Shown: positions 1 through 40,151 of the stretch, piece by piece
How positions within the stretch are numbered: position 1 is the first letter of the stretch
Layout of the letters: each line of letters opens with the position of its first letter
IMG/VR virus record: IMGVR_UViG_3300021197_001444
Coordinates: 1-40,151 of that record
From: a virus
Direction: 5' to 3' (one strand)
DNA: 40,151 nucleotides
Notes under the pieces: model-generated
The model's input: only the letters and a program-made list of their open reading frames with translations
The model's database searches: none
Told to the model about the DNA's origin: nothing
Translations under genes and position numbers: made by a program

Positions 1-210
1 CCTCTGTTCCGGTCGCCGCTGTTCCGGTAGCCGCTGTTCCAGTCGCCGCTGTTCCGGTCGCCGCTGTTCCGGTCGCCGCTGTTCCGGTCGCCGCTGTTCC
101 GGTAGCCGCTGTTCCGGTAGCCGCTGTTCCAGTCGCCGCTGTTCCGGTCGCCGCTGTTCCGGTAGCCGCTGTTCCGGTAGCCGCTGTTCCAGTCGCCGCT
201 GTTCCGGTCG
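1..210. repeat. 15-bp tandem repeat array with 60-bp higher-order period
   Basis: Fourteen consecutive 15-bp units, CCGCTGTTCCGGTCG and close variants, run from the left edge of the window with no spacers. Variants differ at two places only (GGTCG, GGTAG, AGTCG). Read on the minus strand from 210 downward their order is DR, DW, YR, YR, then DR, DW, YR, YR, then DR, DR, DR, DW, YR, DR. The first eight units are thus two copies of a 60-bp block. Each unit encodes five residues (D/Y-R/W-N-S-G) of the pentapeptide gene. The array reaches position 1, so its true length is unknown, and arrays like this often collapse in assembly. Confidence 0.95.
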
Positions 211-251
211 CCTGTATTTTCTTCACCAGTGTTGTTTATTTCGTCGGTCAT
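1..251 (-). CDS. Pentapeptide-repeat (NxG type) phage protein, N-terminal part
   Basis: The gene starts at ATG 251 behind AAAGGAGAG and runs off the left edge. The protein begins MTDEINNTGEENTG and then consists only of five-residue repeats of the N-S-G/N-T-G kind, the style of Pentapeptide_2 proteins and of a common phage family in which such repeats precede a conserved C-terminal domain. That C-terminal domain sits at the other end of the window (39568 onward, same strand), so the full gene most likely spans the genome junction. Function is unknown; such repeats form stacked beta structure. It lies 22 bases downstream of the HTH gene at 274-699 and is probably co-transcribed with it. Confidence 0.8.
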   Translation of the reverse strand, partial: MTDEINNTGEENTGDRNSGDWNSGYRNSGYRNSGDRNSGDWNSGYRNSGYRNSGDRNSGDRNSGDRNSGDWNSGYRNSGDRNR

Positions 252-273
252 ATCTCATCTCTCCTTTGTTTCG

Positions 274-699
274 TTACCGTGCCATGCCGTGGGAGGCGGG
301 GGTATGTGGTCGATTGTCGCGGTTCATCGCTCTTAACGCCGGAACGCTTGGGCGCACCTCAACACCAGCCCGCTTTAAGTGCGCAGAAATCGTATGAGCG
401 TGAACGCCGAACTTCTCCCCGCAGTCCCTCAGTGTGAAGCCGTCAAGGTAATATTCCGTAATCGCGCCTATATCCAGATCCATAGGCTTGCGCCCTTGAT
501 GTCCTTGTGGCGGCTTGCCCTGCGCTTTCACTGCCCAATGGATGCCGTGTCGCTGAATGTAGTTATTCAACAGCGTTCGCGAAATTCCAAGACGGTTTGC
601 GGCAAGAGCTTGCGTCACCCGCCGCGCCGCCCAACCCTTCACCAGGGCCATGCGCTCAGCCTTGTGGCGGCTACTCATCTCTACCCATGTCTCGCTCAT
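274..699 (-). CDS. Small DNA-binding protein with two helix-turn-helix segments
   Basis: 141 residues. Two stretches read as HTH motifs: about residues 29-53 (VTQALAANRLGISRTLLNNY) and 87-115 (TLRDCGEKFGVHAHTISAHL, then KRAGVEVR). The layout, basic with two HTH units, suggests a phage transcription regulator or a small transposase/terminase-like DNA binder. No catalytic motif is visible. Its ATG overlaps the stop of the gene upstream (696-699, ATGA), so translation is probably coupled. The pentapeptide gene follows 22 bases downstream. A diverged copy of its last 20 or so codons appears at the extreme right end of the window (about 40082-40151), part of the end overlap. Confidence 0.7.
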   Translation of the reverse strand: MSETWVEMSSRHKAERMALVKGWAARRVTQALAANRLGISRTLLNNYIQRHGIHWAVKAQGKPPQGHQGRKPMDLDIGAITEYYLDGFTLRDCGEKFGVHAHTISAHLKRAGVEVRPSVPALRAMNRDNRPHTPASHGMAR

Positions 700-884
700 C
701 CGTCTGTCTCCTTATCTGTTGGGGTGCGCGCCATTAACCTTGACGCCGCTTCTGATATTATTTTGAGGCTGAAGCCGGACCTTACCAATTCTAGGGTAAC
801 TGACTTCGAATGCGCCCCCTTACCCTTTGAGAGGTAAGTCATTTTTATCATGCACATTTCTATGTCCTTCACCTCCTGTGTCAT
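696..884 (-). CDS. Hypothetical small protein
   Basis: 62 residues from ATG 884, which sits 6 bases after AAGGAGAG. A GTG directly upstream (887) would add one residue. A second good SD (AGGAGGTGAAGG) lies inside the frame before an ATG 10 codons further on, so an internal start is possible. The sequence is basic and contains a helix-like stretch (LVRSGFSLKIISEAASRLMA). No family recognised. Its stop overlaps the ATG of the HTH gene by 4 bases. Confidence 0.5.
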   Translation of the reverse strand: MTQEVKDIEMCMIKMTYLSKGKGAHSKSVTLELVRSGFSLKIISEAASRLMARTPTDKETDG

Positions 885-900
885 CACGTCTCTCCTTGGG

Positions 901-1371
901 TTACAATATGCCGCGAGACTTGGCGCGTTCTGGCGTCACATAGCCCCCGTCTAAAAGCTTCTGCGCTGTCTCTGCGCTTATCATGCTGTCTGGCAAAAAC
1001 CTGTCGCTGTTGACCATGTTTGCATAGAAATCAAGGTGGGGGTCCGTCTGACCTCTGCGCGCCTCAATCAGCATGTTCTTGATGTGGCTGGGGTTGGGCT
1101 TCTTGCTGGGGAATTGGTCACGCCATTTGCGCAACCCATGCAGCACCCAATCATGGGGCCAGTCTTCCAGCGTGTCGGCCCAGTCCGCCAGTATCGCCGC
1201 CTTTACCGCCTCTGATGGTCTGTCCTTCCAGTATCCGTCAAGAATGACTTCAACCTCAAAACAAATCTTTGACCTGTGACCTTCTAGCTCCTGCTGCGAC
1301 ATTGATTGCGTTACTTGTGGCGTCTCCGCTGGAACCATTGATTGCGCGGGGACTGCTATTTCCGTTCCCAT
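901..1371 (-). CDS. Hypothetical phage protein, possible replication accessory
   Basis: 156 residues, starting at ATG 1371 with TGGAG upstream. The N-terminus is low-complexity (Q/P/S-rich to about residue 35). The rest is helical with a tryptophan-rich core (DWADTLEDWPHDWVLHGLRK) and then RDQFPSKKPNPSHIKNMLIE. Such W...HIxxML blocks occur in phage proteins beside replication genes, but I cannot name a family. It overlaps the upstream gene (1256-1618) by 116 bases in a different frame, far more than any neighbouring pair. Either the overlap is real or one of the two starts is further in. Confidence 0.6.
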   Translation of the reverse strand: MGTEIAVPAQSMVPAETPQVTQSMSQQELEGHRSKICFEVEVILDGYWKDRPSEAVKAAILADWADTLEDWPHDWVLHGLRKWRDQFPSKKPNPSHIKNMLIEARRGQTDPHLDFYANMVNSDRFLPDSMISAETAQKLLDGGYVTPERAKSRGIL

Positions 1372-1618
1372 TCTTGATTCTCCAATACCATTCCGGCTTG
1401 ATTGTCTGCCACCCGTGCTCCTGCGCTAGATCCAGCGCCTCGTCTGCATTCCCGCCGTCTTGGTTGATCTGCGCCAGGGTCTTGGCAATCATCTTTGCGG
1501 CGCGCTCTGTAAGGGGCTTCTTGGTTGCCTTGCGCCATGCTAAAAAGCTGTCTACCGCGTCTGCTGTGGAGTGGTGGCTTAGAATGGTGGTGGGGGTTTC
1601 AGGGAAGAGGTCAGTCAT
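1256..1618 (-). CDS. Phage replication-protein-like C-terminal module
   Basis: 120 residues from ATG 1618; this ATG overlaps the upstream stop (ATGA, 1615-1618) and is preferred over a start 5 codons earlier. Residues about 20-75 (FLAWRKATKKPLTERAAKMI ... AQEHGWQTIKPEWY) match the pattern of the C-terminal module of many phage replication or primosome-type proteins, where a G-W-x-x-I-x-P-E-W ending is typical. The region after WYW is G/S/N-rich and looks disordered; it is also the part that overlaps the next gene. Role in DNA replication is inferred from family resemblance only. Confidence 0.6.
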   Translation of the reverse strand: MTDLFPETPTTILSHHSTADAVDSFLAWRKATKKPLTERAAKMIAKTLAQINQDGGNADEALDLAQEHGWQTIKPEWYWRIKNGNGNSSPRAINGSSGDATSNAINVAAGARRSQVKDLF

Positions 1619-1866
1619 GATACCCTGCGCCACTCAAGAACGATAGGCATAGACCCCTCATCTATGCGGGGCTTACTGTAAACGCTAAACCAGTCATATT
1701 GGTGCCACTTTTCGTGGCCGTATTTCTCCGCGAACACCTTCTCCTGCCACGCTCCATTTGACCAAACCGTCTTAACTTGCACCGTCTCGCCTTCGTCGGG
1801 AAGCCCGTTTGAGAAGCTGACCCCATCCGCCCCGCAATCATACTTTGAGAAATCTGTATACGGCAT
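1615..1866 (-). CDS. Hypothetical small protein
   Basis: 83 residues. Start chosen at ATG 1866 because AAGGAGAGAGACGAA precedes it; the longer frame would begin before the SD. Aromatic-rich C-terminal half (EKWHQYDWFSVYSKPRIDEG, then SMPIVLEWRRV), a pattern seen in short phage proteins of unknown function. ATGA overlap with the next gene. A C/G-rich inverted repeat lies directly upstream (1890-1920). Confidence 0.65.
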   Translation of the reverse strand: MPYTDFSKYDCGADGVSFSNGLPDEGETVQVKTVWSNGAWQEKVFAEKYGHEKWHQYDWFSVYSKPRIDEGSMPIVLEWRRVS

Positions 1867-1889
1867 TTCGTCTCTCTCCTTGTTATCTG

Positions 1890-1920
1890 CCCCCACACTG
1901 CACTAGGGAGGGGGTGGGGG
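1890..1920 (-). promoter_or_regulatory. C-rich/G-rich inverted repeat in leader of 1615-1866 gene
   Basis: On the minus strand CCCCCAC and GTGGGGG form a perfect 7-bp stem around a 17-base loop, followed by CAGATAACAAGGAGAG and the start codon. A very similar arrangement (C-rich arm, loop, TGGGGGTAGATAAAGGAGAG) precedes the plus-strand gene at 10222, which argues for a shared regulatory leader rather than chance. Confidence 0.4.
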
Positions 1921-1943
1921 CCATTGGACACTTTGTCGCGGGG

Positions 1944-2138
1944 TTAGGACTTATTGACCAAGTGAAGAAGCATAGAATGGATTTCTTGAAGCATTTCATC
2001 CCGAGCCTCATCATCCGCCATCTTTGTTACGTCAACTCTTTGCTGTGTCATCGGCATATCATGCGCCCCGAATGACTTCCTGTAATGATCCTTCCTTTCC
2101 CCAAGGCTTATGCTTGAAATATCAACTAGCTCACTCAT
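1944..2138 (-). CDS. Hypothetical small protein
   Basis: 64 residues from ATG 2138, behind AAAGGAACGGATGA. Mostly helical and charged, ending in MLLHLVNKS. No family recognised. It sits between two other short reading frames in the leftward cluster, with a 77-base gap downstream that holds the inverted repeat at 1890-1920. Confidence 0.55.
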   Translation of the reverse strand: MSELVDISSISLGERKDHYRKSFGAHDMPMTQQRVDVTKMADDEARDEMLQEIHSMLLHLVNKS

Positions 2139-2163
2139 TCATCCGTTCCTTTCTGTGTGGGGG

Positions 2164-2334
2164 CTATCCACGGCCCTCGTGTCGGTACGTGGCCTTCACC
2201 ACATCAGCATCAGTCACAGCCACGACCTCAGCGCCTGCAATCTTTGCAAATCTCATCGCCTCTTCGGCGCTGTCAGCTTTCACCCAAAGGGTTTGGTCAA
2301 CTACCAGTCGCCTATTGATCTTGAAATCCTGCAT
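2164..2334 (-). CDS. Small DpnD/PcfM-like beta-alpha protein
   Basis: 56 residues. Start at ATG 2334 because GAAGGAGAGAGACG precedes it; the upstream extension lacks an SD. The sequence has the pattern of small phage proteins in which a beta hairpin is followed by 'V.ADS.EEA' and a helix (TLWVKADSAEEAMRFAKIAG). The plus-strand gene at 8250-8426 has the same layout (AWVFVEADSEEDAVKKSQSS). Function unknown. Confidence 0.65.
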   Translation of the reverse strand: MQDFKINRRLVVDQTLWVKADSAEEAMRFAKIAGAEVVAVTDADVVKATYRHEGRG

Positions 2335-2427
2335 CGTCTCTCTCCTTCTCCATAGTAAGCCACACACTACTGGTGGGCGTTAGGTACAGTTCCGCTTTCC
2401 GCTATGGCCGGTACCATCCGTAGACAG

Positions 2428-2671
2428 TTAACCGAAGCGGCCTTGCCAGTCTGCTTTCAACGTCCCGTATCCCCAAGTATGCCTGTTTCACCAGAAGGCC
2501 ACTCTGTTCGGTCCCACATAAAGCCGTGAGCGCATAGCACCGTATTCAAGTCTTGGATCTGGAAAGCCCGCACAGACGCGAAGCAATCCGGCCCGGAAAT
2601 CCGCTGTAATCTCCCCGTAGGTAGCATTGCGGCAAAGAGGCCCGTTCAGTGTCCCAGTGATCCTGGCTCAT
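2428..2671 (-). pseudogene. Possible decayed coding stretch
   Basis: No intact gene is visible here, but one minus-strand frame is open from 2667 to 2491 (59 codons, no ATG), is closed by TGA 2488-2490, and continues with plausible protein text for 19 codons to TAA 2428-2430. Its text (GEITADFRAGLLRVCAGFPD, then RLYVGPNRVAFW) reads like real protein. A second frame gives ATG 2671 to TGA 2546 (41 codons) without a well-placed SD. A frameshifted or nonsense-damaged small gene is one reading; chance is another. Confidence 0.25.
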
Positions 2672-2725
2672 AGGGTAAAGCCAATGCCCTTTGCTTTGAA
2701 AGGTCAAAAGTCAGGAAAGGTTCTG

Positions 2726-2754
2726 TTGCAACGCGCCCGCTTGTGCAGTATATT
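2726..2754 (+). promoter_or_regulatory. Sigma70-type promoter for candidate small RNA
   Basis: TTGCAA (2726-2731) and TATATT (2749-2754) are separated by exactly 17 bases on the plus strand, opposite to the surrounding minus-strand genes. Transcription would begin near 2761, immediately before two stacked hairpins. No protein reading frame follows. Confidence 0.5.
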
Positions 2755-2760
2755 TGCTAT

Positions 2761-2845
2761 TGAAGCTGCGGTGAACCGTTCCAAAAGTTCGTAGCTTCAA
2801 GGCGGCGGTTGAGATGTAACGATCTCCCGCCGCTGCTTTATTTCT
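2761..2845 (+). ncRNA. Candidate phage small RNA (promoter - hairpins - terminator)
   Basis: Starting at the predicted +1, the RNA would fold a 7-bp hairpin with arms TGAAGCT (2761-2767) and AGCTTCA (about 2793-2799). This is followed by a GC-rich compound hairpin (2802-2833) and a U-rich tail. Total length is about 80-85 nt, with no start codon plus SD inside. It lies in a 578-base stretch without confident genes and runs against the direction of both flanking genes. Not matched to a known RNA family. Confidence 0.45.
2801..2845 (+). terminator. Rho-independent terminator of candidate small RNA
   Basis: Arms GCGGCGG and CCGCCGC enclose a second stem GAGAT/ATCTC with loop GTAACG, and TGCTTTATTTC follows. 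The nested stem is unusually strong for noncoding phage DNA; the T-tract is interrupted, so termination may be partial. Confidence 0.6.
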
Positions 2846-2912
2846 AAGCCATATCACGCCAGATGAAAAGTGAGTAAAACTAAACATCTTGGCACGAGAT
2901 TATGAGGGTTGA

Positions 2913-3299
2913 TCATGTTCTGGGGTGGTTTTTGGTTAGCATGTCAACCGCGACCCACGCTTTCGTGTGAAACTCTGCGGGGCTTTCCTGAAGATTTTCA
3001 AAATCCTCATAGACTGCGCACCACATGCGTTTCCCATTTTTATCGGTTCCATCCTCGAATACGCGCGGCCCGTATTTTTCAGGCCCAGAATGCACAGGGC
3101 AAGCAAGACCACCGGCGAACCCGGCAAATTTATTGTCATCCCTGACATAGTAACCCTTTGGCGCGTGGTAACGCATAGCACCCTCTATCTGAACCCCATA
3201 GGCATCATTACCGCAACATCCAGACGGCAAGCCGCCAGACCACATCGCCACAGAACATGGCCCCGCATCCTTGATAAATCCATATGCACTTTTAGTCAT
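2913..3299 (-). CDS. Hypothetical phage protein
   Basis: 128 residues from ATG 3299 with GGAGAATGAC upstream. Rich in glycine and aromatic residues, with five cysteines (GPCSVAMW, SGCCGNDAYG, GGLACPVHSG, MWCAVYEDFE). The spacing is not a clear zinc-binding pattern. Compact, no membrane segment or signal peptide. No family recognised. It is isolated between two regions without protein genes. Confidence 0.65.
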   Translation of the reverse strand: MTKSAYGFIKDAGPCSVAMWSGGLPSGCCGNDAYGVQIEGAMRYHAPKGYYVRDDNKFAGFAGGLACPVHSGPEKYGPRVFEDGTDKNGKRMWCAVYEDFENLQESPAEFHTKAWVAVDMLTKNHPRT

Positions 3300-3372
3300 G
3301 TCATTCTCCTATCCATTACCCCTACACCCTACCACCACCCCACCCCCGTTGACATGCGACGTTCTGCCACAT

Positions 3373-3401
3373 TTGCGTGGGTGTGTGATGTAGGGTATGG
3401 T
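3373..3401 (+). promoter_or_regulatory. Possible plus-strand promoter
   Basis: TTGCGT (3373-3378) and TATGGT (3396-3401) are spaced by 17 bases. The -10 box is identical to that in front of tRNA-Asn. Transcription would run through 3408-3825, a region with no convincing protein gene but with the tRNA-like element and tRNA-Asn. A TTGACA at 3349-3354 has no matching -10 box. Confidence 0.35.
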
Positions 3402-3616
3402 CAGGGGGAGCGGCGGCGTGGAAAGTAGACACGTCCCACTGCAAGGGGGAAGCCCTGAAATAGAGTAGCATCGCTTACGAGTTGTGCGAACAAATACAGG
3501 CATTAGCAGGAGTAACGCCCTGCCCGCTCAAACATAACCGCTTTTATGTGGTGTGAGCATAAGCCAAAGGATGTCACTGCATAGCGCAGACACCACCGGT
3601 GGACCTCACCCTTCAT
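3402..3616 (+). other. Non-coding stretch upstream of tRNA-like element
   Basis: Reading frames here are short and lack good SD sites; the longest minus frame (3309-3503) has an implausible composition. The visible structure is a perfect 10-bp palindrome CCACCGGTGG at 3593-3602 just before the tRNA-like element. It may be the 5' part of a processed RNA started at the 3373-3401 promoter, or simply spacer. Confidence 0.35.
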
Positions 3617-3698
3617 GAGCGCGGCGGTCCCTGATTGATCACAGGGGAGGTGGTAAGGTCGCACACCGCGCGGGTTCGATACCCGTCACGCGCTCAAC
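3617..3698 (+). other. tRNA-like element (divergent or decayed tRNA)
   Basis: GAGCGCG (3617-3623) pairs perfectly with CGCGCTC (3689-3695). Before the 3' arm lies a standard T arm, GCGGG-TTCGATA-CCCGT (3670-3686). A central hairpin CCCTG...CAGGG (3630-3646) sits where an anticodon arm could be, and a G-rich segment follows it like a long variable region. A normal D arm is missing, there are two extra bases between T stem and acceptor, and no CCA is encoded. It is therefore not a standard tRNA. It sits 55 bases upstream of an intact tRNA-Asn on the same strand. Confidence 0.45.
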
Positions 3699-3711
3699 CC
3701 CCTCCCCAGCA

Positions 3712-3739
3712 TTGACACCCCCACGTTAGAGCGTATGGT
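3712..3739 (+). promoter_or_regulatory. Promoter of tRNA-Asn
   Basis: A consensus -35 TTGACA (3712-3717), a 16-base spacer and TATGGT (3734-3739) place transcription start near 3746, five bases before the tRNA. The position fits a dedicated promoter. Confidence 0.6.
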
Positions 3740-3750
3740 GTGGGCAACGT

Positions 3751-3825
3751 TGCTTAGTAGCTCAGAGGAAGAGCGAACGCCTGTTAAGCGTTTGGTCGCT
3801 GGTTCGATCCCAGCCTAAGCAGCCA
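3751..3825 (+). tRNA. tRNA-Asn(GTT)
   Basis: The full cloverleaf is visible: acceptor TGCTTAG/CTAAGCA, D arm GCTC...GAGC, anticodon arm AACGC-CTGTTAA-GCGTT with anticodon GTT, variable TGGTC, T arm GCTGG-TTCGATC-CCAGC, then G and an encoded CCA (3823-3825). It decodes AAC/AAT. It lies in a plus-strand RNA-gene island between leftward protein genes and carries its own promoter. Confidence 0.95.
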
Positions 3826-3868
3826 ACCAATCCGCGCTGTTAATTGCCCACCCAGGCCAGCGCCAAGC

Positions 3869-3900
3869 CAAGGCCCTCACGCTCTCCTGTGGGGGCCTTG
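3869..3900. terminator. Hairpin between tRNA-Asn and the leftward cluster
   Basis: CAAGGCCC (3869-3876) and GGGCCTTG (3893-3900) form a perfect 8-bp stem with a 16-base loop. It sits between the end of tRNA-Asn on the plus strand and the stop of the minus-strand gene at 3905, so it can serve both directions. There is no T-tract on either side, so it may be a processing or weak termination signal. Confidence 0.5.
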
Positions 3901-3904
3901 TGCG

Positions 3905-4090
3905 TTAGAGGGCAACCCCTGTCTCTTCCTTGAACCTATTGCGCAGAAGAATGTGCGATATACCCGACACCACACCACCGCCAGGGCATTGCGCAAAGAA
4001 GGCAGACTTGTCGTCGTGATGCTGACCACACTTTTTGCAGAACATGGTCTTGGCGTCGATCAGGTGCTCGTGTGCGTCGGGGTCAGTCAT
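3905..4090 (-). CDS. Small zinc-ribbon-like protein
   Basis: 61 residues. A CxxC knuckle with nearby histidines (MFCKKCGQHHDD, about residues 17-28) suggests metal binding; one further Cys (about residue 35) follows. Last gene of the leftward operon 3905-6678. Its ATG overlaps the stop of the resolvase gene by 4 bases, so translation is coupled to it. Function unknown. Confidence 0.65.
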   Translation of the reverse strand: MTDPDAHEHLIDAKTMFCKKCGQHHDDKSAFFAQCPGGGVVSGISHILLRNRFKEETGVAL

Positions 4091-4470
4091 ATGACTTTCC
4101 CTCGATGCTCTACCAATACAGTAAGAGGCTGAGAAAAGGTTATCAGCACATACCCATGCTTTGCCTTGTCAGGCTCCCCGCGCCGGATCGACATGGACCA
4201 CCCGTAGTCATCCACGACCATCGCCTCCGCAATACCGTCTAGGCCGTACTTGATCGCCCCTAGCATCCCGTCAAGATCCCTGCGCCGCTTGTCTGGCGGA
4301 AAGAATGTGATGTCCAAGTGAGGCAGTGACGGGTCCAGCTTTGCGTTCTTCGCCAGCGCCCAGCACGTCGCCTTGTATCTCTTGCGGATGCTCGTTGCGT
4401 GAAGGTGCTTCTTACGGCTGTTGGGGTGCAGCGCCTTGTCGGGCCATGGGATTGATACGGTGTTTTTCAT
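4087..4470 (-). CDS. rusA: RusA-type Holliday junction resolvase
   Basis: 127 residues. RusA-family enzymes are dimers that cut four-way junctions with Mg2+ held by three aspartates. Here the core is FFPPDKRRRDLDGMLGAIKY (D65 and D67) and MVVDDYGW (D87/D88), a spacing close to E. coli RusA D70, D72 and D91. The start is ATG 4470, overlapping the upstream stop (ATGA, 4467-4470) with GGGGACGA before it; a longer frame exists but lacks support. It would resolve recombination or replication intermediates before packaging, alongside the annealing protein and NinB encoded in the rightward operon. Confidence 0.9.
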   Translation of the reverse strand: MKNTVSIPWPDKALHPNSRKKHLHATSIRKRYKATCWALAKNAKLDPSLPHLDITFFPPDKRRRDLDGMLGAIKYGLDGIAEAMVVDDYGWSMSIRRGEPDKAKHGYVLITFSQPLTVLVEHRGKVI

Positions 4471-4721
4471 TCGTCCCCCTCTATCTCTCTCCGGCACTCA
4501 CGGTCTACTTGGAAGCTGGACGTACGCGATTCGTTAAACCCCATCAGAATGGATAGAATGCGCTGATATGCTGCATTTTCCGTTGGGTCATACTTCACCC
4601 AAGATTCATCTAGCATTTCAACAGGGTGCTCGTTGCTTAATCGTCCAGCCATGAAGGCATGTTTTAGCATGTTGCTAAGGTCCTGCGGCTTCAATGATAG
4701 CGGATCTGGTGTCTCTGGCAT
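4467..4721 (-). CDS. Hypothetical small protein
   Basis: 84 residues from ATG 4721, with GGAGGGTGAGTG upstream. A GTG at 4724 would also work and would give a GTGA overlap with the previous stop. Charged, probably helical; no motif recognised. Tightly packed between the resolvase gene and a KPLEW-type phage protein. Confidence 0.6.
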   Translation of the reverse strand: MPETPDPLSLKPQDLSNMLKHAFMAGRLSNEHPVEMLDESWVKYDPTENAAYQRILSILMGFNESRTSSFQVDRECRREIEGDE

Positions 4722-5095
4722 CACTCACCCTCCAAGGCTGAGAGAATGCGGCGGGAATAATCGGCTTGGGCTGCGGCTTTGGCAGAGTTGATGTCGCCGC
4801 CAACAGGCCAGCCGCATTCTTCGTTGGGTCGCCTCAGATAGCCCCCTCCATTAATCTCCCAAACCGTGTATTCACCAAAGATGGTGGAGGCGATTTCCAC
4901 AGTGTCGTGATGCTCTGGAAAGTGCCACTCCAGCGGCTTCACCTTGGGGGCTGCTAGGTCTCGGCGTAGGTAGCCCGCCTTTTCCATCGCGTCTTCCCCA
5001 TGCCTCTCCTCCGCCATCATGATTGACGCCAGAGCGTTGCAAATGCTAATCGGATGACCGCAATCTTCGCATGTCATTTCTTTTCGCTTGCTCAT
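4721..5095 (-). CDS. Hypothetical phage protein with N-terminal CxxC and VKPLEW motif
   Basis: 124 residues. The N-terminus has CEDCGHPISIC, a possible half zinc site. After about residue 50 comes KVKPLEWHF followed by alternating beta-type sequence (FGEYTVWEINGGGYLRRPNE), the hallmark of a widespread phage family of unknown function beginning V-K-P-L-x-W. The C-terminal helix (INSAKAAAQADYSRRILSAL) is also typical. ATGA overlap with the upstream gene. Confidence 0.7.
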   Translation of the reverse strand: MSKRKEMTCEDCGHPISICNALASIMMAEERHGEDAMEKAGYLRRDLAAPKVKPLEWHFPEHHDTVEIASTIFGEYTVWEINGGGYLRRPNEECGWPVGGDINSAKAAAQADYSRRILSALEGE

Positions 5096-5457
5096 CCCAA
5101 GCCCTCCATTTTCTCAAGCGCTACAATCCGCTTGCGTATCTTCATTGCAATCTCGTGATGAATAGCCTCACCTCGCCTGTCACCATTGAGAATGCATTTG
5201 CTGGCATCAACCCCAGCGTCAATAAGGGCACTGTGAGCGGCCGTCAGGGCATAGTCGCAGGTATCACACTTACATTCCGGCGATTCCAAGGTGGTGGCGT
5301 CAAGCTTTACGCTGAACCGTTCGTCATCATAGTTGGCATTGGCGTTGCGGATAGCCTCCCCCAAGTCTGCGCGGCGACTGGTGGGTGGCTCCATGAACTC
5401 ATCGCTGGTTAGCTCTGCGGAGGGGCGGCGGTTGAATAGGTTGATGAGGAATTTCAT
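5092..5457 (-). CDS. Hypothetical protein with CxCxxC cluster
   Basis: 121 residues. The N-terminus (MKFLINLFNRR) is hydrophobic and basic but too short for a clear membrane segment. SPECKCDTCDYAL (about residues 59-71) and a further Cys (about 88) could bind metal. C-terminal half helical and basic. ATGA overlaps at both ends place it in a translationally coupled series between the methyltransferase and the KPLEW protein. No family recognised. Confidence 0.6.
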   Translation of the reverse strand: MKFLINLFNRRPSAELTSDEFMEPPTSRRADLGEAIRNANANYDDERFSVKLDATTLESPECKCDTCDYALTAAHSALIDAGVDASKCILNGDRRGEAIHHEIAMKIRKRIVALEKMEGLG

Positions 5458-6335
5458 GATTCTGACTCCAATATTGCACGGCCTATGATTTCAGGGATTT
5501 GGGGAACTACGGCGTTTCCGAGGGATTTAAGTCTGTCCACCCTGGCGGGAACCCCATGAGCCACTCTACCCACGTTGGGTTCAGGGAGCCATGTTGATCC
5601 CGAATAGTTACTGCGTCGTTTAGGCTGTTCGTCTCGCCGCGCCCTGACCTCTCGAGGGCTTCCGGTTTTCGCCCCCCCTTGTGGTCTCTCGCAGTCGGGG
5701 TTGGCCACATTCTTGCCGCCTGGGCCAAGTTCAGTCCAAACCCGTTTCCCGTGTGATGCTTGCCCTTTTTGTTTGTCTCTGACTTCACCTCGGCTCGACG
5801 CTCCGCAATCTGTTCCGGCGTCCAATTCTCCCGCGTGTAAAAAGTCGTTGGCGTGGGCAACAGTCCAAACTCTGTCTCGCCTGTGCGGGGCGTCGAGGGC
5901 GCAAGCTGGAATAATAAATGACCGGCAGGTGTAACCTTGTCCTTCCAAGTCAGAAAGCACGTCGTCGAGGCCCATGCTGATGTGCCCAGCAACGTTCTCT
6001 CCAATGACCCAAGAGGGCCGGAGCTCAGCCACGAGCCGACTAAATTCCGGCCAGAGATGGCGGTCATCTTTCTTGCCTCTTCGCTTCCCGGCTGTGGAGA
6101 AAGGCTGGCATGGGTATCCCCCGCAAATAACGTCAACTGCTCCAACGTCTGACCCTTTCAGCTTTCTAACATCCTCAAAGCACGGAACATCCGGCCAATG
6201 CTTTTTCAAAACCTTACGCGGAAAATCCTCGATCTCGCAAAAGGCAACCGTTTCAAATCCGCCCGTGCGCTCAAGGCCAAGAGAGAATCCGCCTATACCA
6301 GAGAACAAATCAAGCACTTTCAGCTTCCCATTCAC
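5454..6335 (-). CDS. C5-cytosine DNA methyltransferase
   Basis: 293 residues. All key motifs of the family are present: SAM-binding motif I (LDLFSGIGGF, about 8-17), catalytic GGYPCQPFS (Cys76), ENV (113-115), RRDRVW (152-157) and motif X (SLGNAVVPQI near the C-terminus). The target-recognition stretch (about 160-245) is long and basic. I chose GTG 6335: GGAGG sits 7 bases upstream and it overlaps the stop of the small membrane gene by GTGA; a GTG 8 codons further upstream is less likely. It probably shields phage DNA from host restriction; no matching endonuclease gene is nearby. A 212-codon frame is nested inside it. Confidence 0.93.
   Translation of the reverse strand: MNGKLKVLDLFSGIGGFSLGLERTGGFETVAFCEIEDFPRKVLKKHWPDVPCFEDVRKLKGSDVGAVDVICGGYPCQPFSTAGKRRGKKDDRHLWPEFSRLVAELRPSWVIGENVAGHISMGLDDVLSDLEGQGYTCRSFIIPACALDAPHRRDRVWTVAHANDFLHAGELDAGTDCGASSRGEVRDKQKGQASHGKRVWTELGPGGKNVANPDCERPQGGAKTGSPREVRARRDEQPKRRSNYSGSTWLPEPNVGRVAHGVPARVDRLKSLGNAVVPQIPEIIGRAILESES
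5507..6145 (-). CDS. Nested gene inside the cytosine methyltransferase (alternate frame)
   Basis: 212 residues, entirely within the methyltransferase gene in another frame. Start TTG 6145 with AAAGGG 7 bases upstream. The protein reads MEQLTLFAGDTHASLSPQPG, then SAWASTTCFLTWKDKVTP, LLPTPT (95-100), WPTPTARDHKGG (147-158) and LNPTWVEWLMGFPPGWTDL (188-206). To my knowledge this text is a recurrent phage protein family, found next to or inside Dcm-type genes, and LPTPTA...VEWMMGLP...GW occurs within some mycobacteriophage methyltransferases. That makes a chance open frame unlikely. Function unknown; an accessory to the methyltransferase is a guess. Confidence 0.6.
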   Translation of the reverse strand: MEQLTLFAGDTHASLSPQPGSEEARKMTAISGRNLVGSWLSSGPLGSLERTLLGTSAWASTTCFLTWKDKVTPAGHLLFQLAPSTPRTGETEFGLLPTPTTFYTRENWTPEQIAERRAEVKSETNKKGKHHTGNGFGLNLAQAARMWPTPTARDHKGGRKPEALERSGRGETNSLNDAVTIRDQHGSLNPTWVEWLMGFPPGWTDLNPSETP

Positions 6336-6448
6336 AGGAACACCCTCCACGCCAGCCACAGGCCAAACGCAGCCAGGGCAATTGCAACGAAGATGGCGCA
6401 GCGGGCTAGCGTGCGCATCTCACGGTCTAGGTTCATGTGGTCAGTCAT
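6332..6448 (-). CDS. Small single-pass membrane protein
   Basis: 38 residues, MTDHMNLDREMRTLARCAIF followed by a hydrophobic run (VAIALAAFGLWLAWRVFL) that is long enough to cross the membrane. The ATG (6448) overlaps the repressor stop by ATGA and its stop overlaps the methyltransferase GTG by GTGA, so it bridges the two genes. The packing is what makes it credible; there is no homology to cite. Function unknown. Confidence 0.65.
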   Translation of the reverse strand: MTDHMNLDREMRTLARCAIFVAIALAAFGLWLAWRVFL

Positions 6449-6678
6449 TCCGTCTGTCCTTGTGTTGCGCGGGCCTTGGCCCAGTCCTCCATTTTCACTG
6501 CACCCTCTGTCAGCGCCTCAATTGCCGCCTGAGCAACAGGCAGCGGCTTACTGCGACCAGTTCGCCAGAAGCAAACGGTTGTCTCGGTTACGTGTAGCTT
6601 ACTTGCAATCCAGGACGACTTGCGCCCCTCTGCTTTCTGCCAGTCACGGAACTTCTCTCGTGCTGTCTTACTTTCCAT
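6445..6678 (-). CDS. Cro/CI-type helix-turn-helix repressor
   Basis: 77 residues with an HTH at about 22-45 (WIASKLHVTETTVCFWRTGR). There is no C-terminal LexA/CI-like peptidase domain, so it resembles Cro or a short repressor. It is the first gene of the leftward cluster, divergent from the plus-strand operon at 6778, which is the classic location of an early genetic switch. There is no SD before its ATG; the -10 box of its promoter ends only 6 bases upstream, so its mRNA is probably leaderless, as lambda cI is from PRM. Without an integrase in the window, lysogeny is unproven. Confidence 0.75.
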   Translation of the reverse strand: MESKTAREKFRDWQKAEGRKSSWIASKLHVTETTVCFWRTGRSKPLPVAQAAIEALTEGAVKMEDWAKARATQGQTE

Positions 6679-6684
6679 TCTTTA

Positions 6685-6713
6685 ATGCTATCATTTAATC
6701 TTTTTTATGGCAA
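6685..6713 (-). promoter_or_regulatory. Leftward promoter and dyad upstream of repressor gene
   Basis: On the minus strand TTGCCA (6708-6713), 17 bases, TAGCAT (6685-6690). The ATG begins six bases after the -10 box, which places it at about +1. An imperfect dyad TTAATG-CTAT-CATTTAA (about 6682-6698) covers the -10 box and is a candidate operator for autoregulation. Confidence 0.55.
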
Positions 6714-6727
6714 GCGCATAATTTTAA

Positions 6728-6756
6728 TTGACATAGGGGTGGTGCACTCTTAGTGT
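6728..6756 (+). promoter_or_regulatory. Rightward early promoter
   Basis: TTGACA (6728-6733), 17 bases, TAGTGT (6751-6756), 21 bases before the first plus-strand start codon and its AAGGAGAG. It is divergent from the repressor promoter within about 100 bases of AT-rich DNA. Confidence 0.55.
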
Positions 6757-6777
6757 AATTCCAACAAGGAGAGACGC

Positions 6778-7119
6778 ATGTGTAGGAAGTGCAACAACAC
6801 CGGCGAATACACCAGAGGCACCGGCCACCCCGCAGCGGGCTATCGCAGCCACACACTGCCCCCAGAGGGTAGCGTTGTGGATTACTGCGACTGTGCAGCG
6901 GGACGTGCGCTTTCTCAGCGTGACCGGTCAGCGACGCAACGCCGCATTGATGAGGTGCGAGCGCAAGACGATTATGTAGACCAGTGCCGGAAAGAGCGTG
7001 ACGCTGATCTGGCTCGGCAAGGCCTGGCAGACTGCATTAGCTGCATGACGCCTGCTGATATGGAAGAACTGAAAGACAATCGCGGCTTGTGCCGTAAGTG
7101 TGGGAGAGATGAGAAATGA
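6778..7119 (+). CDS. Cysteine-rich zinc-binding protein
   Basis: 113 residues, first gene of the rightward operon, ATG 6778 behind AAGGAGAGACGC. It starts with a CxxC knuckle (MCRKCNNTGEY), has CDC (about 38-40) and ends with CISC and CRKCG. Several zinc sites of the DnaJ/rubredoxin-knuckle type are possible, framing a charged central helix (SQRDRSATQRRIDEVRAQDD). Its position under the early promoter suggests an early host-takeover or regulatory role; that is inference. ATGA overlap with the next gene. Confidence 0.7.
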   Translation: MCRKCNNTGEYTRGTGHPAAGYRSHTLPPEGSVVDYCDCAAGRALSQRDRSATQRRIDEVRAQDDYVDQCRKERDADLARQGLADCISCMTPADMEELKDNRGLCRKCGRDEK

Positions 7120-7445
7120 GTGAGCATACAAAGGGGCCTTGGGTGTATGAGGCTGTGAAAACCTCTTGTGGATTGTGCCACAAAGTTGGTCCTTTCCCTT
7201 CGCCTGAATACATGCGTGGCATCAAGAAGGAAAGTCACGCATGTATTTACGATGACTACCCGCCGACTGGCGGATCATCTGAACTGGTGGCCAACGCCCG
7301 CCTGATAGCCGCAGCGCCAGAACTGCTTGATCTTGTGAAGCTGGTTCATGGCTCTTTCGGTGGCGGGCGTACCATCACATTCTCAGACGATGACATTAGC
7401 GAATTTGCCGCAGCGATTGCGCAAGTTGAGGGAGAACCCCAATGA
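7116..7445 (+). CDS. Phage protein of the NARLIAAAPELL family
   Basis: 109 residues. It contains TKGPWVYEAV at the start and NARLIAAAPELLDLVK in the C-terminal half. Both are signatures of a very common phage/prophage family of unknown function, usually encoded in early regions. CGLCHKV (about 18-24) is a possible metal knuckle inserted between them. Overlaps neighbours by ATGA at both ends. Confidence 0.75.
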   Translation: MSEHTKGPWVYEAVKTSCGLCHKVGPFPSPEYMRGIKKESHACIYDDYPPTGGSSELVANARLIAAAPELLDLVKLVHGSFGGGRTITFSDDDISEFAAAIAQVEGEPQ

Positions 7446-7585
7446 CTGACCAAACCGAAACCAACGTTTTCTTTGTGCTGAACTGGCTGACAGGCGTTGC
7501 CGTGCTTGTTGCCCTTGCAGTCTTTGCGCTGCCTGTGATCAAGGCCGAACTTGGCGGAAACCCTGCTTATGTGGAGATGTACTGA
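7442..7585 (+). CDS. Small single-pass membrane protein
   Basis: 47 residues: MTDQTETNVFFVLNWLTGVA followed by a hydrophobic segment (VLVALAVFALPVI) and a short polar tail ending VEMY. It fits exactly between its neighbours: its ATG overlaps the previous stop (ATGA, 7442-7445) and its TGA shares a base with the next ATG (TGATG). It resembles in size and topology the 38-residue protein at 6332-6448. Function unknown. Confidence 0.7.
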   Translation: MTDQTETNVFFVLNWLTGVAVLVALAVFALPVIKAELGGNPAYVEMY

Positions 7586-7857
7586 TGAGCTACGGCCCGT
7601 GGATCAAGCACAACGGCAACCCGGTTCCGCACTTGGCCGGGAAGCCTCTGCTTGTTCGCTTGGTTCATGCTGGCGGTGATGTTGAGGTTTGCCCGTGTTC
7701 AGTTACCAGAGGTCGCGGAGGGTCATGGATTTGGCGTAAGGGATATTCCCGCGTTATCGAATATTGCATCAAGGAACCTCGCGGGCTTGCGACACTGCGC
7801 CACATAGCCTCCCTGCCTCATGGTGTGGATGCTGGGGAAAAGGAGAGACTGATATGA
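7585..7857 (+). CDS. Hypothetical phage protein
   Basis: 90 residues. Beta-rich, with SYGPWIKHNGNPVPHLAGKP at the start and CPCSVTRGRGGSWIWRKGYS in the middle. Such GPWI...G-P-VP beginnings occur in short phage proteins of unknown function. ATGA overlap with the next gene. Confidence 0.6.
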   Translation: MSYGPWIKHNGNPVPHLAGKPLLVRLVHAGGDVEVCPCSVTRGRGGSWIWRKGYSRVIEYCIKEPRGLATLRHIASLPHGVDAGEKERLI

Positions 7858-8045
7858 ACGTACCTGAAGACTATGAAGACCCATCTTGGCGAGACTCCAG
7901 CTACGGGAATCACGGACACTGGACGGACCTCGCAAACAAAGAGCTTCAGCGGATCTGGGTCACCCTCGAGGTGCACGAGAGAATGATCATTGCCGCCGTC
8001 TTGGAGAGTGCCGTGAGTTCTCTGAAATACGCAAGGGAGGGATGA
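7854..8045 (+). CDS. Hypothetical small protein
   Basis: 63 residues from ATG 7854, which has AAAAGGAGAGACTGAT upstream and overlaps the previous stop; the longer frame in the same phase starts inside the preceding gene and is rejected. Acidic N-terminus (NVPEDYEDPSW), helical C-terminus. No family recognised. Confidence 0.6.
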   Translation: MNVPEDYEDPSWRDSSYGNHGHWTDLANKELQRIWVTLEVHERMIIAAVLESAVSSLKYAREG

Positions 8046-8046
8046 T

Positions 8047-8250
8047 ATGATCGACAACGTAGAGACCGCTAAACGCAACATCCGCGCCCGTCTGGCTGAC
8101 GACGACAAGCGCCTACCGGGCCTCATTGCAGCATGGCAGGCGGAAAAGTTGCCACTAACCCGTGCCGAGCGTCGCGCTGAACTGCGTAGGCTGTGTGTCG
8201 GCAACCAGCAAGACCGGAAGAAACTGAAGCGTTGGGAGGCTATGGGGTGA
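8047..8250 (+). CDS. Hypothetical small basic protein
   Basis: 67 residues from ATG 8047 behind AGGGAGGGATGAT, one base after the preceding stop. Strongly basic and helical (TRAERRAELRRLCVGNQQDR, then KKLKRWEA), so nucleic-acid binding is plausible. No family recognised. Confidence 0.6.
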   Translation: MIDNVETAKRNIRARLADDDKRLPGLIAAWQAEKLPLTRAERRAELRRLCVGNQQDRKKLKRWEAMG

Positions 8251-8426
8251 TGGCTACATATTTAGTTGAAGCGGCTGTAATGGGTACAGCCTGGGTTTTC
8301 GTTGAGGCTGACAGCGAAGAGGATGCTGTTAAGAAGTCTCAATCTTCTGGCGATTGGAAGATTGACGATTGGGATTTGAATACAGAGCCATATCAAGGCG
8401 GGTACATCACGGCACAAGAAGAGTAA
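8250..8426 (+). CDS. Small DpnD/PcfM-like beta-alpha protein
   Basis: 58 residues from ATG 8250 (TGATG overlap with the previous stop). The core MATYLVEAAVMGTAWVFVEA followed by DSEEDAVKKS is the beta-hairpin plus 'DSEEEA' helix pattern also seen in the minus-strand gene 2164-2334. The two may be distant paralogues placed in opposite early operons. Function unknown. Confidence 0.65.
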   Translation: MATYLVEAAVMGTAWVFVEADSEEDAVKKSQSSGDWKIDDWDLNTEPYQGGYITAQEE

Positions 8427-8447
8427 CCGCGACGTTTTGTCCACTGC

Positions 8448-8490
8448 CACCCCCACCCCATACGCTCTATGCTGGGAGGAAATAGGAGAG
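8448..8490 (+). promoter_or_regulatory. C-rich leader before the annealing-protein gene
   Basis: The 70-base gap before ATG 8497 contains GCCACCCCCACCCC, then TATGCT and GGGAGG, then AGGAGAGACGAAT. The C-rich block resembles those at 10171 and 1914-1920. A promoter ending in TATGCT is possible but its -35 box is poor. Confidence 0.3.
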
Positions 8491-8496
8491 ACGAAT

Positions 8497-9138
8497 ATGA
8501 CAGCCGACAACATGAAAATTTGGGACGCGGTGGGGAAGACTGACCCGAAGCACACAAAGCACGTTAGCCAGCGCGGGGGGTTCACATCCGTTAATGCAAA
8601 CTCTCAGATAATGGAGGCCACGCGCCAGTTTGGCCCGATTGGTGAGGGGTGGGGATACACCACAGAAAGCATTGAAATTCACAACGGCTTTGTGGTCGCG
8701 CTTGTGACTCTGTGGCATGGGTCGCGTGACAATGTATTTGGCCCGATGCCAGGTTGCGCAGAGATGTTTGGGAAGCGCAACGATAGCGATGCGCCTAAGA
8801 AGGCCACCACCGACGCAATTACCAAGCTTCTTTCTCAGCTTGGCTTTAACGCTGACATTTTCCTAGGCATGTGGGATGACAACAAGTACGTCCAGCAGCG
8901 CCAGCAGGAGGTTGCTCAGGAGGAGCGCGACAACGCCCCAGAACCCACGCCAGCCGAAACCCGCGACAAGCTGAAGAAGTGGATCAACAACCCCAATACG
9001 TCGCCGAAGCAAGTCAAGGACGCATGGCTGAATAACGATGGGTTCAAAGCAAAGCTGGCAAAGCTTACGGAGCCGATGAAACTTGAGGTCAAAGCCGCTG
9101 TTGAAGGTGTATGCCCCGAGTTGAAGGAGGCAGAATGA
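8497..9138 (+). CDS. Single-strand annealing recombinase (Erf/Rad52-superfamily type)
   Basis: 213 residues from ATG 8497, chosen because ATAGGAGAGACGAAT precedes it. The N-terminal two thirds follow the pattern of phage annealing proteins: TDPKHTKHVSQRGGFTSVNA, ATRQFGPIGEGWGY, a beta region ending in a GPMPGCAEM loop, then KKATTDAITKLLSQLGFNAD-IFLGMWDDNKY. After about residue 135 comes a charged linker and a helical C-terminal domain (KLKKWINNPNTSPKQVKDAW). It would anneal homologous strands during recombination or concatemer formation, with NinB and the nuclease encoded just downstream. I am sure of the functional class, less of the exact Pfam family. Confidence 0.8.
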   Translation: MTADNMKIWDAVGKTDPKHTKHVSQRGGFTSVNANSQIMEATRQFGPIGEGWGYTTESIEIHNGFVVALVTLWHGSRDNVFGPMPGCAEMFGKRNDSDAPKKATTDAITKLLSQLGFNADIFLGMWDDNKYVQQRQQEVAQEERDNAPEPTPAETRDKLKKWINNPNTSPKQVKDAWLNNDGFKAKLAKLTEPMKLEVKAAVEGVCPELKEAE

Positions 9139-9176
9139 CCCCCATGCAAGCCGCCATTACAGGAGAGACGCCGTGA
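9135..9176 (+). CDS. 13-codon coupling mini-ORF
   Basis: ATG 9135 overlaps the annealing-protein stop (ATGA) and ends with TGA 9174-9176 overlapping the next gene's GTG (GTGA). The peptide would be MTPMQAAITGETP. It carries the next gene's SD (AGGAGAGACGCC) within it. More likely a device for translational coupling than a functional peptide. Confidence 0.3.
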   Translation: MTPMQAAITGETP

Positions 9177-9361
9177 AGATTGAGGCTGAAACATATCAAG
9201 AAAAGCGCAGAAACATTTCGGCAACTGCAATCCTTGCGCTGGGAGAGGTGGCTGACGACTACGGAATGACCACGCCCGAGTTGCTTCGTCTGTGCATGGA
9301 GGAATACGGCCGCTTTCTGGACGACATGGCGGCAGAGGCGCTGGGCGATGGCGACGCATGA
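9173..9361 (+). CDS. Hypothetical small helical protein
   Basis: 62 residues with GTG start 9173 after AGGAGAGACGCC. Acidic and helical (TTPELLRLCMEEYGRFLDDM). It sits between the annealing protein and NinB, so a recombination-related role is possible, but nothing in the sequence shows it. Overlaps NinB by 14 bases. Confidence 0.6.
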   Translation: MKIEAETYQEKRRNISATAILALGEVADDYGMTTPELLRLCMEEYGRFLDDMAAEALGDGDA

Positions 9362-9746
9362 TTTCCGCATAGCCACAGAGGGGCATAGGGCAACTGCGTT
9401 TCAGTGGGTTGCCCGTGCGCCAGTGGGTTGCATTATCAAGTTTCAGCCGGAGCCGACGCGCAGTCAGATCCAGAATAGCAAGATGTGGGCAATGCTTGCA
9501 GATATTTCTAAGCAATGCCTTGTGCGCGGGGAAAAGAAGTCATCAGAGACATGGAAGCTTCTGGCTATGAAGGCGCTAAAGTACGAGTGCGCATTTGAGA
9601 TTGGCCTTGATGGTGAGCCGTTCCCCGTGGGGTTTAGATCCTCCCATCTATCCGTCAAGAAAATGGCAGAGCTTATCGAGTGGCTGTACGCATACGGCGC
9701 AGAAAATGATGTGAGGTGGACGGAAAGGGGCTGGGATGAAACGTAG
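9348..9746 (+). CDS. ninB: NinB-family recombination protein
   Basis: 132 residues. NinB (Orf of lambda) binds single-stranded DNA and SSB and helps load recombinases. Diagnostic features: PEPTRSQIQNSKMWAMLADI (the R-x-Q-N-x-x-x-W-A signature), ETWKLLAMKALK, and the C-terminal SSHLSVKKMAELIEWLYAYG followed by AENDVRW. Length is close to lambda NinB. The ATG lies inside the end of the previous gene; no strong SD is visible, so coupling is likely. It is encoded between the annealing protein and an HNH-like nuclease, as in lambdoid nin-type recombination modules. Confidence 0.88.
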   Translation: MATHDFRIATEGHRATAFQWVARAPVGCIIKFQPEPTRSQIQNSKMWAMLADISKQCLVRGEKKSSETWKLLAMKALKYECAFEIGLDGEPFPVGFRSSHLSVKKMAELIEWLYAYGAENDVRWTERGWDET

Positions 9747-10146
9747 CGGCTTTATCAAGCGCAAGACCCGCGTCAAGCAGGTGAGCGATAAGCGTAAGGC
9801 CAGAAGCGCCACTCCAGAGGCTCAAGGCGACGCATGGTATCGCGAGCAGGTTCTAGCCATGCCGTGTATGTTCTGCGAGATAGACGGACTGCCACAGTTA
9901 AGCCCAACAACCGGACACCACCCAACACACCGGCGCTATTGCAGAGACAAGCGTCCTGACCAGTTCATGCTGCCAACGTGCGACGGACACCACCAGGGGA
10001 AGTTTGATAACAGCAAGGTTTCCGTGCACAGAGAGCCCGCCAAGTGGAAAGCGCTTTACGGTGACGACATAGACCACGCAGCGACAATTCAGATGCGGAT
10101 TCTTGGCTACACTGTGCCGGATCCGTTTGCCCCAGAAGACGAATAA
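9736..10146 (+). CDS. HNH/DUF968-like phage nuclease
   Basis: 136 residues. A basic N-terminus (MKRSGFIKRKTRVKQ) is followed by MPCMFCEIDG, TGHHPTHRRYC and MLPTCDGHHQG, giving two Cys/His pairs and the His-rich core expected of a zinc-stabilised HNH fold. This architecture matches the DUF968/recombination-nuclease proteins found after ninB in other phages. It would process recombination intermediates or branched DNA. Start ATG 9736 overlaps NinB by 11 bases, with GAAAGGGGCTGGG upstream as SD. Confidence 0.75.
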   Translation: MKRSGFIKRKTRVKQVSDKRKARSATPEAQGDAWYREQVLAMPCMFCEIDGLPQLSPTTGHHPTHRRYCRDKRPDQFMLPTCDGHHQGKFDNSKVSVHREPAKWKALYGDDIDHAATIQMRILGYTVPDPFAPEDE

Positions 10147-10170
10147 CCCCTGCGACATTCCACCACATAG

Positions 10171-10200
10171 CCCCCATCCCCTGACTTGGTAGGGTGGGGG
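10171..10200 (+). promoter_or_regulatory. C-rich/G-rich inverted repeat in leader of 10222 gene
   Basis: CCCCCATCCC and GGGTGGGGG can pair over 9 bp with one bulge around an 11-base loop. TAGATAAAGGAGAGAACG and the start codon follow. The same arrangement occurs on the minus strand at 1890-1920. It may be a hairpin controlling SD access, or an operator. Confidence 0.4.
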
Positions 10201-10221
10201 TAGATAAAGGAGAGAACGAAT

Positions 10222-10434
10222 ATGAGCGATGAGCAAGCATTCCCTGCGGCATGGGGAAATCATGAACACGGCGGTGATTATGTGGAAGGCATGACCCTGC
10301 GTGATTACTTTGCAGCCAAGACCCTTGAAACCATCCGCGTACCGACGCCAGTAAGTGACGACTACGCCAAGCAGATTGCAGACAACTGTTACGTTATGGC
10401 AGACGCAATGATTGCCGCCCGCAACGCAGACTAA
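10222..10434 (+). CDS. Phage protein with GMTLRDYFAAKTLE motif
   Basis: 70 residues from ATG 10222, SD AAAGGAGAG. It contains VEGMTLRDYFAAKTLETIRV, then a helix ending in ADAMIAARNAD. This 'G-M-T-L-R-D-Y-F-A-A ... ADAML-x-AR' pattern defines a very common small phage family of unknown function. Followed by two hairpins, the second a good terminator. Confidence 0.8.
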   Translation: MSDEQAFPAAWGNHEHGGDYVEGMTLRDYFAAKTLETIRVPTPVSDDYAKQIADNCYVMADAMIAARNAD

Positions 10435-10440
10435 CCACCT

Positions 10441-10469
10441 CGCAGCAGTTTCCTCCCTGTTATGCTGCG
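10441..10469 (+). promoter_or_regulatory. Hairpin after 10222-10434 gene
   Basis: CGCAGCA (10441-10447) and TGCTGCG (10463-10469) form a 7-bp stem with a 15-base loop. No T-tract follows; the true terminator lies 6 bases further on. The two stacked hairpins may stabilise the 3' end. Confidence 0.45.
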
Positions 10470-10474
10470 ACACT

Positions 10475-10509
10475 CCCCTGCGTCACTCCTCCCGGCGCAG
10501 GGGCTTTTA
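10475..10509 (+). terminator. Rho-independent terminator
   Basis: CCCCTGCG (10475-10482) pairs with CGCAGGGG (10496-10503), a perfect 8-bp stem followed by CTTTTAA. It would end or attenuate transcription from the rightward operon before the last three small genes. Confidence 0.75.
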
Positions 10510-10710
10510 ATGAGCAACCGCAGCAATCAACCGTTTTGGTTGGTCACGCACTACCGAATGCGCCACATTCATCGCGGTTGTTCTTTCAAAGCAGATGCCC
10601 ACTCACGGGCGCACGGGGCGGTCAGCACTTGCATCACGGGAATGGGGCCGGTGCTGGCCGCAGAGATAAAGGAGAGAGATGATGGAGTGCAAAACATGTG
10701 GGCTACCTAA
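10510..10710 (+). CDS. Possible small protein, start inside terminator tail
   Basis: 66 residues from ATG 10510 (CAGGGG upstream), ending 32 bases into the next gene. Basic and His/Arg-rich (VTHYRMRHIHRGCSFKADAH). The SD of the following gene lies inside its frame and its start is in the tail of a terminator. I rate it as uncertain; the 176 bases before 10679 otherwise hold nothing recognisable. Confidence 0.35.
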   Translation: MSNRSNQPFWLVTHYRMRHIHRGCSFKADAHSRAHGAVSTCITGMGPVLAAEIKERDDGVQNMWAT

Positions 10711-10903
10711 CCCCAGAATAAATCCGTATTGCTCTTGCAAGCATGATAATATTTCAATGACCCATGAGCGACGGCGAACAGTAACCCTAGGCCTCACCTC
10801 TGCACAGGGGCCGCTTGCCAGAACGTGGACCGTCAAGGGTGTAGCGTGGGCCTCTGTGTATGTGGGGGAGTGGGATATATCGGTGGGGGTGTTGGTGCCA
10901 TGA
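10679..10903 (+). CDS. Small zinc-knuckle protein
   Basis: 74 residues, ATG 10679 (or the adjacent 10682) with AAAGGAGAGAG upstream. N-terminal MECKTCGLPNP and YCSCKH give a CxxC...CxC metal site; the rest is basic then beta-rich (ASVYVGEWDISVGVLVP). Function unknown. Ends in an ATGA overlap with a 12-codon mini-ORF. Confidence 0.55.
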   Translation: MMECKTCGLPNPRINPYCSCKHDNISMTHERRRTVTLGLTSAQGPLARTWTVKGVAWASVYVGEWDISVGVLVP

Positions 10904-10938
10904 GTGACTTGGATAAATACAAAACGGCAAAGGAGTAA
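10900..10938 (+). CDS. 12-codon coupling mini-ORF
   Basis: ATG 10900 overlaps the previous stop (ATGA) and the frame ends at TAA 10936-10938, five bases before the next ATG, with that gene's SD (AAAGGAG) inside its last codons. Peptide MSDLDKYKTAKE. As at 9135-9176, this looks like a ribosome relay between two genes. Confidence 0.3.
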   Translation: MSDLDKYKTAKE

Positions 10939-10942
10939 AGAA

Positions 10943-11167
10943 ATGAGTGACAAAACAAGCTTTGACAAGTGCAACTTTTACGTAAGCGCAAAAAGCAACA
11001 AACACACCAGTGATGCCGTGGTTGCAATTGCAGAAGCAATGGCTGCGCATTCTAGGGCGCTGGAGACGCTTGCGGAGAATGCCTGCAAGACGACAACGGG
11101 GACGGCCATTGTTCTAAATGGTGGTGCCACCTACAATCAGCAAGGTTCAGGTGATAGTGAAGACTAA
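10943..11167 (+). CDS. Hypothetical small protein, last gene of rightward operon
   Basis: 74 residues from ATG 10943 with AAAGGAGTAAAGAA upstream; the in-frame upstream extension overlaps the mini-ORF and has no SD. Helical N-terminal two thirds (SDAVVAIAEAMAAHSRALET) and a polar, glycine-rich tail (ATYNQQGSGDSED). No family recognised. A strong terminator follows 18 bases later. Confidence 0.6.
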   Translation: MSDKTSFDKCNFYVSAKSNKHTSDAVVAIAEAMAAHSRALETLAENACKTTTGTAIVLNGGATYNQQGSGDSED

Positions 11168-11185
11168 CCACCACCCACACAGCAA

Positions 11186-11216
11186 GAAGGGCCTCGGCAA
11201 TCGCTTGAGGCCCTTC
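11186..11216. terminator. Bidirectional terminator between convergent operons
   Basis: GAAGGGCCTC (11186-11195) and GAGGCCCTTC (11207-11216) make a perfect 10-bp stem with an 11-base loop. It lies between the end of the rightward operon (11167) and the end of the leftward late operon (11231), so it can stop both. T-rich tails are short (TCT on plus, TTCTTGCT on minus). Confidence 0.85.
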
Positions 11217-11230
11217 TCTATGCTTAGGCT

Positions 11231-11548
11231 TTAGACTTCCACGTCGAACTTAAGCAGGTCTCGGATGGACTGACCTTCGTAGTCAGCGCCCGCGCCAAAG
11301 ATGCACATAAACCCGTCAACGGATCGGCCCGTTAAGGTCCACGTTCCGGTTTCCTCATTTGCCCACATCTCGATGACAATATCGATGTCAGGGTATTCAG
11401 AGTGCGGGCGCGTGATTGTCTCCTGTACGGTCTCTCGGTACTTCTCCGATAGGTTATAGATTGCCACGGTTTCTAACAGGCAACGAGGCTGTGCAGTTGC
11501 GGTGGTTGTCGTGATTGCGATAATAGCGGTAAGCAGTAGTCCCTTCAT
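11231..11548 (-). CDS. Secreted/periplasmic phage protein
   Basis: 105 residues. Start ATG 11548 with AAAAGGAGAGAGACT upstream; a longer frame is rejected. The N-terminus MKGLLLTAIIAITTTTATAQ is a clear Sec signal peptide with likely cleavage after ATA-Q or nearby. The mature part has two cysteines (PRCLLE and GFMCIFGAG) that could form a disulfide, and beta-rich text with TGTWTLTGRSVDG. Small exported phage proteins of this style occur near lysis genes; a role in lysis or superinfection control is speculation. Last gene of the late operon. Confidence 0.7.
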   Translation of the reverse strand: MKGLLLTAIIAITTTTATAQPRCLLETVAIYNLSEKYRETVQETITRPHSEYPDIDIVIEMWANEETGTWTLTGRSVDGFMCIFGAGADYEGQSIRDLLKFDVEV

Positions 11549-11634
11549 AGTCTCTCTCCTTTTCATGTGACACCAGCGTAACACAGAATGGAGGTGGTAG
11601 GGTTAACCTTACCCCGTGGCAGATTGACGCAGGA

Positions 11635-11997
11635 TTAACGCTTGATCGCGCGAACCACCCCGATAGCCGCAGCCCCGCCAAAGTACAGTGCCGCAATTTG
11701 TCGCTGCATGGTCAGAAGCTCGATAGAAAGGGGATCAGTCGCGCCTAGTCCAAGCATCTTATCCCACACGACGAGCTTCCATGTGTAGAGAATAAACGGA
11801 GCAGCCCACGCCATCTGCACAAAGGCTGTGATGCGTCCACCAAGGGCGCGGTTGGCCTGCTGTACCTCTAGGCGCGCAATGTGCTTCTCTGCCTCTATAC
11901 GGGCTTGCTCTGTGTCTGCGTTATGCTTGGCCGCGTAGGCGTCAGATAGGGCGCGTGTGAGGTCGCCCATAATCCAACCAAGGACGCGCTTAATCAT
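11635..11997 (-). CDS. 3TM-holin-like protein (DUF3154 type)
   Basis: 120 residues from ATG 11997, whose ATGATTAA contains the stop of the previous gene; a TTG at 12024 would add nine residues. After GWIMGDLTRAL comes a charged coiled helix (DTEQARIEAEKHIARLEVQQ) and then hydrophobic segments including the hallmark AWAAPFILYTWKLVVWDKML, with GLGATDPLS between the last two. This matches the '3TMs holin' phage family. It would permeabilise the inner membrane so that the endolysin can act. Placed two genes downstream of the endolysin. Confidence 0.8.
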   Translation of the reverse strand: MIKRVLGWIMGDLTRALSDAYAAKHNADTEQARIEAEKHIARLEVQQANRALGGRITAFVQMAWAAPFILYTWKLVVWDKMLGLGATDPLSIELLTMQRQIAALYFGGAAAIGVVRAIKR

Positions 11998-12199
11998 CCA
12001 GAGCGCCGCGAACACCAATGCCAAGAAGGCCGGTGTTGATCATTACAGCCGCAGGTATGCCGCCAGTCAGGTTGTTTATGGTGGTGACAATGCTGTCCAT
12101 CCCGTGCAGGGGTAACGTAGCCACAACAAGGCCCGCCAGAAGCGGAACAAGGGACGCCAGCCAGGTCAGGCTTGTCGGTTTGAAATACTTGCCAACCAT
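11990..12199 (-). CDS. Two-pass membrane protein of the lysis cassette
   Basis: 69 residues from ATG 12199 with AAAGGTTAATCCA upstream, overlapping the end of the endolysin gene by 34 bases. Two hydrophobic segments (TWLASLVPLLAGLVVATLPL and about AAVMINTGLLGIGVRGAL) joined by a short polar loop. The size and topology fit a holin or pinholin-type partner. No family recognised. Confidence 0.65.
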   Translation of the reverse strand: MVGKYFKPTSLTWLASLVPLLAGLVVATLPLHGMDSIVTTINNLTGGIPAAVMINTGLLGIGVRGALDD

Positions 12200-12918
12200 T
12201 GGATTAACCTTTCAATGAGTGTGGGGGATTTGGTTTTTACTTTGGGTTTTGCGTCAGGCATAGTCACCAGCGCAGAGAATAGGGCCTCACGAGTTTTCGG
12301 GCCAGAAATTCCATCAGCATCTAAGCCAACGGTCTGTTGAAAATCTTTCACGCCATCAATCCCAAATCCGAGAATAACCAGCGCAGCACGGTCAAACTTT
12401 TCCAGTCGGTCAGAATAACCATTCAACCCGCCATTGATGCGGCGCGTCACCATCTCGTGATTGCCACCGTCAACGTACTTGAGGGGGACGCGGGTGGTCC
12501 AGTACCATAGAGCACCAATGCCAAGCCAATCCGGTTTTTCTAGCGCCCCTGGCTTTGCCTCGAAGTCGGGGCAGTTCTTTCCGCTTTCGTGCGACCACTT
12601 TGTCAGGTGGCGATAGTTGAACCGGCCCGTGATCTGGATGACGTCACGCCCCATAAAGCGCTTACCATCTCCTGGCTGTGTGTTGCCAAGGTCAGCGCGA
12701 CCCTCATAACGCTTTTGCGCGTTGGTCGGCCCCCAGACCTCCTTAACATACCGCAGGTTTCCGCTCTCGTGCAGGATTTGAGCCAAGAACATGGCAAGCC
12801 GGTGCGGGCGCATCATATCACCGCCATTGGCGTTCAGGAAATTAGACAGAGCGACCTTGCGCGATGCGTACCGCGTGGAGTTGGTGATGTCGTCAAGCAT
12901 GTCTTTGGTAAGGATCAT
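12166..12918 (-). CDS. Endolysin: GH19 chitinase-like lysozyme with PG-binding tail
   Basis: 250 residues from ATG 12918 (ATGA overlap with the upstream gene, GAGGTGATCGA SD). GH19-type phage endolysins cleave the glycan strand of peptidoglycan. Seen here: AQILHESGNLRYVKEVWGPT with Glu51 and Glu60 in catalytic positions, NAQKRYEGRADLGNTQPGDG, and RFMGRDVIQITGR with FNYRHL. Residues about 187-218 (DGVKDFQQTVGLDADGISGP, then KTREAL) form a short PG_binding_1-like repeat. No signal peptide, so export to the cell wall needs a holin, and candidate holins are encoded on both sides. Confidence 0.92.
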   Translation of the reverse strand: MILTKDMLDDITNSTRYASRKVALSNFLNANGGDMMRPHRLAMFLAQILHESGNLRYVKEVWGPTNAQKRYEGRADLGNTQPGDGKRFMGRDVIQITGRFNYRHLTKWSHESGKNCPDFEAKPGALEKPDWLGIGALWYWTTRVPLKYVDGGNHEMVTRRINGGLNGYSDRLEKFDRAALVILGFGIDGVKDFQQTVGLDADGISGPKTREALFSALVTMPDAKPKVKTKSPTLIERLIQWLASISNRQA

Positions 12919-13049
12919 TCGATCACCTCTGTTTGTACGCATTCGGGGGCAGGCTCACAGGATTGCTCAACATCAACAAGCGTGGGCAAAGCTGCATTCG
13001 CGACAAGAGCCACAATCGCCGCACTCACAATAAGCTTGAACGTAGTCAT
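12915..13049 (-). CDS. Small signal-peptide protein of the lysis cassette
   Basis: 44 residues from ATG 13049, chosen because it overlaps the preceding stop by ATGA; the longer frame in this phase is composed of Arg/Gly/Ser-rich text typical of a non-coding frame. MTTFKLIVSAAIVALVANAA is a signal peptide or membrane anchor, followed by a short tail with two Cys (QSCEPAPECVQTEVIE). A spanin-like outer partner would need a lipobox, which is not visible. Role in lysis is inferred from position. Confidence 0.6.
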   Translation of the reverse strand: MTTFKLIVSAAIVALVANAALPTLVDVEQSCEPAPECVQTEVIE

Positions 13050-13279
13050 TTGGATGTCCCCGCTAGCATGTCCAGAACCGCTATGACTTCGGTCCTGCGT
13101 AGAAGAGCGAGCATCGCGATTGCGAACACCCAGGCTTTCCAGTTTACGGCAAACGCCACTAGGGGGGCGTTCACGATCCAAGCCTTGTCGGCCCTGTCTG
13201 CGGCCCTGTGTAGCCTCTGCCATTCTTCCTCGCTTTCCGGTGAAACCTTTCTGTATCGGTGTAAATCTTCGTCAGCCAT
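13046..13279 (-). CDS. Membrane protein with N-terminal coiled segment, holin- or spanin-like
   Basis: 77 residues from ATG 13279 with GAGGTGAGCGAAA upstream. N-terminal half is charged (PESEEEWQRLHRAADRADKA), and residues about 38-60 (APLVAFAVNWKAWVFAIAML) form one or two membrane segments. It lies between the candidate holin genes and the endolysin. Exact role is unknown. Confidence 0.65.
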   Translation of the reverse strand: MADEDLHRYRKVSPESEEEWQRLHRAADRADKAWIVNAPLVAFAVNWKAWVFAIAMLALLRRTEVIAVLDMLAGTSK

Positions 13280-13817
13280 TTTCGCTCACCTCTTGCGGAT
13301 AAGCCGCTTTACCTTCTGAATCCCGCGCCAGATCATCCCCGCCACGAGCAGGTCCACCGCGACGGACAGAATGATTGCCCACCACGCTATGTATTCCATT
13401 GCCAATGTCAGAAAGTCTATGAGAAACGTCATGACGCAGTGACCACCCTATGAGAAGCATCGCGGCAATCAGTAGGAGGTCTCCCGCAACGTATGGGGCA
13501 GAGCCAAAGACACGCGGTGCGTCAGTTACCTTGGCCCACAGTCCTGTCATCCCATTCATCACAAGAAAGACACGCACGATCAAGGATGTGGTGTCTCCGC
13601 CTGCAACCTGACGCGGTATCAGTGCGGCCATCACAACCCATATAGCAGAAATCAAGAGGATGTCATAGCTATGGGAAACCGGAAGAGCCAAGGCAACCCG
13701 AATAGCTGAAATGCCTAGAAGTATCACAAAAGCGCACCTTGCGGCGTTGCCGTTCCCCACAAGCCAAGCAATCACCGTAATGAGTGCAGAGAACGCCATG
13801 AGGAACGGCCAAACCAT
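13272..13817 (-). CDS. Multi-pass membrane protein
   Basis: 181 residues. About five hydrophobic segments lie in residues 1-127 (for example MVWPFLMAFSALITVIAWLV, RCAFVILLGISAIRVALALP and AGDLLLIAAMLLIGWSL). The C-terminal 50 residues are Gly/Arg/Ser-rich and unlike the rest, and they are exactly where another membrane gene is encoded in a different frame (13286-13432). Start ATG 13817 shares a base with the preceding stop (TAATG). Located just downstream of the tail genes; function unknown. Confidence 0.65.
   Translation of the reverse strand: MVWPFLMAFSALITVIAWLVGNGNAARCAFVILLGISAIRVALALPVSHSYDILLISAIWVVMAALIPRQVAGGDTTSLIVRVFLVMNGMTGLWAKVTDAPRVFGSAPYVAGDLLLIAAMLLIGWSLRHDVSHRLSDIGNGIHSVVGNHSVRRGGPARGGDDLARDSEGKAAYPQEVSENG
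13286..13432 (-). CDS. Nested small membrane protein in the lysis region
   Basis: 48 residues from ATG 13432, wholly inside 13272-13817 in another frame: MTFLIDFLTLAMEYIAWWAI followed by ILSVAVDLLVAGMIW and a basic tail RGIQKVKRLIRKR. This hydrophobic helix with a positive C-terminus is a credible holin-like or Rz-type anchor. Its stop lies 6 bases before the next ATG. No strong SD (AGGGTGG 13 bases upstream). The coding quality of this frame looks better than the low-complexity text opposite. Confidence 0.55.
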   Translation of the reverse strand: MTFLIDFLTLAMEYIAWWAIILSVAVDLLVAGMIWRGIQKVKRLIRKR

Positions 13818-14047
13818 TACTTGCCACCACCGGAGCGCGTGCCAATCTGACCTTCGTCAGCAGGGATAGACAGGTCGCCCGCCTCTGCCTCGGCCATCAT
13901 CAGGTGAGCTTGCACCTTGCGCAGCTTGTCACGCTCCGCAGTCAGGCCGCGCTCGCAGCATTCAGCATGTGCCGCGCCGGTCGTGTCGATCAGATTGCGC
14001 AGGCCCTTTTGGCTCGCATCTAGGTTCGCTTGAGTTAGTACAGTCAT
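13817..14047 (-). CDS. Hypothetical small protein
   Basis: 76 residues from ATG 14047, SD AAAGGTAAACC. Helical, with ECCERGLTAERDKLRKVQAH and a glycine-rich end. It follows the large fibre gene and precedes the membrane/lysis genes. Could be a small fibre-associated or chaperone protein; nothing in the sequence decides. Confidence 0.55.
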   Translation of the reverse strand: MTVLTQANLDASQKGLRNLIDTTGAAHAECCERGLTAERDKLRKVQAHLMMAEAEAGDLSIPADEGQIGTRSGGGK

Positions 14048-14089
14048 GGTTTACCTTTCTTCCATGTGGTGTTTGTTTTGTGGGCAGAT

Positions 14090-17000
14090 TTACCCAATAC
14101 GCCAGCCGGAGCCAATCGACCGCACAAACACAGTGTTGGCTCCCCCGCCCACAACAGCATCAAAGAAAGTTGTGGACGTGGCGTCGTCAACCAGCATAGA
14201 GCGGTTTCTGTTTTGACCGGCGGGAGGCAGGTCTGCCACATTAATCGGTTCTTGGTCGTTGTCGCTATACCAAGTGAGGGCACCAGTTGCGCCAGATCGA
14301 AAGCCGAAAAACACTTTCTGATTTACTGGATCGGTGGTGTTCCTGCGGTAAATAATTGTAGTGCTTTGGCTGACACCTCGGAGAACCTCAACGGTTGCGT
14401 TAAACCCGCCGCTAAGGGGGGGGCCGTTTTGAGTTTCTTCTGGGTCGGGTGCTTCAACAGACCTGTATAGACCTCCCGGTATTTCCAACTCGAAGTCAGT
14501 GAGTAGCTCACTCAAATCGGCACCAACCCCGAAATTGCTCCAGTTGTTGTGCCGCAGCTGTTGGGTGATGTCCCCATCAGCCCAGTCGTTACCGGCATCT
14601 ATGTGGATGCGATTTACATTTGTAGGTTGACTGATAATCCCCTGACCGCCAGCTTCCGAGTAGTTCTCTATAGAGCATCCGTCCATCCCAATGAAGTCAA
14701 CGCCGCCAGACCGTGCGGTGAAGATGTCTGATCCAAGCGTTGAAGAACCGCCGTTGACGCGCACACCATCAAGATTGATAGACCCCGCGCGGGTTACGTC
14801 AAAAGCACCGGCGGCAGCTGGAGCCGGAGCCTGTGAATTGCCCCACCCTGTAATCTCTCCCCCGGTTAGGTAGATCGATGCATCAGCGTGGGCCGCGTCA
14901 CCATCAACCAAGAACATTTCCTCATAGGCTCCAGAGAAAAGACTGCCACTAGACCGCACCCCCGAAATAGCCTCATTAACCTCGTTAATGTGGATTGCGA
15001 TTTGGTCGCTCGTTGTGGTGCAGCGGAGGTTGGCCGCGTCGATCATTGGAATCCTGGAGGCATTTGCATCGCTTGTATCCAGTTTGATTTTGGTAGCCCC
15101 AACAAAGGAGCCGCCACCATCGTCAAACCAAAGGTCGCGCAACATAATGCTGCCCGGAACCATAGTGCTTTCAGTCGGCTTGACCTCGAAGGACACATCC
15201 GACGCACCCCAGTACGTGCCTCTCATCGTAAACCCATCGCTGCTCTCCACAAGCACCGTGCGCTCATAAAGGCTTGTTCCTGGGTCAGTTTTAGATGATA
15301 AGCTGCCCCCCTCAAAAACTACGGAAAACCCGCGCCTGAAGCTAAGATCCGAATATTGCCACCACGTCTGCTTGATTTGCGCCTCTTGCGGAGAGGCGTA
15401 GGCGATGGTCGGTGAAGTTCGTGTGCCTATACTCTCAAAGTTCCGACACCCTTCAAGCAGAATGTCGGGGGATCCACCCCAGAACTCGCAATCCTGCAGG
15501 AAGGTGTTGGTGGCCACCGTCGCCCGAAGTAAAGGTGCGGTGTCAGTCCCAATTTTCTGGAAAATACAGTTGAAGAACTTAGTGTTTACCGGGCCAGAAC
15601 TCCCTGGGACTGTAGGGTCAACATCCCTAAGCCAGACTCCGGGATCACCGGCAGGTTGGGCGCACTGAAAGATTGTACCAAATTCGCAGTTCCAACTTTT
15701 CCGGCTATCGGAAATAACGACGGTTTGCTCAATGCGATATTTGCTATCTGGGAAATGCACATCATCGGCATACGCAAATGCGCTTTGAATGGCCGTCTCC
15801 ATGGGCGTTGTGCCTGGGTCTTCATTGTCTTTCCAGTGCTCGGCATAAGTCTGCCCATCAGGGAAGCCCTTCACGCCATTACCTGATACGATGGCTGGGT
15901 CCACTGCGGAGGGGTCCGCGCGGTGATAACCGATAACGCGCTGTCCCCCATTCGCACCCCATGGCACCGACACACCCCACGCAACCACATAAGCCGGAAT
16001 GCTTGCAGCCTCACAAGCGGCTCGATCCTCGAAAACCAATCCATAATGGGCGGTAGGGATAACCGGTATGGACGGGCTAAACGTGTTGGCCTCAAACGTA
16101 CCGCAGACAGAGAAGCTTGCGCCGTCAAACTGTGATACATCCGCAATCTGGTAGCTGGCATTGTCCCGAAGCATCCGTAGGAACACCATGCCGGAAGTGT
16201 TAACCACCCACATTGCCTGCACTTCATCCGCGTTGAAGTCGAAATTATTGAGGCTGGCAGGGCCAAGAACATGCTCATTTGCGGGAGTGTACGGCAAAAC
16301 CCCTACATACATATTGTTCGCGCCGGTCATTCCGGTGATGTCAAAACTATCAAATTGAAGATTGACGTTAACCACCCCTCCCAATTCGGAAATCGTACCA
16401 GATGGGGTTGTGGGGCTTACGTTCCCGCCGCTGATTGCATCCCGCGCCGTGATTGCTGAGATATCACCGGCGTTGGGGCGCAGGATATTTCGGTCGGTGT
16501 CCCCATCGTAGCTCAGTAGAGTTTGCAGGGAGCTATCAGACTGTCGATTGCCGGTCAGGAAATAACTCTCAGGCAAAGCCGCGTCATTCGGGCCGGTAAG
16601 TGTAAGGGCACCACCGTTGCCCGAGTTTCCGTTAATCCGAAACTCCGCGCGGTCAGCCGTACCCTCTGTGTTCATCTTGAGGGAGGCAAAGCGGTCATGG
16701 TCCTCATCGTCGCCGCTGCCGTAGACAGAAAAGCGGTTTCCGTTGTGAACCATCCGCAGGCGGTATTCATCAATCTCTTCGTTGTAGTCCTGAAGGGTGA
16801 AAGATCGGTTTGCAGGAACAGTCACGTCAATTGGGTCGTCTCCAGTGTGGAGCGCCGCCCCAGACTGGGGATTAGCGTTCCCCGCCAATAACGGCAGATC
16901 ATCCATTGCCGCACGGGGGGGCTCAACGGTCATGACTGCGTTGTCTTTCTGGGTGTAGGCCGCGCCGCGCACGTAGGTCGCCGCAGGGTCATAGGTGCCG

Positions 17001-18343
17001 TCAGATGGGAAATCCGTTTTCACCCAATCGTTATTGCCCCGACCTGGAGGACTCCCTGTGGAACTTGAATCAACACAGGCAAAGTCAATTCCCTCATAGG
17101 TCCGAACGTCGCCAACATCACGCCAGACATCATAGAACAGGCAGAGAAGCTTGTTTCCGCCGTCCCATGTCATGCCTTCCGGCTCGTTTGCATAGGGGAC
17201 GCCAAGCGTCGGATCCGACAGCAGCTCATCTTCTGTGTAGAGAACCCGAGCGCCATCTATTTCCAGAGTGGGGGTCTGTCGCCCGCCATAGTCAAAGAAG
17301 GCCACAAACTTGACATCCCGCGCAGGGGTGAACCCAAAGAGTAGCGCGATATTGTCAGGGCCAGCGGCAACAGCTTGTAGCGCATCACCGTAGGCATTTG
17401 TCGGCGTGTCAACAATGACCTCAGAGACAAGGGGGTCAACCAACAACGGATCACCCGCCGCAAGAACCTCGGCCAAGTCATAGATAAACAGACGCCGTCT
17501 CATCTCACTATCTTTGCGAGCAACAAGCACAACGTATGTGTTTGATGGGTCAACGCCAACCGTGGATGTGTGGTAGGCCTCGAAGCGATGACCGGAACCC
17601 TGATAGCCAAACAACTGATAGGAAATCACGTCAGTTTGGTCTGTGTCACTCCCGCGCCACTCAATTTTCGTAAAGCCCTTGCCTGTGTCGTCATCCTCGT
17701 GGGATGCCTCAGTGGTCTGGTTGGAATACAGCGTGACAGAGCCATCGCCGTTTTCTACTGCACTCAAACTTTGGTGCCCTACCGCAAGCTGATCTGACCA
17801 AACCTTTTCGCTGTTTGGCGGGTCTTGGCCATCGTCACGGTATGGCGCTGCAACAACAGTCTGCCGCTCCGTGACTTTATAGCTATCGTGGACGGTGTGT
17901 TGCAGTAGGAATGCTGTTTTGACGCCGTTCCAGTTGGCAATAGCAAAACCTTGAGGTGCACCGGAAGACCCTGGGAATAACTCCCCGCCGTGGCCATCTC
18001 CGGTGAAGCCCGTGTTGAGCTTCATGGCCCTGCGTAGTCGCATGGAGCCTTGGCGCTCAACAAGTGGCGTCAGATCGTAAAGCTTAACGCCACCATCTGT
18101 TACATAATGCATGTCCGTGGCGGTCGGTGACGCTTCCTCGTAAAGCGTGTCTCCCGCGCGCCAAATTGTGCCTTCTCCTTGAGGACCGCTGGGGCTATCA
18201 AGGAGGTCATCAAGATTGTCATACCCGCCGCGATACCAGAGAGATAGAGTTTGATCCCGCATGTCTTGCTCACTGATATCACCAGTGTTGTTATCAGCAA
18301 GGAGAGTCAGAAGTTCGTCAAGGGTTCTAATTTGGTCAGTCAC
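14090..18343 (-). CDS. Large tailspike/tail fibre with beta-helix region
   Basis: 1417 residues, GTG start 18343 (GAAAGGG upstream). The N-terminus (DQIRTLDELLTLLADNNTGD) looks like a virion-attachment module. Residues about 60-480 are beta-rich and may form a propeller or sheet domain (repeated strand-turn text with many G-D pairs). From about 850, HFPDSKYRIEQTVVISDS and the following NTKFFNCIFQK, FLQDCEFWGG type turns indicate a right-handed parallel beta-helix, as in tailspikes that bind or depolymerise surface polysaccharide. The C-terminal 150 residues probably trimerise. Host recognition is the expected role. Enzymatic activity cannot be called from sequence alone. Confidence 0.85.
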   Translation of the reverse strand: MTDQIRTLDELLTLLADNNTGDISEQDMRDQTLSLWYRGGYDNLDDLLDSPSGPQGEGTIWRAGDTLYEEASPTATDMHYVTDGGVKLYDLTPLVERQGSMRLRRAMKLNTGFTGDGHGGELFPGSSGAPQGFAIANWNGVKTAFLLQHTVHDSYKVTERQTVVAAPYRDDGQDPPNSEKVWSDQLAVGHQSLSAVENGDGSVTLYSNQTTEASHEDDDTGKGFTKIEWRGSDTDQTDVISYQLFGYQGSGHRFEAYHTSTVGVDPSNTYVVLVARKDSEMRRRLFIYDLAEVLAAGDPLLVDPLVSEVIVDTPTNAYGDALQAVAAGPDNIALLFGFTPARDVKFVAFFDYGGRQTPTLEIDGARVLYTEDELLSDPTLGVPYANEPEGMTWDGGNKLLCLFYDVWRDVGDVRTYEGIDFACVDSSSTGSPPGRGNNDWVKTDFPSDGTYDPAATYVRGAAYTQKDNAVMTVEPPRAAMDDLPLLAGNANPQSGAALHTGDDPIDVTVPANRSFTLQDYNEEIDEYRLRMVHNGNRFSVYGSGDDEDHDRFASLKMNTEGTADRAEFRINGNSGNGGALTLTGPNDAALPESYFLTGNRQSDSSLQTLLSYDGDTDRNILRPNAGDISAITARDAISGGNVSPTTPSGTISELGGVVNVNLQFDSFDITGMTGANNMYVGVLPYTPANEHVLGPASLNNFDFNADEVQAMWVVNTSGMVFLRMLRDNASYQIADVSQFDGASFSVCGTFEANTFSPSIPVIPTAHYGLVFEDRAACEAASIPAYVVAWGVSVPWGANGGQRVIGYHRADPSAVDPAIVSGNGVKGFPDGQTYAEHWKDNEDPGTTPMETAIQSAFAYADDVHFPDSKYRIEQTVVISDSRKSWNCEFGTIFQCAQPAGDPGVWLRDVDPTVPGSSGPVNTKFFNCIFQKIGTDTAPLLRATVATNTFLQDCEFWGGSPDILLEGCRNFESIGTRTSPTIAYASPQEAQIKQTWWQYSDLSFRRGFSVVFEGGSLSSKTDPGTSLYERTVLVESSDGFTMRGTYWGASDVSFEVKPTESTMVPGSIMLRDLWFDDGGGSFVGATKIKLDTSDANASRIPMIDAANLRCTTTSDQIAIHINEVNEAISGVRSSGSLFSGAYEEMFLVDGDAAHADASIYLTGGEITGWGNSQAPAPAAAGAFDVTRAGSINLDGVRVNGGSSTLGSDIFTARSGGVDFIGMDGCSIENYSEAGGQGIISQPTNVNRIHIDAGNDWADGDITQQLRHNNWSNFGVGADLSELLTDFELEIPGGLYRSVEAPDPEETQNGPPLSGGFNATVEVLRGVSQSTTIIYRRNTTDPVNQKVFFGFRSGATGALTWYSDNDQEPINVADLPPAGQNRNRSMLVDDATSTTFFDAVVGGGANTVFVRSIGSGWRIG

Positions 18344-18388
18344 TTCGCTGCCCTTTCTCAGAGGTTGTATGATCGACGCTTGATTGGA

Positions 18389-19609
18389 TCATGTCAATTC
18401 AGTCCAGTTAATCAGGGAGCTTCCAGGTGAGTTTCCAGAGCCGTTTGAGTTGCTGCCAATTCGATAATACCCATTTACGGGCACAATGCACGTCAGGGGG
18501 TTTGTTTCACCAACAACAGACCCGTGATACGCCGACCCAATACGCAGCCACGTCGACCCATTAGACGAAACATTCAGATATGCCACCCAAGCACTCCCCC
18601 CGTCAGCCCACTGAGCTGCAACCATAATGGGCGATCCACTTGTGTTCTGATAGGTGGTTCCAAGTGTGCGACTGCCGGATACATCCTGCCATGATTGATC
18701 GACGCCGACGCCGACCTCAACAACAGACCTGCCGTCCGTCTTGTAGATCACAACATCAAACTGAGTATCGGTGTTTGCATAGACGACTGCCCGATCCCCC
18801 GCCTCTGTTGTGTAGTCTTGATTTCCAGGAAGAGACAGGTTCGCGCTATGCGTAAGGGTCAAGGCGTTGTCAAACAACACCACCCTGCGCGCACCAACAC
18901 TAGGAGCCGTTCCAAATGAGGTTATTCCGGTTGTCCCCGTTACGGTAAGGGTGTTCCCGTCTATAACCCAGATGTCAGTTGTTGCAGCAGCAGGTACGTT
19001 TGACCCAATGTAGTAATCAATGACCCTGTTATTCTGATTGACCCACTCGAAGCTGTTGATTTCTTCGTTGTAGGCAACAATCACAACTTGATCGTTCTCA
19101 AACTCACCGGGCAAAATGGGCTTAGTCCGGTTCTTCACCACAGGCCGCAGGCCCGTGCCGTCAATATTCAAAGAAACCGTGGCCGTGTTCTGCCCAACTG
19201 TTGTGAATACAAATTGCTGGTTTGCAGATAGGGTAGACAGCGCCGCCGCCGTGGTTCCTTCAATTTCGTTAAAGCCAATAACGTTCGTGGCCTCCAGCGT
19301 CGCAGAGGCATCTACGCCCTGACCTGCGTCGAGGTCTTGGAACTCCTGCGTTTCCACGAGACCAACAACGGAATTGACCTGAATGGAGTATTCACCATCA
19401 ACCCATATCTTATCCGTGGTCCTCCCGTCCGCGCCGAGAATCTGAGGGTTCGCTGTGGGTATCGTCAGCTCTCGGTCGGCATATATCTCAACGCCCGGAG
19501 AGGTGGCCACTGGGTCGGCCCCCTTGAGGCCAATGTATAGCTTCCCGCCAACGATGGGTTTGCCCGAATCGTCAACGTATTGGGTGTGTTCGGTGATTAA
19601 AGCGGTCAT
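18389..19609 (-). CDS. Tail fibre with P22 gp9-like virion-attachment domain
   Basis: 406 residues. Residues about 8-85 (HTQYVDDSGKPIVGGKLYIG, then GVEIYADRELTIPTANPQIL, GRTTDKIWVDGEYSIQV) match the head-binding fold at the N-terminus of the P22 tailspike and related fibres. The central region is beta-rich, and the C-terminus (TYQNTSGSPIMVAAQW, YRIGSNSNGSGNSPGSSLIN) resembles receptor-binding heads of small fibres. ATGA overlap with the gp16-like gene. Together with the 1417-residue protein it gives the phage two adhesins, one of which may act as adaptor for the other. Confidence 0.85.
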   Translation of the reverse strand: MTALITEHTQYVDDSGKPIVGGKLYIGLKGADPVATSPGVEIYADRELTIPTANPQILGADGRTTDKIWVDGEYSIQVNSVVGLVETQEFQDLDAGQGVDASATLEATNVIGFNEIEGTTAAALSTLSANQQFVFTTVGQNTATVSLNIDGTGLRPVVKNRTKPILPGEFENDQVVIVAYNEEINSFEWVNQNNRVIDYYIGSNVPAAATTDIWVIDGNTLTVTGTTGITSFGTAPSVGARRVVLFDNALTLTHSANLSLPGNQDYTTEAGDRAVVYANTDTQFDVVIYKTDGRSVVEVGVGVDQSWQDVSGSRTLGTTYQNTSGSPIMVAAQWADGGSAWVAYLNVSSNGSTWLRIGSAYHGSVVGETNPLTCIVPVNGYYRIGSNSNGSGNSPGSSLINWTELT

Positions 19610-21510
19610 TGCGCACCCTCTTCTGGGATTCTCTGCCCCGTTATTCCCGCAGCTTGAGCGCCGCGCGCCGCCGGGGATACCATTGTCTTTTCCATTTCCT
19701 TAGCGGCCTGGGATAGAAGATTTCTTTCAGCCTTTGATCCTGGGGGAGCCTTGGCCACCTTCACCAGTATACGCCGCATCGTGGGGCTTTCATAGGCACG
19801 GGCAAGAGCGCCAATTGACGCGATTGACGCCAACCCAGCCCCAGCGCCGCCTAAAAGGTCTGTAGCCACAGCGCCGCCGATGATGGGTAGGGACTGAATC
19901 CCTGTTGGGGGGGATAAAGCCGCGTCATCTGCTCTTGAGGTCGCCTTCATCAGCCGAACGAAGCCATCAACAGACCGCTTATCATCCTCTGAGAAAGTTA
20001 CGCCGATTTGCTTTGCCCGTTTGGCAAGGTTCGAGGTAAACCGCTTTGCGCTTACATCCTCAAGGCCTCCCGACTTATCAAGTACATCATGCAGAATAGC
20101 GGCGCGGGCGTTGGCCTTCCCTTCGGGGCTAAGGCGCTTATATACCTGCCGCACATCCGAAGGCTTGCTTGAGAAAAGAAGGTTCTTCACATTCTCAGGC
20201 GTAACGTCACCTTTTGCCAAAACAGACTTAAGAGCGGTCTTGTTGACCTCATCCATTCCGTCGCTCAAGCGCTTATTTGCAACCCGCAACTTGGTCAGGT
20301 CGCGAGGCTTGCCGTTTGCCTGAACAAAGGCGTCGATATCCTCACGCAGAGGCCCGTAAAGGCTATTAACCGACTTTTGAACTTGAGTTTGCGCCCCCGC
20401 AAGTCGCGGGTCTTTATATGCGTCACCCAAAGTTGCCCGTAAGCCGTCAAGGTCTCGAATATCTGTGTTTGCAGGGAGATCAGATCTCCATTTCCGAAGT
20501 TCTGCAACCAAAGGTGCCATAGTGGCCTTCCCCTCATTAGCTGCGATTAGCTCATCAATTCGTGCGGAAACCTTTGGGACAGGAACTGGACCAGCGCCCG
20601 ACACACTGTCAAACACTTCATCCTTCAGGCCAACATATCTAGAAACGGTTTTCCCGTGTGTCTTTATCAGATCATCGGAAACGGATCGTAGGATGTCATC
20701 AGTTGCGGCGCCCGCATCATCTGAAAACTCATTGACCAACCCGCGAACAGCGTCAACGCGCTCCTCCGCTTGCGCCGCGCGCCCCGCGCCAGTGCCAGCC
20801 ACAGGTATTTTCTCACCCGTTGCCCTGATCCACTTTCCAGCCCACGTTTTAGGTTCCCGCACGTCGCTTGTCATAACTCGGACGCCACGCTCCGCACCTT
20901 CCTGTATCACGCGCCCGGCGGGTGTCGATGCGCGAGAGGCAGGAGTCGATCTAGCAGCGCTAGCCGCTGGCATGGTTGCCCTCATTGGTGACGCAGCAAA
21001 CGCTTCAGGCATGGCCGCGAGGTCGTTAGCCAGACGCCGCGCGTCATTCGAAGACATCCCCGCAGCCTCTGCCATATCCCCGATGAAGCCAGCAGCCCCC
21101 GCAGGAACCGCACCCGCCGCGCCCAGCGCAGATAGCGCCAAGTCTAACGTAGGAGTTAGCAAAGCCCTAACACCCTCTGGGGTGGCCTCTGGGAGCATGT
21201 TCGCCGCAACACTAGGCCCTTTACCGGTGAACCCCTGGAATGCCTGTCCGGCAAGGTCAGTGAATTGCCCTGCTGTTTCCTGAGTTAAGTCAGGTGAGAA
21301 CCTGCCCTCGGATGCTTCCTCATCATTCGCTGGCTCTGTAATTCGCGGCTGAAGCGCGTCAATAACCTGCGGCGCAGATGTGGGGCCGTCTCCCTGGATG
21401 ATGCTTTGCTCAATTTGAGAAACAACGCTAGCCGCAGGGTCAGGAGTGGAAGCCGCCTCAAGTCCATCCTCTGATAGGATTTTCGCTGTGATATCGTCAA
21501 CAACGCCCAT
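19606..21510 (-). CDS. Ejection (DNA-injection) protein, P22 gp16 position
   Basis: 634 residues. It occupies the place of P22 gp16, after gp7- and gp20-like genes. The N-terminal 60 residues are acidic and disordered; residues about 105-180 contain hydrophobic, alanine/glycine-rich helices (LDLALSALGAAGAVPAGAAG). Long helical segments follow, and a second hydrophobic stretch lies near 555-580 (IIGGAVATDLLGGAGAGLAS). Such amphipathic, membrane-active features fit a protein that leaves the capsid and helps form the conduit for DNA. TAATG junction with the upstream gene. Confidence 0.75.
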   Translation of the reverse strand: MGVVDDITAKILSEDGLEAASTPDPAASVVSQIEQSIIQGDGPTSAPQVIDALQPRITEPANDEEASEGRFSPDLTQETAGQFTDLAGQAFQGFTGKGPSVAANMLPEATPEGVRALLTPTLDLALSALGAAGAVPAGAAGFIGDMAEAAGMSSNDARRLANDLAAMPEAFAASPMRATMPAASAARSTPASRASTPAGRVIQEGAERGVRVMTSDVREPKTWAGKWIRATGEKIPVAGTGAGRAAQAEERVDAVRGLVNEFSDDAGAATDDILRSVSDDLIKTHGKTVSRYVGLKDEVFDSVSGAGPVPVPKVSARIDELIAANEGKATMAPLVAELRKWRSDLPANTDIRDLDGLRATLGDAYKDPRLAGAQTQVQKSVNSLYGPLREDIDAFVQANGKPRDLTKLRVANKRLSDGMDEVNKTALKSVLAKGDVTPENVKNLLFSSKPSDVRQVYKRLSPEGKANARAAILHDVLDKSGGLEDVSAKRFTSNLAKRAKQIGVTFSEDDKRSVDGFVRLMKATSRADDAALSPPTGIQSLPIIGGAVATDLLGGAGAGLASIASIGALARAYESPTMRRILVKVAKAPPGSKAERNLLSQAAKEMEKTMVSPAARGAQAAGITGQRIPEEGAQ

Positions 21511-23309
21511 TATTCGCCCTCCAAGAGGATTCGCCGCTGCTCTGGTGTGGCCTTATCCCAGATATCCTGAGCGGTGATGCCGGGGGAGTTGATTTGCGGA
21601 GAAACCACGGTTTCGAATGAAGGTGGCATCTGTGCGCCCTGAGAAACTGTCTCATCCACGGCGGCTGGTATCGAGACAATCCGATCAGGTTCAAGCCCGT
21701 ATTCCGTGGCCAGATCGCGGTACACATTTGCCTTTTTCGTGTAGTTGCTTAACTGCGCTCCGTGCACCAAACCGGCTTGATTGATGAAGTCTGCCCGCTG
21801 TGCTGGGGCTAGAATTTCACCGGTGTTCAGCTTCCTGATTGCGCGCGCGACTGGTGCTGGAGCTGTGCGACCCTCTTCAGTTTCTTGCAACCAAGCGGTA
21901 GCATTTGCCGCTGTTGCAAATTCACTTTCGCGCACAACTGATCCTGGGTCCAACAGCTTCATGTAGTTGAAGACCAAGGCCAAATCACCTGCCGCGCTAG
22001 GCTCCGAAGCTGACGCCTCAATTCGCGCGAAGGCGTCATCTACTGCTGAGAAGTCTTTGACAACAGGGAGGGCTGTAAATTCCTTGCGCAGCTTCTGCTC
22101 ACCCTCAAAGTCAGGCTGAACGGGACCAACTGCCTTACCGTCGCTTAGCATGAAGCGCTGATATTCTGGGGTGCCAGGCTCAAGGCCTCCATCCACTGCG
22201 CGGGCACGAAGGGTCTCAATCTCGGCGGGAACCTTTTCCTCTGGCAAAACGACACCCGCCGCCGCCTCAAGGGTTGGGGTATACCTTGGGTCTTCGGGGG
22301 TAACGCCAAGTTCAGCCAGAGAAGCCTTTGCCTCAGCAATGGGCGTCGCCTCTGGAACCGCCCCAGGAATGGGAACAACGCCCGCCCGTGGGTTGGATGG
22401 GTCAGCAAACATCATGCCTTCAGGCACCTCGCCAGAAAACTCAGGCGCATCAACCGCTGTGGCCGCTGTCCGCAAGTTGGTCAGAAGTTGGTCGCCCACC
22501 TCCTGAGAAATAGCACCGCTGGCAATGTCTGCCCGAACCTGTGCAAGGTCTTTGCCAAGTGCCGTTTTCGGCGCTCGTGCTGCCTGAGCGCGCCGCGCTG
22601 CTGCTGCCCGTGCCGCCTGCTCCGCTGCAATCTCCCGATCGCGACGCGCAAGCATAACCCCGCCAAGCTGGGGGTTTACCGCCATAAGCTCCGCGATAGC
22701 ATCCTGACGGTTGCGCGGGGGAAGCTGCGTGGCAACCTCCCGGCCAACCATCTCCATTTTCATAAGCTCAAGATCAAGCTGATCCGGAGACATGTTCGCA
22801 AGCTGCGTCACGCGCCCGATATCCTGACCCTTGCCAACCATATCACCGCTCACCTCCGCCATACGCCGAACCCGTGCGCCGTGGTCCTTCATGCCGCGCA
22901 ACTCAGTGGCCAGCGCCGCGCCAGTCTCGGCTTCCGTTCGGATAGCGTCTTCCTGATCTGGGTTGCCTCGAACCTGACCGATAGCTTGAGCTAAGCCAGG
23001 GGCAATACGACCAAGGAGGCCAGCAGATTGCTCTTGCTTCTCTGGAATAATGCCTGGGGTCTGTCCTGCGCGCTGACGACCACCTAGAAGCCCACCGCCC
23101 TGAGATAGTTGACCAAACAAACCCTCACCCGATGGCAAGTTCTGCTGCGGTTGCTGGGGTAGACCAAGGGAACCGCGAATAAGGTCTTGCAGGTTGGCTT
23201 GATCTGCTGCCTCACGCCGCCGCCCCTGAACCCGCTCAACTCCTTGCGTGATAGGTGTGGCAAAGTCTGGAATGAGTGACCCGCCGTGAACGTTCCTAAG
23301 CGTAGCCAT
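21510..23309 (-). CDS. Ejection protein, P22 gp20 position
   Basis: 599 residues. Q/G/R-rich disordered N-terminus (to about 100), long alanine-rich helix (AAEQAARAAAARRAQAARAP near 230-250), and a C-terminal domain with GDLALVFNYMKLLDPGSVVR followed by ESEF, a block typical of virion-internal injection proteins in podophages. Its rank in the operon corresponds to P22 gp20. It is probably packed in the capsid near the portal and injected with DNA. Confidence 0.75.
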   Translation of the reverse strand: MATLRNVHGGSLIPDFATPITQGVERVQGRRREAADQANLQDLIRGSLGLPQQPQQNLPSGEGLFGQLSQGGGLLGGRQRAGQTPGIIPEKQEQSAGLLGRIAPGLAQAIGQVRGNPDQEDAIRTEAETGAALATELRGMKDHGARVRRMAEVSGDMVGKGQDIGRVTQLANMSPDQLDLELMKMEMVGREVATQLPPRNRQDAIAELMAVNPQLGGVMLARRDREIAAEQAARAAAARRAQAARAPKTALGKDLAQVRADIASGAISQEVGDQLLTNLRTAATAVDAPEFSGEVPEGMMFADPSNPRAGVVPIPGAVPEATPIAEAKASLAELGVTPEDPRYTPTLEAAAGVVLPEEKVPAEIETLRARAVDGGLEPGTPEYQRFMLSDGKAVGPVQPDFEGEQKLRKEFTALPVVKDFSAVDDAFARIEASASEPSAAGDLALVFNYMKLLDPGSVVRESEFATAANATAWLQETEEGRTAPAPVARAIRKLNTGEILAPAQRADFINQAGLVHGAQLSNYTKKANVYRDLATEYGLEPDRIVSIPAAVDETVSQGAQMPPSFETVVSPQINSPGITAQDIWDKATPEQRRILLEGE

Positions 23310-24058
23310 TAGTGCACCATCCCATCAATTCTGTCGTCAAGGTCTGCCTGAAGCTTCTCAATCAGCCCTTCATAGTCAACCATCAGCCAGCCGCTTTCTT
23401 CACGCACAAACTCAGGATGCTTATCCCGAACCTCTTGCGCAATAAATCCAACGTTAGGACACTCAGCAATCACGGTTCCCTTTGTCTGTGGAATCCAATC
23501 CCACTCGCAAAGCCCCATATCGCCAATCTGCCCCAGCTCCATGATGTTTTCCTTCAGGCGCTCATCAGAGAAGAAGATACCACCGGCCAAGCCCGCAAGC
23601 TGGCCACCGAAGTTAGCCCGAGACTGAGCGTCGGTAACAATCCCAGAGGATAGGTTTTGCCCCTGCTGATTAAACAGGTTGGCAACACCGCCCGCTGCGC
23701 TTTGCCCGATATTCGCCAAGTTTGAAGACCGGCCTGTCAAGAGGTTCTCAAGTTGAAGGCCAAGTTCTGATCCAACATCCGCGATAGCCTGGACGCCGCC
23801 GCCCGATCGCGTCAAGCCGCCCGCCGATAAAGCGCTCTGAACACCTCGCTCTCGATCCTGAACCAAATTCCCGAAGGTATCAGAGTTGAAAATCTCGCCA
23901 AGGCGCTCATCAAGACCGCCAACCGTGGCCCCCTGCGCTAGCCCTTCAAGCTGCGCTGACCCCGCGTCGAGGAAAGGCCGCAACTCATTGATGCCAAGCT
24001 GGGTCATTTGGTTAGCCGCCGATGCGGCGCGTGACCCTGCGTTTTTCTTACCACCCAT
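23309..24058 (-). CDS. Ejection protein (gp7 position) with C-terminal S74 chaperone domain
   Basis: 249 residues. The N-terminal 160 residues are Gly/Ala-rich with amphipathic helices, as expected of an injected protein at the P22 gp7 position. The C-terminus is a Peptidase_S74 (intramolecular chaperone) domain: FFSDERLKENIMELGQIGDM, CEWDWIP, GFIAQEV and LMVDYEGLIEKL. The self-cleavage pair, Ser164 and Lys169 in S-D-E-R-L-K, is intact. This domain is normally found on tail fibres and endosialidases, where it trims itself off after trimerisation, so its place on an internal protein is unusual. Confidence 0.85.
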   Translation of the reverse strand: MGGKKNAGSRAASAANQMTQLGINELRPFLDAGSAQLEGLAQGATVGGLDERLGEIFNSDTFGNLVQDRERGVQSALSAGGLTRSGGGVQAIADVGSELGLQLENLLTGRSSNLANIGQSAAGGVANLFNQQGQNLSSGIVTDAQSRANFGGQLAGLAGGIFFSDERLKENIMELGQIGDMGLCEWDWIPQTKGTVIAECPNVGFIAQEVRDKHPEFVREESGWLMVDYEGLIEKLQADLDDRIDGMVH

Positions 24059-24450
24059 CAGGAAGCCCTCATTTCATTTGTTACACTATAGCATTGCAAT
24101 CCGTCGCAATCCACACCTTCGTAGTTTGCGCCAACGTGCCGCGCCATCACTCGCGCCGCCCGCGTATCTCCAGGGATGCGACCGCGTAGAATATCGCAGT
24201 CTGTATTCTCAAACATCCAGTCAAACGCCGCCTTGTACGCCTGAGATGCTTTTGCCCCTCGGCACTTATCCGTCATCTGAACATGCATTAGGAGACCGCG
24301 CTCATCGCACGGGTGGAAACACAGTGCCCCGATGTCTTCGCCACCCTCCGTGACGGCAAGGTAATAGATACCATCCGAAATGGTCATATCCCACTCATGG
24401 GCTATGCGCTTGATGCGGCGGAAGTTGCTGGTTACGCGCTCGATCATCAT
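24058..24450 (-). CDS. P22 gp14-like GNAT-fold protein (DUF2824 type)
   Basis: 130 residues. The text follows an acetyltransferase-like fold: AVTEGGEDIGALCFHPCDER, HVQMTDKCRGAKASQAYKAA, MFENTDCDILRGRIPGDTRA. The R-G-x-x-A-x-x-A region matches the acetyl-CoA loop position. In P22-like phages the gene between the needle and gp7 (gp14, DUF2824) has this character, and this gene is in that position. Whether it acetylates anything is unknown. ATGA overlap upstream. Confidence 0.8.
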   Translation of the reverse strand: MMIERVTSNFRRIKRIAHEWDMTISDGIYYLAVTEGGEDIGALCFHPCDERGLLMHVQMTDKCRGAKASQAYKAAFDWMFENTDCDILRGRIPGDTRAARVMARHVGANYEGVDCDGLQCYSVTNEMRAS

Positions 24451-24719
24451 GATATGACTGCCCCGTCTGTGACCCTGCGCCAGTCCGTAAGGTCAGAATA
24501 CGCAGGAACAGGTCCGCCGGACTCATCCGTCACCATGATCATTCCATAGCCAACAGATGCTTCCGGGACAGTTGAAACGGTATAAGGTAACAAATTAGAT
24601 CGGCCTGTGGTGGAGTTGAGGCCCACCGCATCAAGGAATAGCTGGAAGCCACTCCTAGCGCGCCCCTCTCGGTCTATAAGCCGCTGTCCGTGCTGTGGTA
24701 CTGGCAGTAAAGTTGTCAT
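24447..24719 (-). CDS. Small virion protein in the tail-needle (gp26) position
   Basis: 90 residues, ATG 24719 with TAGGGGATGAA. The second half (MIMVTDESGGPVPAYSDLTD, then WRRVTDGAVIS) is a module often found at the C-terminus of phage structural proteins. It lies between the gp10-like and gp14-like genes, where P22 encodes its tail needle gp26, but it is far shorter than gp26 and has no coiled coil. It may be a plug or an adaptor; a true needle is not visible in this operon. Confidence 0.65.
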   Translation of the reverse strand: MTTLLPVPQHGQRLIDREGRARSGFQLFLDAVGLNSTTGRSNLLPYTVSTVPEASVGYGMIMVTDESGGPVPAYSDLTDWRRVTDGAVIS

Positions 24720-24727
24720 TTCATCCC

Positions 24728-26152
24728 CTACCTGAAGTTCGCGAACATCTTGTCAGCAGAGAAATCAACGTCCTGCGTTGTGTAGATCCGCATCCCCATA
24801 AACCCGTGATACATGCCAAGGCCCCCGGCTAGATTCCACTCTAGGTGCTGCTTGTAATTCCCCAGCCCCGCAACCTCTCGGAAAACCCCATTGCCGTATA
24901 GAACATTATCGCGGCTCATAAAGAGGCCAACCGTGGCAGGCTCATCAAATGCCTTGAAGACATTGAACCCGCTGCTGAAGCCACTACTGAACCCGCCTCG
25001 GATGAACCCGCTTTGGGTGTACCCCTGAGAAATATCAATCCCCAGGTTTTGGCATGTGAAGTAATCTCCATCCTCTTGCTCAAAGCCGATATCAATGATC
25101 TTGGATACCGGGTTCTCGAAATCCATATTTGTTCTGACTAGCTTGCCAATGTTCCCCTCGGATGCTGTGAAATACTCACCATCAAACTGAGTGATAAAGC
25201 CACCCTTCCAAACCACGGGCTTCTCATTGATGCGGGTGTCCAGAAAGAACCAATCGCCATTGAAGAACCCGAAAGAGTGCCGCTTGAGCGTAAATGTCGC
25301 GATGTCATAACCTCGCCAGATGAACCGCCCCCCTACCGCGCCTGATAGTTCCTCTTGCGTGTATTCTGTCAGGATGAGGTCAATTGCCTCATTTGATATC
25401 TTGGGGGCCTCGCCTTGCCCAATCGCAAAGATGCCAAAGTCCTGGTCCTTCAAGCGGCCAATGAAGAAATAAGTTCGGTTGGCCTCGATCAATCCCCCGA
25501 CATAACCCGCAGAGATGCGCGCCCCGGTTAGGCGTTGGAATGGGTTGGGTGAAGCTCCGGTGTTTCGGAAAAGCTCAAAGCTGTCTGTTCCGCCAATGTA
25601 GAGCGTGTTGTTGAGATTGAGCGCTACTTCGTTTTTGTCCGGCAATTCTTCTGCATCGAAGAAGCTAGCGGCCTGCACAGACCCAGCATCGCCAACGTCT
25701 GAGAAGAACGCGGGATCTCCATCGCTTGGGATGTAAACAAACCGCCCATCAATATGGGTGACGGAATCACTCGGCACAAAGTTGGCGTTCCCAGATATCA
25801 GGGTGATGGTGTCGGCGGCGTCCAGCGTGAAGATATCACCCCCAGGCACCAGAATAACCGCCGTGTTGAAGCCGATCGCTGTGACGATGTTTGCGTTTCC
25901 GCTAATGGTACCGACTGTGACAAAATCTCCGGTGGTCTCAACTTTGATGAGGCTCTGACTGACGACCTGATACAACGCGCCATTCCACACAAACTGTCCA
26001 CGAGCGACCTTGCCCGTGGTGTTCAGTTGCTCAATACCAGGCCGCGAAATGATCTGCCCTGCCCCATTGTTGAAGCAGTTCGTCAAGGACCGGCGAGTGT
26101 GTGGTAGCCGTTCGCTGCCTTCAATTCCATCAGGGAAGGGGATTGGCGGCAT
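24728..26152 (-). CDS. P22 gp10-like tail hub / packaged-DNA stabilisation protein
   Basis: 474 residues, nearly the length of P22 gp10 (472). ATG 26152 was chosen: it overlaps the previous gene's TAATATG and gives the canonical start PPIPFPDGIEGSERLPHTRR; a 49-residue upstream extension lies within the preceding gene. Family text includes LTNCFNNGAGQIISRPGIEQ, ARGQFVWNGALYQVVSQSLI and IDGRFVYIPSDGDPAFFSDV, consistent with a beta-propeller-like hub. It seals the head after packaging with gp4. Confidence 0.92.
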   Translation of the reverse strand: MPPIPFPDGIEGSERLPHTRRSLTNCFNNGAGQIISRPGIEQLNTTGKVARGQFVWNGALYQVVSQSLIKVETTGDFVTVGTISGNANIVTAIGFNTAVILVPGGDIFTLDAADTITLISGNANFVPSDSVTHIDGRFVYIPSDGDPAFFSDVGDAGSVQAASFFDAEELPDKNEVALNLNNTLYIGGTDSFELFRNTGASPNPFQRLTGARISAGYVGGLIEANRTYFFIGRLKDQDFGIFAIGQGEAPKISNEAIDLILTEYTQEELSGAVGGRFIWRGYDIATFTLKRHSFGFFNGDWFFLDTRINEKPVVWKGGFITQFDGEYFTASEGNIGKLVRTNMDFENPVSKIIDIGFEQEDGDYFTCQNLGIDISQGYTQSGFIRGGFSSGFSSGFNVFKAFDEPATVGLFMSRDNVLYGNGVFREVAGLGNYKQHLEWNLAGGLGMYHGFMGMRIYTTQDVDFSADKMFANFR

Positions 26153-26153
26153 A

Positions 26154-26600
26154 TTAGTTTCCGATCTCTGAGCCTTCAGGGAAGAATGCGTCACCATAGC
26201 GCCAGACGCGGTTGCCTTGGCCCCGTGGCGTGGTGGAAGAAACAACCTTCTTAGGAATGGTGAACGTTTGGTAGAGCGCCCGAACCGTCTTAAGTTCACG
26301 GGACGCGGACGCCGCCAGGGACGGGGAAACTACCGTCTTTCCGTTGTCGAAGTCAGGGGAAACAAGCACCGCCAAGTTGAGAATTACTGCGTTAGTTGCC
26401 TCAGCGCGTTCCCCAAGGTCATCCCCCGGAACCGCAAGGGGGACCGCATCAATGGCAATCCCCTCCGCCGTCCATTGCGCAATCATGCCGTTTAGCGCTT
26501 CGAATGCGGTCTGGATGCTTTCCGGCTCTGGTGCGGAGACTGCCGATGCCACCCCGATTTTCTGAAGTGCGCGCTCAATGATGAGTGTTCCCGTGGTCAT
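26154..26600 (-). CDS. P22 gp4-like head completion / tail accessory factor
   Basis: 148 residues (P22 gp4 has 166). It begins TLIIERALQKIGVASAVSAP and continues FEALNGMIAQWTAEGIAID, the signature of the gp4/head-tail adaptor fold, with a helical core and an extended C-terminus (NRVWRYGDAFFPEGSEIGN). It binds the portal ring and recruits gp10. Gene order (immediately before gp10) agrees. Confidence 0.9.
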   Translation of the reverse strand: MTTGTLIIERALQKIGVASAVSAPEPESIQTAFEALNGMIAQWTAEGIAIDAVPLAVPGDDLGERAEATNAVILNLAVLVSPDFDNGKTVVSPSLAASASRELKTVRALYQTFTIPKKVVSSTTPRGQGNRVWRYGDAFFPEGSEIGN

Positions 26601-26603
26601 TCT

Positions 26604-27905
26604 TCAACTCCTCGCCTCAATGTCAAAGCAACTATCAAGCTCAGCCTCAACATTTGAGGTGTCTGTTGTGTTCTTGATGGCCATTCGGATGCGCTCATCT
26701 TTTAATAGGGTAAGCTTTCCGCGCAGTCCGAAGGCAGCAGCATCAGCCGAACCTACGAAGTTCAAAACGGTTCGGGTTTGCTCAATTTCATCAGTCCAGC
26801 TAGAGCCGTCATCAATTGACTTCTGAACGATGAGTGTCAAAACATCCCCAGAGTCCCCATCCATGATGAAATCGGCCTGCACCTTGTAGTCGATAGGGTC
26901 ATCTCCCAGATGCCGAAGCTGCCCATTCGCAGGGGCGTCAAAGTGTTGAAGATCGCCGGCCGTGTACGTGCCTTGAATTGGGAAGGCTGTATCCACAGCA
27001 TTAATCACAGTTGTTGTGGTGGATGTAATGCAGGACTCGCCGCCAACAAAGGTGTTCCCGAACCCGACATTGGCACTCCATTTTGCGGCCAAGTCAGATG
27101 CGGCCATGTTTGGAGACAAAAGCGGGTCGGTCGCATCTGCAATCCCAGATCGGGTGACAATCGCCCCCGTCACCTGCACCGTGTTTGGATTTGGGAAGTT
27201 TGCCGGAGCAAAATCAAACACAGAAGCGCTTGCGGGGAGATCAATGTTCATATTTGTGCGGAAGCGTGACGCCATTGAAAGAGTGCCGCCAGCGCTGAAC
27301 AGCGAGTATGACCCTGCGGTCAAGGCGCGGACAATAGAGGTGTCAATAAAGAACCCCCCAGCCCAAGACCCATCTAGCTTTAGCTCTGGGGTTCCACCAA
27401 ATCGCCCCGTGCCGGTCTCAAGCCCCTGGCGGTATCCAGAAATGGTGCCAAGAGAAGCGCAATTGTTGTAGTTAATGCGCTCGACTTCGATTGAGCTTGT
27501 TCCATCGACGTCCGTTAGGTCATAGACTTGCGCGCCTGCGCCTGACATCTCAATGAATAGATCGCGCATGAGTATGTCGCCAGAACCACCCACATCACTA
27601 ACAAACAATTTGGCAGCTCCCTCCGATGAGGTAAGGCCGGAAATGTCGAAATTCCACCCAGCAAGGAAAAGACCCCCTGCTGGAACGGTCACCTGGATGC
27701 CGGTCATATCAATGATGGCGGTAAGCATGTATTCCTTGGTGCTGTCAATTGTGCCACCAAGGGTAGTGGCTGCATTGGCCTGCGTGACCATTATGACCGG
27801 CGCTTCTTCCAGTGTGCTGGTGCGCCCATCAAGGTCAGTGAAGTTACCGTCAAGCTCGTTGTGGGTTAGGGCAGATCCTTTGGTGGATCTTAGGGTAATG
27901 GTCAT
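26604..27905 (-). CDS. Structural beta-helix protein between coat and gp4 (head or tail fibre)
   Basis: 433 residues, ATG 27905 behind GGAGACACCCC. N-terminus MTITLRSTKGSALTHNELDG then NFTDLD is a standard opening of phage fibre proteins. Residues about 60-250 repeat short strands with MTGIQVTVPAGGLFLAGWNF, DILMRDLFIEMSGAGAQVYD and similar, suggesting a beta-helix. The C-terminal domain (QLRHLGDDPIDYKVQADFIM, ...GKLTLLKDERIRMAI) is compact beta. P22 has no fibre gene at this place, so it may be a capsid decoration fibre or an accessory tail fibre. Confidence 0.75.
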   Translation of the reverse strand: MTITLRSTKGSALTHNELDGNFTDLDGRTSTLEEAPVIMVTQANAATTLGGTIDSTKEYMLTAIIDMTGIQVTVPAGGLFLAGWNFDISGLTSSEGAAKLFVSDVGGSGDILMRDLFIEMSGAGAQVYDLTDVDGTSSIEVERINYNNCASLGTISGYRQGLETGTGRFGGTPELKLDGSWAGGFFIDTSIVRALTAGSYSLFSAGGTLSMASRFRTNMNIDLPASASVFDFAPANFPNPNTVQVTGAIVTRSGIADATDPLLSPNMAASDLAAKWSANVGFGNTFVGGESCITSTTTTVINAVDTAFPIQGTYTAGDLQHFDAPANGQLRHLGDDPIDYKVQADFIMDGDSGDVLTLIVQKSIDDGSSWTDEIEQTRTVLNFVGSADAAAFGLRGKLTLLKDERIRMAIKNTTDTSNVEAELDSCFDIEARS

Positions 27906-27917
27906 GGGGTGTCTCCG

Positions 27918-28052
27918 TTAATCGACATAACCCGGGTCAACATAATCCGGATCAACATAAGTGGTTACGGGGGGGACTGCCCCCGAAATAGAGCGACTAA
28001 AGGCCCCCAGAAGGGTGTTCTTCAACGCAGCGACTAAAGGCCCCTTGCCCAT
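27918..28052 (-). CDS. Small protein with YVDP repeats
   Basis: 44 residues from ATG 28052, three bases after the previous stop. MGKGPLVAALKNTLLGAFSR is followed by a tail of near-identical YVDPDYVDPGYVD units, a C-terminal style I know from small phage structural-region proteins. The stop is 12 bases before the next gene. The tail's repeat is also visible in DNA (three ACATAAYCCGGRTCA-like units at 27924-27958). Confidence 0.65.
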   Translation of the reverse strand: MGKGPLVAALKNTLLGAFSRSISGAVPPVTTYVDPDYVDPGYVD

Positions 28053-28053
28053 C

Positions 28054-28371
28054 TTACTTGTCCGGGTTCGTGGTCATGATGAACACGCCAGAAGGGGAGG
28101 CTGTGGCGCTCTTAGTCACGCCAAGAAGCATCGGAGATTGAATGGTGAATACGTTGGATGTCGCAGTCAGCTCAAGGTCGGCACCGTCCTGCGCTAGAGG
28201 CTCAAAGGTGGTCCCCCCATCTACGCTGAACAAGATTGCCGCCGTTTCTGCCGCTTCAAGATTCGTGGCGTAGATGGTCGCCGGTAGGCTTTTCTGCACC
28301 ACAGGGAATTCAACAGGCGTAGAAACCGCGTCCGTCTGCTCCAAGATGATAGGGGTGGGTTTCAGGGTCAT
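28054..28371 (-). CDS. Possible capsid decoration/small structural protein
   Basis: 105 residues. Beta-rich immunoglobulin-like text: PVVQKSLPATIYATNLEAAE, AAILFSVDGGTTFEPLAQDG, TATSNVFTIQSPMLLGVTKS. The D-G-G-T-T-F-E-P-L block is typical of small phage head proteins that mimic a measured-quantity domain. Located between coat and gp4, so head decoration is the best guess. Confidence 0.6.
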   Translation of the reverse strand: MTLKPTPIILEQTDAVSTPVEFPVVQKSLPATIYATNLEAAETAAILFSVDGGTTFEPLAQDGADLELTATSNVFTIQSPMLLGVTKSATASPSGVFIMTTNPDK

Positions 28372-28377
28372 AACTCG

Positions 28378-28629
28378 TTATCCTTTAAACAATGCTGCCA
28401 CGACAACGCACCGCATGTCAGTGACGCTGAGGCTATCGTCAATTTCAATCCTGCGCTCTTTGGCAAGCTTCTTTAAGCCAGCCTTACGCATTTTGTTTAC
28501 GTCTTCAGCCGTAATCTCAGGTCCACTAACGACCTCGCGCAACCAGCCGAGACTCTTGCAATAAGCAATGGTTTCCCGCCGGTCATTCGTTTCAATTATG
28601 TTGCCGTTAGGCTTTGTCCACGTTGGCAC
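28378..28629 (-). CDS. Small head-region protein, possibly helix-extension-helix fold
   Basis: 83 residues if read from GTG 28629, which has GGGAG 8 bases upstream; a TTG at 28635 would add two residues but lies too close to the SD. The C-terminal half (EITAEDVNKMRKAGLKKLAK then ERRIEI) may be a helix-extension-helix DNA-binding fold. First gene after the coat gene. Function unknown. Confidence 0.6.
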   Translation of the reverse strand: MPTWTKPNGNIIETNDRRETIAYCKSLGWLREVVSGPEITAEDVNKMRKAGLKKLAKERRIEIDDSLSVTDMRCVVVAALFKG

Positions 28630-28681
28630 TTGCAATACTCCCTACAAGTTGGAAGGCCCCCGCAGGGGCCAACCGTTTGGT

Positions 28682-29959
28682 TTAGGAGCCGAAGCCTTGA
28701 CCCGCGAAGAACGGGTTAAGGACCGCATACGCAGGGCGGAAATCAATCCGCACATCTTGGCGGTTCTCAAGGAAGCCAGCACCCTTGGAGATACGCATCC
28801 GCAGACCATCTTCAGTGGTTGCGAGTGTATCAGTGGAGTACAGCTTCTTGATTGGAACCGAGCCAATGCCAAACGCCTGCTTGTGCCAGAAGAGGTTAGG
28901 CTGGAACAAGGTATCGTCAGCGTTGAGGATGGTGATCACATCATTGTCTGCAATTGCACGGGAAACGGTGTTGTAAGCACCGGTCGCCTCGTAGATAGCA
29001 GGGCCTGAAACAACCAAGATGCCCGCGCCGCTGGTCAGGGTAGCATCCTCAGTAACAACGCCGGTCCATTCAACATTGGACCCAGTTCCGTCAATCACAG
29101 GCTTGCGAGTTGACATGTTCAGACGGTTCACGCCAGTCACACGAACCACAGTACCCGCAGGGACGACGCCGTTGAATGTGCCGAAGCCATCCACGGTGAT
29201 GCTCTGCTTCATGTCGTCCTTGTTGCCCGCATAGGTGGGGTCGGGAGCGCCATTCACGGCACCAACCAAGTCACCCATGGTGCCAGTGTTGAAGCTATCC
29301 AGGGTAGTTGCCGACATAACATCCATGCCTGCAAAGTTGCTGGAGATCATGGCGTTGCGGTGCGCCTCGCTTACCAGATCACCAGCGCTGCCACCTGCGC
29401 CCAAAGAACGCTGGTTGCTTGCTAGGGAAGTCTGGGTGTATGGATTGACTGTGTAATACCATGAACCATCCATTGGGATGCCCGCAGACTTCATCACAGA
29501 CGACGCCTCAGCAACATGATCCCATGTGGTCACGGCTGTGCCCGGGGTGCCAGCCAGAAGGCCAGAGTTGCGCATCATGAAGCCCGCATAGTCAAGCTCA
29601 AGGTCTGTCACGATCCGTGTTGCCATCGGGGCCAGAAGCTCGTCTAACTGGTCCATCTTGATTGCTTCATCGGCTTCGTCGAAGTTGACGAACGTAGTGA
29701 AGTAATCCTGGACGGTACCAGTTGCCTTTGCGGTGATGATGTCATCAGCGGTCTCTGCCGACACGTCACCGTTGCTTGTGCGCTTGGTGGTGTAGTCGGT
29801 TGGACGTTTGAAGTCCACGTTCTCGCCAGATGCTGGGTTAAAACGACCTTCGAGAAGCTGAGTGTTCACGTTCTTGGAAAGAATGCGGGAACTCTCAAAC
29901 TTCTCTAGGAAAACGCGGGCCACTTGCCGCGTAAAGTTGCTCTCAAAGTTATTAGCCAT
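28682..29959 (-). CDS. Major capsid protein, P22 coat family
   Basis: 425 residues (P22 coat 430). Typical opening NNFESNFTRQVARVFLEKFE followed by SSRILSKNVNTQLLEGRF, FKRPTDYTTKRTSNGDVS, the central GMDVMSATTLDSFNTGTMGD, and the late DVRIDFRPAYAVLNPFFAG. HK97-like fold with an inserted I-domain, expected about residues 220-345, is known for the family. Follows scaffold and portal as in P22. It assembles on scaffold into the procapsid. Confidence 0.95.
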   Translation of the reverse strand: MANNFESNFTRQVARVFLEKFESSRILSKNVNTQLLEGRFNPASGENVDFKRPTDYTTKRTSNGDVSAETADDIITAKATGTVQDYFTTFVNFDEADEAIKMDQLDELLAPMATRIVTDLELDYAGFMMRNSGLLAGTPGTAVTTWDHVAEASSVMKSAGIPMDGSWYYTVNPYTQTSLASNQRSLGAGGSAGDLVSEAHRNAMISSNFAGMDVMSATTLDSFNTGTMGDLVGAVNGAPDPTYAGNKDDMKQSITVDGFGTFNGVVPAGTVVRVTGVNRLNMSTRKPVIDGTGSNVEWTGVVTEDATLTSGAGILVVSGPAIYEATGAYNTVSRAIADNDVITILNADDTLFQPNLFWHKQAFGIGSVPIKKLYSTDTLATTEDGLRMRISKGAGFLENRQDVRIDFRPAYAVLNPFFAGQGFGS

Positions 29960-29971
29960 TTGGGTTCACCC

Positions 29972-30820
29972 TTAAGTGAATGTCGCCCCTGCTGGCCCCC
30001 GCTTGCCTTTTGTGTTGCGGGTGACAGATGCTCCTTCAAGCTCTCCGTCTGGATCAGGTGCGGCGTTTCGTTTTGCCTTTGGTCGGGTGGTTAGACCCGC
30101 ACTCAGGCGACCTAATTCCAAAACGCCCTTGACCGGATTCGATGTAAGCAAGTCTTTGATCTGCTCGGCCTTAGCTGGGTTTTTGCCCAGGTAGTACATG
30201 ACCTGTGGTGAGTTATCCAAGGAACCGATCATCTGAACGGCTGTGTCTTGACCAAGTATTTCGATGGTCTTGTCCTCGGCTTCGGCGTAGTCCTTAACCC
30301 CCAACTTGTCAGCGGCTTCATAGTGGGCCACCTGTCGCGCTTCAACTGCGCGATTGTCTACGGGTTTGGGCTGCGCCTCTTGAGCCGCCTGCATCTCAGC
30401 CTGAATAAAGCCCCGATTGTACTCCTGAAGGGCTTCGACGTATTTAGCGTCTTTGGCCCCGTCATCAAAGTCAAACGGGTCAGGTGGTCCAGATGCTTTT
30501 GCCGGTGCTGATCCGTTCTGCTGCTCAAGTGCAAGCTGTAGTAGCTTGTTCTTCTGGCGCTCCAATTCAAGAGCGGTAGTAGCATCTTCGGCAGCACCTT
30601 CAGCGGCGCTCACTTTTGCATTAAGCTTGTTTACACGTTTCCTTATTCCAAGGTTGCTCTGGCTTTCAGGTTGCGAAACCTCATCACCTGCTAGAACAAT
30701 CTCGATCTCTTCGGCTTCTTCCTGCTCAACCTGATCGCCATCAACCTCTTCTTGGCCGCTGTCATCAAGCTCTAGCTGGTCTTCAGCTTCGTTTTCGATA
30801 TCGTCTGTCAAGTCATTCAC
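29972..30820 (-). CDS. Scaffolding protein, P22 gp8 type
   Basis: 282 residues from GTG 30820, which has GGGAG nine bases upstream; a TTG at 30835 would add five residues but lacks an SD. Very acidic N-terminus (NEAEDQLELDDSGQEEVDGD), a coiled coil (LNAKVSAAEGAAEDATTALE), and a basic helical C-terminus (TTRPKAKRNAAPDPDG, TRNTKGKRGPA) that would bind coat. Length and charge layout match P22 gp8 (303). Located between portal and coat, as expected. It directs procapsid assembly and then exits. Confidence 0.92.
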   Translation of the reverse strand: MNDLTDDIENEAEDQLELDDSGQEEVDGDQVEQEEAEEIEIVLAGDEVSQPESQSNLGIRKRVNKLNAKVSAAEGAAEDATTALELERQKNKLLQLALEQQNGSAPAKASGPPDPFDFDDGAKDAKYVEALQEYNRGFIQAEMQAAQEAQPKPVDNRAVEARQVAHYEAADKLGVKDYAEAEDKTIEILGQDTAVQMIGSLDNSPQVMYYLGKNPAKAEQIKDLLTSNPVKGVLELGRLSAGLTTRPKAKRNAAPDPDGELEGASVTRNTKGKRGPAGATFT

Positions 30821-30903
30821 GCTGGTATCTCCCAAGATTTAACCTCTCAATGGGGCAGAGAGGGCATATTACCCGGTTTTGCAGTCCGGTCCCTGTAGTT
30901 CTG

Positions 30904-30932
30904 TAATATCATAACACCTTTCGGGGTGTCAA
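30904..30932 (-). promoter_or_regulatory. Possible promoter / hairpin between portal and scaffold genes
   Basis: On the minus strand TTGACA (30927-30932), 17 bases and ATATTA (30904-30909) form a promoter-like pair that overlaps the portal stop codon. The spacer also contains a short hairpin (ACACC/GGTGT, 30914-30929). Either extra transcription for scaffold and coat, which are needed in large amounts, or a weak attenuator, is possible. Confidence 0.4.
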
Positions 30933-33025
30933 TTCGGTTGGCTTCTTCCCTCAACTGCCTTGAAGGCATTATCCATCATCTGCTCTTGCTGGTCCGCTTG
31001 GATTTGCCGGTCCCCAAGGCCCGTGTCTGCCTCGATCTTGGCGGTCTCTGCAACCTTCTTCTGAGCATCGGCCATCTTCTGAGCTGCGCTAGCCTGCAAG
31101 CTCTGCGCCTCGGCCTGCTGCTGCATTGCTGCTGCCTCCGCAAGTTTGGCCTGTGGATCTTCTTTTGGCTGCTGTGCCTGCTGTGCAATCTGCTGCTCTT
31201 CTGGCGTGATTGGATCAACCATTCCACCGGCAACCATGACCTTGCGATTGAACTCCTTCAGCGGCTCGATACCAACGCCCGTGACGTTGGCAATCATACT
31301 GGCAACCATAACGTCCATGTACTTCTGACCGGCTGGAGTGCCGCCTAGGGCTTCCATCATACCCTTAAGCTCCTCAACAGACTGCTCTGCAAGGGTCTCA
31401 TACTGAGGGCCTGCATCTGCATATGACTGGAACTTCTTCGCGCTAAGATCGTTAGCTTCAACCGCCATGCCGGTTTCTTCATCAACGACAAGCGCTAGAA
31501 GCTGAGTTTCACCCTCTGTGCCGTCCTTGCCCACCGTCTGCATGATCCGGTTTGTGTTGTAGATGTCGCGAGCCATGGATTGATAGACCGTGCCAGACCA
31601 CACAACCGCATTGGCGATGTTGTCCATGACAACCTGGGTCTTCATGTTCTCGCGCTTCACAAGGGCCTTGATGGCCTTGCCTGACATGTCGCTGTCAAAC
31701 GCCTCATTCGGCGCAGACCCAGTTACGTTCTGAATGAAGTCAGGAACAATGCCGATAAGCGTTGTGGTGCTTTGATCCAACATCGGAGGCTTGTTGAATC
31801 CGATGGGTCCAGCGGAAACAATGTTTCCATTCTCATCATACAGAGGGTCCACCAGCAGATAGGGCTTGTTGTTCTTGTCTGCCCACAAATCCTGAATACC
31901 CTCGCTGAGCATCTGGCTCTTTGCGAAGATGGGGACTTCCTGCCCAGCACTTGCAGCGTTCTCGGCCAACTGGCTCACCTGCATGTTGAATAAGCGCCCC
32001 GCATCCTTCAGCTTGCGAATAAGGCCACGGTAGGTTTCAACCCCATCCACATAGGCGCGATATCCGTAGAAAGGCACAATCGGAATCCACTTGCCCGCAA
32101 TGCGGCGCGTCTCTTCAAGGATTGCATCACCGGAGAATACGGTTTTGTCCACTGTCTGCTTGCTGATCTGGCGCTTGCGCACAAACACCTGAAGATCATC
32201 AGCGGCCAACTCATCCTTGATCGCCTCGTGTTCATCATCCTCATACGCCACAACCTTGCCGGTTTGCAGGTTGTTGTAGATATGCATGGTGACTTTGACT
32301 TTGTTGATCTCGTACCGTGTGCCAACGTAAACAGTGTCTTTGCCAGACGTTCCGCCGTTGAGGTTCAGCAGGCTGCGGTCATTCGGAGTGTATGCTGAGA
32401 CAGCATTGTGATCGGGCCATTGCTTCTTGAATGACTCGGTTGTGAATTGGTCAAGCTGGGTGCAGTGGTTCGCGTCGCGCTTATCAATGCGCTTGGCAGA
32501 CTGGTCCCAATAGATGGTTGAATATGCATTGTAGACCGGACGCCACTCAATCGACTGGTTGTCGTTCTCTGGGTCTTCCTCATCCTCAAACACCGTGGCT
32601 AGCTTCATGGCACCCACACCACACGTCGCCGCCTCATCAACTGCGTTGTCTGTGGCCAGCTTGCCGCTACCCTTGCGGAAGTCAAACCGATAGATTCCGT
32701 TAATCAGGTCTGAGTCATCCTTGCTGGTCAGGCTGTCGTCGGGCTTGAACTCAACGCCGATACGGTTCTGGTTCCACTCACCAATGAAGGTTTGCAGAAA
32801 GTCGCTTACAAGGTCCAACTCAAGCTTCACGCGGTCTTGGTCAAAGTCATCCTCTAGGAAGTCTTCCCACATGCCGCCGGGCACATTCACAAAGCGCATG
32901 TCCTCGTTTGCCGCATCGCGCGTCTCGTCGCTGACGTCCGCATCGCTGGTCAGGTCGTTCTTGAACAGTTCAAGCTTTTCCTGATCATCCTCCGTTAGCA
33001 TCGGGGGGTTTGATTCCATAGTCAT
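30929..33025 (-). CDS. Portal protein, P22 gp1 family
   Basis: 698 residues (P22 725). Family text: FLEDDFDQDRVKLELDLVSD with FLQTFIGEWNQNRIGVEFKP, AATCGVGAMKLATVFEDEED, FYGYRAYVDGVETYRGLIRK, GFNKPPMLDQSTTTLIGIV. The C-terminal 120 residues form a long Gln/Ala-rich coiled coil (QQAQQPKEDPQAKLAEAAAM), the 'barrel' helix of P22-like portals. The twelve-subunit ring is the DNA gate and terminase dock. Start ATG 33025 overlaps the terminase stop (ATGA). Confidence 0.95.
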   Translation of the reverse strand: MTMESNPPMLTEDDQEKLELFKNDLTSDADVSDETRDAANEDMRFVNVPGGMWEDFLEDDFDQDRVKLELDLVSDFLQTFIGEWNQNRIGVEFKPDDSLTSKDDSDLINGIYRFDFRKGSGKLATDNAVDEAATCGVGAMKLATVFEDEEDPENDNQSIEWRPVYNAYSTIYWDQSAKRIDKRDANHCTQLDQFTTESFKKQWPDHNAVSAYTPNDRSLLNLNGGTSGKDTVYVGTRYEINKVKVTMHIYNNLQTGKVVAYEDDEHEAIKDELAADDLQVFVRKRQISKQTVDKTVFSGDAILEETRRIAGKWIPIVPFYGYRAYVDGVETYRGLIRKLKDAGRLFNMQVSQLAENAASAGQEVPIFAKSQMLSEGIQDLWADKNNKPYLLVDPLYDENGNIVSAGPIGFNKPPMLDQSTTTLIGIVPDFIQNVTGSAPNEAFDSDMSGKAIKALVKRENMKTQVVMDNIANAVVWSGTVYQSMARDIYNTNRIMQTVGKDGTEGETQLLALVVDEETGMAVEANDLSAKKFQSYADAGPQYETLAEQSVEELKGMMEALGGTPAGQKYMDVMVASMIANVTGVGIEPLKEFNRKVMVAGGMVDPITPEEQQIAQQAQQPKEDPQAKLAEAAAMQQQAEAQSLQASAAQKMADAQKKVAETAKIEADTGLGDRQIQADQQEQMMDNAFKAVEGRSQPN

Positions 33026-34356
33026 CGCCTGCTCAGCCTTCTCATGTTTGGCACCGTTACCGGCCCGTCATCCGCCTTCTTGCGGGTTAGCCCTGGGAAT
33101 AGGTCAGTTGCCGCCCATACTAGCGCATCAAGCCTGTCGGGGCTATACCCCTGCGCCTTTGCATCAAAACCTATGGTGAAGCTGCACATCTGATCCTCCA
33201 ACTCAACGAACTGATCCGCGTGTCGAACCTTGTTCAACTCATACAGAGCGGCAATAGGTTCGGCCCTTACCGCCTTCCCTTTGGTGGCATGGACTCCGCG
33301 ATAAGGTATCACTGCCCCCTTTGATTGCGCCTGGATCGTGGCCTCCACCATAGCGCCGCCTTGATTGATCTCTGCAACGATACGATCCGCATCAAACGTG
33401 TGGAATGCCGATATCGCGCGGCGCGCCCACTCTTCCGGTCTGAACTTTCCACTTTCATCACTGAGAATGTACCCCTTCCCGTCTACGCCTAGACCAGCCA
33501 CAACGATGCCGGTCTCATCAGACCCAATGTCGTTGCTAATTGCTGGGTCAACACCCACAACGACACGATTCATCTCCGGCAGGTCTTCTTCATACTTGAT
33601 GTAGTCACGCCGCCAGAGCGCGTTGTCATCGTCTGCTGTGTATGCGCCATCGCGGAACCTGCGCCTCTGTCGTTCTGGAAGCGCGTCAAGGTCATCCAGG
33701 TATTCTTGAGAGAGGTTGGCTCTGTTGTCGTCAGGGTTGATGACACTGTATGCGTACTGAGTATCGTGCCCGCGCACCTTCAGCTTGTCTTGCGGCTCGA
33801 TGCCTTCCACCCACACCTGATAAGTCCAGTGAGCTTTGACAGTGGGGTTGAGGTCAACATAAAAGCGCTGTTTGAGGGTTGCCCCTGATAGCGTGGTGCA
33901 TACCTGAGCTAGGCGAGAGCGGAGCAGCACAAAGGCGCTGTATGCCACCTCAGACGCCTCGTTGATGTAAATGCTGGCGTACTCGTTGCCGAGAATGCGC
34001 TCCATGGCTTTTTCATCGTTCAGACCACCAACCCAGACCTCAGACTTGTTGGGAAGAACGAAGTAACCACCATCATGTCCCTTGAATGTCGGGACGGGGA
34101 CGCCAGGGTATTTAATCTCCCACGCCTTGAGGAACGTATCCTTGGCAATGGCCCGCTTTGCCGCGCTGCCCTCCTTACGCACAATGAGATGCCTAGAGCC
34201 TGCGCTATTGAAGGCTCGGTCAAGGATGCATGAGATAAATAGGAATGTCTTGCCAGATCGACTGCCCCCGAAGATCAACTGAAACCGTGCAGGGGTCTTG
34301 ATTGTCTGGTCCATGGCCCTCTGTTGGCCGGGGTTTAGCTTAAAGGTCGTCGACAT
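33022..34356 (-). CDS. terL: Terminase large subunit
   Basis: 444 residues from ATG 34356, which overlaps the end of the small subunit gene; a longer frame starts inside that gene and is rejected. ATPase: Walker A GGSRSGKT (30-37), Walker B-like ASIYINEAS. Nuclease: VVVGVDPAISNDIGSDETGI with metal-binding Asp, RIVAEINQGG, and SPDRLDALVWAA at the C-terminus. It packages DNA through the portal and cuts concatemers. A headful mechanism is likely because the family is P22-like, which would fit the circularly permuted look of the window. Confidence 0.96.
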   Translation of the reverse strand: MSTTFKLNPGQQRAMDQTIKTPARFQLIFGGSRSGKTFLFISCILDRAFNSAGSRHLIVRKEGSAAKRAIAKDTFLKAWEIKYPGVPVPTFKGHDGGYFVLPNKSEVWVGGLNDEKAMERILGNEYASIYINEASEVAYSAFVLLRSRLAQVCTTLSGATLKQRFYVDLNPTVKAHWTYQVWVEGIEPQDKLKVRGHDTQYAYSVINPDDNRANLSQEYLDDLDALPERQRRRFRDGAYTADDDNALWRRDYIKYEEDLPEMNRVVVGVDPAISNDIGSDETGIVVAGLGVDGKGYILSDESGKFRPEEWARRAISAFHTFDADRIVAEINQGGAMVEATIQAQSKGAVIPYRGVHATKGKAVRAEPIAALYELNKVRHADQFVELEDQMCSFTIGFDAKAQGYSPDRLDALVWAATDLFPGLTRKKADDGPVTVPNMRRLSRR

Positions 34357-34858
34357 CGTTTGCCAGCGTGATGGTGAGCTTGTCGTTAGCCTCCGTCTTG
34401 TCAACGAACATTCCAAGGTGCTTCCCTAGCTTTTCAAGAGCGCCCCCCTTGTCCCAAGTCTTAATCTTATGGGTGTAATCAATTGGCTCGTTATCATCCC
34501 CGTTCCCGCCAAGCCTAGCCACCACCTCGATGGAAGATATTGCCCCTGCGATCTTATCATCCCAATCTTGGGGGTCGATCAATTGGCCTGACTTGGTAAG
34601 CACATTGCGCAGATCAGAGAAGCCAATCTTGGCAAGCTCAGCAATCACCATGTCCTGCGTAACTTCAGTTCTTTTCGTTCTTTCTGCCATAGCCTTAACA
34701 ACTTCGGCATTTATCTTAGCAATACTTAACAGTCTGCACCCCTGAACCTCAGCAGTTTTTGCGCTATACCCTGTTCTGATTGCGGCCTGAGTTGCATTGA
34801 GGTCAATTAGATATTCCTCAACGAACCGTGCCTGCTTTGGAGTGAGCTTATCCCCCAT
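34340..34858 (-). CDS. terS: Terminase small subunit (Terminase_2 family)
   Basis: 172 residues from ATG 34858, which shares a base with the stop of a small membrane gene (TAATG) and has GGGAGG upstream. The HTH-type N-terminal domain is clear: LTPKQARFVEEYLIDLNATQ then AAIRTGYSAKTAEVQGCRLL. The rest is helical and forms the oligomeric ring. It recognises the packaging site and regulates the large subunit. Confidence 0.93.
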   Translation of the reverse strand: MGDKLTPKQARFVEEYLIDLNATQAAIRTGYSAKTAEVQGCRLLSIAKINAEVVKAMAERTKRTEVTQDMVIAELAKIGFSDLRNVLTKSGQLIDPQDWDDKIAGAISSIEVVARLGGNGDDNEPIDYTHKIKTWDKGGALEKLGKHLGMFVDKTEANDKLTITLANDVDDL

Positions 34859-34953
34859 TAGAACCAGACCTCCCAAAAGAACGGCACCCCTAGTGCGTTA
34901 AGCAGGAGTGCTGAGAATGCGCATGCTATGATGATTGCTTGTCCTTCAGTCAA
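34858..34953 (-). CDS. Small hydrophobic protein upstream of terS
   Basis: 31 residues with TTG start 34953, well placed behind AAAGGAACTAAG. TEGQAIIIACAFSALLLNAL is a membrane segment, then GVPFFWEVWF. Its first codon overlaps the end of the preceding small reading frame and its TAA shares a base with the terS ATG, so it fills the gap exactly. Function unknown. Confidence 0.5.
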   Translation of the reverse strand: MTEGQAIIIACAFSALLLNALGVPFFWEVWF

Positions 34954-35058
34954 ACTTAGTTCCTTTCGGCCCGCGCTTCTTGGTCTTACCCTTACCTGCC
35001 TTGGAAAGCGCTATGGCAACGGCCTGCTTTTGCGGCTTTTGCCTGACTTCAAGGGCAT
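34946..35058 (-). pseudogene. Small phage KPQKQAVAIALSKAG protein, frame-disrupted
   Basis: The frame ending at TGA 34946-34948 encodes RQKPQKQAVAIALSKAGKGK and a basic tail KKRGPKGTKFD, the recognisable core of a common small phage protein that normally starts MPLxxSGSK... An ATG followed by PLKSGKS is present at 35058 but in another frame, with a stop after 15 codons. The core frame has no ATG; a GTG exists only within the promoter at about 35101. A deletion or single-base error explains this best. Confidence 0.5.
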
Positions 35059-35068
35059 CGGTTTGTCC

Positions 35069-35083
35069 TGTTACGTTGTAACA
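35069..35083. promoter_or_regulatory. Perfect dyad, candidate late operator
   Basis: TGTTAC-GTT-GTAACA is a perfect 6+3+6 inverted repeat. It lies about 10-25 bases downstream of the -10 box of the predicted late promoter, overlapping the start of the late transcript, so a repressor bound here would block late genes. Confidence 0.55.
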
Positions 35084-35092
35084 CTTGCTTAG

Positions 35093-35121
35093 AATATACA
35101 CCCAAAAGAAAAGCCCCGCAA
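35093..35121 (-). promoter_or_regulatory. Candidate late promoter
   Basis: Minus strand TTGCGG (35116-35121), exactly 17 bases, TATATT (35093-35098). The -35 box falls inside the terminator of the upstream unit, a compact terminator-promoter junction. Everything from terS to the lysis genes could be read from here; no other promoter of similar quality was seen before 30.9 kb. Confidence 0.5.
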
Positions 35122-35136
35122 GTTTCCAAGCGGGGC
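35104..35136 (-). terminator. Rho-independent terminator before the late operon
   Basis: On the minus strand GCCCCGC, 10 bases, GCGGGGC, then TTTTCTTTT. A textbook terminator. It closes the right-hand early cluster whose last gene ends at 35172, and separates it from the late genes. Confidence 0.9.
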
Positions 35137-35171
35137 CAGTTCAACAGAGGAGAGACGGTGAGTAGGCCGTC

Positions 35172-35480
35172 TCAGGTATCTTGCCCTGTGTTGGGTGGGG
35201 TGTCTAGGGGTTTCCATGCGGTTGGCTCTTTAAGTTCGTGCCCGTACTCACTCCACCACTTGCCGGTTGCGCTTGAGTGGTGGGCTATTCGTACACTATT
35301 TCCAAACGCCACCTTCATTGCCTTATCCAGTGGCGCGTTCTCCATGTCTGTGCGCCATTCCTGGGCCTCTAGGGCGTCTGCGCATTCACGTAGCGCCTCT
35401 GCGATTGTGTCCGTGTCAATTTCCGCTTCATAGCACTCGGCTGCTCCGATGGCCTTCTTAATCAGATCCTTGTTGCTCAT
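35172..35480 (-). CDS. DUF551-like phage protein
   Basis: 102 residues from ATG 35480 (ATGA overlap, GGAAGGAAGAG upstream). N-terminal helical segment (EALRECADALEAQEWRTDME), then the DUF551-type core: NAPLDKAMKVAFGNSVRIAH, WWSEYGHELKEPTAWKPLDT with PP. DUF551 proteins are common in lambdoid phages, function unknown. Last gene before the terminator. Confidence 0.75.
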   Translation of the reverse strand: MSNKDLIKKAIGAAECYEAEIDTDTIAEALRECADALEAQEWRTDMENAPLDKAMKVAFGNSVRIAHHSSATGKWWSEYGHELKEPTAWKPLDTPPNTGQDT

Positions 35481-35815
35481 TGCTCTTCCTTCCATATTAG
35501 TGCTTTGAGGATGCAGAGAAGCCAGGCGCGGGCGGGGTCGGACCTGTCATCAACTACAAATTCCGCATATCCGTCCAATCCATCAAACCCCACCTTAGCC
35601 CCTAAATAGCTAACCTGCCATTCCCAGCGATCTTCCGGCAACACAGAACCCATCAGTGCCTTAGCTGCGTCTAGGGAGCCTTCCATAATCCGACCGACGC
35701 CAAGCCATCTTGGGTCAAAACTTTCATCGTCATGGACAATCAGTTCACGAACGGCTTCAGTATCCCCCGCCTCCACCTTCTCGGCAAGCGCCTTGAGTGC
35801 ATCTAGCTTGGTCAT
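35477..35815 (-). CDS. Common phage hypothetical protein (DPARAWLL type)
   Basis: 112 residues. Contains GSLDAAKALMGSVLPEDRWE, then a beta segment, and ends SDPARAWLLCILKALIWKEE. This 'DAAxAL...LPGW...NPARAWLLAILKAL' pattern recurs in phages and prophages of Proteobacteria, always with unknown function. Coupled by ATGA overlaps to both neighbours. Confidence 0.75.
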   Translation of the reverse strand: MTKLDALKALAEKVEAGDTEAVRELIVHDDESFDPRWLGVGRIMEGSLDAAKALMGSVLPEDRWEWQVSYLGAKVGFDGLDGYAEFVVDDRSDPARAWLLCILKALIWKEEQ

Positions 35816-36054
35816 GTGTTGTCTCCCTTTATTGCGCCACGAATGCGACGGCTGTAATGCCCATTAACGAAGCCTTTTGCTGCCTCCAAGTCACCAAAGA
35901 AACCTAATTCCTCCCCACATCGGTCAAGATAAATGGACACGCTACACCCCTTTCGGCCCTGGGTAATGGTGTAGGCTTCACAATAGTGATGAATCAGCCC
36001 CTTATCTTTCACCCTCCACCCAACCAACGGGTTTACGGTAATTCCACCCCTCAT
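35812..36054 (-). CDS. Hypothetical small protein
   Basis: 80 residues. Beta-rich (YTITQGRKGCSVSIYLDRCG) with a C-terminal helix and basic end (VNGHYSRRIRGAIKG). ATG 36054 overlaps the stop of the 39-residue gene upstream (ATGA). No family recognised. Confidence 0.6.
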   Translation of the reverse strand: MRGGITVNPLVGWRVKDKGLIHHYCEAYTITQGRKGCSVSIYLDRCGEELGFFGDLEAAKGFVNGHYSRRIRGAIKGDNT

Positions 36055-36170
36055 GTGTCACCCTCCTTGTCTATCTCTGCAATGAGGGTGCGGGCAATCT
36101 CAGCGGCCTCCTTTGCGATAGCCTCATGCCAGTTCACAGGATCATTTGGCCGTGGGCCTCTGACACTCAT
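36051..36170 (-). CDS. 39-residue hypothetical protein
   Basis: ATG 36170 with CAAGGAGAGACGGA upstream, stop overlapping the next ATG. Peptide starts MSVRGPRPNDPVNWHEAIAK and continues as a charged helix. Good SD and ATGA overlaps at both ends make it a likely real gene despite its size. Confidence 0.6.
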   Translation of the reverse strand: MSVRGPRPNDPVNWHEAIAKEAAEIARTLIAEIDKEGDT

Positions 36171-36274
36171 TCCGTCTCTCCTTGATACTTACTCATTACA
36201 GCGCGGGCCTGTGCGATAAGTTGGCGGGCGCGGGCTATGCGATAGGTTGTTGATGTGGGATGGGGGTTAGTCAT
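36167..36274 (-). CDS. 35-residue hypothetical protein
   Basis: ATG 36274 overlaps the end of the zinc-ribbon gene (ATGACTAA, 8 bases), and the stop overlaps the next ATG. Peptide MTNPHPTSTTYRIARARQLI continues with a basic helix and contains the next gene's SD in its last codons. Could be functional or a coupling ORF. Confidence 0.45.
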   Translation of the reverse strand: MTNPHPTSTTYRIARARQLIAQARAVMSKYQGETE

Positions 36275-36455
36275 TCTTCACGGCCACTAATTTATGGGTC
36301 TTGCCGCACTTAGTGCAGAGGCCTGCGTAATCTCCGCAATAATCTGGGATAAATTCACCGTCCCTATTTGTATTGTCGGTATCAAAATACAGGTTAGCAT
36401 CGTAAAAAGATTTACGCCCACACACCTTGCACAAACAATAATCAGCCGATGCCAT
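36267..36455 (-). CDS. Zinc-ribbon protein
   Basis: 62 residues from ATG 36455, SD AAAGGAGAGATGAAAT. Two Cys knuckles, CKVCGRKSF (about 9-17) and LCTKCGKTH (about 46-54), frame an acidic middle with an extra Cys (YCGD). This is a classic four-cysteine ribbon found in small phage proteins; DNA, RNA or protein binding is possible. Confidence 0.7.
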   Translation of the reverse strand: MASADYCLCKVCGRKSFYDANLYFDTDNTNRDGEFIPDYCGDYAGLCTKCGKTHKLVAVKND

Positions 36456-36469
36456 ATTTCATCTCTCCT

Positions 36470-36565
36470 TTATCCGTCCCTGTGAAGAGAAGCCCGTGCC
36501 AGATCATCCGGCAGTTTCCCCAAACACACGCGCGCAATCATGTGATCAAACTCAGGTTGCGACAT
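36470..36565 (-). CDS. Possible 31-residue protein
   Basis: ATG 36565 to TAA 36470, peptide MSQPEFDHMIARVCLGKLPD then DLARASLHRDG. The SD is weak (TAGGGAAG 10 bases upstream), so confidence is low. It fills the gap between tRNA-Arg and the zinc-ribbon gene; its stop lies just before that gene's SD. Confidence 0.4.
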   Translation of the reverse strand: MSQPEFDHMIARVCLGKLPDDLARASLHRDG

Positions 36566-36594
36566 CGCGTTGGGCTTCCCTACAAAGAATCGGT

Positions 36595-36669
36595 TGGCGC
36601 GCACGGCAGGATTCGAACCCGCAACCTAGAGAATAGAAACCTCTTGCTCTTCCGTTGAGCTACGTGCGC
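36595..36669 (-). tRNA. tRNA-Arg(TCT)
   Basis: Minus-strand cloverleaf: acceptor GCGCACG/CGTGCGC, D arm GCTC...GAGC, anticodon arm AGAGG-TTTCTAT-TCTCT with anticodon TCT, T arm GCGGG-TTCGAAT-CCTGC, then G and an encoded CCA (36595-36597). It reads AGA/AGG, codons rare in many hosts, and could support phage translation. Confidence 0.95.
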
Positions 36670-36678
36670 TTGTGCTAG

Positions 36679-36695
36679 GGGCGAGCTTGCCGCCC
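36679..36695 (-). promoter_or_regulatory. Hairpin 5' of tRNA-Arg
   Basis: GGGCG (36679-36683) and CGCCC (36691-36695) pair around a 7-base loop, nine bases before the tRNA. It may mark processing or termination of the upstream transcript. No T-tract. Confidence 0.35.
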
Positions 36696-36715
36696 GTAGC
36701 GTTGGCTTAGATGCT

Positions 36716-36728
36716 GATCACCTCCTTA
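36716..36728 (-). promoter_or_regulatory. Orphan full-length Shine-Dalgarno (13-base match to 16S 3' end)
   Basis: The minus strand reads TAAGGAGGTGATC, the exact complement of the last 13 bases of E. coli-type 16S rRNA. No ATG, GTG or TTG with a usable frame follows at normal spacing (AGCATCTAAG comes next). It sits between a 47-codon gene and tRNA-Arg. Other SDs in this phage are only 6-8 bases of this sequence. Confidence 0.5.
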
Positions 36729-36734
36729 AGAAAA

Positions 36735-36878
36735 TTACCCATGTTTCTTGCAGTAATTGTCCGCACCCTCTTCCGTTTCGAACTTCACAAATTTTCCATT
36801 TACACAAAGCGGTGTGTGCGGGCCGGTATAGATTGTATACCTTACTGGCCTTGCGTAATCGTCTTTCCTGTAAAACAT
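36735..36878 (-). CDS. 47-residue hypothetical protein
   Basis: ATG 36878 with a strong SD (AAAGGAGGCGAGCC). Peptide MFYRKDDYARPVRYTIYTGP then VNGKFVKFETEEGADNYCKK-HG: a beta hairpin followed by a helix, like small phage proteins of the 'V.F.T..EA..Y' kind. Good SD and plausible fold make it likely real. Confidence 0.65.
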   Translation of the reverse strand: MFYRKDDYARPVRYTIYTGPHTPLCVNGKFVKFETEEGADNYCKKHG

Positions 36879-36935
36879 GGCTCGCCTCCTTTGCGTGGGT
36901 TTAGTATGGCAGAGAAAGGGGTGGGGTGGAATGCG

Positions 36936-37394
36936 TCAGGGCGTCGCAGGGGTGGCCTTATACACAAACGCCCCCTGGCGGCATCCCTTCTTGCTCTTGC
37001 GGACAACGCGCCCCGATCCAGTCAGGTCTTTCAGGTAGTTCGTTACGGATGATTTACTGCCTCCCACCATGCCCGAGACTTCCTTGTGGGTCAGCCATCG
37101 GCCCTCCGCTCTCAAATTGTGGAGGAGGATTTTCAGATTTCTCCGGTATGACGCTGAGCGGGGAGAGATTGTTAATACCTCATCAGGCGGGGGTAGTGGC
37201 GTTGTTGAGAGAACCCCGTATTTATCAGCGAGGCGAGGACACATAAACGCCGCCTTTTCCCGCAGGAATTTTTGCTCTGCCTCCGTGAGTGGTGACCCGT
37301 CAAGCGGTAGGTGCTTGGCCTTGCGTGGCGTGAACTCGTGCCCGTCGTACTTGTCGGGGTGTTGGGCGTTTGCTGTGAATTGGGATTGTAACAT
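36936..37394 (-). CDS. Winged-helix/HTH protein
   Basis: 152 residues from ATG 37394, SD AGGAGAGAGAC. The N-terminal half is linker-like with LPLDGSPLTEAEQKFLREKA. The C-terminal domain (about 93-148) is HTH-like: RWLTHKEVSGMVGGSKSSVT then NYLKDLTGSGRVVRKSKKG, with a wing ending in GAFVYKA. Likely a transcription or replication regulator of the right-hand cluster. Confidence 0.65.
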   Translation of the reverse strand: MLQSQFTANAQHPDKYDGHEFTPRKAKHLPLDGSPLTEAEQKFLREKAAFMCPRLADKYGVLSTTPLPPPDEVLTISPRSASYRRNLKILLHNLRAEGRWLTHKEVSGMVGGSKSSVTNYLKDLTGSGRVVRKSKKGCRQGAFVYKATPATP

Positions 37395-37403
37395 GTCTCT
37401 CTC

Positions 37404-38096
37404 CTAAATATCCATGCCGGTTTGTTCCGGCGGTGTTGTTGGTGGCGCAACGAAAAGGTCAGGCTGGCGGTAGGCTTCTTCAACACGCGCGCAAGCAATG
37501 TCAAAATAATCAGGGTCCAACTCGATGCCGATGCCCTTGCGGCCTAGCTTGGCGCAGGCAACTAGGGTGGTGCCGCTGCCCATGAAGGGGTCAAAAACCA
37601 CGCCATCCGTCCACTCAATGACGTTTCGCATCAAATCCACGGGTTTCTGCGTCGGGTGGTACTCGTTCCCTGTTCGCGCCACAGTAATCACATCAACTGG
37701 ACGACCTGCCGGGAAAAAATGATCTTCACCCTTGTAGAAGGCACAAACCTCAGTTTTTCTCCCATGTTCATGCTCTAAGTCGCCCATTGAATGATTGTTC
37801 TTTACCCAAGTTATCAGGCTGCGAGGCTTAGAAATGTCGCCAAGATTATCCCACCTCATCCATATGTACTTGCTGTGAGCTGCGTGGATTTCACAGGCCC
37901 ACTGCAGCAGCCTAACATCACCGTCATTTTCAATAGATTTGTGCCTTTCGATCCGGTAGTTACTCTGGAAGGACATCCCATAAGGTGGATCTGTCACCAC
38001 GACATCAACCGGCCCCAACTCCCCCATCACCTCAAGGCAATCACCCAGTATCAACCGGCAATCGCCTATGCGTTCCTCGCGCTTGATAGCGGCCAT
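37404..38096 (-). CDS. DNA N6-adenine/N4-cytosine methyltransferase
   Basis: 230 residues. Motif IV is TDPPYG (DPPY 36-39), and the SAM motif I follows at the C-terminal side (FDPFMGSGTTLVACAKLG, about 167-184), the beta-class order. HPTQKPVDLM precedes it, also typical. DPPY indicates adenine or N4-cytosine methylation; the sequence alone does not decide. With the C5 methyltransferase this phage encodes two DNA-modifying enzymes of different chemistry, likely against restriction. SD AAGGAGAGACAC. Confidence 0.92.
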   Translation of the reverse strand: MAAIKREERIGDCRLILGDCLEVMGELGPVDVVVTDPPYGMSFQSNYRIERHKSIENDGDVRLLQWACEIHAAHSKYIWMRWDNLGDISKPRSLITWVKNNHSMGDLEHEHGRKTEVCAFYKGEDHFFPAGRPVDVITVARTGNEYHPTQKPVDLMRNVIEWTDGVVFDPFMGSGTTLVACAKLGRKGIGIELDPDYFDIACARVEEAYRQPDLFVAPPTTPPEQTGMDI

Positions 38097-38165
38097 GTGT
38101 CTCTCCTTGTTTCCCCTAGCCTGCCATGTGTTGCGGGCTGAGGGGATGTGGTGTGGTGTCGCGGG

Positions 38166-38606
38166 TTAAGTGTGGCGTTTGGCGTGGCATGTGGCGCAAA
38201 GCCAATCGACCTGTAAGGGCTTAGAATAGTCCTCATGGTGTCCGTGTATGCGCCCGCCAGCGCCGCACTCTTGGCATGTGTCAGGCTTTTCCACGTCACC
38301 ACTCTTGACCCGATTACCAAGCAATATGTGCGCGGCTCTTTTCTCTGGGTTCGATTCAAGCCACTTCTTCTGCGCCTTTGCCATTGAAGCCCTGCCAGCT
38401 TCGGTCTTCTGGTAACGCCTATGCCTCTGCCTCACCTTCGGGTCATTCTGGAATCTGTCAGCATCGTACTTCCTGTAATACTCCACATTTTCCTTTCGGT
38501 TTTCCCGAACCTTCGCCTTATGGCATTCCTTGCAGCGAGAAGTGACGCCCTTATAGAACTCCGACTTCTCGCTATCCGTTCCGCATATGTTGCATGTGTA
38601 TGTCAT
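38166..38606 (-). CDS. HNH endonuclease with N-terminal zinc ribbon
   Basis: 146 residues from ATG 38606. CNICGTDSEKSEF and CKECHK near the N-terminus form a zinc ribbon, a basic helical linker follows (YYRKYDADRFQNDPKVRQRH), and the C-terminus is a clear HNH core: PDTCQECGAGGRIHGHHEDY, then LQVDWLCATCHAKRH. Similar free-standing HNH proteins are common in phages as homing-type or packaging-associated nickases. No SD precedes this start; its promoter ends six bases upstream, so the mRNA is probably leaderless. A TTG start 7 codons upstream would fall inside the promoter. Confidence 0.85.
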   Translation of the reverse strand: MTYTCNICGTDSEKSEFYKGVTSRCKECHKAKVRENRKENVEYYRKYDADRFQNDPKVRQRHRRYQKTEAGRASMAKAQKKWLESNPEKRAAHILLGNRVKSGDVEKPDTCQECGAGGRIHGHHEDYSKPLQVDWLCATCHAKRHT

Positions 38607-38612
38607 AGGGCA

Positions 38613-38641
38613 AGCATACACGCTCAAAACGGTATGTTCAA
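38613..38641 (-). promoter_or_regulatory. Promoter of the HNH gene (leaderless)
   Basis: Minus strand TTGAAC (38636-38641), exactly 17 bases, TATGCT (38613-38618), then TGCCCT and ATG. Transcription would start at or next to the A of the start codon. It lies in the 44-base gap after SSB. Confidence 0.55.
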
Positions 38642-38650
38642 GATATTCCG

Positions 38651-39121
38651 TTAGAACGGTATGGAATCTAAATCATCATCCATATCGCGCGAAGGTGGAT
38701 TTTGCTGCCCCCCACCGTACCCGCTGCCCTGATCGTACCCGCCAGAGCCGCCGCCTTGCTGGCCACCGCCCGCGCTGTCAAGCATGGTCAGAACACCGTC
38801 AAAGCCCTGAAGTACTACCTCTGTGCTATACCGGTCAGCGCCGCTCTGGTCTTGCCATTTTCTCGTTTGAAGCTTTCCCTCCACGTAGACTTTTGACCCC
38901 TTGCGGAGGTACTGCTCTGCGATGCGCACAAGGCCCTCTTGGAAAATCGCTACGCTGTGCCATTCGGTGCGCTCCTTGCGCTCCCCCGTGTTATTGTCTT
39001 TCCATGTCTCGGATGTGGCAATGCGCAAGTTGCAAACCTTGCCTCCGTTCTGAAAGGTGCGAACCTCTGGGTCTCGCCCCAGGTTGCCAATGATGATTAC
39101 CTTGTTGACGCTTCCGGCCAT
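38651..39121 (-). CDS. ssb: Single-stranded DNA-binding protein
   Basis: 156 residues. OB fold: [60 protein letters not shown], followed by a Gly/Gln-rich linker and the acidic tip DDDLDSIPF that recruits partner proteins. It covers single strands in replication and recombination and is the natural partner for NinB. ATG 39121 shares a base with the preceding stop (TAATG). Confidence 0.97.
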
Positions 39122-39519
39122 TATTCTTGCTCCAAATTGTAATAATCCACGCCATAAAGAACCGCTTGGAAAAGCGCGATTCGATCAGCTTTTTTAAGAA
39201 GATTGAACCTCTTCGCTAAATGTGTTGCAGTCAAAAACAACATGAAAAAATCACGGTCATTCGTTGTGATTACATTCACATCATCCTTTCTGAAACTGCG
39301 AAACCCTCCGTTGTCATTCCCCGTGTAGAACTCTGGCTGACCATCTTGCTTAAATCCGTGGGCAGAAAGAGCCTCAAGCCCTCCGTCCTTTTCTGGAACC
39401 AAGCAAAGGAAATCTTCGTCAGTATCCGTTGGGGCTGGGGAGCATGTAACTCGACTTCCAACCCTCTCAACTATCCAAGACGCATCAATGAACCAGGGGT
39501 CATCGGCTATGTTCTGCAT
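39121..39519 (-). CDS. Common phage hypothetical protein (nucleotidyltransferase-like)
   Basis: 132 residues, SD GAAGGAACGACAC. The C-terminal half carries the family pattern [20 protein letters not shown] with [20 protein letters not shown] and FQAVLYG. Proteins with this 'F-R-S-x-R...N-V-I-x-T' block are widespread in phages and are often described as nucleotidyltransferase-fold, without known substrate. It precedes ssb. Confidence 0.75.
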
Positions 39520-39567
39520 GTGTCGTTCCTTCTGTCTATTGTGCTGTGGTTGGGGGCTGGGGGGGGG

Positions 39568-40023
39568 TTACTTGATTTCCCGCAGCTCATACTTCACACC
39601 GTCAATCTCAACGGTCTTTCCGTCGCATGTTTTCGATTGCTCTTGCGGTCGAATATCCAGGCCAGTGATTTCCTCAAACACAACATAGTCAAAGTTTGGA
39701 AGGTCACGCACCTTTTGCACATCTTCATCGCTTGCGCCTTCAAACGCCTTGCGCCACTCTTCTGCCCAATCGTTTTTTCGCAGGTAGCCGCCGCATGTGT
39801 GGAACGTTGGGTTGTCCACCTTCTCGGCGTCCGTCATGCCACTTTCAGTTACCCATGTTGTGCAAGATGCCTCATAAAGCCAATCTGGCTTTTCTGCACA
39901 ATTCCAATCATCACGACTGCAATCCCTGTTAAAGGCGCGAACCGTGTCTGGTGTATCTGAGTTAAAGTACCCGCTGTTCAAGCCGCCGCTGTTCCAGTCG
40001 CCGCTGTTCCGGTCGCCTGTATT
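39568..40023 (-). CDS. Pentapeptide-repeat phage protein, C-terminal part
   Basis: Open frame of about 151 codons: NTGDRNSGDWNSGLNSGYFN, then TVRAFNRDC, WVTESGMTDAEK, CGGYLRKNDWAEEWRKAF and LPNFDYVVFEEITGLDI. The repeats followed by 'W.S.SDMT..EK...GGYLK...' and 'LPNFD..IF.EITGI' define a known phage family. The start expected at ATG 40056 (MTHESNNTG) is cut off by TAA TAA at 40024-40029, where the left-end copy has GAA GAA. Most likely this is the 3' end of the gene begun at 251. Confidence 0.75.
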   Translation of the reverse strand, partial: NTGDRNSGDWNSGGLNSGYFNSDTPDTVRAFNRDCSRDDWNCAEKPDWLYEASCTTWVTESGMTDAEKVDNPTFHTCGGYLRKNDWAEEWRKAFEGASDEDVQKVRDLPNFDYVVFEEITGLDIRPQEQSKTCDGKTVEIDGVKYELREIK

Positions 40024-40151
40024 TTATTAGCCAGTGTTGTTGCTTTCGTGGGTCATATCGTATGTTTCTCTTTTTTCGTTCCCCTGCCAGCTCGGGGGTG
40101 TGTGGGATATGTTGTCGATTGCGGTGGTTGCTTGACGTGTGCGCCGGCGCG
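39987..40151. repeat. Diverged copy of the left end (about 178-351)
   Basis: The last 165 bases repeat the order of the left end: two repeat units, TGTATTTT, a start codon region (GGTCATAT), a TTTCGTT leader, then the end of the HTH gene (GTCGATTG, GCCGG). Identity is high in the repeats and falls to roughly three quarters by eye towards the edge. This suggests a terminal overlap of a circular genome with poor-quality sequence, or a real diverged duplication. Confidence 0.65.

Follow-up and report, generated by a model that had tools for sequence, protein, structure and literature searches.

Organization of the nested locus

The window analysed here is the entire 40,151-base virus record IMGVR_UViG_3300021197_001444, which contains portal, terminase and major head genes. 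A reading frame for the large subunit of a C5-cytosine DNA methyltransferase (alpha, the outer frame) is located on its minus strand, and a second frame of 212 codons (beta, the inner frame) is nested within it, in the +1 frame of alpha. The first-pass annotation had described this nested frame, together with its Shine-Dalgarno-like AAAGGG, 7 bases ahead of a TTG codon, and its LLPTPT and other conserved-looking blocks; all of these elements were found again, at the following positions of the window.

5454..6359, minus strand: alpha, large subunit of a C5-cytosine methyltransferase in the outer frame (301 aa, GTG start)
5850..6323, minus strand: alpha motifs I-VIII, large domain with catalytic PCQ, ENV and RxR (invariant residues, structural model, Foldseek)
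5520..5834, minus strand: alpha residues 176-280, the expected place of the target-recognition domain (TRD) and motif IX, overprinted by beta (structural model, weak alpha-frame conservation)
5469..5531, minus strand: alpha motif X, LKSLGNAVVPQIPEIIGRAI (sequence, conserved residues, helix in the model)
6153..6158, minus strand: Shine-Dalgarno-like AAAGGG, 7 nt upstream of the beta TTG (sequence)
5507..6145, minus strand: beta, inner nested small subunit, +1 frame of alpha (212 aa, TTG start)
5864..6145, minus strand: beta N-terminal domain, residues 1-94, over alpha motifs V-VIII (codon-position divergence)
5711..5863, minus strand: beta module 1, LLPTPTTFY...LNLAQAAR (module series, swapping, in-frame counterparts)
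5588..5710, minus strand: beta module 2, the last module, MWPTPTARDHKGG... (module series, swapping, in-frame counterparts)
5528..5587, minus strand: beta motif IX, SLNPTWVEWLMGFPPGWTDL, the inner C-terminus (hhalign, M.HhaI alignment)

The beta start codon is TTG, and the position of the start varies among homologues. GAAAGG followed by TTG also occurs in the nearest relatives of the window among loci L001-L012, and a Shine-Dalgarno core of at least 4 nt precedes a beta start in 76 of 94 homologues. Two more minus-strand genes of the window gave PHROG matches: 37404-38096 encodes a second DNA methyltransferase, which belongs to another family (PHROG_67, 7e-49), and the product of 12166-12942 has a top PHROG match annotated as chitinase (4e-75), followed by endolysin families.

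The outer frame lacks motif IX

The alpha sequence matches PF00145 (1.7e-41), over residues 13-173 only, and PHROG_363 (2e-85). Its profile aligns with residues 6-178 of M.HhaI, which comprise motifs I-VIII, and weakly, below threshold, with residues 298-318 (motif X); motif IX is missing from alpha in this alignment, unlike the single-chain relatives, which align to M.HhaI through IX and X. Among 58 homologues the residues P83 C84 Q85, E121 N122 V123, R161 and R163 are invariant, and the motif X residues L280 G281 N282 are conserved.

For most of residues 8-175 the AlphaFold model of alpha is of high confidence, with a pLDDT of about 95 across most of the large domain, and it is so again in the motif X helix (residues 287-300). 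It matches M.HhaI, a protein of 327 residues, in Foldseek with an E-value of 1.4e-15 over about 167 columns. Residues from about 176 to 280, in contrast, are modelled at a pLDDT of 40-50 and almost without secondary structure, and the variable part of this segment is weakly conserved in the alpha frame; the stretch between motifs VIII and X is thus predicted to be disordered. Motifs I-VIII with PCQ, ENV and RxR, together with motif X, as expected of a C5-cytosine methyltransferase, are all found in alpha, but motifs IX and X do not occur in one chain, motif IX being located in beta, in the other frame. The first-pass annotation had assigned the C5-methyltransferase motifs, including X, to the outer frame, which holds for I-VIII and X and fails for IX.

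The inner frame belongs to a recurrent family and carries motif IX

Pfam and NCBIfam detect the outer frame only, whereas PHROGs detects both. Beta is, by profile, a clear member of PHROG_1008 (3e-35, profile positions 36-283 of 329), a family labelled “DNA methyltransferase”, such that the label of a whole enzyme has been given to the nested frame and the overlap goes unmentioned in the search result. Searches of beta against Pfam, NCBIfam and PDB sequences gave no match, and its N-terminal domain had no known relative in the same searches; the beta model has a pLDDT of 62, and Foldseek returned no fold match. It is possible that the N-terminal domain is the part that binds alpha.

The C-terminus of beta aligns with motif IX of single-chain C5 methyltransferases (hhalign probability 97%, E-value 5e-11, 68% identity over 22 columns), and these single-chain enzymes align continuously at this place with KLHPRECARVMGYPDSY...QAYKQFGNSVV of M.HhaI. 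At the DNA level, the pattern of a motif IX block followed by motif X was found in 80 viral loci, with the two motifs in different frames in 41 and in the same frame in 39. One locus (L253) codes for an enzyme of the outer type that carries LNPNWVEWLMGFPVGWT in its own frame.

No free-standing beta was found in phages, plasmids, viral contigs or the 80 cellular loci, where the overlap was examined. In each of the 80 cellular loci, which represent many phyla, alpha lies in the -1 frame relative to beta. The same arrangement is found repeatedly in phages and prophages across many bacterial phyla. The PHROG_1008 match and the partner alpha in every cellular locus bear out the earlier suggestion of a recurrent phage protein family tied to Dcm genes. 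The chromosome of an uncultured Roseovarius (OX638333.1; L297-L301) contains, at five separate places, copies of the nested beta with identical match statistics, 65% identical to that of the window, which suggests repeated related prophages.

Beta modules are exchanged among betas with dissimilar N-terminal domains

Motif IX of beta is preceded by one to four units of roughly 25-50 residues with the pattern [LM]WPTPxxxDxKG...L..V, two of which are present in the window. The largest module family, that of the module 2 kind, always occupies the last position before motif IX. Among betas whose N-terminal domains are less than 60% identical, 134 module pairs are at least 70% identical. For example, L022 shares an identical 48-residue module with L064, L055 and L041, although the N-terminal domains are 45-47% identical. 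The DNA differences between L022 and these three loci fall at inner codon positions 1/2/3 as 1/0/7, 1/0/6 and 1/0/4, respectively; being mostly at inner position 3, they leave the inner protein unchanged and alter the outer-frame sequence.

In L228, L221 and L229, LLPTP-type modules are encoded in frame with the methylase, between motifs VIII and IX, and the +1 frame of these three loci shows no significant stop deficit. Since this in-frame location is the target-recognition position, we infer that the modules act as target-recognition units, and their position, modularity and swapping suggest that they read DNA.

Both frames are under selection

Of the synonymous-codon shuffles of the window's outer gene, 5.6% contained a +1 frame just as long, so that the window alone is only borderline and offers no proof. 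Homologous viral loci were therefore of greater weight: 80 were fetched with the inner query and 80 with the outer one (76 of them new), giving 156 distinct loci. All 156 had both frames, always in one register with the inner frame at outer + 1, and so did the 80 cellular loci. The shuffle comparison employed 62 distinct loci picked by the outer protein only, each set against the best of 30 shuffles. In these loci the +1 frame was open over 227 codons on average, compared to 105 in the shuffles; the openness was significant at p<=0.05 in every locus and at <0.0034 in 43 of them. The match to the window's inner protein averaged 172 bits, compared to 56 in the shuffles, and all 62 loci scored above their own best shuffle. 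In GC-rich loci, the whole-gene stop count is a weaker test than the longest open stretch. Of 14 genomes serving as a negative control, 10 contained a C5 methylase (PF00145) and none contained PHROG_1008.

Divergence at outer codon positions 1/2/3 was calculated from sequence pairs at 80-97% nucleotide identity. Upstream of the overlap, the values (0.089/0.054/0.346) are those of an ordinary outer gene. Within the overlap over motifs V-VIII they drop to 0.053/0.020/0.091, such that the alpha third positions, which are the beta second positions, diverge by 0.091 over the beta N-terminal domain as opposed to 0.346 upstream. In the variable region (0.354/0.184/0.192) and in the motif IX block (0.112/0.046/0.057) the fastest position is inner position 3, and past the inner stop the outer signature returns (0.105/0.070/0.289). 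In the variable region, codons conserved in the inner frame only are 4.7 times as frequent as those conserved in the outer frame only. The two outcomes named beforehand as evidence against an inner gene, namely stops at the chance rate and substitutions synonymous for the outer frame only, were both looked for, and neither was found: amino acid identity in the variable region favours the inner frame (0.535, compared to 0.360 for the outer). Codon-position divergence and amino acid identity together indicate that both frames are selected, with the inner one dominant in the variable region, and with the shuffle tests and the cellular loci they uphold the earlier proposal that the inner frame is kept by selection.

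It could be argued that the +1 frame is open, and similar among loci, by chance, as a product of the composition and conservation of the outer protein. The borderline result for the window, the average of 56 bits still reached by shuffled homologues, and the N-terminal domain scores of distant loci, which often lie inside the synonymous-shuffle range and were accordingly dropped as evidence for those loci, would agree with such a shadow. Yet every shuffle is beaten in the 62 loci collected with the outer protein, within the overlap the wobble position becomes that of the inner frame, swapped modules keep their beta sequence as the alpha sequence changes, and PHROG_1008 is missing from control genomes, most of which possess a C5 methylase. 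A shadow reading frame is scarcely credible on this evidence, and was rejected on the shuffles across loci, the codon wobble and the silent beta differences in swapped modules.

Architectures among the relatives

The relatives of the window can be arranged in four types.

Type A (window): alpha with I-VIII and X; nested beta with modules and IX
Type B: alpha with I-VIII, IX and X; nested frame with modules only
Type C: alpha stops after VIII; overlapping beta has IX and X (L177, L209, L243, L188, L252)
Type D: everything in one chain (L228, L221, L229)

In type B, the codon signature of the IX-X stretch is that of the outer frame (0.199/0.100/0.497), and that of the module stretch belongs to the inner frame (0.542/0.381/0.410). 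The motif IX stretch therefore follows the alpha signature when the motif is in alpha, and the beta signature when it is in beta. Alpha third positions are barely reduced over the N-terminal domain stretch of type B (0.431, compared to 0.510), and the nested frame is thus well supported there over the modules only. In the five type C loci the overlapping +1 frame contains IX and X in frame, a split through the overlap that resembles that of M.AquI.

Twelve loci (L184, L187, L193, L196, L206, L208, L213, L215, L234, L238, L240 and L251) code for single-chain phage C5 methylases of the LCTGYGGLD type with motif IX, and all of them also possess a long +1 frame with LLPTP modules and no IX, open far beyond the shuffles. 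The methylase of Mycobacterium phage Ochi17 (L173) seems to be broken or rearranged, with short annotated “DNA methylase” pieces, and the N-terminal part of its outer frame resembles the product of another gene. Both frames have been annotated by the depositors in coliphage K1ind1 (L159, “DNA methyltransferase” twice) and in Paenibacillus phage Shelly (L165, “g55 internal gene”), as opposed to most other records inspected, in which just one of the two frames is annotated.

Comparison with known split and multispecific methyltransferases

The small polypeptide of M.EcoHK31I is reportedly read from an alternative frame within the large gene, as Lee et al. are said to have found in 1995, and the nesting of beta in an alternative frame of alpha in the window would be of the same kind. 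Like M.EcoHK31I (YGGCCR), with which the comparison is by description, the window divides its motifs, with I-VIII and X in alpha and IX in the smaller beta. The two-polypeptide nature of M.EcoHK31I is biochemically established, with I-VIII and X in the large subunit, IX alone in the small one, and the predicted TRD placed in the large subunit (PMC3404938). The TRD-like modules of the window, in contrast, are in the nested frame. M.AquI (CYCGRG) is likewise a naturally split alpha/beta C5 methyltransferase, the small subunit of which contains IX and X; the window differs in having motif X in alpha, and the type C loci are those that resemble the M.AquI geometry. We therefore count the locus as a variant among the C5 methyltransferases that are split in nature, without assigning it firmly to the M.EcoHK31I family, from which it differs in the TRD feature.

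In the multispecific C5 methyltransferases of the Bacillus phages SPR, phi3T and rho11, a single chain read in one frame harbors several target-recognition modules that can be exchanged. The variable region of the present family also contains exchangeable modules, putative target-recognition units, but in a nested frame and a putative second polypeptide. Our search of a literature library yielded no description of a phage-wide nested family or of its swapped modules, and nothing further on multispecific TRDs. What appears to be new is a beta with one to four swappable modules encoded in dual-coding DNA, together with the change of frame of motifs IX and X.

A probable two-polypeptide enzyme and the alternatives

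Both frames are under selection, motif IX is absent from alpha and present in beta, and single chains bear motif IX and the modules in frame at the TRD position. From these observations we consider it highly likely that a single C5-cytosine DNA methyltransferase is made as two polypeptides from one stretch of DNA, alpha as the catalytic subunit and beta as the small domain for recognition. The assignment of the large domain to alpha and the small domain to beta draws on relatives whose motif IX lies at the target-recognition position of one chain, at least three of which have LLPTP modules there as well. Alpha would thus provide SAM binding, the catalytic cysteine and motifs I-VIII and X. Beta would be translated from an internal start on the same mRNA, with its own Shine-Dalgarno sequence and TTG, and would contribute motif IX together with the N-terminal domain and a pair of interchangeable target-recognition modules. 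Alpha and beta may then assemble, presumably as a heterodimer, into an active enzyme that would mark the phage DNA at a target sequence set by beta; its role in the phage is probably self-protection from host restriction. The function of the inner protein was originally given as unknown; with motif IX and modules at the target-recognition position, beta is best interpreted as a small-domain subunit belonging to a split methyltransferase, and very likely contributes the DNA-reading half that alpha lacks.

The published layout of M.EcoHK31I is a precedent for a narrower role, in which beta would give motif IX only and target recognition would reside in alpha. We consider this unlikely, since the alpha segment between VIII and X is modelled as disordered and its conservation follows the beta frame, the type B nested frame retains the modules where IX is absent, and single chains place the modules at the TRD position. 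Programmed frameshifting could instead yield one long protein, by passing from I-VIII to the inner frame for the TRD and motif IX, and back for motif X. Relatives with modules, IX and X in a single frame and chain are in keeping with such a product, but two shifts would be required, beta has its own Shine-Dalgarno sequence and start, and the beta N-terminal domain would be left untranslated even though the alpha third positions there are strongly constrained; frameshifting thus seems highly improbable.

It is slightly less improbable, but still quite doubtful, that beta is a separate regulator or inhibitor of the methyltransferase, or an unrelated overprinted factor, as might be supposed from an N-terminal domain without known relatives and a model without a fold match. 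Its C-terminus, however, is an enzyme motif that alpha lacks, the identical order is retained in single-chain fusions, and beta was not found apart from alpha in the 80 cellular loci.

Beyond the window, and in addition to the split enzyme itself, we think it likely that the family maintains a library of TRD modules of C5 methyltransferases in dual-coding phage DNA. The cassettes would be swapped in the beta frame between distant backbones, the alpha frame would serve there as an open, disordered tether, and motifs IX and X would hop between frames over evolution, giving at least four architectures.

Implications

It is rare for long nested genes on the same strand to be functionally legible in both frames. 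Here the two nested products appear to be halves of one enzyme, which would give the arrangement a reason, since one mRNA could yield both. Many phage and prophage “DNA cytosine methyltransferases” in the databases would then be incomplete without the nested gene, which is usually dropped or mislabelled in annotation, and the specificity of such enzymes could be neither predicted nor tested if only the annotated gene is cloned. Fused, split and frame-swapped forms among the relatives would constitute a rare natural series on the movement of domains between reading frames.
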